Positions 1 through 64,000 of a stretch of DNA of 64,000 nucleotides are shown here, piece by piece. Under the pieces are notes generated by a model. It saw only the letters and a program-made list of their open reading frames with translations. It was not told the origin of the DNA and ran no database searches. The first letter of the stretch is position 1. Each line of letters begins with the position of its first letter. The DNA comes from Loigolactobacillus binensis. GTDB taxonomy: Bacteria; Bacillota; Bacilli; Lactobacillales; Lactobacillaceae. Both the position numbers and the translations under genes were made by a program. The stretch is from contig NZ_BJDN01000002.1 of the NCBI RefSeq assembly GCF_005405165.1, positions 1 to 64,000 of the forward strand. The letters run 5' to 3'.

Positions 1-355
1 TTTAATATTGAGCGCAAATTTTATATGATGGTCTATAGGGTTCACGGTTTTCTCATATCCTTTTAAATGATACTGTTGTGGGTGGATTTTTTGGATGGGG
101 GCTGTGGGCTCTTTTTTGCACAAAAAATCCTGTTAATAGCTTACCACTTTGTAAACGATCAACAGGAAAAAGTATAGAGCCATTTAAATTTGAATCAGTG
201 TCGCGATAGGCAAGTGCTGAGGTACTATACTCAGAAGCTTGTCTTTTTATTTTGGAAAAATCACCTTGTCAGGAAAAAGTGGAAGTGCTACTGTTGAATA
301 GTTCGAAAACTTTTTAACTATTTATTTTGACCTTGAAAGGAGCACATCATTAATC
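1..355. other. Non-coding left edge upstream of the exporter
   Basis: No convincing coding sequence is seen here on either strand. The stretch is AT-rich and contains an imperfect inverted repeat (listed separately) before the ribosome binding site GAAAGGAG at 336-342 that serves the exporter. No regulator gene for the exporter is visible; it may lie left of the window. Confidence 0.5.
107..181. repeat. Imperfect inverted repeat, possible ISL3-type terminus relic
   Basis: GGCTCT at 107-112 faces AGAGCC at 176-181, and inside them TCCTGTT (128-134) faces AACAGGA (161-167). Ends beginning GGCTCTTT are typical of ISL3-family insertion sequences. No transposase remains and the bases just outside the two ends do not form an 8-bp target duplication. 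It could equally be a hairpin of unrelated origin. Confidence 0.3.
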
Positions 356-1726
356 ATGCAAAATAAATGCAGTAGCACCACTTGGATCTTGGTTTTAACA
401 TCGCTAGGTTTTTTCATGTCGATGATGGACTCAATGATCGTCACAACGGCAACGACGGCGATCAGAAATGATTTCCAAATTTCGGTTAGTACGTTGCAAT
501 GGGCGTTAAATGCCTATAACATCACGATCGCGGCGGTGTTGTTGGTCGGGGTATCCTTAGGCGAGCGGAGCGGGCGCAGAAAAATTTATAATTGGGGGAT
601 TCTGATTTTTACCTTCGGTTCCATTTTGTGTGCGTTGGCGCCTAATATTACGCTCTTAGTGAGTGCGCGCATCATTGAGGGAATCGGCGCATCGGTGATG
701 ACGCCGATGTCGATGGCAATTTTATCCCATGCATTGCCGGCCGCAAAACGGGGCAAAGCGTTGGGTATCTGGAGCGGTATTGGTGGCTTAGCCTTGATCG
801 TTGGGCCATCACTAGGTGGTTTGATCGTTGCTAAACTGGCGTGGCAATGGATTTTTTGGATCAACGTACCGATCGGCATTGGGGCAATTTATTTGTCTAA
901 GCGGCACTTGCCAGAAAGTAAAGGCAGTAGTGATCGGTTGAGCTGGCTCGATGCCAGCTTGATCACGCTGGCGTTTGCAGGGCTCATCTGGTCTTTATCG
1001 GCGCTGACTTCAAGCACCAACGCAACCTTACCGCTAAGTTTAGGGTTGCTCAGTGTGTTATTAGGCGTGTGGTTTATTTACCGCCAACACAAAGAGGCCA
1101 CACCGATGATTCCGCTTAAGTTCTTTAAATCGCGGACTTTTACTGGTGGCAATATGGCGACTTTTCTCCTGTACGCTTCAATGTATGGCGTTGTCTTTTT
1201 CTTGCCGCAGTTTTTGCAAATTGCGGGTTCGGCGAATGCGCTTAAGGCGGGCCTAGAAATGTTGCCGTGGACAGGCACTTTAGTTGTGATCGCGCCATTT
1301 GCCGGTTCCACCGTTGATCATTTTGGTGAAAAAGCGATCGCGGTGCTAGGCTTATTTTTGCAGGGGCTAGGCTATTTGTTGATCATGCTCATTTTAAACG
1401 GACAAGCTCAGTACTGGCAAATGATCGTGCCGTTAGTGATCGCTGGCGCCGGACTGTCAATGGCGGGGCCAGCTCTGCAAAAGGCTGTGTTAGGCGCCGT
1501 CGACGGTCAATCGATCGGTAAAGCCTCCGGAATTTATAACGTGTTTCGTTTGCTAGGCGGCGCGGTTGGCACCACGGTTGCGGTGAGCGTATTTTATCAG
1601 TTTGGCAGTACGCTTAGTGCGTCAATGTTTACCGCCGGCTTCAAGGCGGTTATGTTAAGCACGGCGCTGATTTCATTTTTGGGGATCGGTTTTGCGCTTA
1701 GTTTTAAGGCTAGACTGGGGAAATAA
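356..1726 (+). CDS. MFS multidrug exporter, DHA2 (EmrB/QacA) family
   Basis: A 456-residue integral membrane protein, the usual size for a 14-helix proton-driven drug:H+ antiporter. Seen in the sequence: the motif A-like loop GERSGRRK near residue 70, the antiporter motif C region with GPSLGGL near residue 150, then the WQWIFWINVPIG block that marks DHA2 exporters. ATG at 356 follows GAAAGGAG at good spacing. It stands alone and no regulator gene is next to it, so substrate and control cannot be read from context. It would act in the cytoplasmic membrane, expelling hydrophobic or cationic compounds. Family assignment is firm; the substrate is unknown. Confidence 0.88.
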   Translation: MQNKCSSTTWILVLTSLGFFMSMMDSMIVTTATTAIRNDFQISVSTLQWALNAYNITIAAVLLVGVSLGERSGRRKIYNWGILIFTFGSILCALAPNITLLVSARIIEGIGASVMTPMSMAILSHALPAAKRGKALGIWSGIGGLALIVGPSLGGLIVAKLAWQWIFWINVPIGIGAIYLSKRHLPESKGSSDRLSWLDASLITLAFAGLIWSLSALTSSTNATLPLSLGLLSVLLGVWFIYRQHKEATPMIPLKFFKSRTFTGGNMATFLLYASMYGVVFFLPQFLQIAGSANALKAGLEMLPWTGTLVVIAPFAGSTVDHFGEKAIAVLGLFLQGLGYLLIMLILNGQAQYWQMIVPLVIAGAGLSMAGPALQKAVLGAVDGQSIGKASGIYNVFRLLGGAVGTTVAVSVFYQFGSTLSASMFTAGFKAVMLSTALISFLGIGFALSFKARLGK

Positions 1727-1854
1727 ACGCGGCAGTATTCACTAGGTTCATTGAAAATAAGCTGGCACACGCTACCTAATTTTACTTAACATCGGCATTA
1801 TTTAGTACTGATCATATCCTTCGAAGCGTATAATATGGCCTGGAGGGATAGGGG

Positions 1855-2187
1855 ATGCAAAAATTTAAATTTATTATTAGGTTGATTTCACTGCTAAGTG
1901 TTTTATTCGGGCTTATCTGTTTCATCATTGCGCCTAGCACAATTGCAACGCATATTGCGGATAATGATAAAGTGGATGCGGTGGGACCAGCTTGGCAAAT
2001 TTTTATCTTACCGGTGTTACAGTTGTTGGTGAATGAATTGCTGATTTTTAAAGCAAAGCGGCAGCGAGTAGACAATGATTGTGTAGAACTAAATTTTTTG
2101 CTGCCGAATGAACAGCAATATATCGTTATAGCAATCATTGTTTTAGTGGTCTTTGCAGGTGCGATGTACCAGCAAATCACGTTGTGA
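1855..2187 (+). CDS. Small membrane protein, DUF1648-like
   Basis: A 110-residue protein with three hydrophobic stretches (about residues 6-28, 48-66 and 90-107). Between the first two lies a segment reading ATHIADNDKVDAVGP, which resembles the DUF1648 signature (P..PTHF...G..D..GS) found in SdpI-like immunity proteins and small relatives. GGAGGGA at 1842-1848 gives a good ribosome binding site for the ATG at 1855, and TATAAT at 1829-1834 is a likely -10 box, leaving a very short leader. A strong terminator follows, so it is monocistronic. Function is unknown. It is one of three DUF1648/SdpI-type genes or remnants within 2.2 kb. Confidence 0.6.
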   Translation: MQKFKFIIRLISLLSVLFGLICFIIAPSTIATHIADNDKVDAVGPAWQIFILPVLQLLVNELLIFKAKRQRVDNDCVELNFLLPNEQQYIVIAIIVLVVFAGAMYQQITL

Positions 2188-2218
2188 ACCTGTTTTTGGA
2201 TATTGATCAACAAAAAAT

Positions 2219-2267
2219 AAAAAGCCACTTTACAGATAAATTGATTTTATCTATAAAGTGGCTTTTG
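2219..2267. terminator. Rho-independent terminator, bidirectional
   Basis: AAAGCCACTTTACAGATAAA (2221-2240) pairs with the complementary arm at 2246-2266 across a short loop and is followed by T residues. A-rich sequence on the left lets it serve both the + gene ending at 2187 and the - gene ending at 2284. Confidence 0.8.
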
Positions 2268-2283
2268 TTACTCGGAAAGTATA

Positions 2284-2757
2284 TTAGCGATCCAGGTGCC
2301 AATAGACCAGTACATAACACCATTCTTGAATTAAAAGTGCCAATGTTAATACTGATAGTGCATATAATAAAACTAAACTTCCATTGACGCTAATACCTGC
2401 ATAGGCCACAATGATAATTGGGACCAAAGCTAAAGAAATAAAACCGATCAAAATACGTAGAGAAATATAAGTAGCGGTTAGCATCATACGCCATTCGCGT
2501 TCGTCATTATGTTCCATATCGGCGGGGTAGCTGTCTTCATTAAGATCCAACCATTTTGCTTTCCGACTTTGTTTGCCTGTTAATTTAAATGAAGTAAAAA
2601 CAGCTATTAAAATGAGTAACACAATAAGGAGACTGACTGTAGATGAAATATTACTCAGCGAACCGTAAATAATACCAAGTATACTAAGTAAATATATGAC
2701 TCCAAACATCAATGTTGCCCCAACTGCAACCTGCAAAATATGTTTTTTAGTATTCAT
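2284..2757 (-). CDS. Four-helix membrane protein partnered with an XRE regulator
   Basis: 157 residues from the ATG at 2757. GGGGGG at 2765-2770 is 7 nt upstream of that ATG; an adjacent ATG at 2760 is also possible. Four hydrophobic segments are seen: about residues 12-32, 38-58, 98-118 and 125-147. Between the second and third lies a charged stretch rich in D/E/N (DMEHNDEREWR). Small Firmicutes membrane proteins of this type (DUF2178/DUF3169-like) commonly sit behind a short Cro-like regulator, as this one does: the regulator gene lies 111 nt upstream on the same strand. I infer that the pair is one transcript, with the regulator controlling the membrane protein. The biochemical role is unknown. 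Confidence 0.62.
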   Translation of the reverse strand: MNTKKHILQVAVGATLMFGVIYLLSILGIIYGSLSNISSTVSLLIVLLILIAVFTSFKLTGKQSRKAKWLDLNEDSYPADMEHNDEREWRMMLTATYISLRILIGFISLALVPIIIVAYAGISVNGSLVLLYALSVLTLALLIQEWCYVLVYWHLDR

Positions 2758-2868
2758 CATAAATCCCCCCGTAGATTTCATGCGCCATTATATTTATTCT
2801 AAGTTGGTAATATTTCAAATTGAGCTCAATAAAAGTACCCTAAATGGCGTCATTATTTACTTATTGTG

Positions 2869-3075
2869 CTACTCATGCTTTTCAACCCCGTGATCAAATA
2901 AATTATCCACGGTGGTGTGTAATACACTAGCCAGTTTAAATGCTAATTCTAATGAAGGATCATATTTTGCGTTTTCGATTGCATTAATTGTTTGTCGCGT
3001 CACTGCGGTTAGTTCACTTAGTTCCGCTTGTGACAATTTAAGTTGTTTCCGCCGAACGCGAATGGTATTTTCCAA
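2869..3075 (-). CDS. XRE-family transcriptional regulator (Cro/CI type, YozG-like)
   Basis: A 68-residue single-domain helix-turn-helix protein. The HTH spans about residues 5-60, with the recognition region LTAVTRQTINAIENAKYDP, typical of short Cro-like repressors. The start is TTG at 3075. GGAGG at 3083-3087 lies 7 nt from this TTG but only 1 nt from the in-frame GTG at 3081, so the GTG is unlikely. The promoter just upstream carries two copies of the palindrome GTAAAA-N4-TTTTAC, one covering the spacer and -10 box. This strongly suggests autorepression. The next gene downstream encodes a membrane protein, probably co-transcribed. The signal sensed is unknown. Confidence 0.85.
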   Translation of the reverse strand: MENTIRVRRKQLKLSQAELSELTAVTRQTINAIENAKYDPSLELAFKLASVLHTTVDNLFDHGVEKHE

Positions 3076-3090
3076 GCTCACACCTCCAGC

Positions 3091-3146
3091 AAAAAGTAAA
3101 ATACTTTTTACATTTAAAGTAAAACATGTTTTACAAAATGTGTCAA
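3091..3146 (-). promoter_or_regulatory. Autoregulatory promoter with two GTAAAA-N4-TTTTAC operators
   Basis: On the minus strand TTGACA (3146-3141) is followed by 17 nt and TTTACT (3123-3118). The perfect palindrome GTAAAACATGTTTTAC (3119-3134) overlaps the spacer and -10 box. A second copy with the same half-sites, GTAAAATACTTTTTAC (3096-3111), lies 23 bp downstream, between the promoter and the ribosome binding site. Two matching sites around one promoter are what a dimeric XRE repressor would use. Confidence 0.72.
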
Positions 3147-3191
3147 TTACTTATTGATAAATAATGTATATAAAAAGAGAATACGTAATTA

Positions 3192-3273
3192 AAGTGCCCT
3201 ACAATTGTTAGACAAGAGGTCTAATGACTGTAGGACACTTAATGCCGTACTTACAATTCAGTACGGCGTTTTT
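3192..3273. terminator. Two adjacent hairpins, one with a T-run
   Basis: The first is a long imperfect hairpin whose arms 3192-3213 and 3219-3240 pair with a few mismatches. The second is GCCGTACT (3244-3251) against AGTACGGC (3260-3267), followed by TTTTT on the + strand. Both flanking genes run leftwards, so the first hairpin, whose minus-strand exit is TTTAATT, may end the SdpI/DUF1648 transcript. The orientation of the second is puzzling. Confidence 0.5.
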
Positions 3274-3275
3274 GG

Positions 3276-3581
3276 CTATCGACGTAACTTCAACTCGGTC
3301 AATCCAATGCCAACAAAAGGAATCACGATGTAGCCGAACACCCAATTATCAGAATCGGTGGTGCTAATGTGCAACTGAGTCAAAATAAAATAAAACAGTA
3401 GGTACAGTAAAGTTCAAATGATGCTGACTTTACCCATGTAACGATTGGCAAGACGCCAACTTTTTTCATCGCGCATCGATGCTGGCGTACGGTAGCCAAA
3501 CCAGTGATTGATCGGAATTTTAACCACTGCAAAAAAGCCAAAGAGGACTAGAAAAAGAATACCTACGCCATAAATAAGCAT
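3276..3581 (-). pseudogene. SdpI/YfhL-like membrane protein interrupted by an in-frame stop
   Basis: Reading the minus strand from ATG at 3581 gives 101 codons ending at TAG 3278-3276, with one TGA at codon 56 (3416-3414). Before the stop there is a hydrophobic segment and then the motif HWFGYRTPASMRDEKSWRLA and NRYMGK, the hallmark of the SdpI family (immunity to the SDP toxin in Bacillus and many relatives). After the stop the same frame continues with a hydrophobic segment (TLLYLLFYFILTQ) and a tail with GYIVIPFVGIG. Frame is kept throughout, so a single base change (perhaps TGG to TGA) explains it. It lies 27 nt after a DUF1648 gene, the usual partner. Recent loss or a sequencing error are both possible. 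Confidence 0.75.
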
Positions 3582-3608
3582 GACCGCCACCAGCCTTTCA
3601 ATTAGTAG

Positions 3609-4019
3609 TTATTTAAACCGTAAATAGGTTACGACATAGCGCAACACTAAGTAACTCAGTGCTACCGTTACCACAATATTGAGTCCGAACTGCAAAGCAA
3701 CCAGCCAAGTGACGTGCAATAGCAGGCGTAACAAAATCACCCACAAACTGGCCGCCAAAAAAAGACTAAAAACTTGGAATAGATGTGGAATCAAAAAGTT
3801 AGCGTAATTCAGTAGAAACACGCCGAGATTAAATATTAAGATCAAAACGAGACTTGCTAGTAACGGATTACCAGTGAAACTATAACTATCGGTTTGTCCG
3901 GTAAAGCCGAAGTGGGTGGGGATCTGTGCCGGTAATAAACGTTGAAAAATAACGATCAACAAAATTTGAATCAGGGTGTTGCCGCCAACAATCGCGGCTA
4001 ATTTTTTACGTGGCTGCAT
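3609..4019 (-). CDS. DUF1648-domain membrane protein
   Basis: 136 residues with the DUF1648 signature IPTHFGFTGQTDSY after the first transmembrane helix, followed by three or four further hydrophobic segments. GGGGAG at 4028-4033 lies 8 nt from the ATG at 4019. In SdpI-type proteins the DUF1648 part and the SdpI part are often fused; here they are two genes in a row, and the downstream SdpI part is broken. SdpI acts as an immunity protein and signal receptor in the membrane. Whether this isolated DUF1648 protein protects against any bacteriocin is unknown. Nothing in the neighbourhood looks like a toxin or an exporter dedicated to it. Confidence 0.75.
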   Translation of the reverse strand: MQPRKKLAAIVGGNTLIQILLIVIFQRLLPAQIPTHFGFTGQTDSYSFTGNPLLASLVLILIFNLGVFLLNYANFLIPHLFQVFSLFLAASLWVILLRLLLHVTWLVALQFGLNIVVTVALSYLVLRYVVTYLRFK

Positions 4020-4382
4020 GCGCTCAACTCCCCGTATTGGTAAATGGACGTGTTAGTATTTTTTGATTTAATTATAGCGCTTACGTTAGTCTGAACAACC
4101 ATATTTTTTAGTTAAAATATTATTGCCTTAATTTGCGTATATTAATTATTAGGTGCGCAAAATGCTGGGTTATTCTTGTTACTTATACACTGAAGTACGC
4201 CGTATTGTTCAGTGTGCAAGTAACAGAAATGAGCCTGTAACTAAAGTTTAATCGGAGGGGGGATAGTACACAGGCCAGAGTTGTTCACTAAAAATAGTTT
4301 ATGATCTTGTTAAAGACCATTTTTCCGTTATATATGCATGCTGTGATATAATTTGCATATATAACGGAAGTAGGTGGATTTT
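4020..4382. other. Intergenic region with a long hairpin and the antitoxin operator
   Basis: No open reading frame of note. TGTTACTTATACACTGAA (4177-4194) pairs with 4208-4225 (two mismatches) across a 13-nt loop, without a T-run after it. A ribosome-binding-like GGAGGGGGGA lies at 4255-4264 with no start codon in reach, which may be the relic of a deleted gene. The operator/promoter of the AbiEi gene is at 4324-4368. Confidence 0.5.
4324..4368 (+). promoter_or_regulatory. Promoter flanked by a perfect 15-bp inverted repeat
   Basis: TCCGTTATATATGCA (4324-4338) is exactly repeated in inverse orientation as TGCATATATAACGGA (4354-4368). The 15-bp centre holds TATAAT at 4347-4352. AbiEi antitoxins are known to repress their own promoter by binding inverted repeats, so this is very probably the AbiEi operator. 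The site is intact. Confidence 0.78.
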
Positions 4383-4979
4383 ATGTTGACGCAATTTGAT
4401 AAAGTAATTGAATTCTTAAAAAGAAATAATGGTCAAATAACAACTAAAGATGCGGCGCAATTTGGTGTTTCCGCAAAAATATTGAGCTTAATGCATCAAC
4501 GTGGCACTTTAGCGAAACTTGGTCGGGGTATTTATATTGATCCTAACGAGTTTGGTGATGATTTATTTGCGCTTCAATTTAGGTATTCACGCGGTATTTT
4601 TTTTAAGGATACGGCTTTATTTCTGCATGGCATGCTTGATCGAACGCCAGATACGTATGAAATGAATTTTCCAATCAATTGTTCACTTCAAGGAGATCTG
4701 AGCGCACCTTTAAAAACCTATCGTCAGGTACAACATCTGTATGGTGTTGGACTCATTGAGGTTGTGGGACCTGGTGGAAATAATTTGTGGACCTATGATC
4801 TTGAGCGAACTTTATGCGACATTTTACGCAAGCGTGACCGTTCTGATGTGGAAACAATCAAGCAGGCTATGACGGCATATGCCCGGCAATCAAATAAGAA
4901 TTTAGACCGTTTGATCGAATATGCCAAGCTATTTAAAGTGCGAAAGGAGATCGAAACATATATGGCGATTCTATTATAG
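4383..4979 (+). CDS. abiEi: AbiEi-family antitoxin, solitary
   Basis: 198 residues from ATG 4383. AGGTGG at 4372-4377 is 5 nt upstream; the in-frame GTG at 4374 overlaps that site and is unlikely. The N-terminal winged-helix domain (about residues 5-55, with ITTKDAAQFGVSAKILSLMHQRGTLAKLGRGIYI) matches the DNA-binding/autoregulatory domain of type IV AbiEi antitoxins. The rest matches their C-terminal antitoxin domain (LERTLCDILR and ETIKQAM). In complete systems an AbiEii nucleotidyltransferase toxin follows and usually overlaps. Here only a terminator and an unrelated gene on the opposite strand follow, so the toxin is missing. The protein may be a leftover, an anti-addiction factor, or a plain regulator. 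Confidence 0.85.
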   Translation: MLTQFDKVIEFLKRNNGQITTKDAAQFGVSAKILSLMHQRGTLAKLGRGIYIDPNEFGDDLFALQFRYSRGIFFKDTALFLHGMLDRTPDTYEMNFPINCSLQGDLSAPLKTYRQVQHLYGVGLIEVVGPGGNNLWTYDLERTLCDILRKRDRSDVETIKQAMTAYARQSNKNLDRLIEYAKLFKVRKEIETYMAILL

Positions 4980-4991
4980 CGTAGCTCGTAC

Positions 4992-5029
4992 AAAAAACAG
5001 ACCTATCTGCTGAGTTCCAGATAGGTCTG
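4992..5029 (-). terminator. Terminator of the exporter operon
   Basis: CAGACCTATCTG (4998-5009) faces CAGATAGGTCTG (5018-5029). On the minus strand it is followed by TTTTTT, so it ends the MarR-exporter transcript; it may also stop the AbiEi transcript from the other side. Confidence 0.85.
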
Positions 5030-5033
5030 CTGC

Positions 5034-6797
5034 TTAATTCACGACTTGTTCATTCACATACTGTGCATACAGGGCGTGGCTCTGCATCAATTCGCTATGG
5101 GTGCCATGACCAGTGACGGCGCCGTGTTCGATAAAGTAGATCTGATCGGCGTCGACGATGGTGGAAAGCCGGTGGGCGATCACCAGCGTGGTGCGGCCGA
5201 CCATTAGCTGGTCGAGGGCGCGCTGAACTTTTTCTTCGGATTGTGAATCCAGGCTGGCGGTGGCTTCGTCCAGCATCAAGATCTTCGGATCACGGAGAAA
5301 GGCGCGGGCGATGGCGAGGCGTTGTTTTTGGCCGCCGGACAGCTTGACGCCGCGTTCGCCGATCTGGGTGTCCAATTGAGCAGTAAAGTCGTGGACAAAT
5401 TGGTCGGCGTAAGCGAGTTCTAAGCCGTGCCATAATTCAGCGTCGGTCAACGTTTTGTCGAGGCCGTATTGTAGGTTCTCGCGGATCGTACCGGCAAAAA
5501 CGCCGCTGTCTTGGGAAACGTAACCGATTTGGCGGCGCCAGTTGGCCAGATCAATATCCTGAATATTTTGGGTACCAATTTTGATCGTGCCGGTATCTGG
5601 TTGATAAAAGCGTTCCAGCAACGCGAAGATCGTTGATTTACCGCCGCCACTAGGGCCAGCGAAGGCGACCACTGTATTCGGTTTGGCGGTAAAATTAACG
5701 TTGTGCAAAATTGGTTGATCAGCGGTGTAGCCAAAGGATAGGTCGTTCACAGTCATGGTTTGGCCGACAACGTCAACGGCGGTGGCCTGATCGGCTGGTT
5801 CTGGTTCCGTGGCCAAAATTTCCTGGATCCGTTCGGTGGAGCCCATGGCTTTTTGCACTTGGGAGAAGAAAGTGGCAAAGGTGGTCACTGGCGCAATAAT
5901 GTTGAACAAATAGAGTAGGAAAGCAACCAATGAGCCGCTAGTCAGTGTGCCCGATTGGACACGGACGGCGCCGTAGCCGAGGATACCGACAAACAGGCCT
6001 AACATCGCCGTCATCATGATCGGTTGCAGCACGGCTTCGATTTTGGCGTCTTTAACGCCTAAAGTGAAGATGCGGTCAATAAAATGACCACCAGTGACCT
6101 TTTCAAAGGTTTCGCCGTTGCTGGCTTTGATCAGGCGCACATCGGCCAGTTTTTCACTGGCGTCAGCGTTGAAGTCGGCGGTAGCGGCCTGTAACTGGCG
6201 GCCGATCCGTGCCATGAACCGACCGATCGGCAATAGGATCAAAGCGATAATTGGCACGGCGCTAAACATCAACAGCGCCATTTTCCAATCCATCACGAAT
6301 AAAATGACCATCGCGCCGACTAATTGGATCGCACCGGTGATGAAGTTGGGGAACTGCTGGGTGACCAGATCCTTGATCACGCTAGTATCATTCACTAAGC
6401 GCGAACTACTTTCACCTGATTTGTGCTCGTCAAAGTAATCGACAGGTAATTTTAGCAGGTGGGTCCACAAGCGTTCGCGCAGTGTTTTAACGGCACTTTC
6501 ACCGACATAACGGAGTAAGAAGCCGCCTAAAGTACCGAAACCTAATTGGGCCAAAAAAGCAACGACTAAAACGGCGATCATCGGCCCGTTGATTTTGCTC
6601 AGGCTGCTGGTGTCGATCAGCCCTTTAGTCAATTGCGGCACGATCAAGCTGGCGCCACTGGTGACTAGGCTGAACAAGATCCCAACGGCGAACAGCACTT
6701 TTTTCGGGTTAACGCTATTGATCAAATGGAGAAAATCGTTTAATTTAAATTTGCCTTTAGCGGCCGGTAGTTCCGCCGCTAATGTTGGATTACGCAT
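5034..6797 (-). CDS. Multidrug ABC exporter half-transporter, LmrA/BmrA-like
   Basis: 587 residues, the size of LmrA and BmrA. The N-terminal membrane domain (about 30-320) has six helices. The C-terminal ATPase has Walker A GPSGGGKST, the signature LSGGQKQR, Walker B ILMLDEATASLD and the H-loop in IAHRLST. It would work as a homodimer in the membrane, using ATP to expel hydrophobic drugs or lipids. ATG 6797 follows GAAGAAGG. It lies 21 nt after a MarR-type repressor on the same strand and shares its promoter, so expression is probably induced when ligand releases that repressor. The sequence does not say whether drugs or an endogenous lipid is the real substrate. Confidence 0.9.
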   Translation of the reverse strand: MRNPTLAAELPAAKGKFKLNDFLHLINSVNPKKVLFAVGILFSLVTSGASLIVPQLTKGLIDTSSLSKINGPMIAVLVVAFLAQLGFGTLGGFLLRYVGESAVKTLRERLWTHLLKLPVDYFDEHKSGESSSRLVNDTSVIKDLVTQQFPNFITGAIQLVGAMVILFVMDWKMALLMFSAVPIIALILLPIGRFMARIGRQLQAATADFNADASEKLADVRLIKASNGETFEKVTGGHFIDRIFTLGVKDAKIEAVLQPIMMTAMLGLFVGILGYGAVRVQSGTLTSGSLVAFLLYLFNIIAPVTTFATFFSQVQKAMGSTERIQEILATEPEPADQATAVDVVGQTMTVNDLSFGYTADQPILHNVNFTAKPNTVVAFAGPSGGGKSTIFALLERFYQPDTGTIKIGTQNIQDIDLANWRRQIGYVSQDSGVFAGTIRENLQYGLDKTLTDAELWHGLELAYADQFVHDFTAQLDTQIGERGVKLSGGQKQRLAIARAFLRDPKILMLDEATASLDSQSEEKVQRALDQLMVGRTTLVIAHRLSTIVDADQIYFIEHGAVTGHGTHSELMQSHALYAQYVNEQVVN

Positions 6798-6818
6798 GTT
6801 AACTGCCTTCTTCCGTCT

Positions 6819-7556
6819 CTAAAAATCTTTCCAATCATCTTCGTTGGGCTTTTCACCGTCAGGGCGTTGATCCCAGAAACCGGCGCGGGGATCGCGGCGG
6901 AAGCCATGATGATGACTACGGTCACCGCGGGGGCCGCCACTAAAACCAGGCATACCGCGGTGTCCCATAAACGGCATCTCGTGCATCGCCCGCCGCATTT
7001 GCGCTTTCAGATCTTTCATTTCTTCCGCCGATAGGTTCTGGCGCTCGCCGTATTGCGCGGTAAAGGCGTCGTGCAGGTCTTGCATCGCTTGCAGACGGTC
7101 CAGCGGGTCCACGAAACGCCGCGACTCATGTTGGAAATCTTCCGGCCAGCCAGCGGTGATCTTGGCTAAATAGTCGGCGAATTCTTGCTGCTGGGTTTCG
7201 TTTAAACCATTAAAAAAGGTTTCACTGGCGTCGGCTGTTTTTTGGGCGGCGTTTTTTTGCGCCTTTTGCCGGCCTTGCTCAGTTAAGGCCACCTGCTTGA
7301 TTCGTTTGTCGTTGGCGTCTTCGGTACGCACAATATCGCCGTTTAATTCCATTTTCTTCAATAATTCGGCCAGTGAGCTGGGGCGCAAGTCTAAAATTTC
7401 CGCCAAATAACTTTGATTCAAGTTATCCGTGTGGGCCAGCACCGCCAGCACCCGTTGTTGGCCGGTCAATTTTTGCTTATTGTCGCGCATAAAAGCGTTA
7501 CTGGCCTGACTGATAAAACGCAGTTGCTTCATTAATTCATCGGTAAATTCACTCAT
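6819..7556 (-). CDS. MarR-family repressor with a Gly/His/Arg-rich tail
   Basis: 245 residues from ATG 7556; GAGG lies 9 nt upstream, and an in-frame ATG at 7571 is part of the ribosome-binding segment. Residues about 5-140 form a MarR winged helix (recognition region LRPSSLAELLKKME, wing around TEDANDKRIKQVALT). The last ~100 residues are unusual for MarR: a helical stretch with HEMPFMGHRGMPG, then GGPRGDRSHHHGFRRDPR, ending acidic. Such tails occur in some lactobacillar MarR proteins next to LmrA-like exporters; the His cluster could bind metal (inference). It heads the operon with the exporter gene, and the promoter carries its probable operator, so it likely represses itself and the exporter. 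Confidence 0.85.
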   Translation of the reverse strand: MSEFTDELMKQLRFISQASNAFMRDNKQKLTGQQRVLAVLAHTDNLNQSYLAEILDLRPSSLAELLKKMELNGDIVRTEDANDKRIKQVALTEQGRQKAQKNAAQKTADASETFFNGLNETQQQEFADYLAKITAGWPEDFQHESRRFVDPLDRLQAMQDLHDAFTAQYGERQNLSAEEMKDLKAQMRRAMHEMPFMGHRGMPGFSGGPRGDRSHHHGFRRDPRAGFWDQRPDGEKPNEDDWKDF

Positions 7557-7590
7557 AAATAGTTGCCTCATTTCATTTTGTTTGGGAAAC

Positions 7591-7650
7591 AGTTCGGTAC
7601 CTAACTTTATTTCGTTTATGATTATAGTTCGGTACCGAATGAACTGTCAA
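7591..7650 (-). promoter_or_regulatory. MarR-controlled promoter with an embedded operator
   Basis: On the minus strand TTGACA (7650-7645), an 18-nt spacer and TATAAT (7626-7621) form a near-perfect sigma-A promoter. The spacer contains the palindrome TTCGGTACCGAA (7628-7639). A second related palindrome, AGTTCGGTACCTAACT (7591-7606, one mismatch pair), lies just downstream of the start site. Both share the core TTCGGTACC. The layout fits repression by the adjacent MarR protein. Confidence 0.8.
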
Positions 7651-7711
7651 CTGTTTTGTTAAAACTTTTTGAAAGTCGTGTTGCGGCTACCTAGTTTGGC
7701 AAGGATATCAG

Positions 7712-7764
7712 TACGAAAGTGTTTTTTTTATAAGCTTTTGAAAAGTTAAAAAAACACTTCTCGT
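7712..7764. repeat. Long A/T inverted repeat
   Basis: TACGAAAGTGTTTTTTT (7712-7728) and its near-complement AAAAAAACACTTCTCGTA face each other across about 19 nt. One base is bulged. It could act as a bidirectional terminator between the MarR promoter and the rightward genes. Confidence 0.45.
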
Positions 7765-7786
7765 ATTTTTTGCGTAACTTATATAC

Positions 7787-7821
7787 AGAAAGGAGTGCTT
7801 TTGTATAGCAAAAATCACTGA
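7787..7821 (+). other. Strong ribosome binding site with a six-codon mini-ORF
   Basis: AGAAAGGAG at 7787-7795 is a near-ideal ribosome binding site. The only start 5 nt downstream is TTG at 7801, which would encode just six residues before TGA at 7819. It may be a leader peptide ahead of the unknown gene at 7967, or the remnant of a lost gene. Confidence 0.25.
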
Positions 7822-7878
7822 AATTGTTGTTTTTAAAATATTTTTTTACAAGTTTTTGTTTAAAACGCCACAGTAAGT

Positions 7879-7931
7879 ATTTAAGTATTAAGAACTTAAG
7901 TAATAAGCACTTAATGTACTACGCATTTAAA
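7879..7931 (+). repeat. Iteron-like 15-bp tandem repeats
   Basis: Three consecutive 15-mers start at 7879, 7894 and 7909: ATTTAAGTATTAAGA, ACTTAAGTAATAAGC, ACTTAATGTACTACG. The first two match at 12 of 15 positions; the third is degenerate. A weaker CATTTAAAG at 7924 keeps the phase. The palindromic core is ACTTAAGT. They end about 35 bp before the start of the unknown gene at 7967 and could be binding sites for its product. Confidence 0.5.
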
Positions 7932-7966
7932 GCAGCGTTAATTTTTTATTAGGAAGGTGAACATTG

Positions 7967-8755
7967 ATGCCACAACAGCAATTGAGAAAAATGACCGACC
8001 GCGAAGCTCATTGTTGGGACAAATATTTGGGGAAGCAACCCCTTGAATTGGGAACGGTTAATTTACCGCGCACGATTTTTATGGTTCCCAATTTAAATGC
8101 CTTAACTTTGGCCGTTTATGGTGGTTTAGCACTTTTTCAGCTTCCTGGGATCGTTACTGCCGAAATTAAATTTATGCGAACTCAGGCGATCTCAGTCGAA
8201 TTATTGCAGCTTAGTCTAGGCCTAGATTCACGTAAGAAGAAGTTACTACGGCAAAGCTTGCTTGATTTAGTGACGCAGCAGATCATCAGTGTTACCCCGC
8301 TTACTGCGAATCAGGATTGGACTCAGGGCTGGTTTTGTTGTCGATTACCGCTTAATTTTACTGGGGAAAGTTACCAGCAAGGGTTTACCCGAATTGATGT
8401 TGCGGATTGGCAACAGATCAAATTAAAATTGAAAAAACCTAGTGAGAAAATTAAAGGTTACGCGGCTTATTTAGCCGTTCAACAAAATATTTATTACCAC
8501 GCTGACGCGTTAAAAGTTTGTTATCAGACGCAAGAAATACTGGGCGGTATTTATGGTGTTAGTCGGTATTCGGTGGCTAGAACCTTGGACCAATTAGAAG
8601 CAATCGGGGCACTGGCGATGAACAAGGTGCTGTGGTTAAACCGGGGCGTACCTGTGGAACGTAATATTATTACCAGTGCCCAGGCCTACGATCAATTGGC
8701 ACTTTTTGTCCGCACACAATTTTGGGCGGGAAAATACCAGGCTATTTTAAGTTGA
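7967..8755 (+). CDS. Unrecognised protein with two putative winged-helix segments
   Basis: 262 residues from ATG 7967, after AGGAAGG at 7951-7957; a TTG three bases earlier is possible. I do not recognise the family. Residues about 40-105 (FMVPNLNALTLAVYGGLALF ... ISVELLQLSLGLDSRKKKLLRQSLLDLVTQQIISV) read like a winged-helix fold. A second such pattern follows at about 165-215 (YQTQEILGGIYGVSRYSVARTLDQLEAIGAL). Two consecutive winged helices and the 15-bp tandem repeats just upstream recall plasmid replication initiators or DnaD-like proteins, but no specific motif confirms this; a transcription factor is equally possible. It appears monocistronic, between the MarR promoter region and the metal transporter. 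Confidence 0.6.
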   Translation: MPQQQLRKMTDREAHCWDKYLGKQPLELGTVNLPRTIFMVPNLNALTLAVYGGLALFQLPGIVTAEIKFMRTQAISVELLQLSLGLDSRKKKLLRQSLLDLVTQQIISVTPLTANQDWTQGWFCCRLPLNFTGESYQQGFTRIDVADWQQIKLKLKKPSEKIKGYAAYLAVQQNIYYHADALKVCYQTQEILGGIYGVSRYSVARTLDQLEAIGALAMNKVLWLNRGVPVERNIITSAQAYDQLALFVRTQFWAGKYQAILS

Positions 8756-8907
8756 AGCGGTATTTTATTGATTTAGCGGTTTTTAAATCAACTATTATAA
8801 CTGATAGCATAAGTTATTTCTAATTTAACTGTATTCGGTTACAAAGCGTGTTATAATTGAGAAGAAATATCAGTTAGATGAGAACAAGCAAAGAAAGGAA
8901 CGATCAC

Positions 8908-9618
8908 ATGATTGATTTACATATTCACCGTTCGGCGGCTAAGCCATCCTTAAAGTTAACTGAGTGGCTCAATGTTTTACGTGCAGGTGTTCTAGGCATG
9001 AATGATGGTATTATTTCAACGGCTGGGATCGTTCTCGGGGTTGCCGGTGCACAACAGAGTTCGTTTGCGTTATTCATTGCTGGCATTTCTGGTTTGATCG
9101 CCGGCGCTTTTTCCATGGGTGGCGGTGAATTTGTATCGGTCAGTCAGCAACGAGATATGCAAAAAACAGCTGCACAAAAGCAACGTCAGGCGATCGCCGA
9201 TCATTATCCTGAGGAGCTAGCTGATTTGACACAAGTCTATTTGGATAAAGGGATTTCGCCAGCATTGGCGCAGCAGGTAGCCACTGAGCTTATGCTGAAA
9301 GATGGTCTAGGCGCCACTTGTCAGGAAAAATATAATATTGAGTTAGGTAATTATTTTAACCCCTGGCACGCCGCGTTATCGTCATTTCTTTCATTTAGCG
9401 CCGGGGCAGTTTTGCCGTTATTGACGATCACGTTGGTGCCGGTGCGCTGGAAAGTGCAAGTGACGGTGATCGCAGTCGCGTTGGCCTTGATCTTGACAGG
9501 CTATAGCAGTGCAACGTTAGGGCATACTAACCGAACCAAAGCCGTATTGCGCAATTTGTTGGTTGGTTTGTTGACCATGATTGTGACTTACGCCATGGGT
9601 CATTTGTTCGTTATTTGA
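8908..9618 (+). CDS. VIT1/CCC1-family metal transporter
   Basis: 236 residues from ATG 8908; GAAAGGA lies 8 nt upstream, and a further upstream in-frame ATG at 8878 lacks a site. The VIT family moves Fe2+ or Mn2+ across membranes. The first helix carries the family motif LGMNDGIISTAGIVLGVAGA, and the second the GLIAGAFSMGGGEFVSVSQQRD segment that begins the cytoplasmic metal-binding helices (about residues 85-150, rich in Q/E). Three more helices follow. In bacteria these proteins probably export Mn2+ or Fe2+ to avoid toxicity. A TGTTATAAT extended -10 element lies at 8850-8858. It is alone in its unit. Confidence 0.88.
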   Translation: MIDLHIHRSAAKPSLKLTEWLNVLRAGVLGMNDGIISTAGIVLGVAGAQQSSFALFIAGISGLIAGAFSMGGGEFVSVSQQRDMQKTAAQKQRQAIADHYPEELADLTQVYLDKGISPALAQQVATELMLKDGLGATCQEKYNIELGNYFNPWHAALSSFLSFSAGAVLPLLTITLVPVRWKVQVTVIAVALALILTGYSSATLGHTNRTKAVLRNLLVGLLTMIVTYAMGHLFVI

Positions 9619-9619
9619 C

Positions 9620-9868
9620 TTGAATTTTAATTGGAAATCGGGTATAGTAACTAGCGAAGTCGCTCCGGTGAAAAAAATAATCAACTCTGCGAATACGCAG
9701 CGAGCCTAGATTTGGTGGGAGCTAGGTAATTTTCGAGTTGAGTCGTCCTTTGGAGGAGCAATTAAATAATGAGTGGATATTTTATCTAAAAGAGTGGTAC
9801 CGCGGGGAAATCTCGTCTCTTACAGTTTAACTGGAAGAGGTGGGCTTAACCTGCGGTTTTTATTTTTG
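9620..9868 (+). promoter_or_regulatory. T-box riboswitch, arginine
   Basis: Promoter TTGAAT (9620-9625), 17 nt, TATAGT (9643-9648). The leader has a Stem I with base CTCC/GGAG and upper helix TCAACTC/GAGTTGA, a GGTG-containing distal hairpin (9700-9727), and the T-box GTGGTACCGCGG at 9794-9805. The competing terminator pairs CCGCGG with CCTGCGG and ends in a T-run at 9857-9867. In the specifier-loop position I read CGT (9744-9746), an Arg codon, which fits argS downstream. Uncharged tRNA-Arg would promote readthrough. Confidence 0.9.
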
Positions 9869-10005
9869 CCTCTGCTTTAAAAGGGTGCTAGTTATTATTA
9901 CACAATCGTGATTGATCATTGACCATTCGTGGGGCAGAACCTTGGCACTGGACCGCCGTTTAAATCACGTGTTTACTGAAGACATTCAAACAAAGGAGTT
10001 TACTT

Positions 10006-11697
10006 ATGAACGAACAAAACCGTGTTATTGCTGCGCTAAAGCCGCTGTTGGCTGATCATCTAGATGACGCAACGCTGGCAAAATTAATCGAGACCCCGAA
10101 AACTTCTGATTTAGGGGACTATGCTTTTCCTGTGTTTCAACTCGCTAAAATTTTCCATAAAGCACCCCAACAAATCGCCGCTGATTTAGTGGCACAGATC
10201 AATCAAGCCGGCTTTGAAAAAGTAGTCGCAGTTGGTCCTTACATTAATTTTTTTCTAGATAAACCGCAATTTAGTCACGACTTACTCCAGACAATTCTCC
10301 AGCAGGCAGACCAGTATGGTGACGCTGATTTGGGTCACCAAGGTCAAGTACCGATTGATATGTCTAGCCCGAATATCGCCAAGCCGATCTCAATGGGTCA
10401 TTTGCGCTCGACGGTCATCGGCAACGCGATTGCTAATATTTTGGCTAAAGTTGGCTACAAACCGGTTAAAATCAATCACTTAGGTGACTGGGGCACGCAA
10501 TTTGGTAAATTGATCGTTGGTTACAAGAAATGGGGTAGTGAAGCGGCAGTTAAAGCTGATCCGATCACTAATTTGTTGAAATATTACGTTAAATTCCATC
10601 AGGAAGATGTCGAACATCCGGAATTAGATGAAGAGGCCCGCGAATGGTTCGTTAAGCTGGAAGCTGGCGATGAGGAAGCCACTAAACTGTGGTCTTGGTT
10701 CCGTGAGGTTTCATTAAAAGAATTCATGAAGATCTACAATATGCTAGGGATTAAATTTGATTCTTTTAACGGTGAAGCTTTTTATAATGATAAAATGGCC
10801 GAAGTTGTTCAAATGTTGACGGACAAAAAGCTGTTGAAAGAAAGTCGGGGCGCTGAGATCGTTGATTTGACGGCCTATGATTTAAATCCGGCTTTAATCA
10901 AGAAAAGTGATGGCGCAACTTTATACATCACCCGTGATCTTGCGGCGGCGATCTACCGGAAACGGACGTATCATTTTGTACAATCCTTATACGTTGTCGG
11001 TAACGAGCAGCGTGATCATTTCAAGCAATTAAAGGCTGTTTTGAAAGAAATGGGCTTTGCTTGGTCCGATGATATTCACCATATTCCGTTTGGTTTGATC
11101 ACTCAAGGTGGTAAAAAATTATCGACCCGGCAAGGTCACGTTATTTTATTGGAGAACGTTCTGAATGATGCCGTTGACTTAGCACAAAAAGAAATCGATG
11201 CGAAGAACCCGGCTTTGGCCAATAAGCAACAAGTGGCTAAACAAGTCGGGATCGGTGCGGTTATTTTCCATGATTTGAAAAATGAACGCTTGAATAATTT
11301 TGATTTTAATTTAGAAGAAGTGGTGCGGTTTGAAGGCGAAACTGGCCCTTATGTGCAATATACCAACGCTCGGGCGCAAAGTATTTTGCGTAAGGCGGCA
11401 GTTGAATTAAACGCGCGTGCCGATTATACGATCACTGACCCTGCAGCGTGGGATGTTTTGAAGCAATTAGCGGAATTCCCCGATATGATCGTTCGCGCCA
11501 GCAAAGCGTACGAGCCTTCGATCATTGCCAAATATGCTTTACGTTTAGCTAAGAATTTTAATAAATATTACGCTAATACTAAAGTTTTAGTTGCTGATAA
11601 TGAAAAAACGGCACGGCTGGCCATGGTTGCTAGTGTTAGCCAAGTTTTGACCCAAAGCTTGGCCTTGTTAGGCGTGGAAGCACCAGCAGAAATGTAA
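10006..11697 (+). CDS. argS: Arginyl-tRNA synthetase
   Basis: 563 residues, usual length for bacterial ArgRS (class I). It joins arginine to tRNA-Arg in the cytoplasm using ATP. Seen: the N-terminal tRNA-binding domain (1-110), the signature SPNIAKPISMGHLRST around residue 123 (HIGH-equivalent GHLR), LGDWGTQFG, the KMSK-equivalent loop LSTRQG near residue 370, and the all-helical DALR anticodon-binding domain at the C-terminus. ATG 10006 follows AAAGGAG. Control is by the T-box upstream. The gene ends at its own terminator; argR lies further downstream, as in other lactobacilli. Confidence 0.97.
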   Translation: MNEQNRVIAALKPLLADHLDDATLAKLIETPKTSDLGDYAFPVFQLAKIFHKAPQQIAADLVAQINQAGFEKVVAVGPYINFFLDKPQFSHDLLQTILQQADQYGDADLGHQGQVPIDMSSPNIAKPISMGHLRSTVIGNAIANILAKVGYKPVKINHLGDWGTQFGKLIVGYKKWGSEAAVKADPITNLLKYYVKFHQEDVEHPELDEEAREWFVKLEAGDEEATKLWSWFREVSLKEFMKIYNMLGIKFDSFNGEAFYNDKMAEVVQMLTDKKLLKESRGAEIVDLTAYDLNPALIKKSDGATLYITRDLAAAIYRKRTYHFVQSLYVVGNEQRDHFKQLKAVLKEMGFAWSDDIHHIPFGLITQGGKKLSTRQGHVILLENVLNDAVDLAQKEIDAKNPALANKQQVAKQVGIGAVIFHDLKNERLNNFDFNLEEVVRFEGETGPYVQYTNARAQSILRKAAVELNARADYTITDPAAWDVLKQLAEFPDMIVRASKAYEPSIIAKYALRLAKNFNKYYANTKVLVADNEKTARLAMVASVSQVLTQSLALLGVEAPAEM

Positions 11698-11761
11698 TCA
11701 TAAAAAAGTGAGTGCGACATAAGCCGTCTTGTGAACCACGTTTTGACTATATTATGCGTAC

Positions 11762-11810
11762 AAAAAAGAGTTGTGCTGAAGTGAATGACTTCCGGCACAA
11801 CTCTTTTTTC
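11762..11810 (+). terminator. Terminator of argS
   Basis: AAAAAAGAGTTGTGC pairs with GGCACAACTCTTTTTT through an intervening GAAG/CTTC helix. The A-run on the left and T-run on the right make it potentially bidirectional. Confidence 0.85.
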
Positions 11811-11812
11811 TA

Positions 11813-12160
11813 TTGTTTGACCAGTGGAATCAAGCTTTCACCCCTTACTTGGGTGGTGTTTTGTGCGGTGACCACTACGGTGTTTGGGCGCAAACACCGC
11901 CGACCAATTTTACCTTAGTATTAGGGGTTGCTGCGATCGGCCAGTTTAAAAAATTTCATCCGTTTCGCCTACTGTTAGCTTACACATCCCCCTTTCAAAC
12001 GGCGGCACAAGTCAGCGGGTATATTGATGTGACTGATCCACAGACCGTTACGGCGGCTGTGAGTTGGTTGCTATTTTTAGGTGATGATTGTCAGATCAAG
12101 GTTTTACCACCGCTTGTTAAGCAGCAACTACAGCAGCGGCTCAGACAATATGTATTTTGA
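11813..12160 (+). pseudogene. C-terminal fragment of a WYL-domain (YafY-type) regulator
   Basis: The frame from TTG 11813 encodes 115 residues that start directly at the argS terminator and have no ribosome binding site. The C-terminal half, with DVTDPQTVTAAVSWLLFLGDDCQIKVLPP, matches the WCX extension at the end of WYL transcription factors (pattern VADPREVLRWLLSFG..AEVLEPP). The helix-turn-helix part and most of the WYL domain are absent. I read it as a 5'-truncated relic and not an active gene. The alternative is a short unrelated protein. Confidence 0.45.
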
Positions 12161-12482
12161 CCAAGGAAGCTAGCAGCACGTCAAACCGCCAAAACGTATT
12201 TTTATTCGTAAAAGTGAGTAAAGTTTTGAATTTTTTGGTATAATCAAGCTAATCAGTAACGGGTGAACGAGAAGGCTCACGCATTTGCGCGTGCGTCCAA
12301 GTTCAGCCGAGCAGTGATTCGTGATCAAGCCAAGTTTTTTTGATAGTAGAATTATCCGCTATTGCGGAACAGAGCCGTAGTTCAACTAGGGGCATTGGGT
12401 CTAGCTGAAGGGTCATCGTCCGCAACATTCCCAATTTTTAGTATGAAAATTATCCGCTATTGTGGAGCAGAGGTGACTATTT
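12161..12482 (+). promoter_or_regulatory. argR promoter and long structured leader
   Basis: The extended -10 element TGGTATAAT (12236-12244) predicts an untranslated leader of about 230 nt. It contains hairpin GGGTGAAC/GTTCAGCC (12260-12307) enclosing ACGCA/TGCGT. It also contains a 25-bp direct repeat at 12350-12374 and 12448-12472 (23 of 25 identical), each copy folding into a small hairpin TCCGC-tatt-GCGGA. No T-box sequence or other known riboswitch motif was found. The second repeat reaches into the ribosome binding site. Confidence 0.55.
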
Positions 12483-12941
12483 TTGAAAAAAGCAGTTCGG
12501 CAAGCAAAAATTGAAGAGATCATCAAACAGCATACGATCGCCACACAAGAAGCGTTATTGGCGGCCTTAGAGGCGGAAGGAATTCCCGCAACGCAGGCCA
12601 CGATTTCCCGGGACATCCGCGAAATGCAAGTGGTCAAGGAACGCGACACTGATGGCCTATTACGGTATACGATTTATCACAGTGGTGAGAAAACGGAAGC
12701 AGAGCGTCTGGATGAGTCCATTGCAGAAGTAGTTGTGGCCGTTAAACAGGTGGAATTTGTCAATGTGATCCATACTGCACCAGGGAATGGAAACTCGTTG
12801 GCAGCGATCATCGACGATTTGGCGTTTCCTCAAGTTACCGGGACTTTAGCGGGTCACGACACGATTTTGATCATTAGTCCTGATCGTACTGGGGCCCAAT
12901 ATGTGCATGATTACTTTACACAGCGGATGGTTGTGGAATGA
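12483..12941 (+). CDS. argR: Arginine repressor ArgR, with altered effector motif
   Basis: 152 residues, standard length. The start is TTG 12483; AGGTG lies 7 nt upstream and no ATG fits. The N-terminal winged helix (1-70) has the conserved ATQATISRDIREM recognition region. The C-terminal hexamerisation/arginine-binding domain (80-150) has PGNGNSLAAIIDDL and TGTLAGHDTILI. The usual motif is GTIAGDDT; here the first Asp is His125. That Asp contacts arginine in E. coli ArgR, so the response may be changed. L. plantarum has two ArgR proteins that work together, so a second copy elsewhere would make sense. It lies downstream of argS but has its own promoter and long leader. Confidence 0.93.
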   Translation: MKKAVRQAKIEEIIKQHTIATQEALLAALEAEGIPATQATISRDIREMQVVKERDTDGLLRYTIYHSGEKTEAERLDESIAEVVVAVKQVEFVNVIHTAPGNGNSLAAIIDDLAFPQVTGTLAGHDTILIISPDRTGAQYVHDYFTQRMVVE

Positions 12942-12952
12942 AATAGACAACA

Positions 12953-12985
12953 ATAAAAGCTACTCACTTTGGTGGGTAGCTTTTT
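12953..12985 (+). terminator. Terminator of argR
   Basis: AAAAGCTACTCAC faces GTGGGTAGCTTTTT across a TTTG loop. Confidence 0.85.
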
Positions 12986-13092
12986 ATGATCAGTCCAGAA
13001 CTTCCGGGCTTGAAGTGTGATTTTCAAGCAAATTGAGCCATTAAAAGGACAGGATCGCTGGGCACCTAGCAACTTGTTGTTTGGCCTACGGG

Positions 13093-13974
13093 TCAATCCA
13101 CTTGTAGGAAGCTGGCTGGTAGCGGTGCCGTCACCGTCACAGGTTTAAAACTAAAAGGCAGCAGTAGCCGCATTTTTGCGGAATGCAAAAATAGTCGTGG
13201 ATACTTCGTAGCTTCAGGATCATATAAAACATCGCCGACCAAAGGGTGACCTAAATAACTAAAATGGACACGGATCTGGTGGGTGCGGCCAGTTTCTAGT
13301 TGAATCGCTAATAACGACTTCGTCGGTGTTTCTTGTAGTACGCTGTAGTGCGTGATGGCGGCTAAGGCGTTCGGACCATCGACTTGGCGTTTACGCTTAT
13401 CCAAAGGATCACGGCCGATCGGTAAACTGATGGTTCCACTGGCCGGTAAATGACCGTGGACCCAAGCGCGATATTGCCGGGTGATCCGCTTACTGCTGAT
13501 CAGACGATTCAGAATCGGCAGTACCACTGGATTTTTAGCCACCACAATCGCACCGCTAGTATCGCGATCTAGGCGGTGGACGACGTAAGCTGGTGAATGT
13601 AAATAAGCGGTGACGTGATTCATCAGACTGTCTTGCTCATCCGGCCGGTTAGGGTGTGTTTTGGTTCCGATCGGTTTGTTAACGACTAATAAATCGGCGT
13701 TTTCGTATAACACGGCTACTTGGCGCGCGTCACCACCATGATAATCTGGCACCGGCGTGCTGAAATCCGTACTAGAAAAAGTGAGACCAACATCATCACC
13801 GGAGTGAACTAACGTATGAACGGATTGATACTGACCGTTGATCGTGATCGCACGCTGGATCCGTAATTCATGATAAATCGTTTTGGGAACTAAAAGATCG
13901 CCGCGGACGTATTGCTTGAGCCGCTCGCCGGTTTGGGCCGCAGTGACGGTGCAATGATATTGCCATTTTTGCAT
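13093..13974 (-). CDS. RluA-family RNA pseudouridine synthase
   Basis: 293 residues. The family converts uridine to pseudouridine in 23S rRNA or tRNA. Seen: an S4-like N-terminal region (about 15-75, LVPKTIYHELRIQRAITINGQ), then the catalytic motif HRLDRDTSG with the nucleophilic Asp near residue 135. The C-terminal RTHQIRVHFSYLGHPLVGDVLY segment completes the RluA fold. GGAAG lies before ATG 13974. The size resembles YhcT/YjbO/YlyB-type enzymes of Firmicutes; the exact target uridine cannot be told from sequence alone. It is monocistronic and convergent with argR. Confidence 0.9.
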   Translation of the reverse strand: MQKWQYHCTVTAAQTGERLKQYVRGDLLVPKTIYHELRIQRAITINGQYQSVHTLVHSGDDVGLTFSSTDFSTPVPDYHGGDARQVAVLYENADLLVVNKPIGTKTHPNRPDEQDSLMNHVTAYLHSPAYVVHRLDRDTSGAIVVAKNPVVLPILNRLISSKRITRQYRAWVHGHLPASGTISLPIGRDPLDKRKRQVDGPNALAAITHYSVLQETPTKSLLAIQLETGRTHQIRVHFSYLGHPLVGDVLYDPEATKYPRLFLHSAKMRLLLPFSFKPVTVTAPLPASFLQVD

Positions 13975-14324
13975 GAAATACTTCCTTCGTTTTTTTGACT
14001 GTTCTTATTTTAACCAAAAAAATCCGCCTTGCCAAATGATAGTTGCGACTAAAGTCGGTGGTGTTGGTGCACGGCTTCACCTAAACTTAAACCAGGCTTA
14101 AGTTTCTAGTGCGGTAAATATGCTACAATGTAATGGCAATTCAGCGATCAGTGCTTGTGCACGTGATTCAAAAAGTGGCTAGACCTTGAGTTACGGGTTA
14201 TACCAAAATCGCTTTGGCTTGGCCCGTAGCGGTGACTGGTTTATTCTGAGTTTGGCGCCGCCGAGCAATCAGCTTGTTTTGCAACCTACTTGAGTATAGA
14301 ACACTTTAGTAAATGAGGATTGAT
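13975..14324 (+). promoter_or_regulatory. Promoter and ~200-nt leader of the penicillin-binding protein gene
   Basis: TACAAT at 14124-14129 is a likely -10 box, which leaves a leader of about 190 nt. It includes a clear hairpin at 14192-14229: TACGGG against CCCGTA, enclosing CCAAA against TTTGG. No known riboswitch motif is recognised. No coding sequence is seen in the gap. Confidence 0.45.
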
Positions 14325-16463
14325 ATGCAAAAATTTTTAACTAATATTCGCCGTTTTTTAACTGCGCTAGGTCGGGCTTTCGCTCCGGTCACGCAATTTT
14401 TAGCGCCCTATTGGCACGGCTTTTGGCATGCGTTGCGCCATTTTTGGCGGCGCTTTTTACTCACACGCTGGGTATTATTAGTGCTACTGCTAATTTTTCT
14501 AGTTTTTAGCACCTACCTGACTTTTTTGGCTAAAACATCCGATGTGGAACATCTGAAGACTAATTTGCAAACCACCACTACGATCTATGATTACAAGGAT
14601 CAAAAGGCTGGTTCGCTATACGCGCAGAAAGGTACCTATGTCGGGTACAATAAAATCTCCACCCAGATTCAAAATGCGGTAACCTCGACGGAGGATCGCA
14701 CCTTTTGGACTAATCCCGGTTTTAGTATCAAAGGGTACGCCCGGGCGGCAGTCAGCTACGTGATCCACCACGGTCAGATCAGCGGTGGTGGGAGTACACT
14801 GACTCAGCAGTTAGCTAAAAACGCTTTGTTGACCCAACAACAGACGCTGACACGTAAGGCTGAAGAATTATTTTTGGCCATTGAGATCAATAAAGTTTAT
14901 AGCAAAAAAGACATTATCACCATGTACCTGAACAATGCTTATTTTGGTAACGGGGTTTGGGGGGTACAAGACGCTGCGGAAAAATATTTTGGTAAAAGTG
15001 CTGCTGAGATCAATACCGCAGAGGCCGCAAGCATGGTGGCAATGTTGCGTAACCCCAGCTTTTATAATCCCATCGACCATCCGAAAAATAATGTTGCCCG
15101 GCGCAACCTGATTTTAAGCTTGATGGTGACTAATAATAAATTAACAACTAGCCAGGCCGCGACGGCGAAGCAAGCGAGCTTAAACTTACAGGATAATTAT
15201 AATTCGACAAATGGTTACCGCTATCCCTATTATTTTGACGCGGTGATCAATGAGGCCATCAGTCGTTATGGTTTGACTGAAGAAGAAATCATGAACAAAG
15301 GTTATAAGATCTACACTGCGCTAAACCAAACCTACCAAAAACAGATGACCAATACTTTTTCGGATAGCAGTGTTTTTCCGGCCAGTGCAACGGACGGTAC
15401 GCAAGTTGAAGGTGCCTCAGTCGCCATGGATCCACAAACCGGCGGGGTGGCCGCCGTGGTTGGTGGGCGTAACAGTGAGCCGGTTTTTCGTGGTTATAAC
15501 CGGGCCACGCAAATCAAGCGCCAACCTGGTTCGACCATGAAGCCACTAGCGGTATACACGCCAGCATTGGAAAATGGTTACCATTATGATTCCCAATTAA
15601 CTGATAAGAAACTTTCCTACGGGTCGAATCATTATACGCCAACTGACTATGGTAATAATTATGCCGGCAAGGTTTCTATGTATAGTGCGCTAGCCCAAAG
15701 TTTAAATGCACCGGCAGTGTGGTTGCTGGATCAAATCGGTGTTCAAAAAGGGGTCCAGTCAGTTAAGAATTTCGGGATCAGTTTACCAAAAAGTGATCAG
15801 AATTTAGCGATGGCTTTAGGTGGATTGAATATCGGGGTGTCACCGTACCAGATGGCTGGTGCTTACGCTACGTTTGCCAATCAAGGCAAGCGACCAACCA
15901 GTCATTTTATTACGAAGATCGTTGATGCTAGTGGTAACGTGATCGTCGATAATACGGCCACGAAGACCAAACGGGTCATGTCAGCGAAAACGGCTAAGGA
16001 AATGACGAGCATGATGCTTGGCGTCTTTGACTACGGAACGGGGACTTCGGCTAAGCCAAGTGGTTATGACGTTGCTGGTAAAACTGGGAGCACTGAAGTA
16101 CCAGATAGTTATGGCTTTGGCACTAAAGATCAGTGGGTCGTCGGTTACACGCCAGACGTGGTGGTGGCAACGTGGATCGGTTTTGACAGTACCGATAGCA
16201 GTCATTTCTTGCAAGGAATCAGTGAAGAAGGGGTAGCCAAAGTTTGGAAGTCCGAGATGGAAAATATTTTACCGAACACTGCGCAGACCAAATTTAGCAC
16301 CAAGGACGCAAAGACACGGGCTAGTGCAGAACAAACTACCAATTCTTCTGATGTTTGGGATCAAGTGAAAAACGGTGCCGCTAAGGCGAAGTCCAACCTT
16401 GATTCAGCAACGACTAAGGCCAAAAGTTGGTTTGATTCAGTTAAGGGGTTGTTTGGTAATTAA
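14325..16463 (+). CDS. Class A penicillin-binding protein (PBP2a/PbpF type)
   Basis: 712 residues from ATG 14325, with GAGG 6 nt upstream; the in-frame ATG at 14313 overlaps that site. It builds peptidoglycan outside the membrane. A basic cytoplasmic N-terminus is followed by one transmembrane helix (about 48-69). The GT51 glycosyltransferase domain (catalytic Glu in TEDRTFW, then GGSTLTQQLAKN) comes next, then the transpeptidase domain with S403-T-M-K406, SLN and K586-T-G. The C-terminal tail is rich in K/A/S/T. In related genomes it heads the ylbF-yhaO-yhaN-yhaM cluster, as here. It has its own leader. Confidence 0.94.
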   Translation: MQKFLTNIRRFLTALGRAFAPVTQFLAPYWHGFWHALRHFWRRFLLTRWVLLVLLLIFLVFSTYLTFLAKTSDVEHLKTNLQTTTTIYDYKDQKAGSLYAQKGTYVGYNKISTQIQNAVTSTEDRTFWTNPGFSIKGYARAAVSYVIHHGQISGGGSTLTQQLAKNALLTQQQTLTRKAEELFLAIEINKVYSKKDIITMYLNNAYFGNGVWGVQDAAEKYFGKSAAEINTAEAASMVAMLRNPSFYNPIDHPKNNVARRNLILSLMVTNNKLTTSQAATAKQASLNLQDNYNSTNGYRYPYYFDAVINEAISRYGLTEEEIMNKGYKIYTALNQTYQKQMTNTFSDSSVFPASATDGTQVEGASVAMDPQTGGVAAVVGGRNSEPVFRGYNRATQIKRQPGSTMKPLAVYTPALENGYHYDSQLTDKKLSYGSNHYTPTDYGNNYAGKVSMYSALAQSLNAPAVWLLDQIGVQKGVQSVKNFGISLPKSDQNLAMALGGLNIGVSPYQMAGAYATFANQGKRPTSHFITKIVDASGNVIVDNTATKTKRVMSAKTAKEMTSMMLGVFDYGTGTSAKPSGYDVAGKTGSTEVPDSYGFGTKDQWVVGYTPDVVVATWIGFDSTDSSHFLQGISEEGVAKVWKSEMENILPNTAQTKFSTKDAKTRASAEQTTNSSDVWDQVKNGAAKAKSNLDSATTKAKSWFDSVKGLFGN

Positions 16464-16682
16464 GCGTACAGATGTTCGTTTCTTACTAGGAAAACGCTAT
16501 AAAACATGTTATACTAATAGCTATAATGCTTAGATCAGCTTTGCAAACTAGCTTTTAGAGGATTTTTAAAACTGGTGGCAGTCAGCTTGTGTTTTGAGCA
16601 GGACTGCAGTTCGTTTTTGCTAACGGTCGTTACCTGTTTAAGCACGTAGCTGAGGCATAAATTAAATTAACGGAGGCCCAAC

Positions 16683-17027
16683 ATGGCAGTCAATGTATAC
16701 GATACAGCAAACAAATTAGAAGGCGAATTACGGCAGATCGATGAATTTGCTGCATTACAGGCAGCTTACAATGCAATGAAGCAAAATAAGCCAGCTTACG
16801 ATATGTTCAAGCAATTTCAGAAAATCAACATTGAACTACAACAAAAACAAATGCAAGGCCAAGAATTAGGCGATGCGGAAATCAAGCAAGCGCATGATTT
16901 AGCTGAAAAGGTCGGCCAGTTCAAAGAAGTTCAGGCCTTGATGGAAAAAGAAAAAGCAATGAGTCAAATTATGGATGATTTAAACCAGATCATCACTAAA
17001 CCAGTACAAGAGCTTTATGCAAATTAA
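16683..17027 (+). CDS. YlbF/YmcA-family regulator (YheA-like)
   Basis: 114 residues, almost entirely helical, matching the YlbF/YmcA family (former DUF964). In Bacillus, paralogues form the Y-complex that steers RNase Y and affects biofilm and competence. The motif FKQFQKINIELQQKQMQGQEL and the C-terminal MSQIMDDLNQIITKPVQELY are typical. ATG 16683 follows GGAGG. The order PBP - this gene - yhaO - yhaN - yhaM is conserved in lactobacilli. By position it corresponds to yheA of Bacillus more than to ylbF itself. Interaction with RNase Y is inferred from the family only. Confidence 0.85.
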   Translation: MAVNVYDTANKLEGELRQIDEFAALQAAYNAMKQNKPAYDMFKQFQKINIELQQKQMQGQELGDAEIKQAHDLAEKVGQFKEVQALMEKEKAMSQIMDDLNQIITKPVQELYAN

Positions 17028-17049
17028 TTAGCGCAATTCAAGTCGGTCG

Positions 17050-17113
17050 CGCGGGACGAATGGTCGGGGGGCAACACACTGACTAGACGCTCGCGGGCCG
17101 TTTTTTTATTTTT
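17050..17113 (+). terminator. GC-rich terminator after the YlbF-family gene
   Basis: A CGGTCGCGCGGG arm pairs imperfectly with CTCGCGGGCCG before seven T residues. yhaO starts 20 nt later, so it probably limits but does not abolish readthrough into the yhaOMN genes. Confidence 0.55.
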
Positions 17114-17133
17114 ACGGAAGGAAGGCCACAACA

Positions 17134-18348
17134 ATGAAATTCATTCATGCAGCGGATCTACATTTAGACACGCCGTTTTTAGGTTTGCGGACAGCGCCAG
17201 AAGCCTTGTGGCAGCAGATCTACGCGGCCACGTTCACGGCCTTTGCTAAAATTGTCGATGCGGCCTTGGCGCAACAAGTGGATTTTGTCTGTCTAGTCGG
17301 GGACTTATATGATCGGGCCGAACGCAGTATTCAGGCGCAGTTGTTTTTACAAAAGCAGTTACAGCGCTTAGCTACAGCACAAATTCCTGTGTATTTAAGT
17401 TATGGCAACCACGATTACGTTGCCGACGCGGCGGCGGAATTACCATTGCCACCTAATACCCATATTTTTCCCAGCGCCGGCACAACCTATCATTTAACCA
17501 CAAAAGACGGTCAAACCGTGGCATTAAGCGGCTTTAGTTATGCTCAACGCTGGGTGGAAAAGGATATGACTGCTCAATTTCCCGTTAAAACAACGGCTGA
17601 TTTTCAAATTGGTTTGTTGCACGGCAGTCAAAGTGGGGTAGCTAGTCAACATGCGGTTTACGCCCCTTTTAGTGTGGCGGAGCTCAACCAAAAGCATTAC
17701 GATTATTGGGCTTTAGGCCACATCCATCAGCATCAAATTTTGCAAGCCGAACCACCGATCGTCTACGCAGGTAATCCACAAGGACGTAATCCTAATGAAG
17801 CCGGTGCGCGCGGTTATTATTTAGTCCGCCAACACGGTCAGCAATTACAGCCTGAATTTCAGGAAGTAGCACCGATCCAGTGGCAAACGTGTGCGGTTTC
17901 TGTTGCTGGTGCGGTGCGCTTGACAACGATCATCAATGCCATTGAACAGGCAGTGGCTAACTTTAAGCAACCGCAAGCCTTACTGTTACAAGTAACTTTA
18001 ACCGATGCCGAACAATTAAGTGCCGCGCTTTTACAACGAATTACAAATGGCGAATTATTAGGCTATTTACAAAAGCAACCATTGGCGCAGCCTTGGCGTT
18101 GGATCTACGCATTAAAAGCGCAAGTCGCAGCCGGTAGCCGCTTTAACCAGCTGGATCAAAGTAACTGGCAGGCCAGTGCGCAAGCGGTTTTTAATGCGCA
18201 TAATATTGCGCAAGTGGCGCGGCCGCTGACGCAGCCTGATTTCTTAATGGCGGCTTTACGTCAGGCCGATTTACCGGCAACCTTACAAGCCCAGGTGCTG
18301 AATCTATTGCAAGAAAGTGCAGGAACAGGTGAAGCTGATGCGGATTGA
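17134..18348 (+). CDS. yhaO: DNA repair metallophosphoesterase YhaO (SbcD-like)
   Basis: 404 residues. Calcineurin-type metallophosphatase domain at 1-240 with HAADLHLDTPF, GDLYDRAE, SYGNHDY and LGHIHQHQ, the metal-binding motifs of SbcD/Mre11 nucleases. The rest is a capping region. It would pair with the large ATPase encoded next (YhaN), the Firmicutes counterpart of SbcCD/Mre11-Rad50, processing DNA ends. GGAAGGAAGG precedes ATG 17134. Its end overlaps yhaN by 11 bp, which points to coupled translation. DNA end processing is inferred from the family. Confidence 0.9.
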   Translation: MKFIHAADLHLDTPFLGLRTAPEALWQQIYAATFTAFAKIVDAALAQQVDFVCLVGDLYDRAERSIQAQLFLQKQLQRLATAQIPVYLSYGNHDYVADAAAELPLPPNTHIFPSAGTTYHLTTKDGQTVALSGFSYAQRWVEKDMTAQFPVKTTADFQIGLLHGSQSGVASQHAVYAPFSVAELNQKHYDYWALGHIHQHQILQAEPPIVYAGNPQGRNPNEAGARGYYLVRQHGQQLQPEFQEVAPIQWQTCAVSVAGAVRLTTIINAIEQAVANFKQPQALLLQVTLTDAEQLSAALLQRITNGELLGYLQKQPLAQPWRWIYALKAQVAAGSRFNQLDQSNWQASAQAVFNAHNIAQVARPLTQPDFLMAALRQADLPATLQAQVLNLLQESAGTGEADAD

Positions 18349-21016
18349 AGCGGTCGATATTTATGGCTTTGGTAAATGGTACGAGCAGCATTTTGATTTT
18401 GATCCGCAGCTCCAGGTTTTTCAGGGGGATAATGAAACGGGTAAATCTACCCTTAGCGCTTTTATTGATGGCGTTTTATTTGGCTTTGCCACGAAAAAAC
18501 AACCTTATGCCCAATATATTCCTAAAAGTGGCCACAGCTATGGTGGTCAGTTAACCTTGGTGCAAAATAAGCAACGATACATTGTCAAACGTGTGGCTGG
18601 CCGGGCCGGCGGTGAAGTGACGGTGACTACAGCTGACGGCCAGCACCATGATGAAGCCTTTTTACAGCAACTATTAGCGCCAATCAATGGTCAGCTATTT
18701 CGCCAGATCTTTCGGTTTGATCAGCAAGCCTTAACGGCAATCTTTCAGTTGCAGCAAACTGATATTAGCCGCCAGTTATTAACTGTTGGCGCGGCAGGTA
18801 GTCAAGAATGGCTGCATTTAGCGCAAAAATACCGCCGTGAGGCCGCTCGCTTATACAAGCCACGCGGACGCGTGTGGCCGCTAAATCAAGCGTTCAATCA
18901 ATTGACCACTTTAAAGGCCAAATTGGCTAATGCTCAAGCAACTTTACCGACTTATTTGGCCCAGCAGCAAAAGGTTCAGCGGCAACAAGCACTGGTGACC
19001 ACATTAGATCAGCAGATCGCAACTACCCGCCCAACCATCAATACTTTGAGTCAATTACAACGCAGTTGGCCAAATTATCAGAATTGGCAGGCCTTACAGC
19101 GAAAATTAGCGCAGCAACCAGCAAGTTTGGCGCCGCAGGTTTATCAAGCTTTTCAAGCTTTACAGCAACAACACCATAGTCAGCAAGCGGAATTGCAACA
19201 ATTGACGGCCAAGTTAAATGCGGCTACTGGCGAACAACAGTTGACACCGGCCTTTTTATTTTATCAACAGCATCAGGCTGAGTTTACTGAGCAAATGGTG
19301 CAGGTGACCACGATGCAAACGGCGTTACAGGTCAGTGCCGAGTTGCGGCAACAGCAACAGGTATTGCAACAAGAACAACAACAATTGCAGACGGAATTAG
19401 GGGTCACAACCGCCCAGCAACCGCTTAGTCAATTAGATCTGACCCAGGCACGCCATAATCAGGAACAGCGGCAACAATTACAGCAGCAAATTCAGCAACA
19501 ACAAGCCGTTTTACAGCAACAAACGCAGCAAAACCAAACAGCGGAACAACAGGTTGCACAACTGGAAAATCAGTTACAATCACCCCAAAGCCGCAGTCAA
19601 CGGCATGGTAAGCAGCAAAGTTATTTGGTCTGGGGCTTGGTGCTGGTGATCGGTTTATTACTGCCGAAGTGGCTTAAATTAGTGGCGGTTGGTGGTGTAG
19701 CAGGATTGATCTGGCAGTGGCGGCAGCAATCAGTTACGCCAACGACTACTGCGACACAACAGCAATGGCAGCAGGCCTTAGCTAAATTAGATCAGCAGCA
19801 AGCACGATTAGTGGGTTTAACGCAACAACTCAATAAAGCCAAAGCCAACTTAGCAGCAGCCACCGCGGCCTGGGAGTCATTAAAGGGCCGGTATAATTAT
19901 GGGTCCTTAAGTGATGATGTGATCTTGAATCATCAGCACGATTTTACCCGTTTATTGGCTTGTCAGCAGCAACAGGCGCAACTAACGGAACGGCAAAATG
20001 AGACCACTTATCAGTTGCACCAGTGGTTAGCTGGTTTTGATTTTGCGCGCGCCTGGTTACCGTTAGCCAATGTTGAACCTGCAGCAGCGATCAGCCAGAT
20101 CAGCGATTTTGTGGCCGCACAGCAGACACAATTGACTAATTTACGGGCAGGTGATCAGGACTATGCTTATTATCAGCAACAGACGACCCGGGTGCAGCAG
20201 GAGATCGCGGCAACTGACCAAGCCCGCCATGATTTATTGACCCGCCACCATTTGGTAAGCGAGCATGAATTACAACAGCGCCAACAGGCCGATCAGAGTC
20301 AACAACAATTACGGGAACGGCAAACAATTTTGGCGAATCAACTCGGCCCGTTACTAACGACCTTGCAAAAATATGCTGACTTGGCCAGTTTACAAACAGA
20401 ATTAACGACGCGCCAAAATGAATTACAGCAAAAGCAAACTCAATTAGATGCCGGGCAACGTGAATTGACCACCTTGCAAACCCAGTTAGAGCAACTGGCC
20501 AGTGATGGCAGTTATCGTATTTTACGGCAACAAGTGGCTCAGCAGGAAGCGGAGATCACCGCGTTGACCCAACGCTGGCTCAGCTATCAATTAGCCGCTC
20601 AATGGATCGAGCGCACACTGAGCCAAACTTCGCGGCAGCGTTTGCCAGCAATGTTAACGTTAGCGGAAAATTATTTTGCCATTTTAACGCAGCAACGATA
20701 TGTTAAAATAAAATTAACGGCTGATCAGATCACCGTGATGCGTCAGGATCATCAGGTGTTTGCCGTTGGGGAATTATCACAGGGAACGGCGGAACAGTTG
20801 TACGTGGCACTGCGGCTGGCTTTTGCCCAGACGATCAGCGATGTCCAGCAGATGCCACTGGTGATCGACGACAGTTTCGTCAATTTTGATTCGCACCGGC
20901 AACAGCAAGTACTGACGTTGTTGGCGAAATTAAGTCAAACTAATCAAGTCATTTATTTTACCGCACAGACAGTGCAACCAACAGTGGGTCAAGTGACTGT
21001 GCTCCAAGCACAATAA
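18338..21016 (+). CDS. yhaN: SMC/Rad50-like ATPase YhaN, very Gln-rich
   Basis: 892 residues from ATG 18338, with AGGTGA 5 nt upstream; it overlaps yhaO by 11 bp. The N-terminal ATPase half has Walker A GDNETGKST near residue 36 and IYGFGKW ahead of it. Long coiled-coil arms follow (about 180-430 and 470-770), interrupted by a short hydrophobic patch near 435-460 (SYLVWGLVLVIGLLLPKWLK). The C-terminal half has the signature LSQGTAEQLYVALRLAFA and Walker B PLVIDDSFVNFD. The arms are extraordinarily Gln-rich. It should act with YhaO on DNA ends; the hydrophobic patch suggests membrane contact, as in Bacillus YhaN. Confidence 0.9.
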   Translation: MRIEAVDIYGFGKWYEQHFDFDPQLQVFQGDNETGKSTLSAFIDGVLFGFATKKQPYAQYIPKSGHSYGGQLTLVQNKQRYIVKRVAGRAGGEVTVTTADGQHHDEAFLQQLLAPINGQLFRQIFRFDQQALTAIFQLQQTDISRQLLTVGAAGSQEWLHLAQKYRREAARLYKPRGRVWPLNQAFNQLTTLKAKLANAQATLPTYLAQQQKVQRQQALVTTLDQQIATTRPTINTLSQLQRSWPNYQNWQALQRKLAQQPASLAPQVYQAFQALQQQHHSQQAELQQLTAKLNAATGEQQLTPAFLFYQQHQAEFTEQMVQVTTMQTALQVSAELRQQQQVLQQEQQQLQTELGVTTAQQPLSQLDLTQARHNQEQRQQLQQQIQQQQAVLQQQTQQNQTAEQQVAQLENQLQSPQSRSQRHGKQQSYLVWGLVLVIGLLLPKWLKLVAVGGVAGLIWQWRQQSVTPTTTATQQQWQQALAKLDQQQARLVGLTQQLNKAKANLAAATAAWESLKGRYNYGSLSDDVILNHQHDFTRLLACQQQQAQLTERQNETTYQLHQWLAGFDFARAWLPLANVEPAAAISQISDFVAAQQTQLTNLRAGDQDYAYYQQQTTRVQQEIAATDQARHDLLTRHHLVSEHELQQRQQADQSQQQLRERQTILANQLGPLLTTLQKYADLASLQTELTTRQNELQQKQTQLDAGQRELTTLQTQLEQLASDGSYRILRQQVAQQEAEITALTQRWLSYQLAAQWIERTLSQTSRQRLPAMLTLAENYFAILTQQRYVKIKLTADQITVMRQDHQVFAVGELSQGTAEQLYVALRLAFAQTISDVQQMPLVIDDSFVNFDSHRQQQVLTLLAKLSQTNQVIYFTAQTVQPTVGQVTVLQAQ

Positions 21017-21053
21017 GCGGTAGTTTTAAGTTAATGTAAAGGAGGCCCTCACT

Positions 21054-22004
21054 GTGGCCGATAAACAGTTATATGATTACCAAAATAATGAAGAAGTCGC
21101 GTTATTCGTTTTGGTTAAAACAGCAGATGTACGAGTGGCTAAAAATGGTAAAAAGTTTATTGCCTTCACTTTTCAAGATACTTCGGGAACGATCACCGGT
21201 AAATTTTGGGATGCCAGTGATGCCGATATCGAATTGTATCAAGCCGGTGAAGTGATCTTTTTAAGTGGTAAGCGTGAACTATATCAGGGGAAGCCGCAGA
21301 TCAAGATTCATAAATTACGGGTGGCCACGCCAGATGAAAATGAGCAGGTAGCAGATTATTTACCTAAAGCACCGGTTAGTGCCAGCACATTGCGTGAAGA
21401 ATTGAACCAAGCTATTTTTGCGATCACCAATGCCAATTGGAATCGAGTGGTCCGCTGGGTCATGGCGCGGCACCAGGAAGAGTTCCTAGAATATCCGGCG
21501 GCTAAAACCAATCACCATGCTTTCAAAGGTGGGTTAGCTTTCCATACCATCACGATGTTGCATTTAGCTAAGGCTATTTGTGATGAATACGCCGAGCTCA
21601 AGCGGCCACTATTGTATGCCGGCGTGATCCTGCACGATATCGGCAAAACGGTGGAATTGACTGGACCAGTGGCGACGCAATACACGGTGGCCGGAAACTT
21701 ATTAGGGCATATTGTGATCGTTGATGAAGAAATCGTCCGCGCTTGTACGGCGCTGAAAATCGATGCAGCTAGCGAGGATATGCTGTTATTGCGCCACGTT
21801 ATTTTAGCGCACCATGGTTTACGTGAATACGGTTCGCCAGTGGAGCCTGAAGTGATCGAGGCTGAAGTTTTGCACCAAATCGATAATTTAGACGCTTCGA
21901 TGCAGATGATGACGACGACATTACGCCATACTGAACCTGGTAGCTTTTCTGAACGTGTTTTCGGCATGAATAATCGTAATTTTTATCAGCCTAAGGATAA
22001 ATAA
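21054..22004 (+). CDS. yhaM: 3'-5' exoribonuclease YhaM
   Basis: 316 residues starting at GTG 21054 behind AAAGGAGG. N-terminal OB-fold (about 15-90, NGKKFIAFTFQDTSGTITGKFWD) for nucleic acid binding, then an HD phosphohydrolase domain: HHAFKGGLAFHTITMLHLA, LHDIGK, HHG. YhaM degrades RNA (and DNA) in the 3' to 5' direction with Mn2+. It follows yhaN by 37 nt and ends the unit at a strong terminator. The yhaOMN order is as in Bacillus. Confidence 0.95.
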   Translation: MADKQLYDYQNNEEVALFVLVKTADVRVAKNGKKFIAFTFQDTSGTITGKFWDASDADIELYQAGEVIFLSGKRELYQGKPQIKIHKLRVATPDENEQVADYLPKAPVSASTLREELNQAIFAITNANWNRVVRWVMARHQEEFLEYPAAKTNHHAFKGGLAFHTITMLHLAKAICDEYAELKRPLLYAGVILHDIGKTVELTGPVATQYTVAGNLLGHIVIVDEEIVRACTALKIDAASEDMLLLRHVILAHHGLREYGSPVEPEVIEAEVLHQIDNLDASMQMMTTTLRHTEPGSFSERVFGMNNRNFYQPKDK

Positions 22005-22034
22005 AAAGGTTCCAGCATAGCTGGAACCTTTTTA
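22002..22034. terminator. Terminator between yhaM and azlD
   Basis: AAAAAGGTTCCAGC and GCTGGAACCTTTTT form a near-perfect hairpin with loop ATA; usable from both sides. Confidence 0.9.
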
Positions 22035-22061
22035 TTATTTAACGTGAAGTCTTGCCGGTGC

Positions 22062-22394
22062 TCAGCCCCAACCCAATGCGCGAACCAGTGCCATTGCGGC
22101 AATACCGACCACAACGATCGCCAATAGACTTTTAGTGATGATCGCCGTGACTAATGCTGGCAAGGTGGCCAAAGTATTACCGAGGTTTAAAGTTGGCAGG
22201 TGGCCTGGGTGAGCGACAAATAGATTTTCCACCACCAAGGCAGTCATGATCGCCACCGGCACAAAAGATAGAAATTCCACCAACCAACGCGGTAGTTCAA
22301 ATTGTTTGACTAAAACAAAGGGGATCACGCGTGACAGCCAAGTCACTACGCCACAGCCAATGATCGTCCAAAAAACATAACCTGTTAACGCCAT
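22062..22394 (-). CDS. azlD: AzlD-family branched-chain amino acid export subunit
   Basis: 110 residues, three or four transmembrane helices, typical AzlD features: TWLSRVIPFVL near the N-terminus and FVPVAIMTALVVENL in the middle. Together with AzlC it exports branched-chain amino acids (and analogues such as azaleucine) through the membrane. Its start overlaps the end of azlC by 10 bp, so the two are translationally coupled. It sits between yhaM and prsA, where many relatives have no such genes, so this pair looks inserted. Confidence 0.88.
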   Translation of the reverse strand: MALTGYVFWTIIGCGVVTWLSRVIPFVLVKQFELPRWLVEFLSFVPVAIMTALVVENLFVAHPGHLPTLNLGNTLATLPALVTAIITKSLLAIVVVGIAAMALVRALGWG

Positions 22395-23089
22395 CGTGCC
22401 ACCACCATTCCGAACAGACAGCCTAGTAATGTGCCACCTAGTAGGGCAAAATTAGCCGACAAAAAAATTAATAGGCCATAAACGGCCACAGCGACAAAAG
22501 CAACGACTGCTAATTGTAAACCAAGTTTTTTACTACGATCACTGATCATTTGTAAATAAAGTAAACCGAGAAACATGGCGACTAAAGCAAAATCCAACCC
22601 GAATGCTTTGGGATCGGTGATCAGATTACCGATCAAGGCACCAGCCACAGTTGCCGCCGCCCAAACCAAATAGGCAACCACATTCGCGGTGTTGAACCAA
22701 ACAGGGGTAAGTTTATGGCCGGTATCGTTTAGTTTATTCATCCCCAAGGCAAACGTTTCGTCTGTCAATAAGGAACCAATACCGACATTAGTAGCTAATG
22801 AGTAGCGCTTAAAATATTGCGCCATTGAGGTACTCATTAGGATCATCCGGGAGTTGACCAAAAAGGCGGAGAAAACAATCGCGGAGATCGGGCTGCCGGC
22901 CAGTAGCATGCTGGTGATAATAAATTGGGCGGACCCGGCATAGACCACTAATGACATTAATAAAACCGTCCACAAAGATAAATGACTGGTGCGGCTGACC
23001 ACGCCAAAAGCTAAGCCAACACCAATATAACCAAAGGTCGTTGGTACAACATCGTGCAAGCCACTGCGAAAAGTTAATTCTGGACCCAA
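22385..23089 (-). CDS. azlC: AzlC-family branched-chain amino acid permease
   Basis: 234 residues if translation starts at TTG 23089. GGGAG lies 7 nt upstream of it, while the TTG at 23107 has no site. Seen: the AzlC hallmark FGYIGVGLAFGVVS near the N-terminus, then SLVVYAGSAQFI and the NSRMILMSTSMAQY segment, with six or seven further helices. It forms the main channel with AzlD. A perfect palindrome TAGTTTAAACTA lies about 37 bp upstream and might be an operator. Confidence 0.88.
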   Translation of the reverse strand: MGPELTFRSGLHDVVPTTFGYIGVGLAFGVVSRTSHLSLWTVLLMSLVVYAGSAQFIITSMLLAGSPISAIVFSAFLVNSRMILMSTSMAQYFKRYSLATNVGIGSLLTDETFALGMNKLNDTGHKLTPVWFNTANVVAYLVWAAATVAGALIGNLITDPKAFGLDFALVAMFLGLLYLQMISDRSKKLGLQLAVVAFVAVAVYGLLIFLSANFALLGGTLLGCLFGMVVARWR

Positions 23090-23122
23090 GCGCTCACTCC
23101 CTAACAAGAATAAATAGTTAAG

Positions 23123-23145
23123 TTCTAGTTTAAACTAAATTAGAA
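23123..23145. promoter_or_regulatory. Palindrome upstream of azlC
   Basis: TAGTTTAAACTA (23126-23137) is a perfect 12-bp palindrome with weaker TTCTA/TTAGAA symmetry outside it. Its place just ahead of azlCD fits an operator, though no regulator gene is adjacent. Confidence 0.3.
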
Positions 23146-23282
23146 AACGATTAAAGCCGTAATTTAAAATTTAATGAATAAAAGTCGCTCGTGGTTAGCA
23201 GCGGAAATGAAAAAATGATCACCAAGGTTAGTTTAAGCGAGCTAACCAGCCGTTAAATAACGGCCAATGATAAAAGGGCACA

Positions 23283-23320
23283 TAAAAAGCGCTTAGCAAT
23301 TGGATGCTAAACGCTTTTTA
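23283..23320. terminator. Terminator of prsA
   Basis: AAAAAGCGCTTAGCA faces TGCTAAACGCTTTTT; the minus-strand exit is T-rich, matching the prsA gene that ends at 23329. Confidence 0.88.
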
Positions 23321-23328
23321 AATCAGTT

Positions 23329-24363
23329 TTAGTTAGATGATGATGAGCTAGCAGCGCTTGAACTTGATGAGCTCGATGCACTGGAGCTTGAAGCACTAGA
23401 ACTGGAATCGCTAGAACTTGAGCTAGAATCACTTGAACTTGATTCACTGCTTGAAGTAGCTGACGAGCTACTTGAGCTAGCTTTTGTTTCTTTAGTGTAA
23501 CCAGACAAGACGTTCTTCAAGTCGCTATCCTTGATTTCAACATTACCCTTCTTCAAGACCTTAACGATCACATTATGCAACACTGTGCTATCTTGCATAT
23601 CAGCAGAATAGATTTGTGCTTTCAAAGTTGCTTCATGTGACTTCATTGTGCCTTTACCTGGGTTCTTGATCATCCGAATAACGTGGTAACCGTATTGTGT
23701 TTTAACTGGGGTAGTTGTGTACTGGTCAGTTTTAAGTTTGAATGCGGCCTTTTTGAAGGTTGAATCCAAGCTAGTATCAGTAGAATCAAAGGCAGGTAAC
23801 TTACCGGCGTCGGACTTAGTGCTGGTATCAGTTGAATACTTCTTAGCTAATTTCTTGAAATTAGCAGCTGAGTTATCTTTCTTCAGTTCAGCAATAATCG
23901 TTTCAGCAGTTGATTTCTTAGCAACTAAGATATGTTGAACGGTAACCTTTGGTTGATAAGACTTCCATTGCTTCTTCAACTGTGCGTTGGTGATCTTAAC
24001 GTTGTCCTTAACAGCTTGTTCCAACAATAAGTTAGAGCGCAGATTTTGTTTAAAGCTGGAAGCGGTCATATCGTTTTGGGATAAGACTGAGCTAAATGAT
24101 GAACCGTATTGGCTCTTATAAGCATTGTATTGTTTAGTGACTTTAGCCTTGGAGACCTTGTCGCCGTATTCCTTTTCCAAAACTTTATTCAAAATCAATT
24201 GCTGTAAGACTTGCTTACCACTAGAAGATTTCTTCATCTCATCGTAGTAATCATTTTGGGTCACATTACCGCCAGAGGTTGTTGCAACAGTTTTGTTACC
24301 ACAGCCGGCTAGAGTAACGGCTAGTAAAACGCCCACAATGGACAATAGCCATTTTTTCCGCAT
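23329..24363 (-). CDS. prsA: PrsA foldase lipoprotein with a serine-rich tail
   Basis: 344 residues from ATG 24363, behind AAGGATG; in-frame sequence further upstream is not signal-like. Lipoprotein signal [21 protein letters not shown] ends at the lipobox Cys. A SurA-like N-terminal region is followed by a parvulin (PpiC) peptidyl-prolyl isomerase domain at about 135-235 ([34 protein letters not shown]). The last ~50 residues are almost pure Ser with a few Ala/Asp/Glu. PrsA helps secreted proteins fold outside the membrane. The Ser tail is not part of the family core and probably extends into the wall. Confidence 0.93.
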
Positions 24364-24557
24364 GCATAGCACATCCTTATAAAATTTTTTCTGAAACTCA
24401 CAAGCCTTAATATACCATAACCACACCTAGATTTAAAATATCGATTGATTTCTTCATGAAAACTTCAATAAATCACGCTGATAGTTGCAGGATCTCAATA
24501 AATTCGTCAATGAAAGCGAGAATATGGGATCAGGTAGCCTTACGGAGATGTCCAGTT

Positions 24558-24598
24558 CAAAAAAAGGTTGTGACCTCAATTATTAGGGCACAACCTTG
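24558..24598 (-). terminator. Terminator of the ytxH-like gene
   Basis: AAGGTTGTGACC and GGGCACAACCTT pair; the minus strand continues with a seven-T run. It ends the leftward transcript coming from 24656-25006. Confidence 0.8.
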
Positions 24599-24655
24599 TT
24601 GTTTGTTCAGAAAATGTGGGCATGCTAAAAAACTAAACTAAGTTCAAGCCCCGCG

Positions 24656-25006
24656 TTAGTCTTTTGTATCTTGGGGCATGATCGGGCCAAGATCATGCTG
24701 TAACTTTTCACTAGCGTCTTTGGCGCGTTTGAGCGGTGCTGCCGTTTGAAAATTAAAATCAGTAAATAATTGTTGTAGTTCTTGGACAGTGGCGGTCGCA
24801 TTGCCGCTACCTTCTTTGGCTAAAACGGTAGCGGCCTGACGTAATTTAGTGATGCTATCGTTGACAGCTAAAGCGCCTTCGGTAACACCGTCAATGTAGT
24901 GTTTGATCTGGGCCTGTGTTTCCCGACCGCTACGTTTAGCGGTGAACAAAGCGTAAAGTCCACCAGCAACTGCGCCAAGCAATAAGCCACTACTAAAATG
25001 TTTCAT
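24656..25006 (-). CDS. YtxH-domain protein (YhaH-like)
   Basis: 116 residues. The N-terminus SGLLLGAVAGGLYALFTAKRSG is the glycine-rich transmembrane start typical of YtxH proteins, followed by amphipathic helices (about 30-110). The position between prsA and hit is the same as that of yhaH in Bacillus, so it is likely the counterpart. AAGGAGG precedes ATG 25006. The function is poorly known; YtxH proteins are often stress-induced and membrane-attached. Confidence 0.8.
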   Translation of the reverse strand: MKHFSSGLLLGAVAGGLYALFTAKRSGRETQAQIKHYIDGVTEGALAVNDSITKLRQAATVLAKEGSGNATATVQELQQLFTDFNFQTAAPLKRAKDASEKLQHDLGPIMPQDTKD

Positions 25007-25072
25007 CGCCGTACCTCCTTAAATTATTAATCGGTTACAATTGAATCCGAGCAGTAAACCTATTTTTGCTAG

Positions 25073-25504
25073 TTAGAACTGAGCACTGATCTTAGCCGCA
25101 ATGGCTTGTAACTTTTCTGGGGTATAGGCCGCGCTATTGTCCGCAAAGGTCATTCCAAAGCCATCGGCGGCACTGTACCGGGGAATCAAATGGAAATGAG
25201 AATGAAATACTGACTGGTAGGCGATCTGCCCATTATTGTTCACAATGTTCATACCGCTGATCGCTGGATCGCTAGCCTTGATGGCGCGCGCAATCTTAGG
25301 AATCCGACTAAAAACGGCCGCCGCTAATTCAGCATCATACGCAAAAATATCGGGAACGTGGGTTTTAGGAACCACTAATGTATGGCCGGGTGTTCCTTGC
25401 GTGATATCGAGAAAGGCCTTGACAACATCGTCTTCGTAGACCAAGGTATTAGGAATTTCGTTGCGAATAATTTTACAAAAAATACAATCTGCATCGTATG
25501 CCAT
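25073..25504 (-). CDS. hit: HIT-family nucleotide-binding protein
   Basis: 143 residues from ATG 25504, with AGAAGG 9 nt upstream. The histidine triad HSHFHLIPR sits near residue 98-106. The N-terminus begins DCIFCKIIRNEIP, the classical start of PKCI/HINT-type HIT proteins, including the CxxC metal ligands. Such enzymes hydrolyse AMP-lysine or AMP-NH2-like substrates; the cellular role in Firmicutes is unclear. It is divergent to ecsAB as in Bacillus. Confidence 0.93.
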   Translation of the reverse strand: MAYDADCIFCKIIRNEIPNTLVYEDDVVKAFLDITQGTPGHTLVVPKTHVPDIFAYDAELAAAVFSRIPKIARAIKASDPAISGMNIVNNNGQIAYQSVFHSHFHLIPRYSAADGFGMTFADNSAAYTPEKLQAIAAKISAQF

Positions 25505-25772
25505 AAGGGAAAGCCTTCTTTCTGGAGTTGTCTTCATGCTACCATATTTGGCCGCTAAATTGAACTAGTATTGGTAGGCGTGTTGCCGGGAAAAAACGTT
25601 CCGTACAAGCCTGCAAACAAAAGCACGGGTGGTGTTTTAAATCAGCCCTTAGTCTTAGTAAATGCGCCGCGTTACTTTTAGTGCGCCTGTAGTTCATGCT
25701 ATAATTATAAGCAAATCAATAAACGTTTGGTGGTAGTATTTGGCCGAACTTAAAAAGGAGTCAACCTGATCT

Positions 25773-26507
25773 ATGAGCTTAGAAGTTGAACATTTAACCG
25801 GGGGCTATTCACATGTTCCCGTTTTAAAAGACCTTAATTTTACGATTCCCGAACAAACGATCGTCGGCTTGATCGGCTTAAACGGTGCTGGTAAATCGAC
25901 GACGATCAAGCATATTATCGGTATTTTGACCCCGCAAAAAGGGACGATCAAATTAAATGGTGTAAGCTTGGCCAGTGACCCAGAAGCTTACCGCAAAGCG
26001 CTGGCTTTTGTTCCTGAAACACCGGTGTTGTACCCGGCATTGACTTTGCGGGAGCATATCGAGTTAACGATCATGGCTTACGATCTGGATGCTAAGCAGG
26101 CCTGGCAGCAAGCCAGTGATCTGTTAGTTCGTTTCCGTTTGGATAAACGGTTAGATTGGTTTCCAGCTAACTTTTCTAAGGGGATGCAGCAAAAGGTGAT
26201 GATCGTGTGCGCCTTCATTGTTCCGGCAGAGCTTTACATTATTGATGAGCCCTTTACAGGATTAGATCCGTTGGCGATCCGGGATCTATTAAATGTGATC
26301 AAGCAGCAAAAGGCCCGCGGCGCAGCGGTGTTAATGTCGACCCATGTCCTGGCCACCGCACAGCAGTACGCCGATTCTTTTATTTTGCTTAGCGAGGGTA
26401 CGATTCGCGCGCAAGGAACTTTGCCGCAATTGAAGCAGAAGTTCGGTATGAATGATGCTAATCTGGATGATATTTACTTCAAAATGATCGACGAGGCGGC
26501 ACAATGA
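25773..26507 (+). CDS. ecsA: ABC transporter ATPase EcsA
   Basis: 244 residues: Walker A GLNGAGKST near residue 38, signature FSKGMQQKVMIV, Walker B LYIIDEPFTGLDP, and an H-loop in MSTHVLATAQ. EcsA drives the EcsB membrane protein. In Bacillus and Staphylococcus the Ecs transporter affects protein secretion and intramembrane proteolysis by RasP. The ATG at 25773 has AAAGGAG 12 nt upstream, a rather long spacing. An extended -10 element TGCTATAAT lies at 25697-25705. It overlaps ecsB by 4 bp. Confidence 0.93.
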   Translation: MSLEVEHLTGGYSHVPVLKDLNFTIPEQTIVGLIGLNGAGKSTTIKHIIGILTPQKGTIKLNGVSLASDPEAYRKALAFVPETPVLYPALTLREHIELTIMAYDLDAKQAWQQASDLLVRFRLDKRLDWFPANFSKGMQQKVMIVCAFIVPAELYIIDEPFTGLDPLAIRDLLNVIKQQKARGAAVLMSTHVLATAQQYADSFILLSEGTIRAQGTLPQLKQKFGMNDANLDDIYFKMIDEAAQ

Positions 26508-27715
26508 AACAATTATGGCAACAGCGGTTACGACAACACCATAAAGAAATGCTTAAGTACTCGCGTTATGTTTTTAATGAATTCTTTATGATCGCCGTTT
26601 TTATTTTTATTGGTGCGTTGGCTTACAGTTATTCCAATCTTTTAGATACATTGCAGGGGCCGCTTTGGTGGGCTAAGCCACTGATCTTAGTGGTATTGTT
26701 AGTTTTACTCAGTTTTGGTCGGTGGGCGACTTTACTACAAGATGCCGATACATTGTTTCTACTGCCTAAGGAACGTGCGCTGCTAGCTTATTTATTGGCG
26801 GCACGGCGGTATAGTCTGTGGTTACCGGCCGCCGTATTTGCGCTTTGTTTAGGCGCGCTATTACCGTTTCAAGCGGTGGCGACGACGCTGACGCCAGCTA
26901 ATAGTCTAGGCTTATTCGCCGTATTGTTGGCGTTGAAGGATGGACAGTTGTGGCTGCAATTATTAGCCAGTTATACGGCCATACCGCAACAGGTCAATAT
27001 TCGGCGCGGTTTGTTTTATGGTACGGCAACTGTGATCTTAGCGGTTAGTTTGTGGGTGAGTCCTTGGGCCGGGATCGTGTTGGTGGCGGTCGGTGAAGTG
27101 GGCTTGCGCTGGTTGATCCCCCGTATTTTGGCAACTGCGGTTTTTCAGTGGCAGTTCGCGGTGAAAAATGAAAATTCGCGTATGTTACAGTTGTACCGGC
27201 TGATCAATTTATTCACTGATGTACCGCAATTAAGTGGGAAGGTTCATCGCCGGGTCTATTTGGACCCATTATTGCGGTGGACAAAAGGTGGCCAAGCTAA
27301 AACTTTTAGTTATTTGTACTTGCGGGAGTTTCTTCGGGGTAGCGAATATATTGGCCTATATTTACGCCTATTAGTGTTAGGTGCCGTGATCTTATGGTTT
27401 ATCCCAGTATGGTGGGTCGCTGCTTTGACCGGCGCTATTTTTCTCTATTTAGTCGGGTTTCAATTATTACCGTTTTACCAAATATTTAATGAAAACTTAC
27501 TGGTTCATTTATATCCAGTGGCGCCGATACAAAAATTGCGTTCATTTCAGCATTTAGTGCAGGGGTTATTATTGCTACAGGCCGTTGTCTTTGCGGCCGT
27601 GATCGTATTTAATCACACATTAAGTCAGTGGGGACTATTTGTCATCGTTGAATTAGCAGCGGTTTTCCTGCTGACGCAAGTTTATTTTCCGCAACGTTTG
27701 CGGCAAACAAAATAA
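26504..27715 (+). CDS. ecsB: ABC transporter membrane subunit EcsB
   Basis: 403 residues with about eight hydrophobic helices (first at about 33-50). The basic N-terminus MKQLWQQRLRQHHKEMLKYSRYVFNEF is typical of EcsB. The 4-bp overlap (ATGA) with ecsA shows coupling. Some genomes follow with ecsC; here the next gene is a phosphotransferase instead. The transported compound is unknown. Confidence 0.9.
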   Translation: MKQLWQQRLRQHHKEMLKYSRYVFNEFFMIAVFIFIGALAYSYSNLLDTLQGPLWWAKPLILVVLLVLLSFGRWATLLQDADTLFLLPKERALLAYLLAARRYSLWLPAAVFALCLGALLPFQAVATTLTPANSLGLFAVLLALKDGQLWLQLLASYTAIPQQVNIRRGLFYGTATVILAVSLWVSPWAGIVLVAVGEVGLRWLIPRILATAVFQWQFAVKNENSRMLQLYRLINLFTDVPQLSGKVHRRVYLDPLLRWTKGGQAKTFSYLYLREFLRGSEYIGLYLRLLVLGAVILWFIPVWWVAALTGAIFLYLVGFQLLPFYQIFNENLLVHLYPVAPIQKLRSFQHLVQGLLLLQAVVFAAVIVFNHTLSQWGLFVIVELAAVFLLTQVYFPQRLRQTK

Positions 27716-27806
27716 GGCTGCTCAGTGGCTTGACGTTAGTTTTGTTGACCAGTAAAATAGTGATTGAAACGAAGTGTGGGTTTTATTGGAAAAAGGGGGT
27801 GTGGCG

Positions 27807-28598
27807 ATGGACTTTGATTTAGATGCTGGGTGGCAGATCCAACCAGCAGGTGGCAGTACCGGAGCCGCCTTCGTGGGGATGCGGGCACAGGAGAAAATAT
27901 TTCTCAAGCGCAACACCTCGCCTTTTTTGGCTGCCTTGTCAATGGAAGGTATTTCGCCGCGGCTGATCTGGACCAAACGGATCTCCAGCGGGGATGTGTT
28001 AACGGCCCAAGAATGGTTGAACGGCCGGACATTGACGCGTGCCGAAATGGCGGATACTGCAGTGGCTAAGCTACTTGCACGTGTGCACCGCTCAAAGCTA
28101 CTGAAGAAAATGTTACAGCGTGTAGGTGGCTTGACCGTTAATTCAGACCATTTCTTACAACAGTATTATTTAAATTTATCCTCGGATCTTCGTCGGCACC
28201 CGTTATTAAAACAGGTTTTGACCTTTTTGATCCAGAACAAGCCAGTGTTTGATCCAGAACAATTGGAAGTCTGCCATGGGGATTTAAATCACAAAAATTG
28301 GTTATTATCCGAGCAACAACGATTGTACATTGTCGATTGGGATGATGCGATGTTTGCTGATGCGGCCTTTGATCTGAGTACGATCTTATGCCAGTATGTA
28401 CCGCGAACGCAGTGGAACCGGTGGTTATGCGACTACGGTATTGCCAGTGATGCCAACATTATTCAGCGGATCGAATGGTATGGTTTTTTAAACCTACTAT
28501 TAGGAGTTAAGCGTTTCTACAATGAACAACGCTATCATGAAATGAATCAAGCACTACTCCAACTACGTGCGTTGTTTACCACGCGGTCAGGACAATAG
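27807..28598 (+). CDS. Phosphotransferase family protein YtmP-like
   Basis: 263 residues from ATG 27807 behind GGGGGTG; the in-frame start at 27774 has no site. The APH/choline kinase fold is evident: LARVHRS in the N-lobe-to-C-lobe link, the catalytic motif CHGDLNHKNWLL near residue 155-165, and the metal-binding IVDWDDA. In Bacillus the same gene (ytmP) lies before trmB, as here. The substrate is not established; antibiotic resistance is unlikely given the conserved housekeeping location. Confidence 0.85.
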   Translation: MDFDLDAGWQIQPAGGSTGAAFVGMRAQEKIFLKRNTSPFLAALSMEGISPRLIWTKRISSGDVLTAQEWLNGRTLTRAEMADTAVAKLLARVHRSKLLKKMLQRVGGLTVNSDHFLQQYYLNLSSDLRRHPLLKQVLTFLIQNKPVFDPEQLEVCHGDLNHKNWLLSEQQRLYIVDWDDAMFADAAFDLSTILCQYVPRTQWNRWLCDYGIASDANIIQRIEWYGFLNLLLGVKRFYNEQRYHEMNQALLQLRALFTTRSGQ

Positions 28599-28605
28599 GG
28601 ATAGA

Positions 28606-28651
28606 TGGGGCCGGAGCGGTAACAGGCGTTACGTTCCAGCCCTTTTTTATG
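28606..28651 (+). terminator. Terminator after the YtmP-like gene
   Basis: GGGGC...GTAAC faces GTTACG...AGCCC and is followed by TTTTTT. Confidence 0.75.
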
Positions 28652-28776
28652 AGAAATAGCGGCGCGCGTTTTAAAAAATGCGTTTCTACAGTTAAGCGGT
28701 TATACAGCAAAACAAACTAGGCGCTGTAATTTTGCACAAAGAACCAGCGCTGGATAAAAAGAAAATGAGGTTACAC

Positions 28777-29418
28777 ATGCGTTTAAGAAACAAACCCCGG
28801 GCTGCCGGCGAAATTGCCGCTAACCCGCAATACATCACCACAACGCCGGCAGAATTTAAGGGGCACTGGCAAAGTAAATTTGCCAGTGCCCAGCCGATCA
28901 GTATTGAAGTTGGTTCTGGAAAAGGGCGGTTCATTGTAGAAATGGCTAAGGCCCATCCTGAGCGCAATTTTATCGGAATTGAATTACAGCCGTCTGTGGT
29001 GATCATGATCTTGGAAAAACAATTGGTGGCGCAGCTACCTAATTTATATTTGATCCAGGCTGACGGTGGTGAGCTAACTGATTTCTTTGCAGCTAATGAA
29101 GTCGCGCAAATTTATTTAAACTTTTCTGATCCTTGGCCCAAAAATCGCCACGCTAAACGGCGGTTGACGCATCAATTATTTTTGACCATGTACCAAACGA
29201 TTTTACAACCTAATGGCGCCTTACAATTTAAAACCGATAACCGTGGTTTGTTTGAATTTTCAGTGATCAGTTTCAATCAGTTTGGTATGCAGTTTGATGA
29301 GTTATCACTTGATCTACATCACAGTGAAGTGACTGAAAATATTGAAACTGAGTACGAGCAACGTTTTAGTCAACTGGGCCACCCTATTTATTTATTAGTT
29401 GCTCATTTTACGCATTAA
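28777..29418 (+). CDS. trmB: tRNA (guanine-N7)-methyltransferase TrmB
   Basis: 213 residues from ATG 28777, with GAGG 8 nt upstream; the N-terminus MRLRNKP is the usual TrmB start. The protein makes m7G46 in tRNA using SAM. Seen: the SAM-binding motif VGSGKGRFI, IGIELQ, and FSDPWPKNRHAKRRL, the strongly conserved substrate-binding block. Monomeric/dimeric cytoplasmic enzyme. It ends overlapping, tail to tail, with the minus-strand gene at 29408 by 11 bp. Confidence 0.96.
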   Translation: MRLRNKPRAAGEIAANPQYITTTPAEFKGHWQSKFASAQPISIEVGSGKGRFIVEMAKAHPERNFIGIELQPSVVIMILEKQLVAQLPNLYLIQADGGELTDFFAANEVAQIYLNFSDPWPKNRHAKRRLTHQLFLTMYQTILQPNGALQFKTDNRGLFEFSVISFNQFGMQFDELSLDLHHSEVTENIETEYEQRFSQLGHPIYLLVAHFTH

Positions 29419-29719
29419 GTGTTCGCCAGTAGCCAATATGGTGACCCGTGGGTGTGATCAGAAAACGGTATTCACGACGGGGCTGACCAGCTTGGGTAAT
29501 GCCACCACGGTAAACCCAGTGCCGGCGGTAACGCCGCGGGGTAAATTCGATCCAAGCACCTGTGATCGTTCCTTGCTGCCGAAGCTCATGTTTTAGTTGC
29601 TTAAGTAAACGTTGCGGTTGGGCGCCACGGTAGGTGCGCCATAATTGTTGACTTAAGACACCACTAGCAAGTAATAATAAGGTACCACTAGTAAATTTCA
29701 CAGTTGTTTGATGAGACAT
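29408..29719 (-). CDS. Small membrane-anchored protein of unknown function
   Basis: 103 residues behind GGAGG. One hydrophobic stretch near the N-terminus (about residues 9-25) would anchor it, followed by a basic, Arg- and Tyr-rich domain (PRRYRRHWVYRGG) that reads like a small beta-rich fold facing outwards. I do not recognise the family with confidence; it somewhat resembles short PepSY-like or YtxH-adjacent lactobacillar hypothetical proteins. It is convergent with trmB and overlaps it by 11 bp. Confidence 0.6.
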   Translation of the reverse strand: MSHQTTVKFTSGTLLLLASGVLSQQLWRTYRGAQPQRLLKQLKHELRQQGTITGAWIEFTPRRYRRHWVYRGGITQAGQPRREYRFLITPTGHHIGYWRTLNA

Positions 29720-29768
29720 ATGCTGACCTCCTAGTTTTAAGTCAAAGTATAGGCTGGAGATGAAATAG

Positions 29769-30206
29769 GTGCAACAATATCATGTCATTATCATTGGGAT
29801 CGATGGTAGCCGTCCCGCAGCCAAGGCCCTACAAAAGGCAATCAGTTTAGCACAGCGTGATCAGGCGGAATTGCGTTTGATCCATGTGATCGAGTATTCA
29901 CCACAAGTGGGTAGCACCGCAGAATTGGTGGCACAAGCCCACGCTAAAGAACAGGCAACATTTACAGAAAAGCTGGCTGCGGCGCGCCACCAAGCGTTAG
30001 CGGCTGGTGTGCTTAACGTGACGACCACGATTTTAACGGGTACGGCGCGAACGCTGCTGCAGACGCAAAAGGCTGATTTGATCGTTGTCGGTCAGTCAGG
30101 CCAATCAGCACTTGATCGTTTCATGTTAGGCTCATTTGCAGAAACAATTGTACGTGAAGCGCCGACTGATGTGTTGGTGATTCGGAGCCAACCAGAAAAC
30201 CAGTAA
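29769..30206 (+). CDS. Universal stress protein (UspA family)
   Basis: 145 residues from GTG 29769, with GGAG 9 nt upstream. UspA fold with the ATP-binding signature VVGQSGQSALDRFMLGSFAETIV near the C-terminus (G-2x-G-9x-G-S) and IIGIDGSRPAAKAL at the start. Such proteins bind ATP and accumulate during starvation or stress; their exact task is unknown. A second member is encoded at 62500-62970. Confidence 0.9.
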   Translation: MQQYHVIIIGIDGSRPAAKALQKAISLAQRDQAELRLIHVIEYSPQVGSTAELVAQAHAKEQATFTEKLAAARHQALAAGVLNVTTTILTGTARTLLQTQKADLIVVGQSGQSALDRFMLGSFAETIVREAPTDVLVIRSQPENQ

Positions 30207-30301
30207 GCAATGGCTTGATCAAACGTGGCTCAAAAGGGCAATGCCGGTAAGGGGCGCGCCTTTTATGCCACGTTCTAGTTCGGAATAGGAAAGGGAGAAT
30301 C

Positions 30302-30958
30302 ATGTTAATTTCAAGTTTAAATTCGGCAGCATTTGCGGACACATTAATTTTATTGGTGGCGCCAGATAGTGCCAATCGCCAAGCGACTAAGCAACAAGGA
30401 GATGTAGTCCGTATTTATGATGCAATTAATAAGCAAACGCTAGGTTATAATATTTTTCATATCAGTCAGTATTTACCAGATTTAACTGGTAATGGACAGG
30501 TTTTCTTAACCGAAGCGCAAGTGGCCCAGTTGAATCAATTATTGACGGCTACTAGTTTTGCTGCTGAATTAGTGGCGGATCTCAGTCCTAAATTTGTGAT
30601 CGGATACGTTAAGGAACTTGTGGCTCATCCTGATTCTGATCATTTATCAGTGACCCAAGTCGAAGTCGATCATGGAGCAACGTTGCAGATCGTTTGCGGT
30701 GCGCCTAATGTGGCGCAAGGACAAAAAGTGATCGTGGCTAAAATTGGGGCGATGATGCCGAATGGGCAAATTATTTGGCCTGGGGCTTTACGCGGTGTGA
30801 CCAGTGACGGTATGATCTGTGCCGCGCGGGAACTTGCATTACCGCATGCGCCTAAACGTCACGGTATTTTAGTGATGCCAGCCGCCACTGCTGCAGGTAC
30901 GCCGTTTAACTTTGAACAAGCAGCAGCGGTTGTTGCTGCGCAAAATGCAGCAGAATAA
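30302..30958 (+). CDS. ytpR: YtpR-family tRNA-binding domain protein
   Basis: 218 residues: N-terminal DUF4479 region (1-85) and a C-terminal tRNA_bind OB-fold (about 95-200; VIGYVKELVAHPDSDHLSVTQVEV, VCGAPNV, VTSDGMICAARELAL), like the extra domain of bacterial PheRS beta. Probable RNA-binding protein, role unknown. GGAG lies before ATG 30302. It is followed by sftA after 20 nt, the same pair as ytpR-ytpS in Bacillus. Confidence 0.9.
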   Translation: MLISSLNSAAFADTLILLVAPDSANRQATKQQGDVVRIYDAINKQTLGYNIFHISQYLPDLTGNGQVFLTEAQVAQLNQLLTATSFAAELVADLSPKFVIGYVKELVAHPDSDHLSVTQVEVDHGATLQIVCGAPNVAQGQKVIVAKIGAMMPNGQIIWPGALRGVTSDGMICAARELALPHAPKRHGILVMPAATAAGTPFNFEQAAAVVAAQNAAE

Positions 30959-30978
30959 ATCAAGAAGGGGGTAGTTGT

Positions 30979-33300
30979 GTGGAACATTATGATGGACCAG
31001 CGTTCTTACGGCGCCAAGCTAGTGTGGCAACCGCAAAAGAAACGGCACCGCAGCCGGTTACTCCCGTTGCTGCAGTTAAACGGCGGTCACGGCAGCCATT
31101 ACCAGCTCAGCGTACACTAGGTAATCGTAATCATCGCTTCACGCCTAAATATATACCGCAGTCGCGGCAACAACGGCCACAAACTGACGAGCAAATTTAT
31201 TTAGCCCATTTGGTGACCGTTTTAACCAAACCTGCCGCTAGTTATTTGTTATTTGGTGATGCGACACCGCCGACGGTGGCGGAAAGTGATCCTGCAGAAC
31301 CAACTTTTGTTTTGGCCAGTGAGCAGACCATTACGGCAGCAACAGCCACGGTTACGTCGCCCGCAGTTGCCGTTTCGGCTGCGGCAACTAGTGAACCCGC
31401 AATGGATCGCTTTGAAGCTACAGAACCCACAAGTACCCAATCAGCGGAAGCAGTCGGTGCTAACACTGCGGTGGCAGAAAGTGTAGCGCCAATAAGCGCA
31501 GTAGCAGCAACTTCTGAATCCGCGGCGCCAGCAGCAATAAGGCAACCGTCCAGCACAGTGGCCCCTGTTGCGTCAGCTGAATCGTCAATAGTTGCGGAAA
31601 CGGTACCACCACAATCTGCGGCACCTACCAGTCAGTCGGCAGCTGCAAAATCAGTTGCTACAACTGCACCTGACAGTGACTTGCCATCTTGGCGTCAGGT
31701 TATTGCCGCGGTTACCGCTAATACCCCTTCTTCCGTTGCGCCAGATAGTCAGGAAACAGCAGCGGTACAACGACCGCAAGAATCAGCGCCGCTACACCAG
31801 GCGGTTAATACCGTGGGTGATACGCATGATGCTAAAGCCCAGCTAAAGTTAAAACAACAAGCACCATTAGATGATCAGCATTATCAGTTGCCACCGTTTT
31901 CACTTTTACCGGAGCCGGTAAAAGACAATAGCAGTGCAATGAAGGCGTGGGTCGAGCAACAGCGGACGGTGTTAAATGAAACATTGAAGGCCTTTAATGT
32001 TCAAGCAACCGTCAGTCGTTGGAGTATCGGTCCAGCGGTAACCCAATTTGAAGTTAGTCTTGCACGTGGCGTCAAAGTTAGTAAAATTACGAACCTTAGT
32101 GACGATCTAAAATTGGCGCTAGCTGCCAAAGACATTAGGATCGAAGCACCGATTCCTGGTAAATCAACGGTGGGCATTGAGATTCCAAACTTGAAATCGC
32201 GGCCGGTTATGCTATCTGAAGTGGTGGCGTCTACTAAGTTTCAGGAAAGTAAATCACCATTGACAGTAGCGTTAGGGGTCGATTTATTTGGGCAACCGAT
32301 GGTCACCAATGTCGCTAAAATGCCCCACGGTTTAATCGCAGGTGCAACAGGTTCTGGTAAAAGTGTCTTCATTAACAGTTTGCTTTTATCAATTTTATTT
32401 AAAGCAAAACCCAGTGAGGTCAAGTTGTTGCTGATTGATCCTAAGGCTGTTGAGTTAGCGCCTTATAACGGGCTGCCCCATTTGTTGTCGCCGGTGATCT
32501 CGGATCCCAAGGCGGCGGCAGCAGCTTTGAAGTGGGCGGTAGACGAAATGGAGAATCGCTATCAGAAATTAGCGGCCGCCGGAGTACGTAATTTGGAACA
32601 ATTTAACGCTAAAGCAAGTAGTCACCACGATTATGGCCAGAAAATGCCCTATATCGTGATCATCATTGACGAATTAGCTGATTTAATGATGGTGGCTTCT
32701 AGTGAAGTACAGGATTATATTGTGCGAATTACCCAAAAGGCACGGGCGGCTGGAATCCATCTGTTAGTGGCGACCCAACGGCCTAGTGTTGACGTGATCA
32801 CCGGGACGATCAAGAATAACATTCCTACGCGGATCGCCTTTATGGTTTCCAGCCAAATCGATTCGCGTACGATCATTGATCAAGGTGGCGCCGAGCGACT
32901 GTTAGGCCGTGGGGATATGCTATATCTTGGCAATGGTCAAAGTCAGCCACTTCGTATCCAGGGGACCTACGCGGAAAGTGAAATCGATCCAATTGTTGCG
33001 TTTGTGAAGCAGCAATTGCCGCCCCATTATTTATTTGAGCCGGAAGGTCTGTTGGAAAAGGTTGAAGCAACGGAAAATCAAGATGAGATTTTCCCGGAAG
33101 TTTTGGACTACATCGCGAATGAAGCCCAAGTTTCCACTTCCAAATTGCAGCGTGTTTTTTCCATTGGTTATAATCGCGCGGCTAATTTGATTGATAGTCT
33201 GGAGCAGCGTAAGCTAATTTCACCGGCCAGTGGTTCCAAGCCACGTGACGTTTACTTTACGCCAGAAGATTTAGCCCAGTATCAAGAGCATATGAATTAA
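30979..33300 (+). CDS. sftA: FtsK/SpoIIIE-family DNA translocase (SftA-like, soluble)
   Basis: 773 residues from GTG 30979 behind AAGGGGG. No transmembrane helices, unlike FtsK; this matches SftA (YtpS), which gathers at the division site and clears DNA from the septum. The N-terminal ~290 residues include a long Ala/Ser/Thr/Val/Pro-rich linker. The alpha and beta motor domains follow, with Walker A GATGSGKS near residue 457 and Walker [11 protein letters not shown]. The C-terminal gamma winged helix (about 705-765) reads oriented DNA motifs. The gene is followed directly by murC. Confidence 0.93.
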
Positions 33301-33344
33301 AGGTGATCGCAAAGCCGATCATAATGAAAAAGGGGATTTTTGTA

Positions 33345-34676
33345 GTGGATAGTCATACGATTTATCATTTTGTTGGTATCAAAGGTTCAGGAATGAGTGC
33401 ATTAGCGTTGATTTTGCACGACGAAGGGTATCAAGTCCAAGGCTCCGATATTGATCAATATACGTTTACCCAGCGCGGTTTAGAAAAGGCTGGTGTCAAG
33501 ATCATGCCTTTTGCGGCGGAAAATATTCATGCTGGTTTGACGATCGTCGCCGGAAATTCGTTTGAAGACACCCATCCAGAAATTAAAGCTGCTAAAGCAT
33601 TGAATTTAAAGATTATTCATTATCCTGAATTACTTGGCGAATTATTAGCCGGCCATACCAGCATTGGTGTTGCTGGTGCCCATGGTAAAACCAGTACTAC
33701 AGGCTTATTAGCACATGTTTTAGGGGGTATTGCCCCAACCAGCTTTTTAGTGGGTGACGGTACTGGTAAAGGTATTAAAAATTCTCAATTTTTCGTTTTT
33801 GAAGCCGACGAATATCGTCGTCATTTTTTGGCGCAAGCGCCGGATTATATGATCATGACTAACATTGATTTTGATCATCCTGATTATTATCACGGCATTG
33901 ATGACGTTTTTAGCGCTTTTCAAACTGAGGCTGATCAAGTCAAGAAAGGTATCTTCGCCTGGGGTGATGATCCTGAATTGCGCCAATTGAAAACTAACGT
34001 GCCCGTTTACTATTACGGCACTAGTGATCGTGACGATTTTCAAGCGCGGAATATTCTGCGGACTGTGAATGGTTCCGAATTTGATGTTTACTATCATGAT
34101 GAAAACTTAGGCCATTATGTGATCCATTTATTTGGGGAACATAATGTGCTCAATAGTTTAGCGGTGATCGCCGTCAGCCATATGGAAAAAATTCCCCATG
34201 CTGAAGTTGCCCGTGAACTGTTAACCTTCCAAGGGGTCAAACGGCGCTTCTCCGAACGGAAAATGGCGGATATGACCATTATTGACGATTACGCGCATCA
34301 TCCATCTGAGATTAAAGCAACATTAGATGCTGCCCGGCAGAAATATCCAGATAAAACGATTATTGCTGTATTCCAGCCACATACATTCTCGCGGACGATC
34401 GCGTACATGGATGACTTTGCTAAAAGTTTAAGTTTAGCTGACGTCGTTTATTTAACCGAAATTTTCAGTTCGGCACGGGAACATGACGGTAAAGTTTCCA
34501 GTGCTGATCTTGGCGCTAAAATTAGTAAAGGCGGCACCGTTTTACATTTAAACAATATGTCGGCCTTATTGGAATATCATAATGACGTGGTCGTTTTCAT
34601 GGGTGCTGGCGATGTTCAGAAATATGAAAAAGCGTACGAAGCATTGCTCAGTGATTCAAGTTTGAAAAACAACTAA
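33345..34676 (+). CDS. murC: UDP-N-acetylmuramate--L-alanine ligase
   Basis: 443 residues if started at GTG 33345, with AGGGG 9 nt upstream; in-frame starts at 33303 and 33324 would add up to 14 residues and lack a site of similar quality. MurC adds L-Ala to UDP-MurNAc in peptidoglycan synthesis. Seen: [15 protein letters not shown] (UDP binding), ATP loop [10 protein letters not shown], and [10 protein letters not shown] in the central to C-terminal part. Usual length for lactobacilli is 437-445. It follows sftA closely. Confidence 0.95.
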
Positions 34677-34680
34677 ATAG

Positions 34681-34708
34681 TTGCGCAGTCGCAGTGATTT
34701 GTTACAAT
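34681..34708 (+). promoter_or_regulatory. Promoter of the YccA-like gene
   Basis: TTGCGC (34681-34686), a 16-nt spacer and TACAAT (34703-34708). It predicts a leader of about 125 nt. Confidence 0.5.
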
Positions 34709-34839
34709 ACGGAGTAAGATGATCGCTGTTGTGAAATGGCGTCCTGTTTCGGCGGATTGCGCCGTTAGTTGAATGGCCAGCAACCGTAACCGTCGTACTA
34801 ATCAGCAACCTATGATGTGAAGTAGAAAGGAAGTATAGC

Positions 34840-35547
34840 ATGCAAGAACAACCAAGAAATGTGATCGTGAATGAAGCCGGCTTGGGCCAGTATTTGACTA
34901 AAGTTTATGGTTATATGAGCTTAGGTGTGGCTGTTTCTGCCTTAGTTTCATTTTTAGCATTAACGCTTTATCGGGTGCAGTTCGCTACTTTGATCGGTAA
35001 TAATCCGCTTATGTTGTACGCCCTGATTTTTCTCGAATTAGCCTTTGTGATGGGGACTAGTTTTCGTGCAAGTCGTGGCGGTGCCTTATCGTTTGTCTTA
35101 TTTATGGCATTTGCGGTGGTCAACGGCTTGACCTTAGCTCTAACACTGTCTTTTTACAGTGTCGCTAATATTACCACTGCCTTTGTGGCGGCGACCGCGA
35201 CCTTTGCGGCAATGGCCTTGTATGGCTCGTTGACTAAACGTAATTTGGCGGGGATCGGTCAGATGGCTTTTGCCGCTTTGATCGGTTTGTTAGTTGCCAC
35301 GGTAGTCAATATTTTCTTGCGTAACCCGATGGTCGATTATATCTTTTCCTTTATCGGTGTGATCATTTTTATTGGCTTAACTGCTTGGGATAGCCAACGA
35401 ATCAAAACAATGTACCTGCAAAATGCTGGGCAAACTAATTTAAACGGCTTAGCGATCATGGGTGCATTACAATTGTACCTTGACTTTATTAACTTATTCC
35501 TATTCTTCTTACGTATCTTTGGTATTGGTGGGAGTAGCGATAACTGA
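34840..35547 (+). CDS. Bax inhibitor-1/YccA-family membrane protein
   Basis: 235 residues with seven predicted helices and the BI-1 motifs, including LTAWDSQRIKTMY and the C-terminal LQLYLDFINLFLFFLRIFG. In bacteria YccA interacts with FtsH protease; Bacillus YetJ of this family conducts Ca2+ in a pH-dependent way. GAAAGGAAG precedes ATG 34840. It is monocistronic. The role here is inferred from family only. Confidence 0.9.
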   Translation: MQEQPRNVIVNEAGLGQYLTKVYGYMSLGVAVSALVSFLALTLYRVQFATLIGNNPLMLYALIFLELAFVMGTSFRASRGGALSFVLFMAFAVVNGLTLALTLSFYSVANITTAFVAATATFAAMALYGSLTKRNLAGIGQMAFAALIGLLVATVVNIFLRNPMVDYIFSFIGVIIFIGLTAWDSQRIKTMYLQNAGQTNLNGLAIMGALQLYLDFINLFLFFLRIFGIGGSSDN

Positions 35548-35573
35548 GTGAGTTGTAAAAACGCTGCAGCAAT

Positions 35574-35612
35574 CATTCCGCTTGAATTTAATTTCAGGCG
35601 GAATTTTTTTAC
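35574..35612 (+). terminator. Terminator of the YccA-like gene
   Basis: ATTCCGCTTGAA faces TTCAGGCGGAAT and is followed by seven T residues. Confidence 0.88.
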
Positions 35613-35833
35613 GTTTAAACCTAAGATAAGACGGCGTCAGCATAAATGATCATTTTCCGGTGATATCATCTTTCATTTACAGCAAAGAACGACTTTTTTT
35701 GTTAAAATATAAGTGGATGAAACGTTAAGTACGTGAAAATTTGCTTAGAGTGTGGCTTGAAATTAGTTTCGGTTCCACCAGATTCTGCGACTACACATAA
35801 GTGAGTTACTGCTGAAATTTTAAGGAGCTTAAT

Positions 35834-38500
35834 ATGGCCAGTGATAAACATTTATTATTAATTGATGGTAACAGCGTTGCCTTCCGCGCTTTTTTTGCCT
35901 TACACTCACAGATCAATACGTTTATTAATCACAACGGTTTGCACACTAATGCGATCTACGCTTTTAATACGATGTTGGACGTGGTGCTGAAATCATTTGC
36001 GCCAACTCATGTACTGGTGGCTTTTGATGCGGGGCGGACAACTTTCCGTACCGCCAAATTTAGTGATTATAAGGGGCAGCGGGATAAAACGCCTAGTGAA
36101 TTGTCCGAACAGCTACCGCATTTACGTGATTTACTGGCGGCCTATGGTATCTGTTCTTATGAGCTAACTGATTTTGAAGCCGATGATATTATTGGAACTT
36201 TAGCTCAAGAAGCGGCAGCGCAAGGATTTAAAGTTGATATTGTGACTGGTGACCGTGACTTGACCCAATTGGCAACGGCTGATGTAACCGTGAACGTTAC
36301 GATCAAAGGGGTCAATCAGTTGGAGGCGTACACGCCGGCGCACGTGGCAGAAAAATATGAGTTAACGCCGCGGCAGATCATTGATATGAAGGGGTTAGCT
36401 GGTGATACATCGGATAATTATCCTGGCGTCACTAAAATTGGTGAAAAAACAGCGATCAAATTGCTCAAACAGTATGCTAGCGTTGAAGGTATTTATGAAA
36501 ATTTGGCCCAAATGAAGCCTAGCAAAATGAAAGAACATTTGGAAGCTGATCGGGAGCAGGCTTTCTTAAGTAAAGACTTAGCAACGATTCGCCAGGATGC
36601 ACCGTTGACGATCGGTTTAGCCGATTTAGTGTATCAAGGCCGTGATCTCACCGCTTTGCGCCGCTTCTATCAAGAAATGGATTTCAATTCATTTTTGAGT
36701 AAATTAGCGGATCCAGAAGCGGAGCAAAAGCGTGCGGCAATCGAATTTCAAGAATTAACGGCTGCGGCGGTGCCGGCGGTTTTGGCAAGTTTTACTGGGC
36801 CAGTCACTTTTTATCTGGAAATGTTGGCACCGAATTATCATACGGCGGACTTTGCTGGTTTTGTGATCGGACAAAAAGGGCAATGGTATGTCAGTCGGGA
36901 TGTCAAGCTTTTGCAATTGCCAGCGTTTGCACAGTTTTTAGCTGATCCGCAACAGGCTAAATTAGTTTTTGATGCCAAACGGACCTATGTTGGGTTGAAT
37001 CGCTTAGCGATCACGTTGGCGGGAATCAGTTTTGACTTGTTACTAGTATCTTACTTGTTAAATCCCAATGATAGCGGTAATGATCTAGGCAAAATTGCGC
37101 AGTTACACCAATACCACGATGTGGCAACTGACGAAGAAGTTTACGGAAAAGGCGCTAAACGCGCATTGCCAGAAGATCCACAAGTGTTGTATCGGCATTT
37201 AGCGCAAAAAGCCCAGGCCATCGAAAAATTACAGATGCAGTTAGATCAGCAGCTAGTTGAAAATGAACAAGATGGGCTGTTCAAGGAAATGGAACTCCCG
37301 TTGGCCATCGTTTTGGCGCAAATGGAGATCGCAGGTATTCGGGTCGACCAAACTAAATTAGGGGAACTGCGTAAGGACTTTGCCGCTCGGATCACCACTT
37401 TGACAAAGAAGATTTATACAGAAGCTGAAGAAGAATTCAATATTAATTCTTCCCAACAATTAGGCAAAATCTTATTTGAAAAAATGAATTTACCGGTGAT
37501 CAAGAAAACCAAAACAGGCTATTCAACAGCAGTCGGAGTGTTGGAACAATTAAAGGCGATCGCACCGATCGCCAGTGATGTTTTGGATTATCGCGGCTTG
37601 ACTAAGTTACAATCAACTTATATTGATGGTCTGTTAAAAGTGATCCACCCTGAAGATGGCAAGATCCATACCACTTATTTGCAGACATTGACGGCGACTG
37701 GCCGCCTATCTTCCATTGATCCTAATTTGCAAAACATTCCGGTACGTGATGAAGATGGGCGCCAAATTCGCCAGGCTTTTGTACCACGGGAAAAGGGTTG
37801 GCAGATTTTTGCCGCTGATTACTCACAAATCGAATTGCGGGTGTTGGCCCATATTTCGCACGATACCAACTTACAGGCGGCCTTTACGGAAGGCGCCGAT
37901 ATTCATGCCAGTACTGCCATGCGGATCTTTGGCCTAGATGATGCCAATGAGGTGACACCTAATATGCGCCGTCAGGCCAAGGCAGTTAATTTTGGGATCG
38001 TCTATGGGATCAGTGATTACGGCTTGTCCCAGAATCTAGGTATTACGCGTAAGCAGGCAAAGGCTTATATTGATAGTTATTTCCATGAATATCCTAACGT
38101 TAAGCAATATATGGCAGACATCGTCGCGGCGGCTAAAAAATATGGTTACGTAGAAACGTTGTTCCATCGGCGCCGTTATTTGCCAGATATTCACTCGAAA
38201 AACTTTAATTTGCGGTCGTTTGCTGAACGCACCGCTATGAACACCCCAATTCAAGGGAGCGCGGCGGATATTATTAAAGTGGCAATGTTGAATATGCAAA
38301 CGGCGTTGCGGGAGCATCAACTTCAGGCCACCATGTTGTTGCAGGTCCATGATGAATTGATCTTTGAAGCGCCGGAAGCGGAAATTGCAACGTTAGCGCA
38401 ATTAGTGCCCCAAGTGATGGATGCGGCCGTTAAATTAGAAGTCCCAATGAAGGTCGGTTATGGTAGCGGTCCAACTTGGTACGATGTTAAAAAAGGTTAG
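35834..38500 (+). CDS. polA: DNA polymerase I
   Basis: 888 residues with the three-part Pol I layout: 5'-3' exonuclease (1-290; ADDIIGTLA, GDRDLTQL, LAGDTSDNYPGV), a central 3'-5' exonuclease-like region (about 305-480) that lacks the catalytic carboxylate pattern as is common in Gram-positives, and the polymerase (about 490-888; DYSQIELRVLAHIS, RRQAKAVNFGIVYG, QVHDELIFE). It fills gaps after Okazaki primer removal and repair. AAGGAG precedes ATG 35834. It heads the operon polA-mutM-coaE; mutM starts 8 nt later. Confidence 0.97.
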   Translation: MASDKHLLLIDGNSVAFRAFFALHSQINTFINHNGLHTNAIYAFNTMLDVVLKSFAPTHVLVAFDAGRTTFRTAKFSDYKGQRDKTPSELSEQLPHLRDLLAAYGICSYELTDFEADDIIGTLAQEAAAQGFKVDIVTGDRDLTQLATADVTVNVTIKGVNQLEAYTPAHVAEKYELTPRQIIDMKGLAGDTSDNYPGVTKIGEKTAIKLLKQYASVEGIYENLAQMKPSKMKEHLEADREQAFLSKDLATIRQDAPLTIGLADLVYQGRDLTALRRFYQEMDFNSFLSKLADPEAEQKRAAIEFQELTAAAVPAVLASFTGPVTFYLEMLAPNYHTADFAGFVIGQKGQWYVSRDVKLLQLPAFAQFLADPQQAKLVFDAKRTYVGLNRLAITLAGISFDLLLVSYLLNPNDSGNDLGKIAQLHQYHDVATDEEVYGKGAKRALPEDPQVLYRHLAQKAQAIEKLQMQLDQQLVENEQDGLFKEMELPLAIVLAQMEIAGIRVDQTKLGELRKDFAARITTLTKKIYTEAEEEFNINSSQQLGKILFEKMNLPVIKKTKTGYSTAVGVLEQLKAIAPIASDVLDYRGLTKLQSTYIDGLLKVIHPEDGKIHTTYLQTLTATGRLSSIDPNLQNIPVRDEDGRQIRQAFVPREKGWQIFAADYSQIELRVLAHISHDTNLQAAFTEGADIHASTAMRIFGLDDANEVTPNMRRQAKAVNFGIVYGISDYGLSQNLGITRKQAKAYIDSYFHEYPNVKQYMADIVAAAKKYGYVETLFHRRRYLPDIHSKNFNLRSFAERTAMNTPIQGSAADIIKVAMLNMQTALREHQLQATMLLQVHDELIFEAPEAEIATLAQLVPQVMDAAVKLEVPMKVGYGSGPTWYDVKKG

Positions 38501-38508
38501 GTGAGCAG

Positions 38509-39357
38509 ATGCCAGAATTACCAGAAGTTGAAACTGTGCGTCAAGGATTGCGCGGTTTAATTTTAAATAAAACCATTGCTAACGTTGAGGTCCGCTGGGG
38601 CAAAATCATTAACGGTGATAGCGCCCAATTTGCCAACGATCTAGTTGGGGAAACCTTTAAAGAAGTTGATCGGCGGGGCAAGTATTTGTTATTTCGGCTT
38701 AGTGCTGGCTTAACGTTGGTTTCCCATTTACGAATGGAGGGTAAGTACCGGGTCACTCCGCAAGATCAGGAGATCACCAAGCATATCCACGTGATCTTTA
38801 ATTTTACTGATGGTACGGCTTTGCGCTATTTAGATACCCGTAAGTTTGGCCGCATGACTTTGATCAAAACAGGTAGTGAAGCACAAGTAAGTGGACTTAA
38901 CAAATTAGGCCCGGAACCCACGGCAACTGATTTTAATGTGACTGATTTTGCTCAGCGTTTGCGCAAACACAAAAAGCCGCTTAAACCAACGTTACTTGAT
39001 CAAAACGTGGTGGCTGGTCTAGGCAATATTTACGTGGATGAAGTGTTATGGTTGAGCCAGATCCACCCATTGCAGCCAGCCAATACACTTAGTGATCAAC
39101 AGATCCAAGTCCTCCACGATAATATTATTGCCGAAATTGCTAAGGCTATCCAAGCCAAAGGAACCACGATTCGAAGTTATACGGATGCTTATGGGGCCAC
39201 CGGTGGTTTTCAACTCTCCTTACATGTTTACGGACGAGAAGGCGAACCGTGTGAACGGTGTGGGGTGACCATAGAAAAAATCAAGGTTGCACAGCGTGGC
39301 ACTCATTTTTGCCCGCACTGTCAAATCTTACCCGAAAGTCAGGTCAACGCCTCATGA
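38509..39357 (+). CDS. mutM: Formamidopyrimidine-DNA glycosylase (MutM/Fpg)
   Basis: 282 residues. Starts MPELPEVE with the catalytic Pro2 and Glu3; helix-two-turn-helix in the middle (LLDQNVVAGLGNIYVDE); C-terminal zinc finger CERC...CPHC (about 245-272) complete. It removes 8-oxoguanine and similar lesions, then cuts the strand. AGGTGAG precedes ATG 38509. It overlaps coaE by 4 bp. Confidence 0.96.
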   Translation: MPELPEVETVRQGLRGLILNKTIANVEVRWGKIINGDSAQFANDLVGETFKEVDRRGKYLLFRLSAGLTLVSHLRMEGKYRVTPQDQEITKHIHVIFNFTDGTALRYLDTRKFGRMTLIKTGSEAQVSGLNKLGPEPTATDFNVTDFAQRLRKHKKPLKPTLLDQNVVAGLGNIYVDEVLWLSQIHPLQPANTLSDQQIQVLHDNIIAEIAKAIQAKGTTIRSYTDAYGATGGFQLSLHVYGREGEPCERCGVTIEKIKVAQRGTHFCPHCQILPESQVNAS

Positions 39358-39956
39358 CTTTAGTGCTAGGCTTAACTGGCGGTATCGCCAGTGGTAAATC
39401 AACTGTCAGTCAGTGGTTAAGTGACTATGGCTATCCGATCATTGATGGCGATGTGATCGCCCGGCAAGTTGTCGCGCCAGGTACCACCGGCCTACACCAA
39501 ATCGTGCAGCAGTTTTCACCAGCAATTTTAACGGCTAGCGGGGCCTTGGATCGGAAAAAATTAGGCCGGATCGTTTTTGCTGATCAAGCTAAGCTAGCAC
39601 AATTAACGGCGATCACTGGGCCCCTAGTTCACCAAGCAATTCTGGCCAAGTTAGCGACTTTGAAGCAGCAACAAGTCCCCCTGATCGTGTTGGATATTCC
39701 GTTGTTGTTTGAAGCTAAATATCAATTGCTTTGTGATCTGACCATGGTGGTTTACGTGGATGCAGCAACGCAATTGCAGCGGTTAATGACCCGCGATCAA
39801 TTAGACAAAACAGCTGCCCAGCAACGAATTGCGAGTCAGTGGTCGCTAACCGCTAAAAAACGGTTGGCGGATATTGTAATCGACAATAATGGCCCCCTTG
39901 CAGTCACTAAGCAACAAGTGGTAAACTTTTTAACGCAATATGACTTACTGAAATAA
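39354..39956 (+). CDS. coaE: Dephospho-CoA kinase
   Basis: 200 residues from ATG 39354 within the ATGA overlap with mutM. P-loop GLTGGIASGKST at residues 5-16, D-ID(GDVIARQVV) and the LLFEAKY lid region are typical CoaE features. It adds the 3'-phosphate in the last step of coenzyme A synthesis. The mutM-coaE coupling is common in lactobacilli. Confidence 0.95.
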   Translation: MTLVLGLTGGIASGKSTVSQWLSDYGYPIIDGDVIARQVVAPGTTGLHQIVQQFSPAILTASGALDRKKLGRIVFADQAKLAQLTAITGPLVHQAILAKLATLKQQQVPLIVLDIPLLFEAKYQLLCDLTMVVYVDAATQLQRLMTRDQLDKTAAQQRIASQWSLTAKKRLADIVIDNNGPLAVTKQQVVNFLTQYDLLK

Positions 39957-40093
39957 GGTGAGGCCTAGTCCTGACCTTTTTTCTTTAGCAGACCAGCGGT
40001 TAAAACGCGCTTTTAAGTCATTGAATGGTATAATTTTCATAAAGTGAACATCGTCAAGTTAAAATGAGCAAGTTAAACGAAGGAGTGTCCAAT

Positions 40094-40585
40094 ATGCAAT
40101 GTCCGCGTTGCCATCATAATGGTTCCCGGGTCGTTGATTCACGGCCCACCGATGAAGGCCGGGTGATCCGCCGGCGCCGTGAATGCGAGAATTGTAACTT
40201 TCGCTTCACCACTTTTGAACGAGTGGAACAGACACCATTATTAGTGATCAAAAAAAATGGCACTCGGGAAGAATTTAATCGCGAAAAAATTCTGCGCGGG
40301 TTGATTCGTTCGGCTGAAAAGCGCCCTGTGACTATGGAACAAATGACCCAGATCGTTGATGAAGTGGAAAATAAAATTCGGGCCTTAGGTGAAAATGAAG
40401 TGGCTTCACAAGTGATCGGCGAATACGTGATGACCCTATTGGCTGATGTAGATGAAATTACTTATATTCGGTTTGCCAGTGTTTATCGCCAATTTAAGGA
40501 TGTGAATGTCTTTTTAAAGGAATTAAACGAAATGGTTGATCGCGATAAGCAGGCTGACAAAAATGGGACGCAACCACCGGCTTAA
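40094..40585 (+). CDS. nrdR: Ribonucleotide reductase repressor NrdR
   Basis: 163 residues from ATG 40094, behind AAGGAG. N-terminal zinc ribbon CPRC...CENC (3-34) and an ATP-cone domain (about 49-140). With bound ATP/dATP it represses nrd operons at NrdR boxes. An extended -10 element TGGTATAAT lies at 40026-40034. It heads nrdR-dnaB-dnaI, a conserved order. Confidence 0.96.
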
Positions 40586-40629
40586 CTGCCGGTTGAGGTT
40601 ATTCAAATTAAACAAAGGAGGTGTCGCTG

Positions 40630-42003
40630 ATGCAAGACGTGTTTTTTAAGTTAGCGCCCCGGGATGGCTTTGTGGTCACTGCTGCAAACTATCTATCTGA
40701 TTTTGATCGGCAAGTGTTGACTTATTTGTATCAACCACTGATGGGCACCTCTGCCTACAGCCTTTATTTATTATTGTGGACCCAGCAGACGCAGACGTCG
40801 GTCCAAACCAGTCAGCCGCACAGCACCTTATTAGCATTACTAAATATTGATCTGCCGACGCTTTATCAAAGTCGGACACGCCTAGAAGCGTTAGGTTTGA
40901 TCAAGTCTTATCAACAGGTGAAAGTGGCGGAACGAACTTTCACTTATGAATTGTACGCACCGCAAGCACCGAATGCATTTTTTAGCGATGATTTATTAAG
41001 TTTATTATTGTACGATGTGGTGGGCGAAGATCGTTTTGACCAGCTAAAAGCGCAATTCCGGCTGCACCCGGTAAAACCTAGTGCTGATCTGGAAGAAGTT
41101 AGTTTGAGTTTTCTTGATGTCTTTCACGTTAATTCACAGCTTCTACAGCAGTTACCGGCTACGATTGCGGAGGCTAAGTCTGAATTTAAAACGCCAGCGA
41201 CTACCACACAACCGCAATTGGATCAGCGGGCAACTGGTGATTTTGATTGGCCATTTTTCAAACAGCAATTACAGGCCAGCTATATTTCAGCGCGAGAATT
41301 GGACCAGTATCATGATCAATTATTAACGCTCCACGCTTTATATGGTTTAAATGAACTGGAATTAGCCCAATACGTTAATGAAAGTGTTGATCTCAATACA
41401 AATAAATTAGACTTGCCGGCTTTGAAGCGCTTAGTGGCGCGGCAACCGACTAAGGTGGCGCCGACTACAGGCACAGGTGCGGCGGATCCAGCGATGGCAA
41501 CTCCGGCTAAAGGATTATCAAAAAATGATCAACAATTGATCGCGGTCAGTCGTCAACTGGCACCGGTAACTTTCCTGACCCAGTTAAAGCAGCAGCAAGG
41601 TGGGTACGTTACTAATAGTGAACAACATGTCTTGGCCCGGTTAATGGAACGTCACGTGTTTGCTGATCCCAGTATTATCAATATTTTGACGCATTATGTG
41701 ATCAATGTGCGACAAATGCCGACATTGACACAGGCTTATGTGGATGGGGTGGCCAATGGTTGGCTTCAGCACAAAGTGACTACTCCAGAAGCAGCCATGC
41801 AGGAAGTAAAGTCATTTTATCGGCAGAAGCAAGCACCAACCCGGACACGCCGTAGTAATAAGGCAACGGTGCGCAAAGAAACTTTGCCTGATTGGGCCCA
41901 AGATGGTTATCAAGCACCAAAGAAACAAGTGACCGCAGAACAGCGAGCGGCGGTTCAGAAACGCTTAGCTGCGTTGCAAGCGAATAAGGATGGTGAGTCG
42001 TAA
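40630..42003 (+). CDS. dnaB: Replication initiation and membrane attachment protein DnaB
   Basis: 457 residues from ATG 40630, with AAAGGAGG 9 nt upstream; the in-frame GTG at 40621 abuts the site. This is the Firmicutes helicase-loading protein DnaB, not the replicative helicase. An N-terminal winged-helix (YLSDFDRQVLTYLYQPLMG) is followed by two DnaB/DnaD C-terminal-type helical domains (about 230-410). The tail is rich in K/R/Q. It helps load DnaC helicase at oriC and restarting forks with DnaD and DnaI. Confidence 0.92.
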   Translation: MQDVFFKLAPRDGFVVTAANYLSDFDRQVLTYLYQPLMGTSAYSLYLLLWTQQTQTSVQTSQPHSTLLALLNIDLPTLYQSRTRLEALGLIKSYQQVKVAERTFTYELYAPQAPNAFFSDDLLSLLLYDVVGEDRFDQLKAQFRLHPVKPSADLEEVSLSFLDVFHVNSQLLQQLPATIAEAKSEFKTPATTTQPQLDQRATGDFDWPFFKQQLQASYISARELDQYHDQLLTLHALYGLNELELAQYVNESVDLNTNKLDLPALKRLVARQPTKVAPTTGTGAADPAMATPAKGLSKNDQQLIAVSRQLAPVTFLTQLKQQQGGYVTNSEQHVLARLMERHVFADPSIINILTHYVINVRQMPTLTQAYVDGVANGWLQHKVTTPEAAMQEVKSFYRQKQAPTRTRRSNKATVRKETLPDWAQDGYQAPKKQVTAEQRAAVQKRLAALQANKDGES

Positions 42004-42932
42004 TGGAAGATATGGGCAAAAACCTGCGTATTTTCATGAATAAGAAGAATTTAAATCAGCACTATGCAGCTTTGATGGCGAAGGTCATGCGTGATCCTGC
42101 GGTCCAGGCTTTCATTGCGGCTCACCGAACGGAGATCGACCAAGCGATGATCGATCGGTCAGCAGCTAAATTGTACGAATTCGTTACCGAAAAAAATAAA
42201 TTTCAAGCGAAGCAAACTTCACTGGCTCCAGGCTATCAGCCACGCCTACTTTTGAATCATCATTTTATTGATGTGACTTATGAACCGACCGCGGAATTAA
42301 AGGCGGCAGATGAAGCGCGCGCTTTACAGGCGCGGGTGCGTTCGATCAGTATGCCGAAAAATATTCGTGAAGCGCGCCTTAGTCAATTTTATCAAGATGA
42401 TGATCGTTTTGCGGCTCTAGATGCCGTCACGCTATTTTTAGATGATTATGCTAAAGCACCGCATAAATTTCACCAAGGTTTGTATTTGTACGGCAATTTT
42501 GGTGTGGGTAAAACGTATCTTTTAGGGGCATTAGCGCACGAATTGGCGGTGCGAGGTTTCCAAACGACGTTGGTTCATTTTCCAACGTTTGCGGTGGAAA
42601 TGAAAAACGCCATTGGCCAAAATGATTTAACGCCTAAATTAGAGGCGATCAAACGATCACGAGTTTTAATGATCGATGATATTGGTGCTGATTCAATGTC
42701 CAGTTGGATCCGGGATGATGTGCTCGGCGTGATTTTACAATACCGGATGCAAGAAGAACTGGCGACTTTTTTCTCCTCTAATTTTTCGATGGCACAATTG
42801 GAACACGAACATTTAAGCGTGAGCCAACGTGGGGAACGGGAACCCTTGAAGGCGAAGCGGATCATGGAACGCATTCGCTTTTTAAGCCGCGAAGTAGAAT
42901 TATTGGGCAAAAATCGGCGCTTGGCCCCATAG
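42003..42932 (+). CDS. dnaI: Primosomal helicase loader DnaI
   Basis: 309 residues. Its ATG shares one base with the dnaB stop (TAATG). N-terminal helicase-binding region (1-110), then AAA+ ATPase: Walker A GNFGVGKT near residue 164, Walker B VLMIDDIGAD. It loads the replicative helicase together with DnaB. A thrS T-box follows after the stop. Confidence 0.94.
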   Translation: MEDMGKNLRIFMNKKNLNQHYAALMAKVMRDPAVQAFIAAHRTEIDQAMIDRSAAKLYEFVTEKNKFQAKQTSLAPGYQPRLLLNHHFIDVTYEPTAELKAADEARALQARVRSISMPKNIREARLSQFYQDDDRFAALDAVTLFLDDYAKAPHKFHQGLYLYGNFGVGKTYLLGALAHELAVRGFQTTLVHFPTFAVEMKNAIGQNDLTPKLEAIKRSRVLMIDDIGADSMSSWIRDDVLGVILQYRMQEELATFFSSNFSMAQLEHEHLSVSQRGEREPLKAKRIMERIRFLSREVELLGKNRRLAP

Positions 42933-42989
42933 GATTAATTAACGGTCAGCTGATACGACTTGCTAGCTAGACCCGTAAAATTTACGTCA

Positions 42990-43263
42990 ATGACTTGAAA
43001 TTTAAGTAGAGGTATGGTTCAATTGGATTATTGAAGCAGAAAGATACCTGCAGTTAAACGAACTTTTCAGAGAGGCAAGGGTGCTGTAACTTGCTAAGCA
43101 ATTTAACTGCTGACCACTTTCCAAGCAACGCTATGTAATGTAGTGTCGGTTCGTTACCGTTAACAACGCTAATGAGGAAGTACATTTTAAGTGTGCTTCA
43201 AAACTGGGTGGAACCGCGAAATCATTCGTCCCTGAGGTCTATTTGATCTCAGGGACTTTTTTA
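42990..43263 (+). promoter_or_regulatory. T-box riboswitch, threonine
   Basis: Long leader with distal hairpin GGCAAGG...CTTGCT (43075-43095). The specifier loop reads G-ACC-A with ACC at 43113-43115 (Thr), placed as in known leaders (codon followed by A and CTT). The T-box is GGGTGGAACCGCG (43206-43218). The terminator GTCCCTGAG/CTCAGGGAC with six T residues ends at 43262. The leader responds to uncharged tRNA-Thr. Confidence 0.93.
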
Positions 43264-43295
43264 TTTGCGGTTAATATTTTAAGGAGGCCAAATTC

Positions 43296-45251
43296 ATGGC
43301 AGAACTCAAGTTAACGTTCCCCGATGGTGCAGTCAAAAACTTCGCCGCGGGAACAACTGTTGCTGATGTGGCAAAATCAATCAGCACAAGTTTAGGTAAG
43401 AAAGCAATTGCTGGTAAATTAGACGGTCAATTGGTTGATCTGACTGCACCTTTAGCTAAAGATGGTCAAATCGAGATCGTTACCGCTAAGGATGAAGCAG
43501 GCCTGCAGGTGCTTTGGAACACTGCTAGCCTGGCCTTAGGTGCCGCTTTACACGATTTATTCCCAGCAATGACTTTTGGCGAACACGCTTTAACTGAGCA
43601 TGGCTTCTATTACGATACTGATAACGAAGCTAAGCCAGTTTCCGTAGATGATTTAGTCGCGATCAATGACCATTTGGCTAAGATCGTTGCTGATGGGGAT
43701 GCTATCGACCGCGAAGTCGTTTCTAAGGCTGACGCCCTGGCCAAGTTTGCCGCCGATCCTTATAAGACCAGCTTATTAAATGATTTAGCTGCTGATGAAG
43801 TTGTGCTTTATCATTTAGGCAGCTTCACCGACTTTGGTGAACAAGGGGTGCTACCAAACACAAAATTATTGAAAGTTTCTAAGTTATTATCCGTGGCCGG
43901 CGCTTATTGGCAAGGTAAATCTAGCAATAAGATGTTGCAACGGGTTTACGGCACCGCCTTCTTCAGTCAAAAGGAAATGACGGCTGACGATGCACGGCGC
44001 CAAGAGGCACACGATCGTGATCACCGGGTGATCGGTAATCAATTAGATCTGTTCTTCGTTGATCCTAAAGTTGGGGCGGGCTTACCTTACTGGATGCCAA
44101 AAGGAGCAACAATTCGGCGGACGATCGAACGTTATATCATCGACAAAGAAGTTGCCAACGGCTACCAGCATGTTTACACGCCCGTTTTAATGAACCTAAA
44201 TGCTTACAAGACGTCAGGTCATTGGGAACATTATCGTGAAGATATGTTTCCGCCAATGGATATGGGTGAAGGCGAACAATTAGAATTACGGCCAATGAAC
44301 TGCCCAAGTCATATTCAGATCTACAATCATCATATTCGTAGCTACCGGGAATTACCATTGCGGATCGCTGAATTAGGAATGATGCACCGTTACGAAAAAT
44401 CCGGCGCTTTATCCGGCTTACAGCGGGTACGGGAAATGACGTTAAACGATGGTCATACTTTCGTCACCTTGGATCAAATCGAGGACGAATTCAAAGCTAT
44501 TTTGAAATTGATGATCTCCGTTTACGCTGACTTCGACATCAGTGATTACTCCTTCCGGTTAAGCTATCGTGACCCTAACAATACCGCAAAGTATTTTGAC
44601 GATAACGAAATGTGGAACCGGGCACAAACCATGTTGAAAGCGGCGATGGACGATATGGGCTTAGATTATACTGAAGCAGAAGGTGAAGCGGCTTTCTATG
44701 GTCCTAAGTTGGATGTGCAAACCAAGACGGCTTTAGGTAATGAAGAAACTTTGTCGACGATCCAATTGGACTTTATGCTGCCGGAACGCTTCGATTTGAA
44801 GTATGTTGGTAGTGATGGTGAAGAACATCGGCCAGTCATGATCCACCGGGGACTAGTATCCACCATGGAACGGTTCACCGCTTATTTGACGGAAATGTAC
44901 AAAGGCGCCTTCCCAACTTGGTTGGCACCGATCCAAGCGGTGATCATTCCAGTTAAAAATGATCTGCATTTGGCCTATGCAAAACAGATCAAATCGCGGA
45001 TGGTCGCTCGCGGGTTACGAGTAGAAATTGATGATCGTAATGAAAAAATGGGTTATAAGATCCGTGAAGCACAGACGCAGAAGATTCCGTATACCTTAGT
45101 TCTTGGTGATGAGGAAATGACGCACGCCAGTGTTTCAGTTCGGCATTATGGTGAAGATAAAGGCATCGCTCAGGATGCTAATATTTACATTGATGCGATG
45201 GTCGCTGAAGTGGGCAACTACAGTCGCACCGGTAAATTAAAGGGTACCTAA
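43296..45251 (+). CDS. thrS: Threonyl-tRNA synthetase with a degenerate editing site
   Basis: 651 residues, full length. N-terminal TGS domain (1-62), second N-terminal domain (65-225), class II catalytic core (about 260-540) and anticodon-binding domain (545-651). The core is intact, with zinc ligands in RPMNCPSH (Cys336), NDGHTF (His387) and MIHRG. The editing domain is not: the HxxxH motif is W74-N-T-A-S78, and the DLCRGPH motif reads D-F-G-E-Q-G-V (179-185). All four residues that hydrolyse Ser-tRNA-Thr (His, His, Cys, His) are therefore gone. The T-box upstream controls it. AAGGAGG precedes ATG 43296. Confidence 0.96.
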
Positions 45252-45270
45252 GCAAATGTCGCCCAACAGC

Positions 45271-45299
45271 TTGACAAGAAGCAGAAATAACCGTATACT
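45271..45299 (+). promoter_or_regulatory. Promoter of the infC-rpmI-rplT operon
   Basis: TTGACA (45271-45276), a 17-nt spacer and TATACT (45294-45299); close to the sigma-A consensus. Confidence 0.85.
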
Positions 45300-45435
45300 T
45301 TAGCGTATTGAGAATTAAAGCAGAAGCAGCCCGCTTCTCGCCTAAGTTGACTAAATGTCTCTGGGCAGATAATGAACGGATCAAACTAGTTGACTAGTTT
45401 GTGGCGGGGTCTGCAGAAGCGGGCTCCGTTTTTTT
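45300..45435 (+). promoter_or_regulatory. Ribosomal protein leader/attenuator (L20-type)
   Basis: AGCCCGCTTCT (45328-45338) pairs perfectly with AGAAGCGGGCT (45415-45425), followed by seven T residues at 45429-45435. A second hairpin CAAACTAGT/ACTAGTTTG sits inside. In Bacillus L20 binds such an infC leader and provokes early termination; the same is inferred here from position and shape. Confidence 0.8.
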
Positions 45436-45471
45436 CTGCATATTTCTCGAAATTTTTGGAGGTGAATAGCC

Positions 45472-45987
45472 ATAGCAAAAGACATGATGGTCAATGATGG
45501 GATTCGCGCACGTGAGGTTCGCTTGATCGCTGAAAATGGTGACCAATTAGGCGTTCAGAGCAAAGCTGAAGCATTGCGGATTGCTGACCAAGCTAATTTG
45601 GATGTTGTTCTCGTTGCCCCAAACGCTAAGCCACCGGTAGCGCGGATCATGGATTACGGTAAATATCGTTTTGAATTGCAAAAGAAACAACGCGATGCCC
45701 GTAAGAAACAAAAAATCGTTAGCATCAAAGAAGTCCGGTTAAGCCCAACGATTGATGAAAACGACTTTAACACTAAGTTGAAGAATGCACGTAAGTTCTT
45801 GGCTAAGGGTGACAAGGTCAAAGCATCGATTCGTTTCCGCGGTCGTGCGATCACGCATAAAGAAATTGGCCGTGAAGTGCTTAAACATTTGGCCGCAGAG
45901 ACCAAGGACATTGCAACGGTTATCGCTCAGCCTAAGATGGACGGGCGCAGCATGTCAATGATGTTGCAACCAATTGCAGAAAAGTAG
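45472..45987 (+). CDS. infC: Translation initiation factor IF-3, probable ATA start
   Basis: 171 residues if started at ATA 45472. GGAGGTG lies at 45458-45464, 7 nt before this codon, while the first ATG (45484) is 19 nt away, too far. The extra residues read IAKD before [14 protein letters not shown], agreeing with family N-termini. Non-canonical infC starts (AUU in E. coli and some Bacillaceae) let IF-3 repress itself, because IF-3 discriminates against such codons. N-domain about 1-80, linker, C-domain about 90-171. The operon runs infC-rpmI-rplT. Confidence 0.94.
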
Positions 45988-46080
45988 GCGTGCGCTTAAA
46001 CGCATTCTCACTAATATTGTTTGGAAAGACTGTGGCGACAGTTTTTCACCACAGTCTTCTGCAGGGAGGAAGATTTAATT

Positions 46081-46281
46081 ATGCCAAAACAAAAAACACA
46101 TCGTGCATCAGCTAAACGTTTCAAGAAGACCGGTAACGGCAGCTTGCTACGTCATCACGCTTACACGAGCCACCGTTTCCATGGTAAAACCAAGAAACAA
46201 CGTCGTTTCTTAGCTAAACCAGGCATGGTTTCCGCTAGCGATATGAAGCGGATCAAACAAATGCTATCCCAAATGAAGTAA
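46081..46281 (+). CDS. rpmI: Ribosomal protein L35
   Basis: 66 residues, [18 protein letters not shown] start, behind GGAGGAAG. Very basic, standard length. A part of the large subunit. Lies between infC and rplT as in all Firmicutes. Confidence 0.97.
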
Positions 46282-46372
46282 GATAGCATCAATCGTTTAA
46301 TTTTTTAGGTAACTTCGTGCCCCAAAGTTTTCACAGATTGTGAAACGCCGAAGTATTTGAGGAGGAATTTCA

Positions 46373-46732
46373 ATGCCACGTGTTAAAGGTGGAACAGTGA
46401 CGCGCAAACGTCGTAAAAAGGTTTTAAAATTAGCTAAAGGTTATCGCGGTTCAAAGCATCGTTTGTTCAAAACAGCAAACACGCAAGTAATGGTTTCGTA
46501 CCGTTATGCTTTCCGTGATCGTCGGCAAGTTAAACGTGATTACCGTAAATTATGGATCGCGCGGATCAACGCAGCGGCACGTTTAAATGACGTTAGCTAC
46601 AGCAAATTGATGCACGGTTTGAAACTTGCTGGCATCGACATTAACCGCAAGATGTTAGCTGAACTTGCTGTTAGTGACGCTAAAGCATTTTCTGACTTAG
46701 CAGAACAAGCAAAAGCTGCAATCGCTAAATAG
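46373..46732 (+). CDS. rplT: Ribosomal protein L20
   Basis: 119 residues, [26 protein letters not shown] start, behind GAGGAGG. It is needed early in 50S assembly and, in Bacillus, binds the infC leader to cap expression of the operon. Lies last in infC-rpmI-rplT, followed by a terminator. Confidence 0.98.
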
Positions 46733-46773
46733 TTAGATCGGCATTCGCTTTGATTTAACGTTAGTACTGCAAA

Positions 46774-46813
46774 TAAAAAGTTGTGCTCACAATTGGCGAG
46801 CACAACTTTTTTC
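46774..46813. terminator. Terminator of rplT operon
   Basis: AAAAAGTTGTGCTC and GAGCACAACTTTTTT pair; works from both sides, also for the minus-strand oxidoreductase gene. Confidence 0.9.
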
Positions 46814-47726
46814 ATTTCATGACGATGATCTTACCAGGACGGTGGCGCTGCTCTAACAAGGTATGAGCCGCTTGAACTCCCGCTACGGTGAAAGCAAATT
46901 TTGCGGCTACCGGCAGTTGCAACCGGTGTTGTGCATATAAGTTTAGCAAATAAGCTAGTGCCGGCCGATCACGGAATTGTTTTTCAGGTTGAAAGACTAA
47001 GGTTGGAACCGAGGTAGCTATAGAAAATGGCATTAAACTAACATAGCGCCCGTTTTTGGCAACGTGGGCTAGACCGGCAGTTTGTTCCCGACCGCCATTG
47101 ACGGCGTTGATCACAATATCGGCGGTTTGTGGCGTAGTTGGTAGTGCAGCAGTACTAATGAATTGATCGACGCCTAACTGCCGGACGTAAGCGGCGTTAG
47201 TTGCGCTAGCGACACCAATAACGTGGCTACCGCGTGCTTTAGCGAGCTGCACTAGCATGCTGCCGACGCCACCAGAAGCGCCTTGCACAAGTACCGTTTG
47301 TTCGGCCCGTAATTGTAATTTAACTAGAAGTAGATTATAAGCGGTAATACCCACAGAAGTTAAGCCGACTACTGCGTCTAGTGGGGTGTCAGCCGGCACT
47401 TTAGCGATTTTGTTATGGGATAGCGCAATTTTTTCAGCGTAAGCGCCTAAGTAGCTATGACCGATCACCACATCGCCAACTTGGTAGTCGGTGACTTGCG
47501 CGCCAATGGCCGCAATGGTACCGACCACGTCGGTTCCCGGTACGATGGGAAATGGTAGTGGGCGGTCTTGGACATGCTCACCGCGACGTAACGCGGCATC
47601 GTAAGGATTTAGTGCAAAACCTGCAACTTTGATCAATACCCGCCGCGGTGTGAGTTCTGGAGTAGGTTGTATGATACTTTCAAACACAGCGGCTGTACCG
47701 AAGCGGTTAAAACCAAAACTTTGCAT
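46812..47726 (-). CDS. NADP-dependent oxidoreductase, quinone-reductase type (MDR)
   Basis: 304 residues of the zinc-free medium-chain dehydrogenase superfamily. GroES-like N-terminal domain (about 25-110, GFALNPYDAALRRGEH) and Rossmann domain with QGASGGVGSMLVQLAKARG near residue 150-167. The metal ligands of alcohol dehydrogenases are absent. It probably reduces quinones or unsaturated aldehydes with NADPH. It is alone, convergent with rplT. Confidence 0.85.
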   Translation of the reverse strand: MQSFGFNRFGTAAVFESIIQPTPELTPRRVLIKVAGFALNPYDAALRRGEHVQDRPLPFPIVPGTDVVGTIAAIGAQVTDYQVGDVVIGHSYLGAYAEKIALSHNKIAKVPADTPLDAVVGLTSVGITAYNLLLVKLQLRAEQTVLVQGASGGVGSMLVQLAKARGSHVIGVASATNAAYVRQLGVDQFISTAALPTTPQTADIVINAVNGGREQTAGLAHVAKNGRYVSLMPFSIATSVPTLVFQPEKQFRDRPALAYLLNLYAQHRLQLPVAAKFAFTVAGVQAAHTLLEQRHRPGKIIVMK

Positions 47727-47796
47727 AAAATCAGTCCTTTCTTGCCTCTAGCATACGGCAAAATAAAGAACAGGCAAAGTTATTGGCGTGGCGGAC

Positions 47797-47922
47797 ATGG
47801 CTAAACGTATAAGGTGGAGCCGGGAAAGCTACACATGCTGTATGGCCACGGTTGTGCCGATTGTGGTTTGTCTAGCGGTGCTTTTTCAAATGATGAATGG
47901 TTCAGTTAGTGGGCAAAACTAA
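47797..47922 (+). CDS. Candidate 41-residue single-span membrane peptide
   Basis: An ATG at 47797 opens 41 codons: a basic N-terminus (MAKRIRWSRES), a Cys pair, a hydrophobic run of about 18 residues (MATVVPIVVCLAVLF) and a short polar tail. The layout matches small DUF4044-like membrane proteins of lactobacilli, though this one does not clearly belong there. The ribosome binding site (GGCGG) is poor. It lies in the 301-bp gap before yqeG, which otherwise contains only the promoter with TATAAT at 47981-47986. Chance cannot be excluded. Confidence 0.28.
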   Translation: MAKRIRWSRESYTCCMATVVPIVVCLAVLFQMMNGSVSGQN

Positions 47923-48027
47923 CTAAAAGATAATGGGCAAATCCAAGCTAGGCGGGTGCAATTTAGCAAGCTTTACCTTATAATGGATTGTTGAGATGTA
48001 AAACGATATAAATGTTGAGAGGTTATT

Positions 48028-48558
48028 ATGTTTTTAGACTATAAACCGACTTGGATGGTCAACCAAATCACTCAGTTAACGGCGGCTGATCTGCATCAGC
48101 AGGGGATCAAGGCGATCTTAACTGATTTAGATAATACGCTGATCGCTTGGGATAACCCAAACGGAACGCCAGAACTACATCAGTGGGTCCAACAAATGCA
48201 GACCGCTGGTATTCAAGTTGTTGTGGTGTCCAATAATAGTGCGGCGCGGGTCAGTCGGGCGGTTAAACCAATCGGGGTGCCTTTTGTTTCACGGGCATTA
48301 AAACCACTATCTTTTGGTATTCGGCGGGCTAAAGTGCGCCTAAATTTGACTAACCATGAACTGGTGATGGTTGGTGATCAATTGTTGACTGATATGATCG
48401 CAGCCAATAATAGTCACGTGCGCGCTATTTTAGTGCGGCCGCTGATCGAGACGGATGCGTGGAATACGCGGATCAATCGGTTTTTTGAAAAATTTTTAAT
48501 GCGTCGACTTTGTCGGCGCCATCCTGAGTTACAGTGGAAGGAGCGTTTAGATGGCTGA
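48028..48558 (+). CDS. yqeG: YqeG-family HAD phosphatase
   Basis: 176 residues, HAD superfamily IIIA: motif I LTDLDNTLIAWD near residue 32, motif II VVSNNS, GDQLLTD near the end. Phosphatase with unknown substrate. First gene of the yqeG-yqeH-yhbY-nadD-yqeK-rsfS-yqeM cluster and overlaps yqeH by 8 bp. GAGAGG precedes ATG 48028. Confidence 0.92.
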   Translation: MFLDYKPTWMVNQITQLTAADLHQQGIKAILTDLDNTLIAWDNPNGTPELHQWVQQMQTAGIQVVVVSNNSAARVSRAVKPIGVPFVSRALKPLSFGIRRAKVRLNLTNHELVMVGDQLLTDMIAANNSHVRAILVRPLIETDAWNTRINRFFEKFLMRRLCRRHPELQWKERLDG

Positions 48559-49672
48559 AACAGAAACTGAGCCATTATATTGTATTGGTTGTGGGGCACA
48601 GATTCAAACAACCGATCCTAATGCTGCTGGCTACACGCCAGCGTCGGCGTTAGAAAAGGGGTTAGCAGCAGGTGAGGTTTACTGTCAACGGTGTTTCCGT
48701 TTGCGCCATTATAACGAGATCTCGGATGTCCGCTTAACTGATGATGATTTCTTAAAACTATTGACCCAAATTGGTGAAACGGATGCCTTGATCGTCAATG
48801 TGATCGATATTTTTGATTTTTCTGGTAGCATTATCCCTGGACTTCACCGTTTTGTCGGCAAGAATCCTGTCTTGTTAGTCGGCAATAAGGTCGATGTTTT
48901 ACCGCGGTCGGTTAAACGCAGTAAGGTTCGGCGGTGGTTACAAGAACAGGCTCACGCGGTTGGTTTACGGCCGTTAGATGTGTTACTGACTAGTGCCAAA
49001 AATGGTTATGAGCTAGATGATTTATTGGCAGCAATTGACAAATACCGTGCTGGCCGTGATGTTTATGTTGTCGGCGTTACCAATGTCGGCAAATCAACTT
49101 TGATCAATCAGATCATTAAGCGCACCACTGGCACGCAAGATTTGATCACCACATCGCGCTTTCCTGGGACCACCTTGGATAAAATCGAAATTCCCTTGGA
49201 TGATGGACGTGAATTGGTGGATACGCCAGGGATCATTCATCGAGAACAAATGGCTTATTATTTAGGCCCTAAGGATTTAAGATTAGTGGCCCCACAAAAA
49301 CCGATCAAACCAAAAACGTTCCAACTAAATAGTGAACAAACCCTATTTTTAGGTGGCCTAGCTCGTTTTGATTATGAACGGGGACCGCACACTGGCTTTA
49401 CCTTGTATTTAGATAATAATTTGTTGGTCCACCGTACCAAGTTAAGCAACGCTGACGACTTTTATGAACGTCAAGCCGGTAAGTTGCTGCAGCCACCACG
49501 GCCCAATGAACTGGCTAAGTTTCCACCGTTGGCACGAATTCAGTTCACGCCGAAAGTCAAAAGTGATCTTGTGTTTGCTGGGCTAGGCTGGATCACCGTT
49601 CCGGCTGGCGTGACGGTCAGCGGTTGGGCACCAGAAGGGGTGGCCGTTACGATTCGGCCAGCATTGATCTAA
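48551..49672 (+). CDS. yqeH: Ribosome biogenesis GTPase YqeH
   Basis: 373 residues. An N-terminal zinc finger (CIGCG...CQRC, about 11-42) is followed by a circularly permuted GTPase: NKVD (G4) comes before GVTNVGKST (G1) and DTPG (G3). The C-terminal TRAP-like domain comes last. YqeH is needed for 30S assembly. ATG 48551 follows GGAAGGAG inside the end of yqeG. Confidence 0.95.
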   Translation: MAETETEPLYCIGCGAQIQTTDPNAAGYTPASALEKGLAAGEVYCQRCFRLRHYNEISDVRLTDDDFLKLLTQIGETDALIVNVIDIFDFSGSIIPGLHRFVGKNPVLLVGNKVDVLPRSVKRSKVRRWLQEQAHAVGLRPLDVLLTSAKNGYELDDLLAAIDKYRAGRDVYVVGVTNVGKSTLINQIIKRTTGTQDLITTSRFPGTTLDKIEIPLDDGRELVDTPGIIHREQMAYYLGPKDLRLVAPQKPIKPKTFQLNSEQTLFLGGLARFDYERGPHTGFTLYLDNNLLVHRTKLSNADDFYERQAGKLLQPPRPNELAKFPPLARIQFTPKVKSDLVFAGLGWITVPAGVTVSGWAPEGVAVTIRPALI

Positions 49673-49706
49673 ACTAAGTGTTTAGATCGTAAAGAAAGGA
49701 ATTTTT

Positions 49707-50021
49707 ATGACTTTAACAGGAAAACAAAAACGCTTTTTACGTGCACGGGCCAATCGTTTACGGCCAGAGTTTCATGTTGGTAAAAATGGGATCAACACCA
49801 CATTTTTAACGCAGATCGATGATAGTTTAGCTCGGCATGAATTAATTAAAATTAATTTATTGCAAAATACCGATTTAACGCCAGCCGCAGTGGCAGCCGA
49901 ATTAACCAGTCAGATCCAGGATCTTGAAGTTCCGCAGATCATCGGCCGGGTTGTGTTACTATACCGGCCAGCGTTAAAAGAAAAATACCGACGTTTATCA
50001 CTACAAGTTGCGGCTTTGTAG
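49707..50021 (+). CDS. yhbY: YhbY-family RNA-binding protein
   Basis: 104 residues of the CRM domain: MTLTGKQKRFLRARANRLRP at the start, FHVGKNGI, and the IGRVVLLYR motif. It binds pre-50S particles in E. coli. Sits between yqeH and nadD as usual (aroE, present in Bacillus, is missing here). GAAAGGAA precedes ATG 49707. Confidence 0.94.
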   Translation: MTLTGKQKRFLRARANRLRPEFHVGKNGINTTFLTQIDDSLARHELIKINLLQNTDLTPAAVAAELTSQIQDLEVPQIIGRVVLLYRPALKEKYRRLSLQVAAL

Positions 50022-50111
50022 TGACTGGCTAGCGGTTGTTTGTGAGTTGCCAGTATTAGCTTGAATCAGTATTATTAACTTTAATTGTGAAGTAGAGGTG
50101 ACATTTAGACG

Positions 50112-50762
50112 GTGAGAACATTAACGCAACCTGTGATCACGGTAGAAATGAAAGAAGAAATTCTAGGTAATAAGCATAAAAAACAAGTCGGAATTATGGG
50201 CGGAACATTTAATCCGCCGCATTTAGGGCATTTAGTGATGGCTGAAGCGGTGGGCTCCCAACTTGGTTTGGAAAAAGTGCTATTTATGCCGGATGCTCAA
50301 CCCCCGCACCATCATGCTAAACACACGATTGCGGCTAAACATCGCCTAGCTATGGTGGAACGGGCGATCGATGGTAATTCACATTTCGGTTTAGAACGTG
50401 CTGAAATTGATCGTGGTGGTATTAGTTACACGTACGATACGATGGTTAGTTTAAAGCAGCAGCATCCGGATACTGATTATTATTTCATTATCGGTGCTGA
50501 TATGGTGGCTGATTTACCGACTTGGCATCGAATTGATGAGCTGATCAAGTTAGTCCAATTCGTCGGTGTGAAGCGGCCAGAATTCCCGGCAACTAGCCGT
50601 TATCCTATTTTATGGGTCGATGCACCGTTATTAGATATTAGTTCCTCACTGATCCGTCAGCGTGTCAGCCAGGGCTGTTCGGTGCGTTATTTGGTGCCGG
50701 ATGCGGTTTTAGATTATATTGAAGAAGAAGGCTTATATCGTGAAAAACACGAACAACACTGA
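50112..50762 (+). CDS. nadD: Nicotinate-nucleotide adenylyltransferase
   Basis: 216 residues from GTG 50112; GAGGTG lies about 13 nt upstream and is rather far. ATG 50151 is an alternative that would drop 13 residues; an N-terminal extension of this size is common in lactobacillar NadD. Motif GGTFNPPHLGHL near residue 30 (nucleotidyltransferase HxGH) and ISSSLIRQR near the end. It makes deamido-NAD from NaMN and ATP. It overlaps yqeK by 23 bp. Confidence 0.93.
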   Translation: MRTLTQPVITVEMKEEILGNKHKKQVGIMGGTFNPPHLGHLVMAEAVGSQLGLEKVLFMPDAQPPHHHAKHTIAAKHRLAMVERAIDGNSHFGLERAEIDRGGISYTYDTMVSLKQQHPDTDYYFIIGADMVADLPTWHRIDELIKLVQFVGVKRPEFPATSRYPILWVDAPLLDISSSLIRQRVSQGCSVRYLVPDAVLDYIEEEGLYREKHEQH

Positions 50763-51357
50763 ACAGCTACCATTAGTGCCGCTGACACGTGCTGAATTAT
50801 TGACCCGCATCAGTGAACAATTAAGTGCCAGTCGTTTTGCTCACGTTCAACGTGTCGAGCAAACTGCGATCAAATTAGCGAAAAAGTATGGTGCGGATGT
50901 CCAGCGCGCTAGTATTGCCGGTTTAGTCCATGATTATGCCAAGCAGCGGCCAGATCAAGAATTCAAGCGAATCATTCGCCAGCAACAGTTGGATCCTGAT
51001 TTATTAACCGCTAATAATGGAATCTGGCATGGTGTCGTTGGTGCTTATTTGGTCGAGCAAGAATTAGGCATTCATGATACACAAATTTTAAACGCAGTTC
51101 GGCGCCACACGATTGGTGCTGTGGAAATGACGGCCCTAGATAAAATTATTTTTGTGGCTGATTTTATTGAACCCGGGCGTGATTTTCCTGGTATCGAACA
51201 GGCTCGCGCTGCCGCAAACGAAAGCTTGGATGCTGGTGTACGCTTTGAGATCAGCAACACACTGAAATTCTTGTTGGCCAAACAGGTCAATATTTACCCG
51301 AAAACTATTGATACGTATAATGCGTGGGTGGCAGGCAAGTCTAGCACCGGTAAATGA
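50740..51357 (+). CDS. yqeK: YqeK-family HD phosphohydrolase
   Basis: 205 residues from GTG 50740, behind GAAGAAGG; it overlaps nadD by 23 bp. HD domain: RFAHVQRVEQTAIKLA, LVHDYAK, WHG...RRHTIG. YqeK relatives cleave Ap4A into two ADP, which fits a role near NAD metabolism and stress control. The order nadD-yqeK-rsfS is conserved. Confidence 0.92.
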   Translation: MKNTNNTEQLPLVPLTRAELLTRISEQLSASRFAHVQRVEQTAIKLAKKYGADVQRASIAGLVHDYAKQRPDQEFKRIIRQQQLDPDLLTANNGIWHGVVGAYLVEQELGIHDTQILNAVRRHTIGAVEMTALDKIIFVADFIEPGRDFPGIEQARAAANESLDAGVRFEISNTLKFLLAKQVNIYPKTIDTYNAWVAGKSSTGK

Positions 51358-51413
51358 CTTAATTATTGATATTAACAATGAAACCAATGAGCACATTGAA
51401 AAGGAGCCCTATT

Positions 51414-51770
51414 TTGAACAGTCAAGAAATTTTGGAAATCGCTGTCCGTGCGGCAGATAGTAAACGCGCAGAAGATATTATTGCGCTAGATGTTCGCGAA
51501 GTCAGCCTATTAGCTGATTATTTTGTCGTGTTACAAGGCACTTCTAAGCGGCAAATGGATGCTATTTTAGAAGCAATTGCCGAACAGGAAGAGGATGCTG
51601 GCGTTGAAGTTAAGCGCGTTGAAGGCAAAAATTCCGATAAGTGGGTTTTGATCGACCTTGGGGATGTGGTGGTCAACATTTTCAATCCTGAGGAACGAGC
51701 TTATTATAATTTGGAAAAATTATGGGCTAATGCTAAAACGGTTAATGTTGGGGCATGGCTGGAAGCATGA
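51414..51770 (+). CDS. rsfS: Ribosome silencing factor RsfS
   Basis: 118 residues from TTG 51414; AAAAGGAG lies 7 nt upstream and in-frame ATG codons further back lack a site. Typical blocks: ALDVREVSLLADYFVV, GTSKRQMDAI, GKNSDKWVLIDLGDVVVNIF. It binds L14 and blocks subunit joining when nutrients are short. Overlaps the following methyltransferase by 4 bp (ATGA). Confidence 0.95.
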   Translation: MNSQEILEIAVRAADSKRAEDIIALDVREVSLLADYFVVLQGTSKRQMDAILEAIAEQEEDAGVEVKRVEGKNSDKWVLIDLGDVVVNIFNPEERAYYNLEKLWANAKTVNVGAWLEA

Positions 51771-52504
51771 TCTATCAGACTTTTGCGACATTATATGACG
51801 AAATGATGGACACTGAGCTATACGAACGGTGGCTGAGTTTTGTCGAAAAGAATGCGGGCCACCAGCACCCCCAAACTCTAGAACTTGCTTGTGGAACAGG
51901 TATTTTGGCCACTAAATTGGTGCAAGCTGGTTACCCGGTAACTGGTTTTGATCTATCCGCTGATATGCTGACTTTGGCGCAGCAACATGCTACCACAGCT
52001 GGCGTTACTTTCCCACTTGTGCAAGGGGACATGCGGGAACTTGACGAGTTAGGGACTTATGATTTAGTCACTTGTTTAGATGATTCATTATGCTATATGC
52101 CAGATTTGGCAGCAGTCACCACGGTTTTTCAGCAAGTTCAGCAGCATTTGACCAGCGGCGGCCGCTTTTTATTTGATATGCATTCGTTGTACCAAATGGA
52201 CGAGTTGTTTCCCGGCTATCAGTATAACTATAAAAATGAAACGACGGCCTTTATGTGGGCTAGTTATCCTGGCGAGCACCCACACTCGATCGAACATGAT
52301 CTAACCTTTTTCGTTTGGGATGAAGCAATCGGTGGCTATCAGGCTTTAAGTGAGTTGCACCGTGAACGGACGTATCCCTTGGCAACAGTCAAACAAGCTT
52401 TGTTACAAGCCGGCTTTACTAACGTACAGGTCAGCGCGGATTTCGGTGAGTGCGCCGTTGCAGCCGACAGCGTACGGTGGTTTTTTACAGCCGAAAAAGC
52501 TTAA
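51767..52504 (+). CDS. yqeM: SAM-dependent methyltransferase YqeM-like
   Basis: 245 residues if started at ATG 51767 in the overlap; ATG 51755 is an alternative. Class I methyltransferase: LELACGTGILATKL near residue 40, DLSADMLTLA, QGDMREL, LDDSLCYM. Last gene of the yqeG cluster; the substrate is unknown. A terminator follows. Confidence 0.88.
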   Translation: MIYQTFATLYDEMMDTELYERWLSFVEKNAGHQHPQTLELACGTGILATKLVQAGYPVTGFDLSADMLTLAQQHATTAGVTFPLVQGDMRELDELGTYDLVTCLDDSLCYMPDLAAVTTVFQQVQQHLTSGGRFLFDMHSLYQMDELFPGYQYNYKNETTAFMWASYPGEHPHSIEHDLTFFVWDEAIGGYQALSELHRERTYPLATVKQALLQAGFTNVQVSADFGECAVAADSVRWFFTAEKA

Positions 52505-52510
52505 ACAGCG

Positions 52511-52540
52511 TTAAAAAGACGGGTAAGCCTGTCTTTTTTT
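52511..52540 (+). terminator. Terminator after yqeM
   Basis: AAAAAGACGGG and CCTGTCTTTTTTT with loop TAAG. Confidence 0.88.
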
Positions 52541-52584
52541 ACATTTCAGAACTATTTAAGATGGAAAATTGAGGTGAGTAGCGG

Positions 52585-53742
52585 ATGCAAGCAGTAGGGT
52601 TAGTGGTGGAATATAATCCGTTGCACAACGGCCATTTATATCATTTACAACAGGCTCGAAAGCGCTCTGGAGCTGAAGTTGTAGTGGCAGTGATGAGTGG
52701 TAATTACGTGCAACGAGGCGAACCAGCGCTACTAGATAAATGGACGCGGGCACAGGTGGCCTTAGCTCACGGCGTTGATCTAGTAGTGGAACTACCTTTT
52801 GCAACGGCCGTTGCGCCGGCGGATCAATTTGCGCACGGTGCTTTAAATCTATTGGCTGCGTTGCAGTGCCGCAGTTTGGCTTTTGGCACCGAGGATACTA
52901 GCATCAACTATCAGCAGGTTGGTCAGCAGCTGGCGGCCTTGCCGGAACTCCACGAGTATTTTCGCGATTATCGGCAAACCTACGCGACTCAGTTGAATCA
53001 TTTTTATCAGGAAACGCTGCAGCTAAATATTAACGCGCCAAATCAGTTGTTGGGACTGAGCTATGCCACTGCTAACGCACGACTGACGCAGCCGTTACAG
53101 TTGATCCCGGTGGCCCGCAAAGCCGCCCAGTATCAAGATACGACGTTAAATGGTGGTCCGATCGCCAGTGCAACCGCAATTCGGCGTGTGGCTTTAGGTC
53201 AGACTAGTACAGTTCAATCCTTAGCTGCTGTAGTGCCACCAGAAAGCGCGCAAGCATTGCGGCAGCAAAAATTATTAGCTTGGGCGGATTTTTATCCGTA
53301 CTTGCGTTACCGGATCTTAAGTACGCCGCGGGCCGAACTTGGGCAGATCTATCAAATGACGGAAGGATTAGAATATCGTTTCCACAGCGTGATCAAACAG
53401 GTTCATGATTTTACTAGTTTATTGCAGGCGTTGAAAACAAAACGCTATACGTATACCCGTTTACAGCGCTTATGTTTATACGTTTTGTTAAATATTCAAA
53501 GGGCAGCGATCCAGCAAACACTTGCTCATCCCTATATTCATTTATTAGGTTTTAATCAGCGTGGTCAGGCTTATTTGCATCAGATCAAGTCACAGCTAGA
53601 GCTTCCAGTGATCGCGCGGGTCAGTCAAAAAAGTGGTAGTGAATCAGGCTTACTTGGCTTAGAGGTGCGGGTCGATGATGTTTATGCGCAGTTAAATGGG
53701 CATGAACAAAACTTTAATCGGCCACCATTACGAGCAAAATAA
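52585..53742 (+). CDS. tmcAL: tRNA(Met) cytidine acetate ligase TmcAL (YlbM)
   Basis: 385 residues. The N-terminal nucleotidyltransferase domain begins GLVVEYNPLHNGHLYHLQQA and continues VVAVMSGNYVQRGEPALLDKW. TmcAL makes ac4C34 in elongator tRNA-Met from acetate and ATP, which keeps AUA/AUG reading accurate. AGGTGAG precedes ATG 52585. Monocistronic. Confidence 0.93.
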   Translation: MQAVGLVVEYNPLHNGHLYHLQQARKRSGAEVVVAVMSGNYVQRGEPALLDKWTRAQVALAHGVDLVVELPFATAVAPADQFAHGALNLLAALQCRSLAFGTEDTSINYQQVGQQLAALPELHEYFRDYRQTYATQLNHFYQETLQLNINAPNQLLGLSYATANARLTQPLQLIPVARKAAQYQDTTLNGGPIASATAIRRVALGQTSTVQSLAAVVPPESAQALRQQKLLAWADFYPYLRYRILSTPRAELGQIYQMTEGLEYRFHSVIKQVHDFTSLLQALKTKRYTYTRLQRLCLYVLLNIQRAAIQQTLAHPYIHLLGFNQRGQAYLHQIKSQLELPVIARVSQKSGSESGLLGLEVRVDDVYAQLNGHEQNFNRPPLRAK

Positions 53743-53788
53743 AATAACTGTGCTGCCTTGGGACGCAGTTCTAGCGTTATATGCGGAA

Positions 53789-53828
53789 TAAATAGGCGGC
53801 GAGAACCTATTGTCCTAGCCGCCTATTT
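53789..53828. terminator. Bidirectional terminator
   Basis: AATAGGCGGC (53791-53800) faces GCCGCCTATT; between tmcAL and the minus-strand gene. Confidence 0.8.
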
Positions 53829-53836
53829 TGATATTA

Positions 53837-54211
53837 TTATTTGCGCCAAAAAGTTGTAGTCGCTTCCTTAGTGGCCAAATTAAAATCAATTATTTGTTGT
53901 AACAGTTGGTAATTCACATCATGCGACCATGGCAGACGGATTAATTGTTTGGTATGCGTGTAGCCGGCCGCCACAATTGCAGCGGAAAAATGTTCAATTG
54001 CTGCAGCTTCAGGTGCAATCGCTAAATGTTTTTGTGCGTTGCTAAAACCGATGATAAAGGTGCCGTGGGCCGTGAACATTGGTTGATTCCACGCGATTCT
54101 GGGCACAAGTTGCGGATAAGTTGTGCTGACCCAGTCAAGCACTGTAGCAGTACGGTCTTGTTGTTGTGATGGGATCTTAGCTAGATAAGCGGAAAAAATC
54201 GCAGTTGTCAT
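53837..54211 (-). CDS. DUF1801/YdhG-like iron chaperone family protein
   Basis: 124 residues with the DUF1801 pattern: DWVSTTYPQLVPRIAWNQPMF, GTFIIGFSNAQKHLAIAPEAAAI, and KQLIRLPW. The Bacillus member YdhG was proposed to bring iron to proteins like frataxin does; the role is not settled. Read from ATG 54211; upstream AGGTTACC is a fair site. It is alone between tmcAL and yceD. Confidence 0.85.
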   Translation of the reverse strand: MTTAIFSAYLAKIPSQQQDRTATVLDWVSTTYPQLVPRIAWNQPMFTAHGTFIIGFSNAQKHLAIAPEAAAIEHFSAAIVAAGYTHTKQLIRLPWSHDVNYQLLQQIIDFNLATKEATTTFWRK

Positions 54212-54449
54212 AGGTAACCTCGCTTATTCGTTTTAAGTTTATTATAAAAAAACTTGGCAAATCAGGCTAGTTTTATGACTTAATATTAATTTCAGAAAAT
54301 TCAACAAATTCCTAGCAACTACGGGTTATATCAGCTATAATCAAATCTGCGCCTTGGTAATTAAATTTGGTGAATTGATGGTTAAACAGAGGTTGCGAAA
54401 CCGTAAAAAGCGCGTAATACCGGCGTTGACTTCTGTAAAGTAAATTAGG

Positions 54450-54478
54450 TTGACAAAGATTTTCGGGAAAGTTATAAT
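54450..54478 (+). promoter_or_regulatory. Consensus promoter of yceD-rpmF
   Basis: TTGACA (54450-54455), exactly 17 nt, TATAAT (54473-54478). A perfect match to the sigma-A consensus, as expected for a ribosomal protein gene. The rest of the 54212-54507 gap shows no other feature. Confidence 0.93.
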
Positions 54479-54507
54479 TATTCTCGTTGCATTAGGAGGA
54501 AACTTCA

Positions 54508-55062
54508 ATGAAATGGTCTTTACTTGAATTAGAAAAGTATCGGCAAGAACCGTTACCATTAGCAGAAACGCTTGATTTAAAGGCAACTTTGATTGAACGT
54601 GATCCGCAAATTATTGATGTAAGCCCGATCAAAGTAACTGGTTTGATTTCATTAGATCAGCAGACGATCACAACTTATGTTAAGGTAAAAGGGAGCTTGA
54701 CGCTACCGTCGACTCGCTCGTTAAAGCCAGTGACACTGCCGCTAGATTTTGATTTTACTGAATTCTACGTGCCAGCTAGCCAGCGTAAACAAGCAGAACT
54801 TGATCGTGAAGATACCGTGATCGTTTTAGAGCATGAGACTTTGGATCTAGATACGGCGATAGTGGATAATATCTTGCTGAATATCCCAATGCAGGTGTTG
54901 ACTCCTCATGAATGTGAGGATGAAGCTGATATGCCTAAAGGTAATGATTGGCAAGTGATCTCTGAAGATGACTATGATCAGTTACTGGAAGCGCGTAAAC
55001 AACAAGTTGATCCACGTTTTGCTCAACTAAAAGGTTTATTCAACGAATCAACCGATAAGTAA
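54508..55062 (+). CDS. yceD: YceD/DUF177 protein
   Basis: 184 residues, with the usual DUF177 features: VSPIKVTGLISLDQQTITTYVKVKGSL and DLDTAIVDNILLNIPMQVLTPHE. Encoded ahead of rpmF throughout bacteria; linked to 23S rRNA/50S maturation. AGGAGG precedes ATG 54508. rpmF begins 35 nt later. Confidence 0.92.
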   Translation: MKWSLLELEKYRQEPLPLAETLDLKATLIERDPQIIDVSPIKVTGLISLDQQTITTYVKVKGSLTLPSTRSLKPVTLPLDFDFTEFYVPASQRKQAELDREDTVIVLEHETLDLDTAIVDNILLNIPMQVLTPHECEDEADMPKGNDWQVISEDDYDQLLEARKQQVDPRFAQLKGLFNESTDK

Positions 55063-55097
55063 TGTAAAACGATAATATTTTAAGGAGGTGGAATTTA

Positions 55098-55286
55098 ATG
55101 GCTGTACCAGCAAGAAAAACCTCAAAGACGAAGAAACGTATGCGTCGGGGACACATTAAATTAGCAACGCCTAACTTAAGCCCATGCCCAAACTGTGGTG
55201 AATTACGCGTATCTCATCACGTTTGCCCAAGCTGTGGCTTCTACGATGGCAAACAAGTTGTCAATACAGGTAAAAGTGAAAACTAA
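55098..55286 (+). CDS. rpmF: Ribosomal protein L32, zinc form
   Basis: 62 residues. Complete CPNC...CPSC zinc motif (residues 32-48), so this is the Zn-binding (C+) version. AAGGAGG precedes ATG 55098. Follows yceD. Confidence 0.97.
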
Positions 55287-55301
55287 AACAGACCTGTTTT
55301 A

Positions 55302-55336
55302 AAAGCATTAGCGGCCATGGCGCTAATGCTTTTTGT
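55302..55336 (+). terminator. Terminator of rpmF
   Basis: AGCATTAGCG and CGCTAATGCTTTTT, loop GCCATGG; a small AAAACAG/CTGTTTT hairpin precedes it. Confidence 0.88.
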
Positions 55337-55445
55337 ATACTTAAAACGGTTTGCATAGAATAATTCAAAAGCAGTTTACCTTTTATTTAGTAGGCTTTTT
55401 TGATAGGATAGAAGTTGTTAAATAGATAAGGGGGCACAAAGAAAT

Positions 55446-56870
55446 ATGGAAAAGCAAACACCACAAATTGGTGTCGTCGGTATGGCGGTTATGGGCAAAA
55501 ACTTAGCCTTAAACATCGAAAGCCGCGGTTATACCGTCGCCATTTACAATCGGACAAGTTCGAAGACAGAAACGGTGGCTAAAGAACATGCCGATAAAAA
55601 ATTAGTGCCAAGTTATAGTATTCAAGATTTCGTTGCGTCATTGGAAAAGCCACGGCGGATTATTTTAATGGTTAAAGCCGGTGCTGGCACTGACGCGGTG
55701 ATCCAAGAATTACTGCCATTATTGGATAAAGGTGATGTCCTGATCGATGGTGGTAACACCTTCTTTAAGGACACTATGCGGCGGAATGCTGAATTAGATA
55801 AATCAGGCATTAACTTTATTGGGATGGGTGTTTCTGGCGGTGAACTAGGTGCCTTACAAGGTCCTTCAATGATGCCTGGTGGCCAGAAGGAAGCTTACGA
55901 CTTAGTTGCACCGATCTTTGAACAAATGGCTGCTAAGGCCCAAGATGGTGCTCCTTGTGTTACTTATATCGGTGCCAATGGTGCTGGTCATTACGTTAAA
56001 ATGATCCATAACGGGATCGAATATGGCGATGAAGAACTGATTGCTGAAAGTTATCATTTATTGCATGATTTAGTGGGGCTGTCAGTTGCCGAAATTGCTG
56101 ATATCTTTGCTGATTGGAATAAAGGTGAACTAGATAGCTATTTGATCGAGATTACGGCTGATATTTTGACCCGTAAGGATGATCTTGGTACTGGCAAACC
56201 GATTGTTGACGTGATTTTAGATCGGACGGCTAATAAAGGAACTGGTAAATGGAGTTCCGGTAACGCCTTAGAGTTAGAGATCCCCCAGTCTTTGATCACT
56301 GAATCTGTTTATGCCCGTTATATTTCGATGATGAAGGACGAACGCGTCAAGGCTAGCAAGGTTTTACCTAAGCCAGCTGGTAAAGTTGCAATTGATAAAA
56401 AAGCGGTTGTGGAAATGATCCGCAAAGCGTTGTATTTCAGTAAGATCATGAGTTACGCGCAAGGCTTTGAACAAATGCGGATTGCTTCGGCCCATTATGA
56501 TTGGGATTTAGATTATGCTAATATTGCGCGGATCTGGCGTGCCGGTTGCATTATTCGGGCCCAGTTCTTGCAGAACATTACGGATGCTTACGAAAAGGAT
56601 CCTAAGTTACAAAACTTAATGTTAGATGACTATTTCTTGGATATTACGAAACAATATCAAGAATCAGTTCGTGACTTAGTTGGCTTGGCTGTTAAGGCTG
56701 GGGTTCCTGTGCCTGGTTTTGCTGCTGCTATTTCTTACTTTGATTCCTACCGCGCTGAACGTTTGCCGGCTAACATCATTCAGGCAGAACGGGATTACTT
56801 TGGTGCGCATACCTATGAACGGACTGACCGTGAAGGCAGCTTCCATTATCCATGGTATGAAGAACAATAA
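55446..56870 (+). CDS. gnd: 6-phosphogluconate dehydrogenase, decarboxylating
   Basis: 474 residues, standard length of the long-chain enzyme. NADP-binding start [20 protein letters not shown], substrate motif [19 protein letters not shown] (usually GEEGA), catalytic Lys in [13 protein letters not shown], and KGTGKW. It produces ribulose 5-phosphate, CO2 and NADPH from 6-phosphogluconate. It indicates an oxidative pentose phosphate or phosphoketolase route. Monocistronic; AAGGGGGC (55430-55437) precedes ATG 55446. Confidence 0.97.
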
Positions 56871-56882
56871 GTGAATTTTTAC

Positions 56883-56917
56883 TGAACACAAGGCTAGTTT
56901 TAGCTTTGTGTTTTTTT
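56883..56917 (+). terminator. Terminator of gnd
   Basis: ACACAAGGCTA and TAGCTTTGTGTTTTTTT. Confidence 0.9.
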
Positions 56918-57082
56918 ATTTATGAGATTTTGCTAAAAGCGCTGATCGAAGTCAGTAGTAGCTTTTTCGGCTAAAGAATGGTAAAATACTTAGCTGTATG
57001 AGTATGCTTATCAGCAAGCTTTAAGTGTAAATATAATAAAGTGAGAAATAAATAACGTTTTTTCAAGGAGTTGTCAAACTGG

Positions 57083-57769
57083 ATGAGTAAAGTTCTAATT
57101 ATTGAAGATGAAAAAAATCTAGCCCGCTTCGTTGAACTTGAACTGAAACATGAGGGCTATGAAACAACGGTTCATTACAATGGCCGAACTGGGTTAGATG
57201 CGGCGCTAAATAATGACTGGGATGCCATTTTACTTGATTTAATGTTGCCTGAATTAAATGGTTTAGAAGTTTGCCGGCGTGTGCGTCAGGTCAAAAACAC
57301 ACCGATCATTATGATGACTGCGCGTGATTCGGTGATTGATCGTGTTTCGGGTCTTGATCATGGGGCTGACGACTACATTGTTAAACCTTTTGCTATTGAG
57401 GAATTACTAGCGCGGCTACGGGCATTATTGCGGCGTATCGACATCGAAGGCGAACAGAATAACGCTAAGCAAACCACGGTTTCGTATCGTGACCTACAGA
57501 TTGAAAAGGAAAATCGCGTGGTTAAGCGCGGTAGTGAAACTATCGATCTGACAAAACGTGAATATGAGTTATTGCTGACTTTAATGGAGAATGTGAATGT
57601 TGTTTTAGGTCGGGATGTGCTCTTAAATAAAGTTTGGGGTTACGAAAGTGAAGTTGAGACCAACGTAGTCGATGTTTATATTCGTTATTTGCGTAATAAG
57701 ATCGATCGTAAAGGCGAAGAAAGCTATATTCAAACGGTACGTGGTACTGGGTACGTGATGCGCTCGTGA
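57083..57769 (+). CDS. OmpR-family response regulator
   Basis: 228 residues from ATG 57083 (AAGGAG about 12 nt upstream; a TTG at 57071 abuts the site). Receiver domain (1-120): VLIIEDEKN, phospho-acceptor Asp in [21 protein letters not shown]. The winged-helix output domain (about 130-228) has [19 protein letters not shown] and [16 protein letters not shown]. It forms a pair with the kinase that follows. Resembles ArlR and relatives, but the signal and targets are unknown. Confidence 0.93.
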
Positions 57770-59343
57770 TGACAAGCCAAGACAGTGATTCTAATCAAGT
57801 AAAGCGGGCTCGACGCTTCTCCCTTAAGTGGAAGTGGGCGTTGGGTGCCGCTTTTGGTATATTCATTGTGTTTGCTATTTTTGCTATCCTACTGTTTAGT
57901 CGTTTTACGGCGATCATGATGGGTCAAGAAGAAACGAATTTACAGGATACCATGACCCTAGTAGTTGAACGCTTGAATAATCAATCGAATACCTTGACGC
58001 ATAAAACGGTATTACCTTATTTACGTCCGGATTTGGCTACCGCTTCAGATGCGGTACCGCAAAGTGACGCTAACGCCAAAAACAACATTTATACGGATTC
58101 GATCATAGTTAAATTAGCGCGCGAAGACGTCACGGTTAGTATTTATAATCCGCAAGGCAAGGTTGTTTTCGCGTCGCGGAATATCCCTAATAAATTTAAA
58201 CGCACGAATATGGTTAAAATTTCCCGAGAAAAAGTGGGCACGCAGGATGGCTTTATTGGTCGGCGCCCAATTCGTTCGCGGACAAGCGGTCGTATTATTG
58301 GCTATGCCCAGGTGACTAGTCAATTAGGAACATTACGTAAGGATCAGCATCAATTATTGATTGCTTTTTATATTTTAGGGGCATTTGCATTTCTGATCAG
58401 TGGTTTGATCGGTTACTTGTTGGCGGTTTACTTCTTAAAGCCGTTGAAGGCAATGACGGAAACCATTGATATTATCAACCAGGAACCGCAATCAGTGGAA
58501 CGAATTGCTGACAGCCCGCGCAACGATGAATTAGCTGATCTGACCCATTTATTTAACGATATGCTGGATCGGATGCAACGTTATATTGAACAACAGGAAG
58601 AGTTTGTGGAAGACGTTTCCCATGAACTACGAACGCCAGTGGCGATCATTGAAGGCCACATGCAAATGTTGAACCGGTGGGGTAAGGATGACCCAGAGAT
58701 CTTAAGTGAGTCGATCAGTGCTTCGCTACAAGAAATTACGCGAATGAAAAGTTTGGTTCAAGAAATGTTAGATCTTTCGCGAGCTGAACAAGTAGACGTT
58801 CACTATCCCAACGCCTTGACTGATGCCAAAGAAGTTGCCAATCAGGTATTCGGTAACTTTAAATTGATCCATCCTGAGTTCACCTTCATTTTGGATGATG
58901 ATTTGAAGGCACCGACGATCATTAAAATTTATCGTGATCATTTTGAACAGATCTTGATTATTTTAATGGATAATGCCGTTAAATATTCACAAAAGCGTCA
59001 GGAAGTTCATTTGTCAATTTCGCGGAATGAACGCAGTGTTGAGATTGCCGTTCAGGATTTCGGTGAAGGTATTGCCCCAGAAAACATTGAGCGGGTGTTT
59101 AATCGCTTTTATCGTGTAGATAAAGCACGCAGTCGTGATAAAGGTGGTAACGGGCTGGGCTTATCAATCGCCCAGCATTTAGTTGAGAGTTACCACGGCG
59201 ATATTCGCGTGGAAAGTGTTTTAGGTAGTGGCACGATTTTTCGGATCACGTTCCCAATCGTTAAAACATTAGCACCAGGGGAATCATTACTGGATCTAGA
59301 AAATAAAACGGGTAATTCATCAGTACCACCGAGCCGTAATTAA
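57769..59343 (+). CDS. Sensor histidine kinase, HAMP type (ArlS-like)
   Basis: 524 residues from ATG 57769 (TGATG overlap with the regulator; a GTG at 57766 is possible). Two transmembrane helices (about 20-45 and 198-222) flank an extracellular region of ~150 residues. HAMP (223-275), H-box VSHELRTPVAIIEGH with the phosphorylated His near residue 286, N-box LMDNAVKYS, G-boxes FGEGIAPENIE and GNGLGLSIAQHL. It phosphorylates the regulator encoded just upstream. The last ~25 residues are unconserved. Confidence 0.93.
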   Translation: MTSQDSDSNQVKRARRFSLKWKWALGAAFGIFIVFAIFAILLFSRFTAIMMGQEETNLQDTMTLVVERLNNQSNTLTHKTVLPYLRPDLATASDAVPQSDANAKNNIYTDSIIVKLAREDVTVSIYNPQGKVVFASRNIPNKFKRTNMVKISREKVGTQDGFIGRRPIRSRTSGRIIGYAQVTSQLGTLRKDQHQLLIAFYILGAFAFLISGLIGYLLAVYFLKPLKAMTETIDIINQEPQSVERIADSPRNDELADLTHLFNDMLDRMQRYIEQQEEFVEDVSHELRTPVAIIEGHMQMLNRWGKDDPEILSESISASLQEITRMKSLVQEMLDLSRAEQVDVHYPNALTDAKEVANQVFGNFKLIHPEFTFILDDDLKAPTIIKIYRDHFEQILIILMDNAVKYSQKRQEVHLSISRNERSVEIAVQDFGEGIAPENIERVFNRFYRVDKARSRDKGGNGLGLSIAQHLVESYHGDIRVESVLGSGTIFRITFPIVKTLAPGESLLDLENKTGNSSVPPSRN

Positions 59344-59392
59344 AAAGCATTTGGCACTTCAACTAGTTTGAGGTGACAAATGCTTTTTGTTT
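59342..59392. terminator. Terminator between the sensor kinase and yidC
   Basis: AAAAAGCATTTGGCACTTC pairs with GAGGTGACAAATGCTTTTT; usable from both sides. Confidence 0.88.
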
Positions 59393-60341
59393 ATTTATGG
59401 TGTTGTTGTTTTCCAGCATTACGATTACGGCCATGGTTTGGTGTAGCCGGCGCTGCCGTAACGACTTTTGGTTTCGGCTTTGGTGCTGGTGCCGGGGTCG
59501 GTTTGGCCACGGGCTTCGGTGGATTCTTCTTAAGATCCGCTGCTACCTGCGCTTTGATCCGCGGCATATAGTAGAAATTGGTGATCAGTGTTTGGAAAAT
59601 AGCTAAGATCCCACCGGCGAAGAAATACAGACCTAAGCCGGCCGGTGAAACTAAAGCAATGAAGAAGGTCATCACAGGACTCATCATCATCATTGTTTTC
59701 ATTTGTTTCTTTTGACTTTCAGGTAAACCGACTAGGGATAGGTAACCTTGGGCAACGTAAGTCAAGCCCGCCAAAACCGCGACTACAACGTTAGTTTGGC
59801 CTAAACTAATGCCTAGGAAGGTACTCTTGAAGATTGCCGGACTATATTGAATTGCCATATACAGTGCGGAGAAGACCGGTAACTGGATCAATAGCGGTAA
59901 ACAGCCGATCCCGCCGGTCATGCTGACCCCATTTTCCTTCATGGTCGCCATCAATTCCTGACTAAGTGCCGATTTTTCTTCAGGCGTTGTGGCAGCGGCC
60001 TGACGCTTCTGAATATCGTCTAACTGCGGTTTGATCGCTTCACGGCGGTGTTGCTGCGTTAAGGTGCTCTTAGACTGACTGAGCATTAACGGCAGTAAAA
60101 CCAAGCGGACAATCAAGGTGATCAACAGAATGGCCCAACCATAATCAGGTGGATTGCCGAATAATTTGGCCATCCAAGTGATCAGATGTTGCATCGGGAG
60201 ACCAAGAAAATGATAAATGGGACCGTAAAGGAAGCCAGTTGGTGGCTGTCTATGTGTTTGGGTGTTGGTACAAGCAGACATTAATAAGGTTAATACCGTA
60301 AAAAGTCCACCATAACCGAGCAGACGTTTTGTTCGCTTCAT
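59391..60341 (-). CDS. yidC: Membrane protein insertase YidC/OxaA, lipoprotein type
   Basis: 316 residues. Signal peptide with lipobox LLMSAC (Cys24), then the 60KD_IMP domain: YGWAILLITLIVRLVLLPLMLSQ, Arg in the hydrophilic groove (IVRL), and the helical hairpin KPQLDDIQKRQA. The C-terminal ~50 residues are rich in K, P and A (KPTPAPAPKPKPK) and end in HHK, as in YidC2-type proteins that bind ribosomes. It inserts membrane proteins with or without SecYEG. Divergent to nothing; acyP lies upstream on the same strand. Confidence 0.93.
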   Translation of the reverse strand: MKRTKRLLGYGGLFTVLTLLMSACTNTQTHRQPPTGFLYGPIYHFLGLPMQHLITWMAKLFGNPPDYGWAILLITLIVRLVLLPLMLSQSKSTLTQQHRREAIKPQLDDIQKRQAAATTPEEKSALSQELMATMKENGVSMTGGIGCLPLLIQLPVFSALYMAIQYSPAIFKSTFLGISLGQTNVVVAVLAGLTYVAQGYLSLVGLPESQKKQMKTMMMMSPVMTFFIALVSPAGLGLYFFAGGILAIFQTLITNFYYMPRIKAQVAADLKKNPPKPVAKPTPAPAPKPKPKVVTAAPATPNHGRNRNAGKQQHHK

Positions 60342-60514
60342 GTTTTGGATTTAGTTCCTTTCTACTCCACAAAATAGGTAGCTTACTAAGCAAAATACGC
60401 TAAGTAAACCTGATTCGCTGGTGCTGCGCCTAGTAGCCAGACTTGATAGGCGCAATGAGTGCAATAAAGTCTTCTACTACTATACTTTAAGCTAAGTTTT
60501 TTTTCAATCAGACT

Positions 60515-60790
60515 TTAGTAGGTGACGGAAAAATCAGTGTAATCTTTGGTGGTGCCCATTTCAGTTAAATCGATCCGGGTTACTTTGGCGTAAGGTGAAG
60601 GCCCCTTTTTTAATGATTGAATGAAGTTGACCACCGCGTGATCGCTACCTTGCGCCTCAATATAAACGGTACCGTCTAATAGGTTACGCACGATTCCTTT
60701 AACGCCGACTTTGTCGGCTAGCATTTTAGTGGTGTAACGGAAACCAACGCCTTGAACGCGGCCAAAAACGATTAAACTAACACGGCGCAT
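60515..60790 (-). CDS. acyP: Acylphosphatase
   Basis: 91 residues from ATG 60790, behind AAGGAGGGA. The signature VFGRVQGVGFRYTT holds the phosphate-binding Arg, and GIVRNLLDGTVYIEAQG the catalytic Asn. Hydrolyses acyl phosphates such as acetyl phosphate. The order yidC - acyP - trmH is conserved in lactobacilli. Confidence 0.95.
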   Translation of the reverse strand: MRRVSLIVFGRVQGVGFRYTTKMLADKVGVKGIVRNLLDGTVYIEAQGSDHAVVNFIQSLKKGPSPYAKVTRIDLTEMGTTKDYTDFSVTY

Positions 60791-60974
60791 GCTATCCCTC
60801 CTTGAAATTATTTCATAATTCATTATAAGGAATTTAGGCCGTAGTCGCCAGTCTTCTACTTAAATTGGGGTGGTCGGCAAGGCTTACCTTACTGGTAGTG
60901 GGGTATGCTATACTATGGATTAATAATTCACAATTAAAATTTGTCATTTAATATTAGGTTGAAGGAGATACAGT

Positions 60975-61730
60975 ATGACGTTAATTACTAGTTCTAAAAA
61001 TGAATTGATAAAATCTTTGCGTAAGTTAACGCGCAAAAAAAATCGTGAAGAGCAGCAGCGTTATTTGTTAGAGGGTGTGCATTTAGTTCGCGAAGCAATC
61101 AAGGCTCAGCAAAAACTGATCATGTTATTGGCGACCACAGATTTTCAACAGGTCGATTGGTTACCTACTGACGTACCCACCTATTGGTTAACCCCTGAAG
61201 TGGCACAGGCGTTGGGCACAACGGTGACTACGCAAGGTATTTTTGCGGTATTACCGTTACCAGTTACAACTGTGCCACAAACTTATACCGGTACGTGGTT
61301 ATTGCTTGATGGTGTGCAGGATCCTGGTAATATCGGTACTATGGTGCGTACTGCCGACGCCGCTGGCTTATCGGGGGTCGTTTTAGGCCAAGGAAGTGCT
61401 GACTTGTACAGCGCTAAGGTTTTACGGTCGATGCAGGGTAGTCATTTACATATTCCAATTTATCAAGGGGAACTAACCACTTGGTTACAGGCTTTTAAAG
61501 CCGCACAAGTCCCAATTTTTGGTAGCGAATTGAATCCTGCGGCAGTCGCTTTTCATCAAATACCTGCACAAAAGAATTTTGCTTTGATCATGGGCAATGA
61601 GGGCAATGGCATGCAAGCGGCTTTATTGGCGCAGACCGATCAGAACTTATATATCCCCATTCAAGGACGCGCGGAATCCCTTAATGTCGCTATTGCGGCG
61701 GGAATATTACTGTTTCAACTCAAAGATTAA
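60975..61730 (+). CDS. TrmH/SpoU-family RNA methyltransferase
   Basis: 251 residues. N-terminal substrate-binding domain (1-95), SPOUT domain with VQDPGNIGTMVRTADAAG (motif 1), ALIMGNEGNGM (motif 2) and IPIQGRAESLNVAIAAGILLFQL (motif 3), forming the trefoil-knot SAM site. Methylates a 2'-O ribose in rRNA or tRNA, target not determined (RlmB-like). Extended -10 TGCTATACT at 60906-60914. Divergent to acyP. Confidence 0.93.
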   Translation: MTLITSSKNELIKSLRKLTRKKNREEQQRYLLEGVHLVREAIKAQQKLIMLLATTDFQQVDWLPTDVPTYWLTPEVAQALGTTVTTQGIFAVLPLPVTTVPQTYTGTWLLLDGVQDPGNIGTMVRTADAAGLSGVVLGQGSADLYSAKVLRSMQGSHLHIPIYQGELTTWLQAFKAAQVPIFGSELNPAAVAFHQIPAQKNFALIMGNEGNGMQAALLAQTDQNLYIPIQGRAESLNVAIAAGILLFQLKD

Positions 61731-61880
61731 GAATAGATTACGTTCGGTGTAAAATTATGGCTAAGTTGAAAAAAATAAGGTATGCTAAGCCGTGAAAGTT
61801 GAAAAGCTTTTTAATGATTATTTAGTCTGTCGTTTAGGCCCAGCGCTTAGTTGATTTTATATGAGAAAGGCAGTCGTTGA

Positions 61881-62396
61881 ATGACCAAAAAACTTAACTG
61901 GCAAGATGATCAAGCTTATGTTAATGAAATTGCTGACTTACTGGCAACTGATGCGGTACAACGTTTAGCTAATTACACGCAGCATCATTTTTCTAATCGT
62001 TTGGAGCACTCGTTGAATGTTTCTTATCGTAGTTATTTAATTGCTAAGAAGTTACATTTAGATACCCGGGCAACCGCACGCGGTGGTTTATTGCATGATC
62101 TATTCTATTATGATTGGCGTACCACCAAATTTGATATGGGTACTCATGCCTATGTTCACCCGCGGATCGCATTGCGCAACGCTGAAAAAATAACTGAATT
62201 ATCTAAAAAAGAAAAAGACATTATTATCAAGCACATGTGGGGAGCAACAATTGCGCCACCACGCTATATGGAAAGTATGATCGTGTCCTTAGTCGATGAT
62301 TATTGCGCTATTGATGAATACGCGGTACCCGAATTACAAAAATCTAGTCACAGCTTAAAACAACGAATGTTAAAACTAACTACTAAAGGTAATTAA
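61881..62396 (+). CDS. HD-domain phosphohydrolase
   Basis: 171 residues. HD motif: RLEHSLNVSYRSYLIAKKL, GLLHDLFYYDW, KHMWGAT. GAAAGG precedes ATG 61881. Substrate unknown; small cytoplasmic enzyme, often found between the trmH-like gene and pheS in lactobacilli. Confidence 0.88.
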   Translation: MTKKLNWQDDQAYVNEIADLLATDAVQRLANYTQHHFSNRLEHSLNVSYRSYLIAKKLHLDTRATARGGLLHDLFYYDWRTTKFDMGTHAYVHPRIALRNAEKITELSKKEKDIIIKHMWGATIAPPRYMESMIVSLVDDYCAIDEYAVPELQKSSHSLKQRMLKLTTKGN

Positions 62397-62487
62397 TTAA
62401 AAAAGATTATGGCGCATTGAATTGCGGCATAATCTTTTTTGTTGAGAGTGTAGGCGGCAACGGTTTTAATTAGGTTGCCGCCGTTTT
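62397..62487. terminator. Two consecutive hairpin terminators
   Basis: AAAAAAGATTATG (62400-62412) pairs with CATAATCTTTTTT (near 62441), and GGCGGCAAC (62453-62461) pairs with GTTGCCGCC before GTTTT (62487). The first ends the HD gene, the second may end the leftward stress gene. Confidence 0.82.
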
Positions 62488-62499
62488 ATGAACTTTGTT

Positions 62500-62970
62500 T
62501 TAGAAAATTGGACGGTTATCTAGGTCGGTGCGAATCGTAAGCACATCAGTTGTGGCGTTGCGGGTCACGTAATCAGTGACGGAACCTGTCAAGGTACGTG
62601 TCAAAGCATTTTTACCCGTAGCTGCTAAAATAATCAAGTCAACTTGATGATTGCGTTTAAATTCATAGGCGATAATTTTTTTCGGATTACCGAAGCGAAT
62701 ATGAATGTCACAATCCGTTACCCCAAGTTGCGCGGCTTCTTGTTTTAAGACCTGTAGATAAGTTTTAGTTTGCGCAAAAATCTTTTGTGTGAAGTCATCA
62801 TTATCCGGGACTGGGCGAAAATCATAGTTTTTATTCCAAATATCCAATACATTCAGTAACAATAAGTGGCCTTGATTGAGTTTAGCGATTCGGATCGCTT
62901 TTGCGAAAGCCTGTTGCGCTTGGGCCGAACCGTCAACGGCAACTAAAATATGACGATAATTTTGTAGCAT
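62500..62970 (-). CDS. Universal stress protein (UspA family)
   Basis: 156 residues. ILVAVDGSAQAQQAF at the start and the ATP-site AATGKNALTRTLTGSVTDYVTRNA at the end. The distance between glycines is the usual G-2x-G-9x-G-S. GGAGGGA lies before ATG 62970. A second copy is at 29769-30206; the two differ clearly. Confidence 0.9.
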   Translation of the reverse strand: MLQNYRHILVAVDGSAQAQQAFAKAIRIAKLNQGHLLLLNVLDIWNKNYDFRPVPDNDDFTQKIFAQTKTYLQVLKQEAAQLGVTDCDIHIRFGNPKKIIAYEFKRNHQVDLIILAATGKNALTRTLTGSVTDYVTRNATTDVLTIRTDLDNRPIF

Positions 62971-63181
62971 CCATATATCCCTCCCAGCTTGTGCTTGTTA
63001 ACTTAACCAGCACTTAGTACAAGCATAATTAAGCTACTTTTAGTATAACATTTTTCTGAAAAGGAGTGAAAATTATCGCCTACTGGGTAGCTTTTAGTTA
63101 ATTAGTGGTTGACTAAAATATTAGCTGCAAAAGTATCATAGCTGGGTCAGTGTAGTTTACTATATAAAAATAAGCCACCGA

Positions 63182-63212
63182 TTGGACTTACCCGAAGTAA
63201 GTGTGCTAAACT
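63182..63212 (+). promoter_or_regulatory. HxlR promoter with inverted repeat
   Basis: TTGGAC (63182-63187) and TAAACT (63207-63212) as -35/-10, separated by 19 nt. Between them the repeat ACTTAC (63186-63191) - CCGAA - GTAAGT (63197-63202). A dimeric HxlR protein could bind here to repress its own gene. Confidence 0.5.
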
Positions 63213-63230
63213 ATCTGCGAGGTGAGAGCT

Positions 63231-63599
63231 ATGACAGAAAAAGCGGTGGTTGACTGTCAAACAAGACAATTTCAATTATGTCCAAAATTTCAGAAAACAT
63301 TTACGATTTTAGGTAAAAAGTGGAACGGTTTGATCGTTGATGTTTTGCTAGAAGAAGGAACGCAACGCTTTAAAGATTTGGCGCAAAAAGTGCCTAAGTG
63401 TTCTGATCGGGTCCTCGTCGAGCGGCTAAAAGAATTAGAGCAAGAAGGAATCGTTGAACGACGGACTTATGCCGATTCTGCTTTGATCGAATATGCATTG
63501 ACGGAACAAGGCCAAGACTTGAAACAGGTCATGGATGCGGTTCATGGTTGGGCCGACACTTGGTTAGATGCTACCGAATGCGCACAGGAATTAGCCTAA
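63231..63599 (+). CDS. HxlR-family transcriptional regulator
   Basis: 122 residues from ATG 63231, GAGGTGA upstream (an in-frame GTG at 63222 lies in that site). Winged helix typical of HxlR: FTILGKKWNGLIVDVLLEEG, RFKDLAQKVPKCSDRVLVERLKELEQEGIV. Cys residues at the N-terminus (VVDCQ and QLCPKF) recall redox-sensing members such as YodB/HypR. No target gene next to it; the next element is the T-box. Confidence 0.9.
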   Translation: MTEKAVVDCQTRQFQLCPKFQKTFTILGKKWNGLIVDVLLEEGTQRFKDLAQKVPKCSDRVLVERLKELEQEGIVERRTYADSALIEYALTEQGQDLKQVMDAVHGWADTWLDATECAQELA

Positions 63600-63603
63600 G
63601 CTA

Positions 63604-63876
63604 TTGACGAAAACGCCGGTTATGTTAAAATATACCAAGAAAGACGTTGAGGGAAAATAGTACGTGTTAGGGCCAGCATAGAAAATCGTTTATTAGCTGC
63701 AAAAACGGTCACGATCTAGCACTGAATTCACTTCCGGAGTCGACTTTGGGCGTAAATACAAAAAAAGTTCCGGCACAGTCCGTTACCCTGTCTGAGTGTA
63801 TAAGTATTTATTTGCTTATGAACTAGGGTGGTAACGCGATGCCTCGTCCCTTGATTTTTGGGACGGGGCTTTTTTA
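63604..63876 (+). promoter_or_regulatory. T-box riboswitch, phenylalanine (pheS beyond the edge)
   Basis: Promoter TTGACG (63604-63609) and TAAAAT (63626-63631). Specifier loop reads GAA-TTC-A-CTTCC with TTC (63727-63729), the same layout as in glycine and other T-boxes, so the codon is Phe. T-box GGGTGGTAACGCG (63826-63838). Terminator GTCCC/GGGACG with six T at 63870-63875. The controlled gene, presumably pheS, lies right of the window; 63877-64000 shows no start yet. Confidence 0.93.
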
Positions 63877-64000
63877 TACCCATTTTTGTAAAAAGCAGTT
63901 GTCAAGGTGGTGTCATGTTTTAATTTGGTGTACCAACCGTTATTGCATGGCCGGCGTCTGTAACCGCAAATATTTTTGTAAAAATTGGCCGCTTAAAGTG

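Follow-up and report, generated by a model that had tools for sequence, protein, structure and literature searches.

All four editing residues of E. coli threonyl-tRNA synthetase (ThrRS) are reported to be critical, with C182A and C182S abolishing editing and H73A and H186A lowering kcat 7000- and 70-fold, respectively (PMC4041444). Degenerate editing has been described for the ThrRS, PheRS and LeuRS of Mycoplasma, where the loss is not known to extend to three or more of them (PMC7373986), and the Mycoplasma ThrRS is a cytosolic bacterial enzyme with a degenerate, inactive editing domain (Li et al., 2011, cited in PMC7373986). The yeast mitochondrial ThrRS (MST1) is an organellar enzyme in which the editing domain is wholly absent; it edits pre-transfer at its synthetic site, yet Ser-tRNA(Thr) is formed in vitro (PMC4267643). 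Archaeal ThrRS lacking cis editing is assisted in trans by a partner protein, ThrRS-ed (PMC7373986), and in Anabaena the N2 editing of ThrRS T2 is degenerated, although its motifs are kept alongside an insertion, and T2 is covered by a second enzyme, T1 (PMC4787780).

The window analysed here, a stretch of 64,000 nucleotides (C2:1-64000) of the Loigolactobacillus binensis assembly G000 (2.84 Mb, 97 contigs, 99.98% complete), encodes a ThrRS that has something in common with each of these systems. It is cytosolic and bacterial with a degenerate editing domain, as in Mycoplasma, and it appears to be without post-transfer editing, like MST1, and without editing in cis, like the archaeal enzyme. 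It differs from MST1 in possessing the domain, from archaeal ThrRS in that the archaeal editing domain (PF08915) is unmatched in the Loigolactobacillus genome, and from Anabaena T2 in that this genome was found to hold no second ThrRS. The closest solved structure by sequence, which was also at the top of the fold search, is that of S. aureus ThrRS (1NYQ/1NYR), which, unlike the window's enzyme, keeps HSTAH and DLCRGVH. Compared with Mycoplasma as described in that literature, the lactobacilli show a clade-wide loss fitting one event, with the domain at full length and predicted to be folded. Mycoplasmas are parasites with reduced genomes; the lactobacilli surveyed in this work have genome sizes of about 1.2-3.7 Mb.

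The thrS gene and its editing site

The features of the gene, all on the forward strand, are as follows:

43030..43236, +, T-box leader 5' of thrS (87.5 bits, which falls below the Rfam gathering score of 93; E 8.6e-20; model positions 1-219 of 219)
43296..45251, +, thrS, encoding threonyl-tRNA synthetase (651 aa); no further copy was found in the genome
43314..43484, +, TGS domain, residues 7-63 (Pfam)
43485..43970, +, residues 64-225, treated as the editing (N2/SAD) domain, with predicted fold kept and catalytic residues lost
43518..43532, +, N75-T-A-S-L79, counterpart of H73-x-x-x-H77 (alignment to E. coli ThrRS)
43830..43850, +, D179-F-G-E-Q-G-V185, counterpart of D-x-C182-R-G-P-H186 (alignment to E. 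coli ThrRS)
44271..44897, +, class II aminoacylation core (PF00587), residues 326-534 (Pfam)
44283..44285, +, E330, common to all Lactobacillaceae ThrRS compared; Val in 38 other Lactobacillales (column comparison)
44301..44303, +, C336, aligned to E. coli C334, zinc ligand and the single cysteine of the protein
44307..44309, +, S338, two residues past the zinc Cys, in all Lactobacillaceae compared; His in the 38 others, Gly in E. coli
44454..44456, +, H387, aligned to E. coli H385, zinc ligand
44844..44846, +, H517, aligned to E. coli H511, zinc ligand
44934..45155, +, anticodon-binding domain (PF03129), residues 547-620 (Pfam)

The TGS, class II core and anticodon domains all score above the Pfam cut-offs on one chain, and the tRNA_SAD (PF07973) match is weak (16.1 bits vs a cut-off of 24). 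Genes of the dnaB/dnaI type precede thrS, and infC and frames resembling rpmI and rplT follow it. Given the T-box leader and these neighbours, thrS has the appearance of a normal housekeeping gene under regulation. Its product shares 97% identity with the ThrRS of L. jiayinensis. The initial annotation had proposed searching for a second thrS and for a free-standing ThrRS editing domain. Across the whole assembly no further thrS was found, nor any stand-alone editing domain of the SAD or the archaeal ThrRS kind; the window's ThrRS, on this evidence the sole ThrRS of the cell, should charge tRNA(Thr). A second T-box leader (100.5 bits, 63638-63854, +) is located near the window end and probably serves pheST just past it, and a PheRS beta editing domain was located at C2:65795.

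In the alignment with Lactobacillales relatives, H73, H77, C182 and H186 of E. coli K-12 correspond to N75, L79, G181 and V185 of the window's ThrRS. The canonical motifs HxxxH and D-x-C-R-G-x-H are absent and none of the four catalytic residues is present, which agrees with the initial annotation that every editing-site residue is replaced. Its placement of the second motif (D-F-G-E-Q-G-V at 179-185) also agrees with the alignment, and C336, H387 and H517 are in place, as expected from its claim of intact zinc ligands; its first motif, W74-N-T-A-S78, was one residue off, W74 aligning to the Arg that precedes H73. It had further considered that the residues might lie elsewhere in the domain. 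The aligned sequence and the list of Cys and His positions give C336 as the only cysteine of the protein, so the editing cysteine has not moved within the domain, and this candidate was rejected. A sequencing error or pseudogene was also ruled out: the open frame is of normal length, the four replacements are identical in all seven Loigolactobacillus congeners fetched, and the canonical set occurs in none of 80 named loci (the 80 best of 592 matches to the window protein, a sample biased to lactobacilli), which argues against both chance and error. The loss of cis post-transfer editing in this enzyme appears well supported on the sequence evidence, with the reservation that catalytic roles inferred from E. 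coli may not transfer to lactobacilli.

The N2/SAD domain, which had been described as full length, is present and is predicted still to fold. The AlphaFold model has pLDDT values of 81-95 per 10-residue block over residues 61-200 and lower values beyond, and its superposition on 1tje, the N-terminal domains of the E. coli enzyme, spans 222 columns at a TM score of 0.86 and an rmsd of 2.4 A; the model is poor across the catalytic domain, and its TM score against complete ThrRS chains is no better than about 0.40. For the editing domain, dN/dS lies at 0.017-0.047 in Loigolactobacillus (four of six pairs unsaturated, three of these four values lying on near-saturated synonymous sites) and 0.035-0.057 in intact relatives (four of seven pairs unsaturated), most of these values being rough. 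The domain remains under purifying selection, with relaxation not visible at genus scale. Since dN/dS is not raised at this scale, the domain may have a residual or different function.

Distribution and history in the Lactobacillaceae

The loss of cis editing read by the initial annotation is well supported; apart from the motif register, the part that did not stand was its presentation of the loss as striking in one free-living lactobacillus. The loss is a trait of the clade, shared by nearly every lactobacillus examined. From a sample of 100 genomes of relatives, the tetrad was read at positions 75/79/181/185 in 61 Lactobacillaceae genomes (62 genes), leaving out L008 (a duplicate of L001) and matches below 300 bits such as the G081 fragment. 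The canonical tetrad is missing in 60 of the 61 genomes. At least three of the four editing residues are lost in 51 genes, the window's included, while ten genes have H-H-D-L and a single genome (G026) has H-H-C-H. The 80 named loci all fall in the first of these groups. Outside the family, H-H-C-H was present in all 38 complete genes, which represent eight other Lactobacillales families, and also in a fragment from a 39th genome. Identical sequences were removed before columns were compared among 121 lost, 10 HHDL and 38 outside sequences. The commonest residues of the 121 lost sequences are N/Q at 75, F/L/Q at 79, G/S at 181 and V/Q/L at 185, with His at 75 retained in six. In genome G048 thrS is duplicated, and the editing residues are missing from either copy.

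A wider survey scored 397 Lactobacillaceae genomes using a profile (A2) built from editing domains that are intact, with groups counted by eye. Five genomes, all of one genus (g20), scored 276-279 bits, 69 scored 214-253 bits and 321 scored 199 bits or less; two were without a match (assemblies 65% and 87% complete). The tetrad was read in 50 of these genomes, namely the 30 best and 20 picked from the lower-scoring ones listed, and was HHCH in 5/5 of g20, HHDL in 25/25 of the middle group and lost in 20/20 of the low group. G026, G025 and G008 had been read previously, and pooling of both readings gives 33 of the 69 middle-group genomes read, all HHDL. We take the HHDL branch to be Leuconostoc/Weissella-like and g20 to be perhaps Periweissella.

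A survey of the class covered 398 genomes, for which at least 90% completeness was requested, 395 of them outside Lactobacillaceae; it relied mostly on scores only and, as no Mollicutes were identified in it, had no positive control. Scores of E <= 1.1e-62 were obtained for 391 of the 395. The low scores of the exceptions (G121, G173, G256 and G172) may be draft gaps or real losses; three of them have well-scoring members in the same family and G256 has none. Judged from these sequences, the loss of ThrRS editing seems to be old and fixed in the lactobacillus clade. In genera g3 and g6 the alignment of ThrRS (L137 and L143 of G048, L140 of G009, L159 of G012, L172 of G051) with the window protein does not begin until about residue 44-53 and four of the five frames are 600-618 aa, so their TGS domain appears to be shortened or diverged.

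The main tree is a quick LG+G4 reconstruction with SH-aLRT support, computed for the catalytic plus anticodon domains of 166 rows after removal of duplicate catalytic-domain sequences and of L204, a second copy of G026. In it the Lactobacillaceae are a single clade (99, starred). A Leuconostoc/Weissella-like clade (96, starred) holds the HHDL rows and the intact G026, and the lactobacilli form one clade of 117 rows, all lost (SH-aLRT 96, starred). An editing-domain tree without the four sites makes g20 the sister group of the HHDL sequences (98, starred, for the two together; HHDL 86); it was built without repeats, L276, L291 and rows with more than 40 gaps, only six lost rows were added, and a long-branch warning applies to these. 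Unlike this tree, the catalytic-domain tree pairs G026 with G025, one HHDL row (89, unstarred), so that the branching within the clade, and whether HHDL had one or two origins, is unsure. Horizontal replacement of the editing domain as the source of the intact site of g20 is disfavoured, as g20 is sister to HHDL and bears E330 and S338. The simplest history would start from an ancestor with the site intact, which was lost completely once at the base of the lactobacilli and underwent C->D plus H->L in the other branch; the trees suggest a single ancient complete loss of ThrRS editing at that base.

Domain rates were taken as branch lengths on a fixed tree, with other Lactobacillales represented by 32 rows and f4 left out. 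The editing/catalytic rate ratio reaches 3.75 in lactobacilli, against 1.16 for the Leuconostoc-like clade and 1.54 for other Lactobacillales; relative to the catalytic domain, the editing domain evolved about 2.4x faster in lactobacilli than in other Lactobacillales over the whole tree. The corresponding anticodon/catalytic ratios are 2.93, 2.55 and 3.09. The TGS rate is likewise up in lactobacilli (4.22 vs 1.89 and 2.61), so the acceleration extends beyond the editing domain. These ratios point to an N-terminal constraint that is relaxed in lactobacilli and unrelaxed in the HHDL clade, and with the constraint kept there, the H-H-D-L set may still work. The Leuconostoc/Weissella-like ThrRS (L150, L144, L277-L301) combine H-H-D-L with a conserved [DE]LD[RK]GGLVP and slow evolution, and H-H-D-L is possibly a working editing site of a new type.

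Other synthetases of the family were also inspected. The editing Cys of AlaRS (E. coli C666) is Asp in the source genome (EFDGGTHA; C8, L192), as in 14 of 42 Lactobacillaceae genomes read (source included; L205, L222-L241, L322-L361) vs 0 of 20 outside. The HxxxH and last His of AlaRS are retained, so the zinc site may survive the change. The IleRS of the source genome (C12, L216/L242) has the editing motif TTTPWTIPAS with GTGLVHTAPGLG. Replacement of the Asn, which we take to be an editing residue in E. coli, by Ser together with His->Leu/Phe/Tyr was seen in 27 of 32 Lactobacillaceae genes read, while Asn and His are kept in 16/16 outside; two of 20 loci (G098, G060) had no pattern match. The LeuRS, ValRS, PheRS and ProRS editing motifs of the source genome look ordinary by inspection.

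Explanations for the loss

The reading we favour, at a probability of roughly 0.78, is that the window encodes the sole ThrRS of the cell, with an N2 domain that folds but cannot hydrolyse Ser-tRNA(Thr), is kept for another role, and leaves errors that are tolerated. The enzyme would charge tRNA(Thr) and form some Ser-tRNA(Thr) without clearing it in cis, the domain presumably being retained for an architectural or tRNA-handling role. How accurately Thr codons are translated would then depend on the zinc active site and on any pre-transfer hydrolysis of Ser-AMP. Leftover Ser-for-Thr errors may be tolerated because the substitution is mild and amino acids are plentiful in the habitat. An E. coli strain with ThrRS C182A is reported to grow as the wild type, 42 degrees included (PMC6918089), and this together with the yeast mitochondrial enzyme makes tolerance of lost editing plausible.

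One possible but unlikely alternative is that the synthetic site came to reject serine so well that editing was no longer needed, with V330E and H338S perhaps tightening Thr recognition or pre-transfer hydrolysis. The two positions flank the zinc ligand C336, and among the columns with at least 95% conservation in the outside sequences no others in the catalytic core are replaced in every member of the family. E330 and S338 were found in all 121 distinct lost sequences, all 10 HHDL sequences, the intact G026 and all 30 wider-survey sequences covering the region (27 from genomes new to the comparison); the 38 others have V and H. Increased synthetic-site selectivity has been reported for human mitochondrial LeuRS (PMC4267643), but the same source has MST1, with its domain absent, still making Ser-tRNA(Thr). 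Further points against this alternative are that E. coli has Gly at 338 yet edits, so the position is variable among editing enzymes, and that g20 carries both residues while keeping its editing residues; the substrate contact is also putative. By the trees, E330 and S338 would have arisen on the family stem, ahead of the editing loss. They might have made editing dispensable or, equally, be plain lineage markers.

It is similarly doubtful that a free-standing YbaK/INS protein or other deacylase clears Ser-tRNA(Thr) in trans. ProXp-ST1 and ProXp-ST2, of the INS superfamily, deacylate Ser- and Thr-tRNAs, tRNA(Thr) included (PMC11295145), which makes such a role conceivable for the three free-standing YbaK/INS-type proteins (L212-L214; 155-187 aa) that match PF04073 in the source genome besides the INS domain of ProRS. 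L213 is close to YbaK (141.5 bits vs an NCBIfam cut-off of 153.25); L212 and L214 fall far below this cut-off and no NCBIfam model fits them better. Matches to PF04073, tallied by eye with ProRS included, number 2-5 per genome in the window's genus (mean 3.0, 8 genomes), above the family mean, but across the family the counts are flat, at a mean of 2.4 in 61 Lactobacillaceae vs 2.3 in 39 editing-competent relatives. As for dedicated editors, PF07973 at E <= 1 matched in the source genome an 899-aa frame, which is AlaRS by its motifs, weakly the window's ThrRS and nothing further, and PF08915 had no match; a free-standing protein with either domain (ThrRS-ed, AlaX) was not found in this genome. 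Some relatives, for example G005 and G007 of the window's genus, have a third PF07973 match.

Lactobacilli are catalase-poor, peroxide-making bacteria, and streptococci make peroxide too. A scenario can be drawn, improbable in our estimate and somewhat more so than the two above, in which E330/S338 on the stem gave a single-sieve ThrRS and the lactobacilli then dropped a peroxide-sensitive Cys, the HHDL branch perhaps still hydrolysing and the AlaRS Cys-to-Asp change following the same trend. Streptococci would then be expected to lose the Cys, yet none of the 38 genes outside the family has done so, and G026 combines the AlaRS Asp with an intact ThrRS Cys. Least credible is hydrolysis by the lactobacillar domain through a rebuilt catalytic set: the purifying selection and predicted fold described above, and the H-H-D-L set maintained in its slowly evolving clade, would suit it, but the four sites of lactobacilli have no conserved residue (mostly N/Q, F/L/Q/A, G/S/A/E and V/Q/L/I) and 32 of 69 editing-domain columns conserved outside the family are retained in less than 50% of lactobacilli.

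Novelty and significance

No report of ThrRS editing loss in lactobacilli was found by title or abstract in the open-access literature, most subscription papers being outside this coverage, and the mention of Lactobacillus found in PMC6765224 is a FemX reference. Natural loss of ThrRS editing is already known; as far as we have seen, the clade-wide case of the lactobacilli and the H-H-D-L set are new. ThrRS editing has been described as general in bacteria, with natural losses known in mycoplasmas and yeast mitochondria.

A clade with the loss beside an intact genus and an H-H-D-L clade is a natural experiment on the worth of proofreading, and the same setting informs how a dead domain stays conserved. 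Lactobacilli, which are of importance in food fermentation, as probiotics and in the gut, may synthesise their proteins with this check missing. The prediction for them would be a measurable level of Ser in place of Thr, chiefly where serine exceeds threonine, or else a compensation that has so far gone unrecognised.
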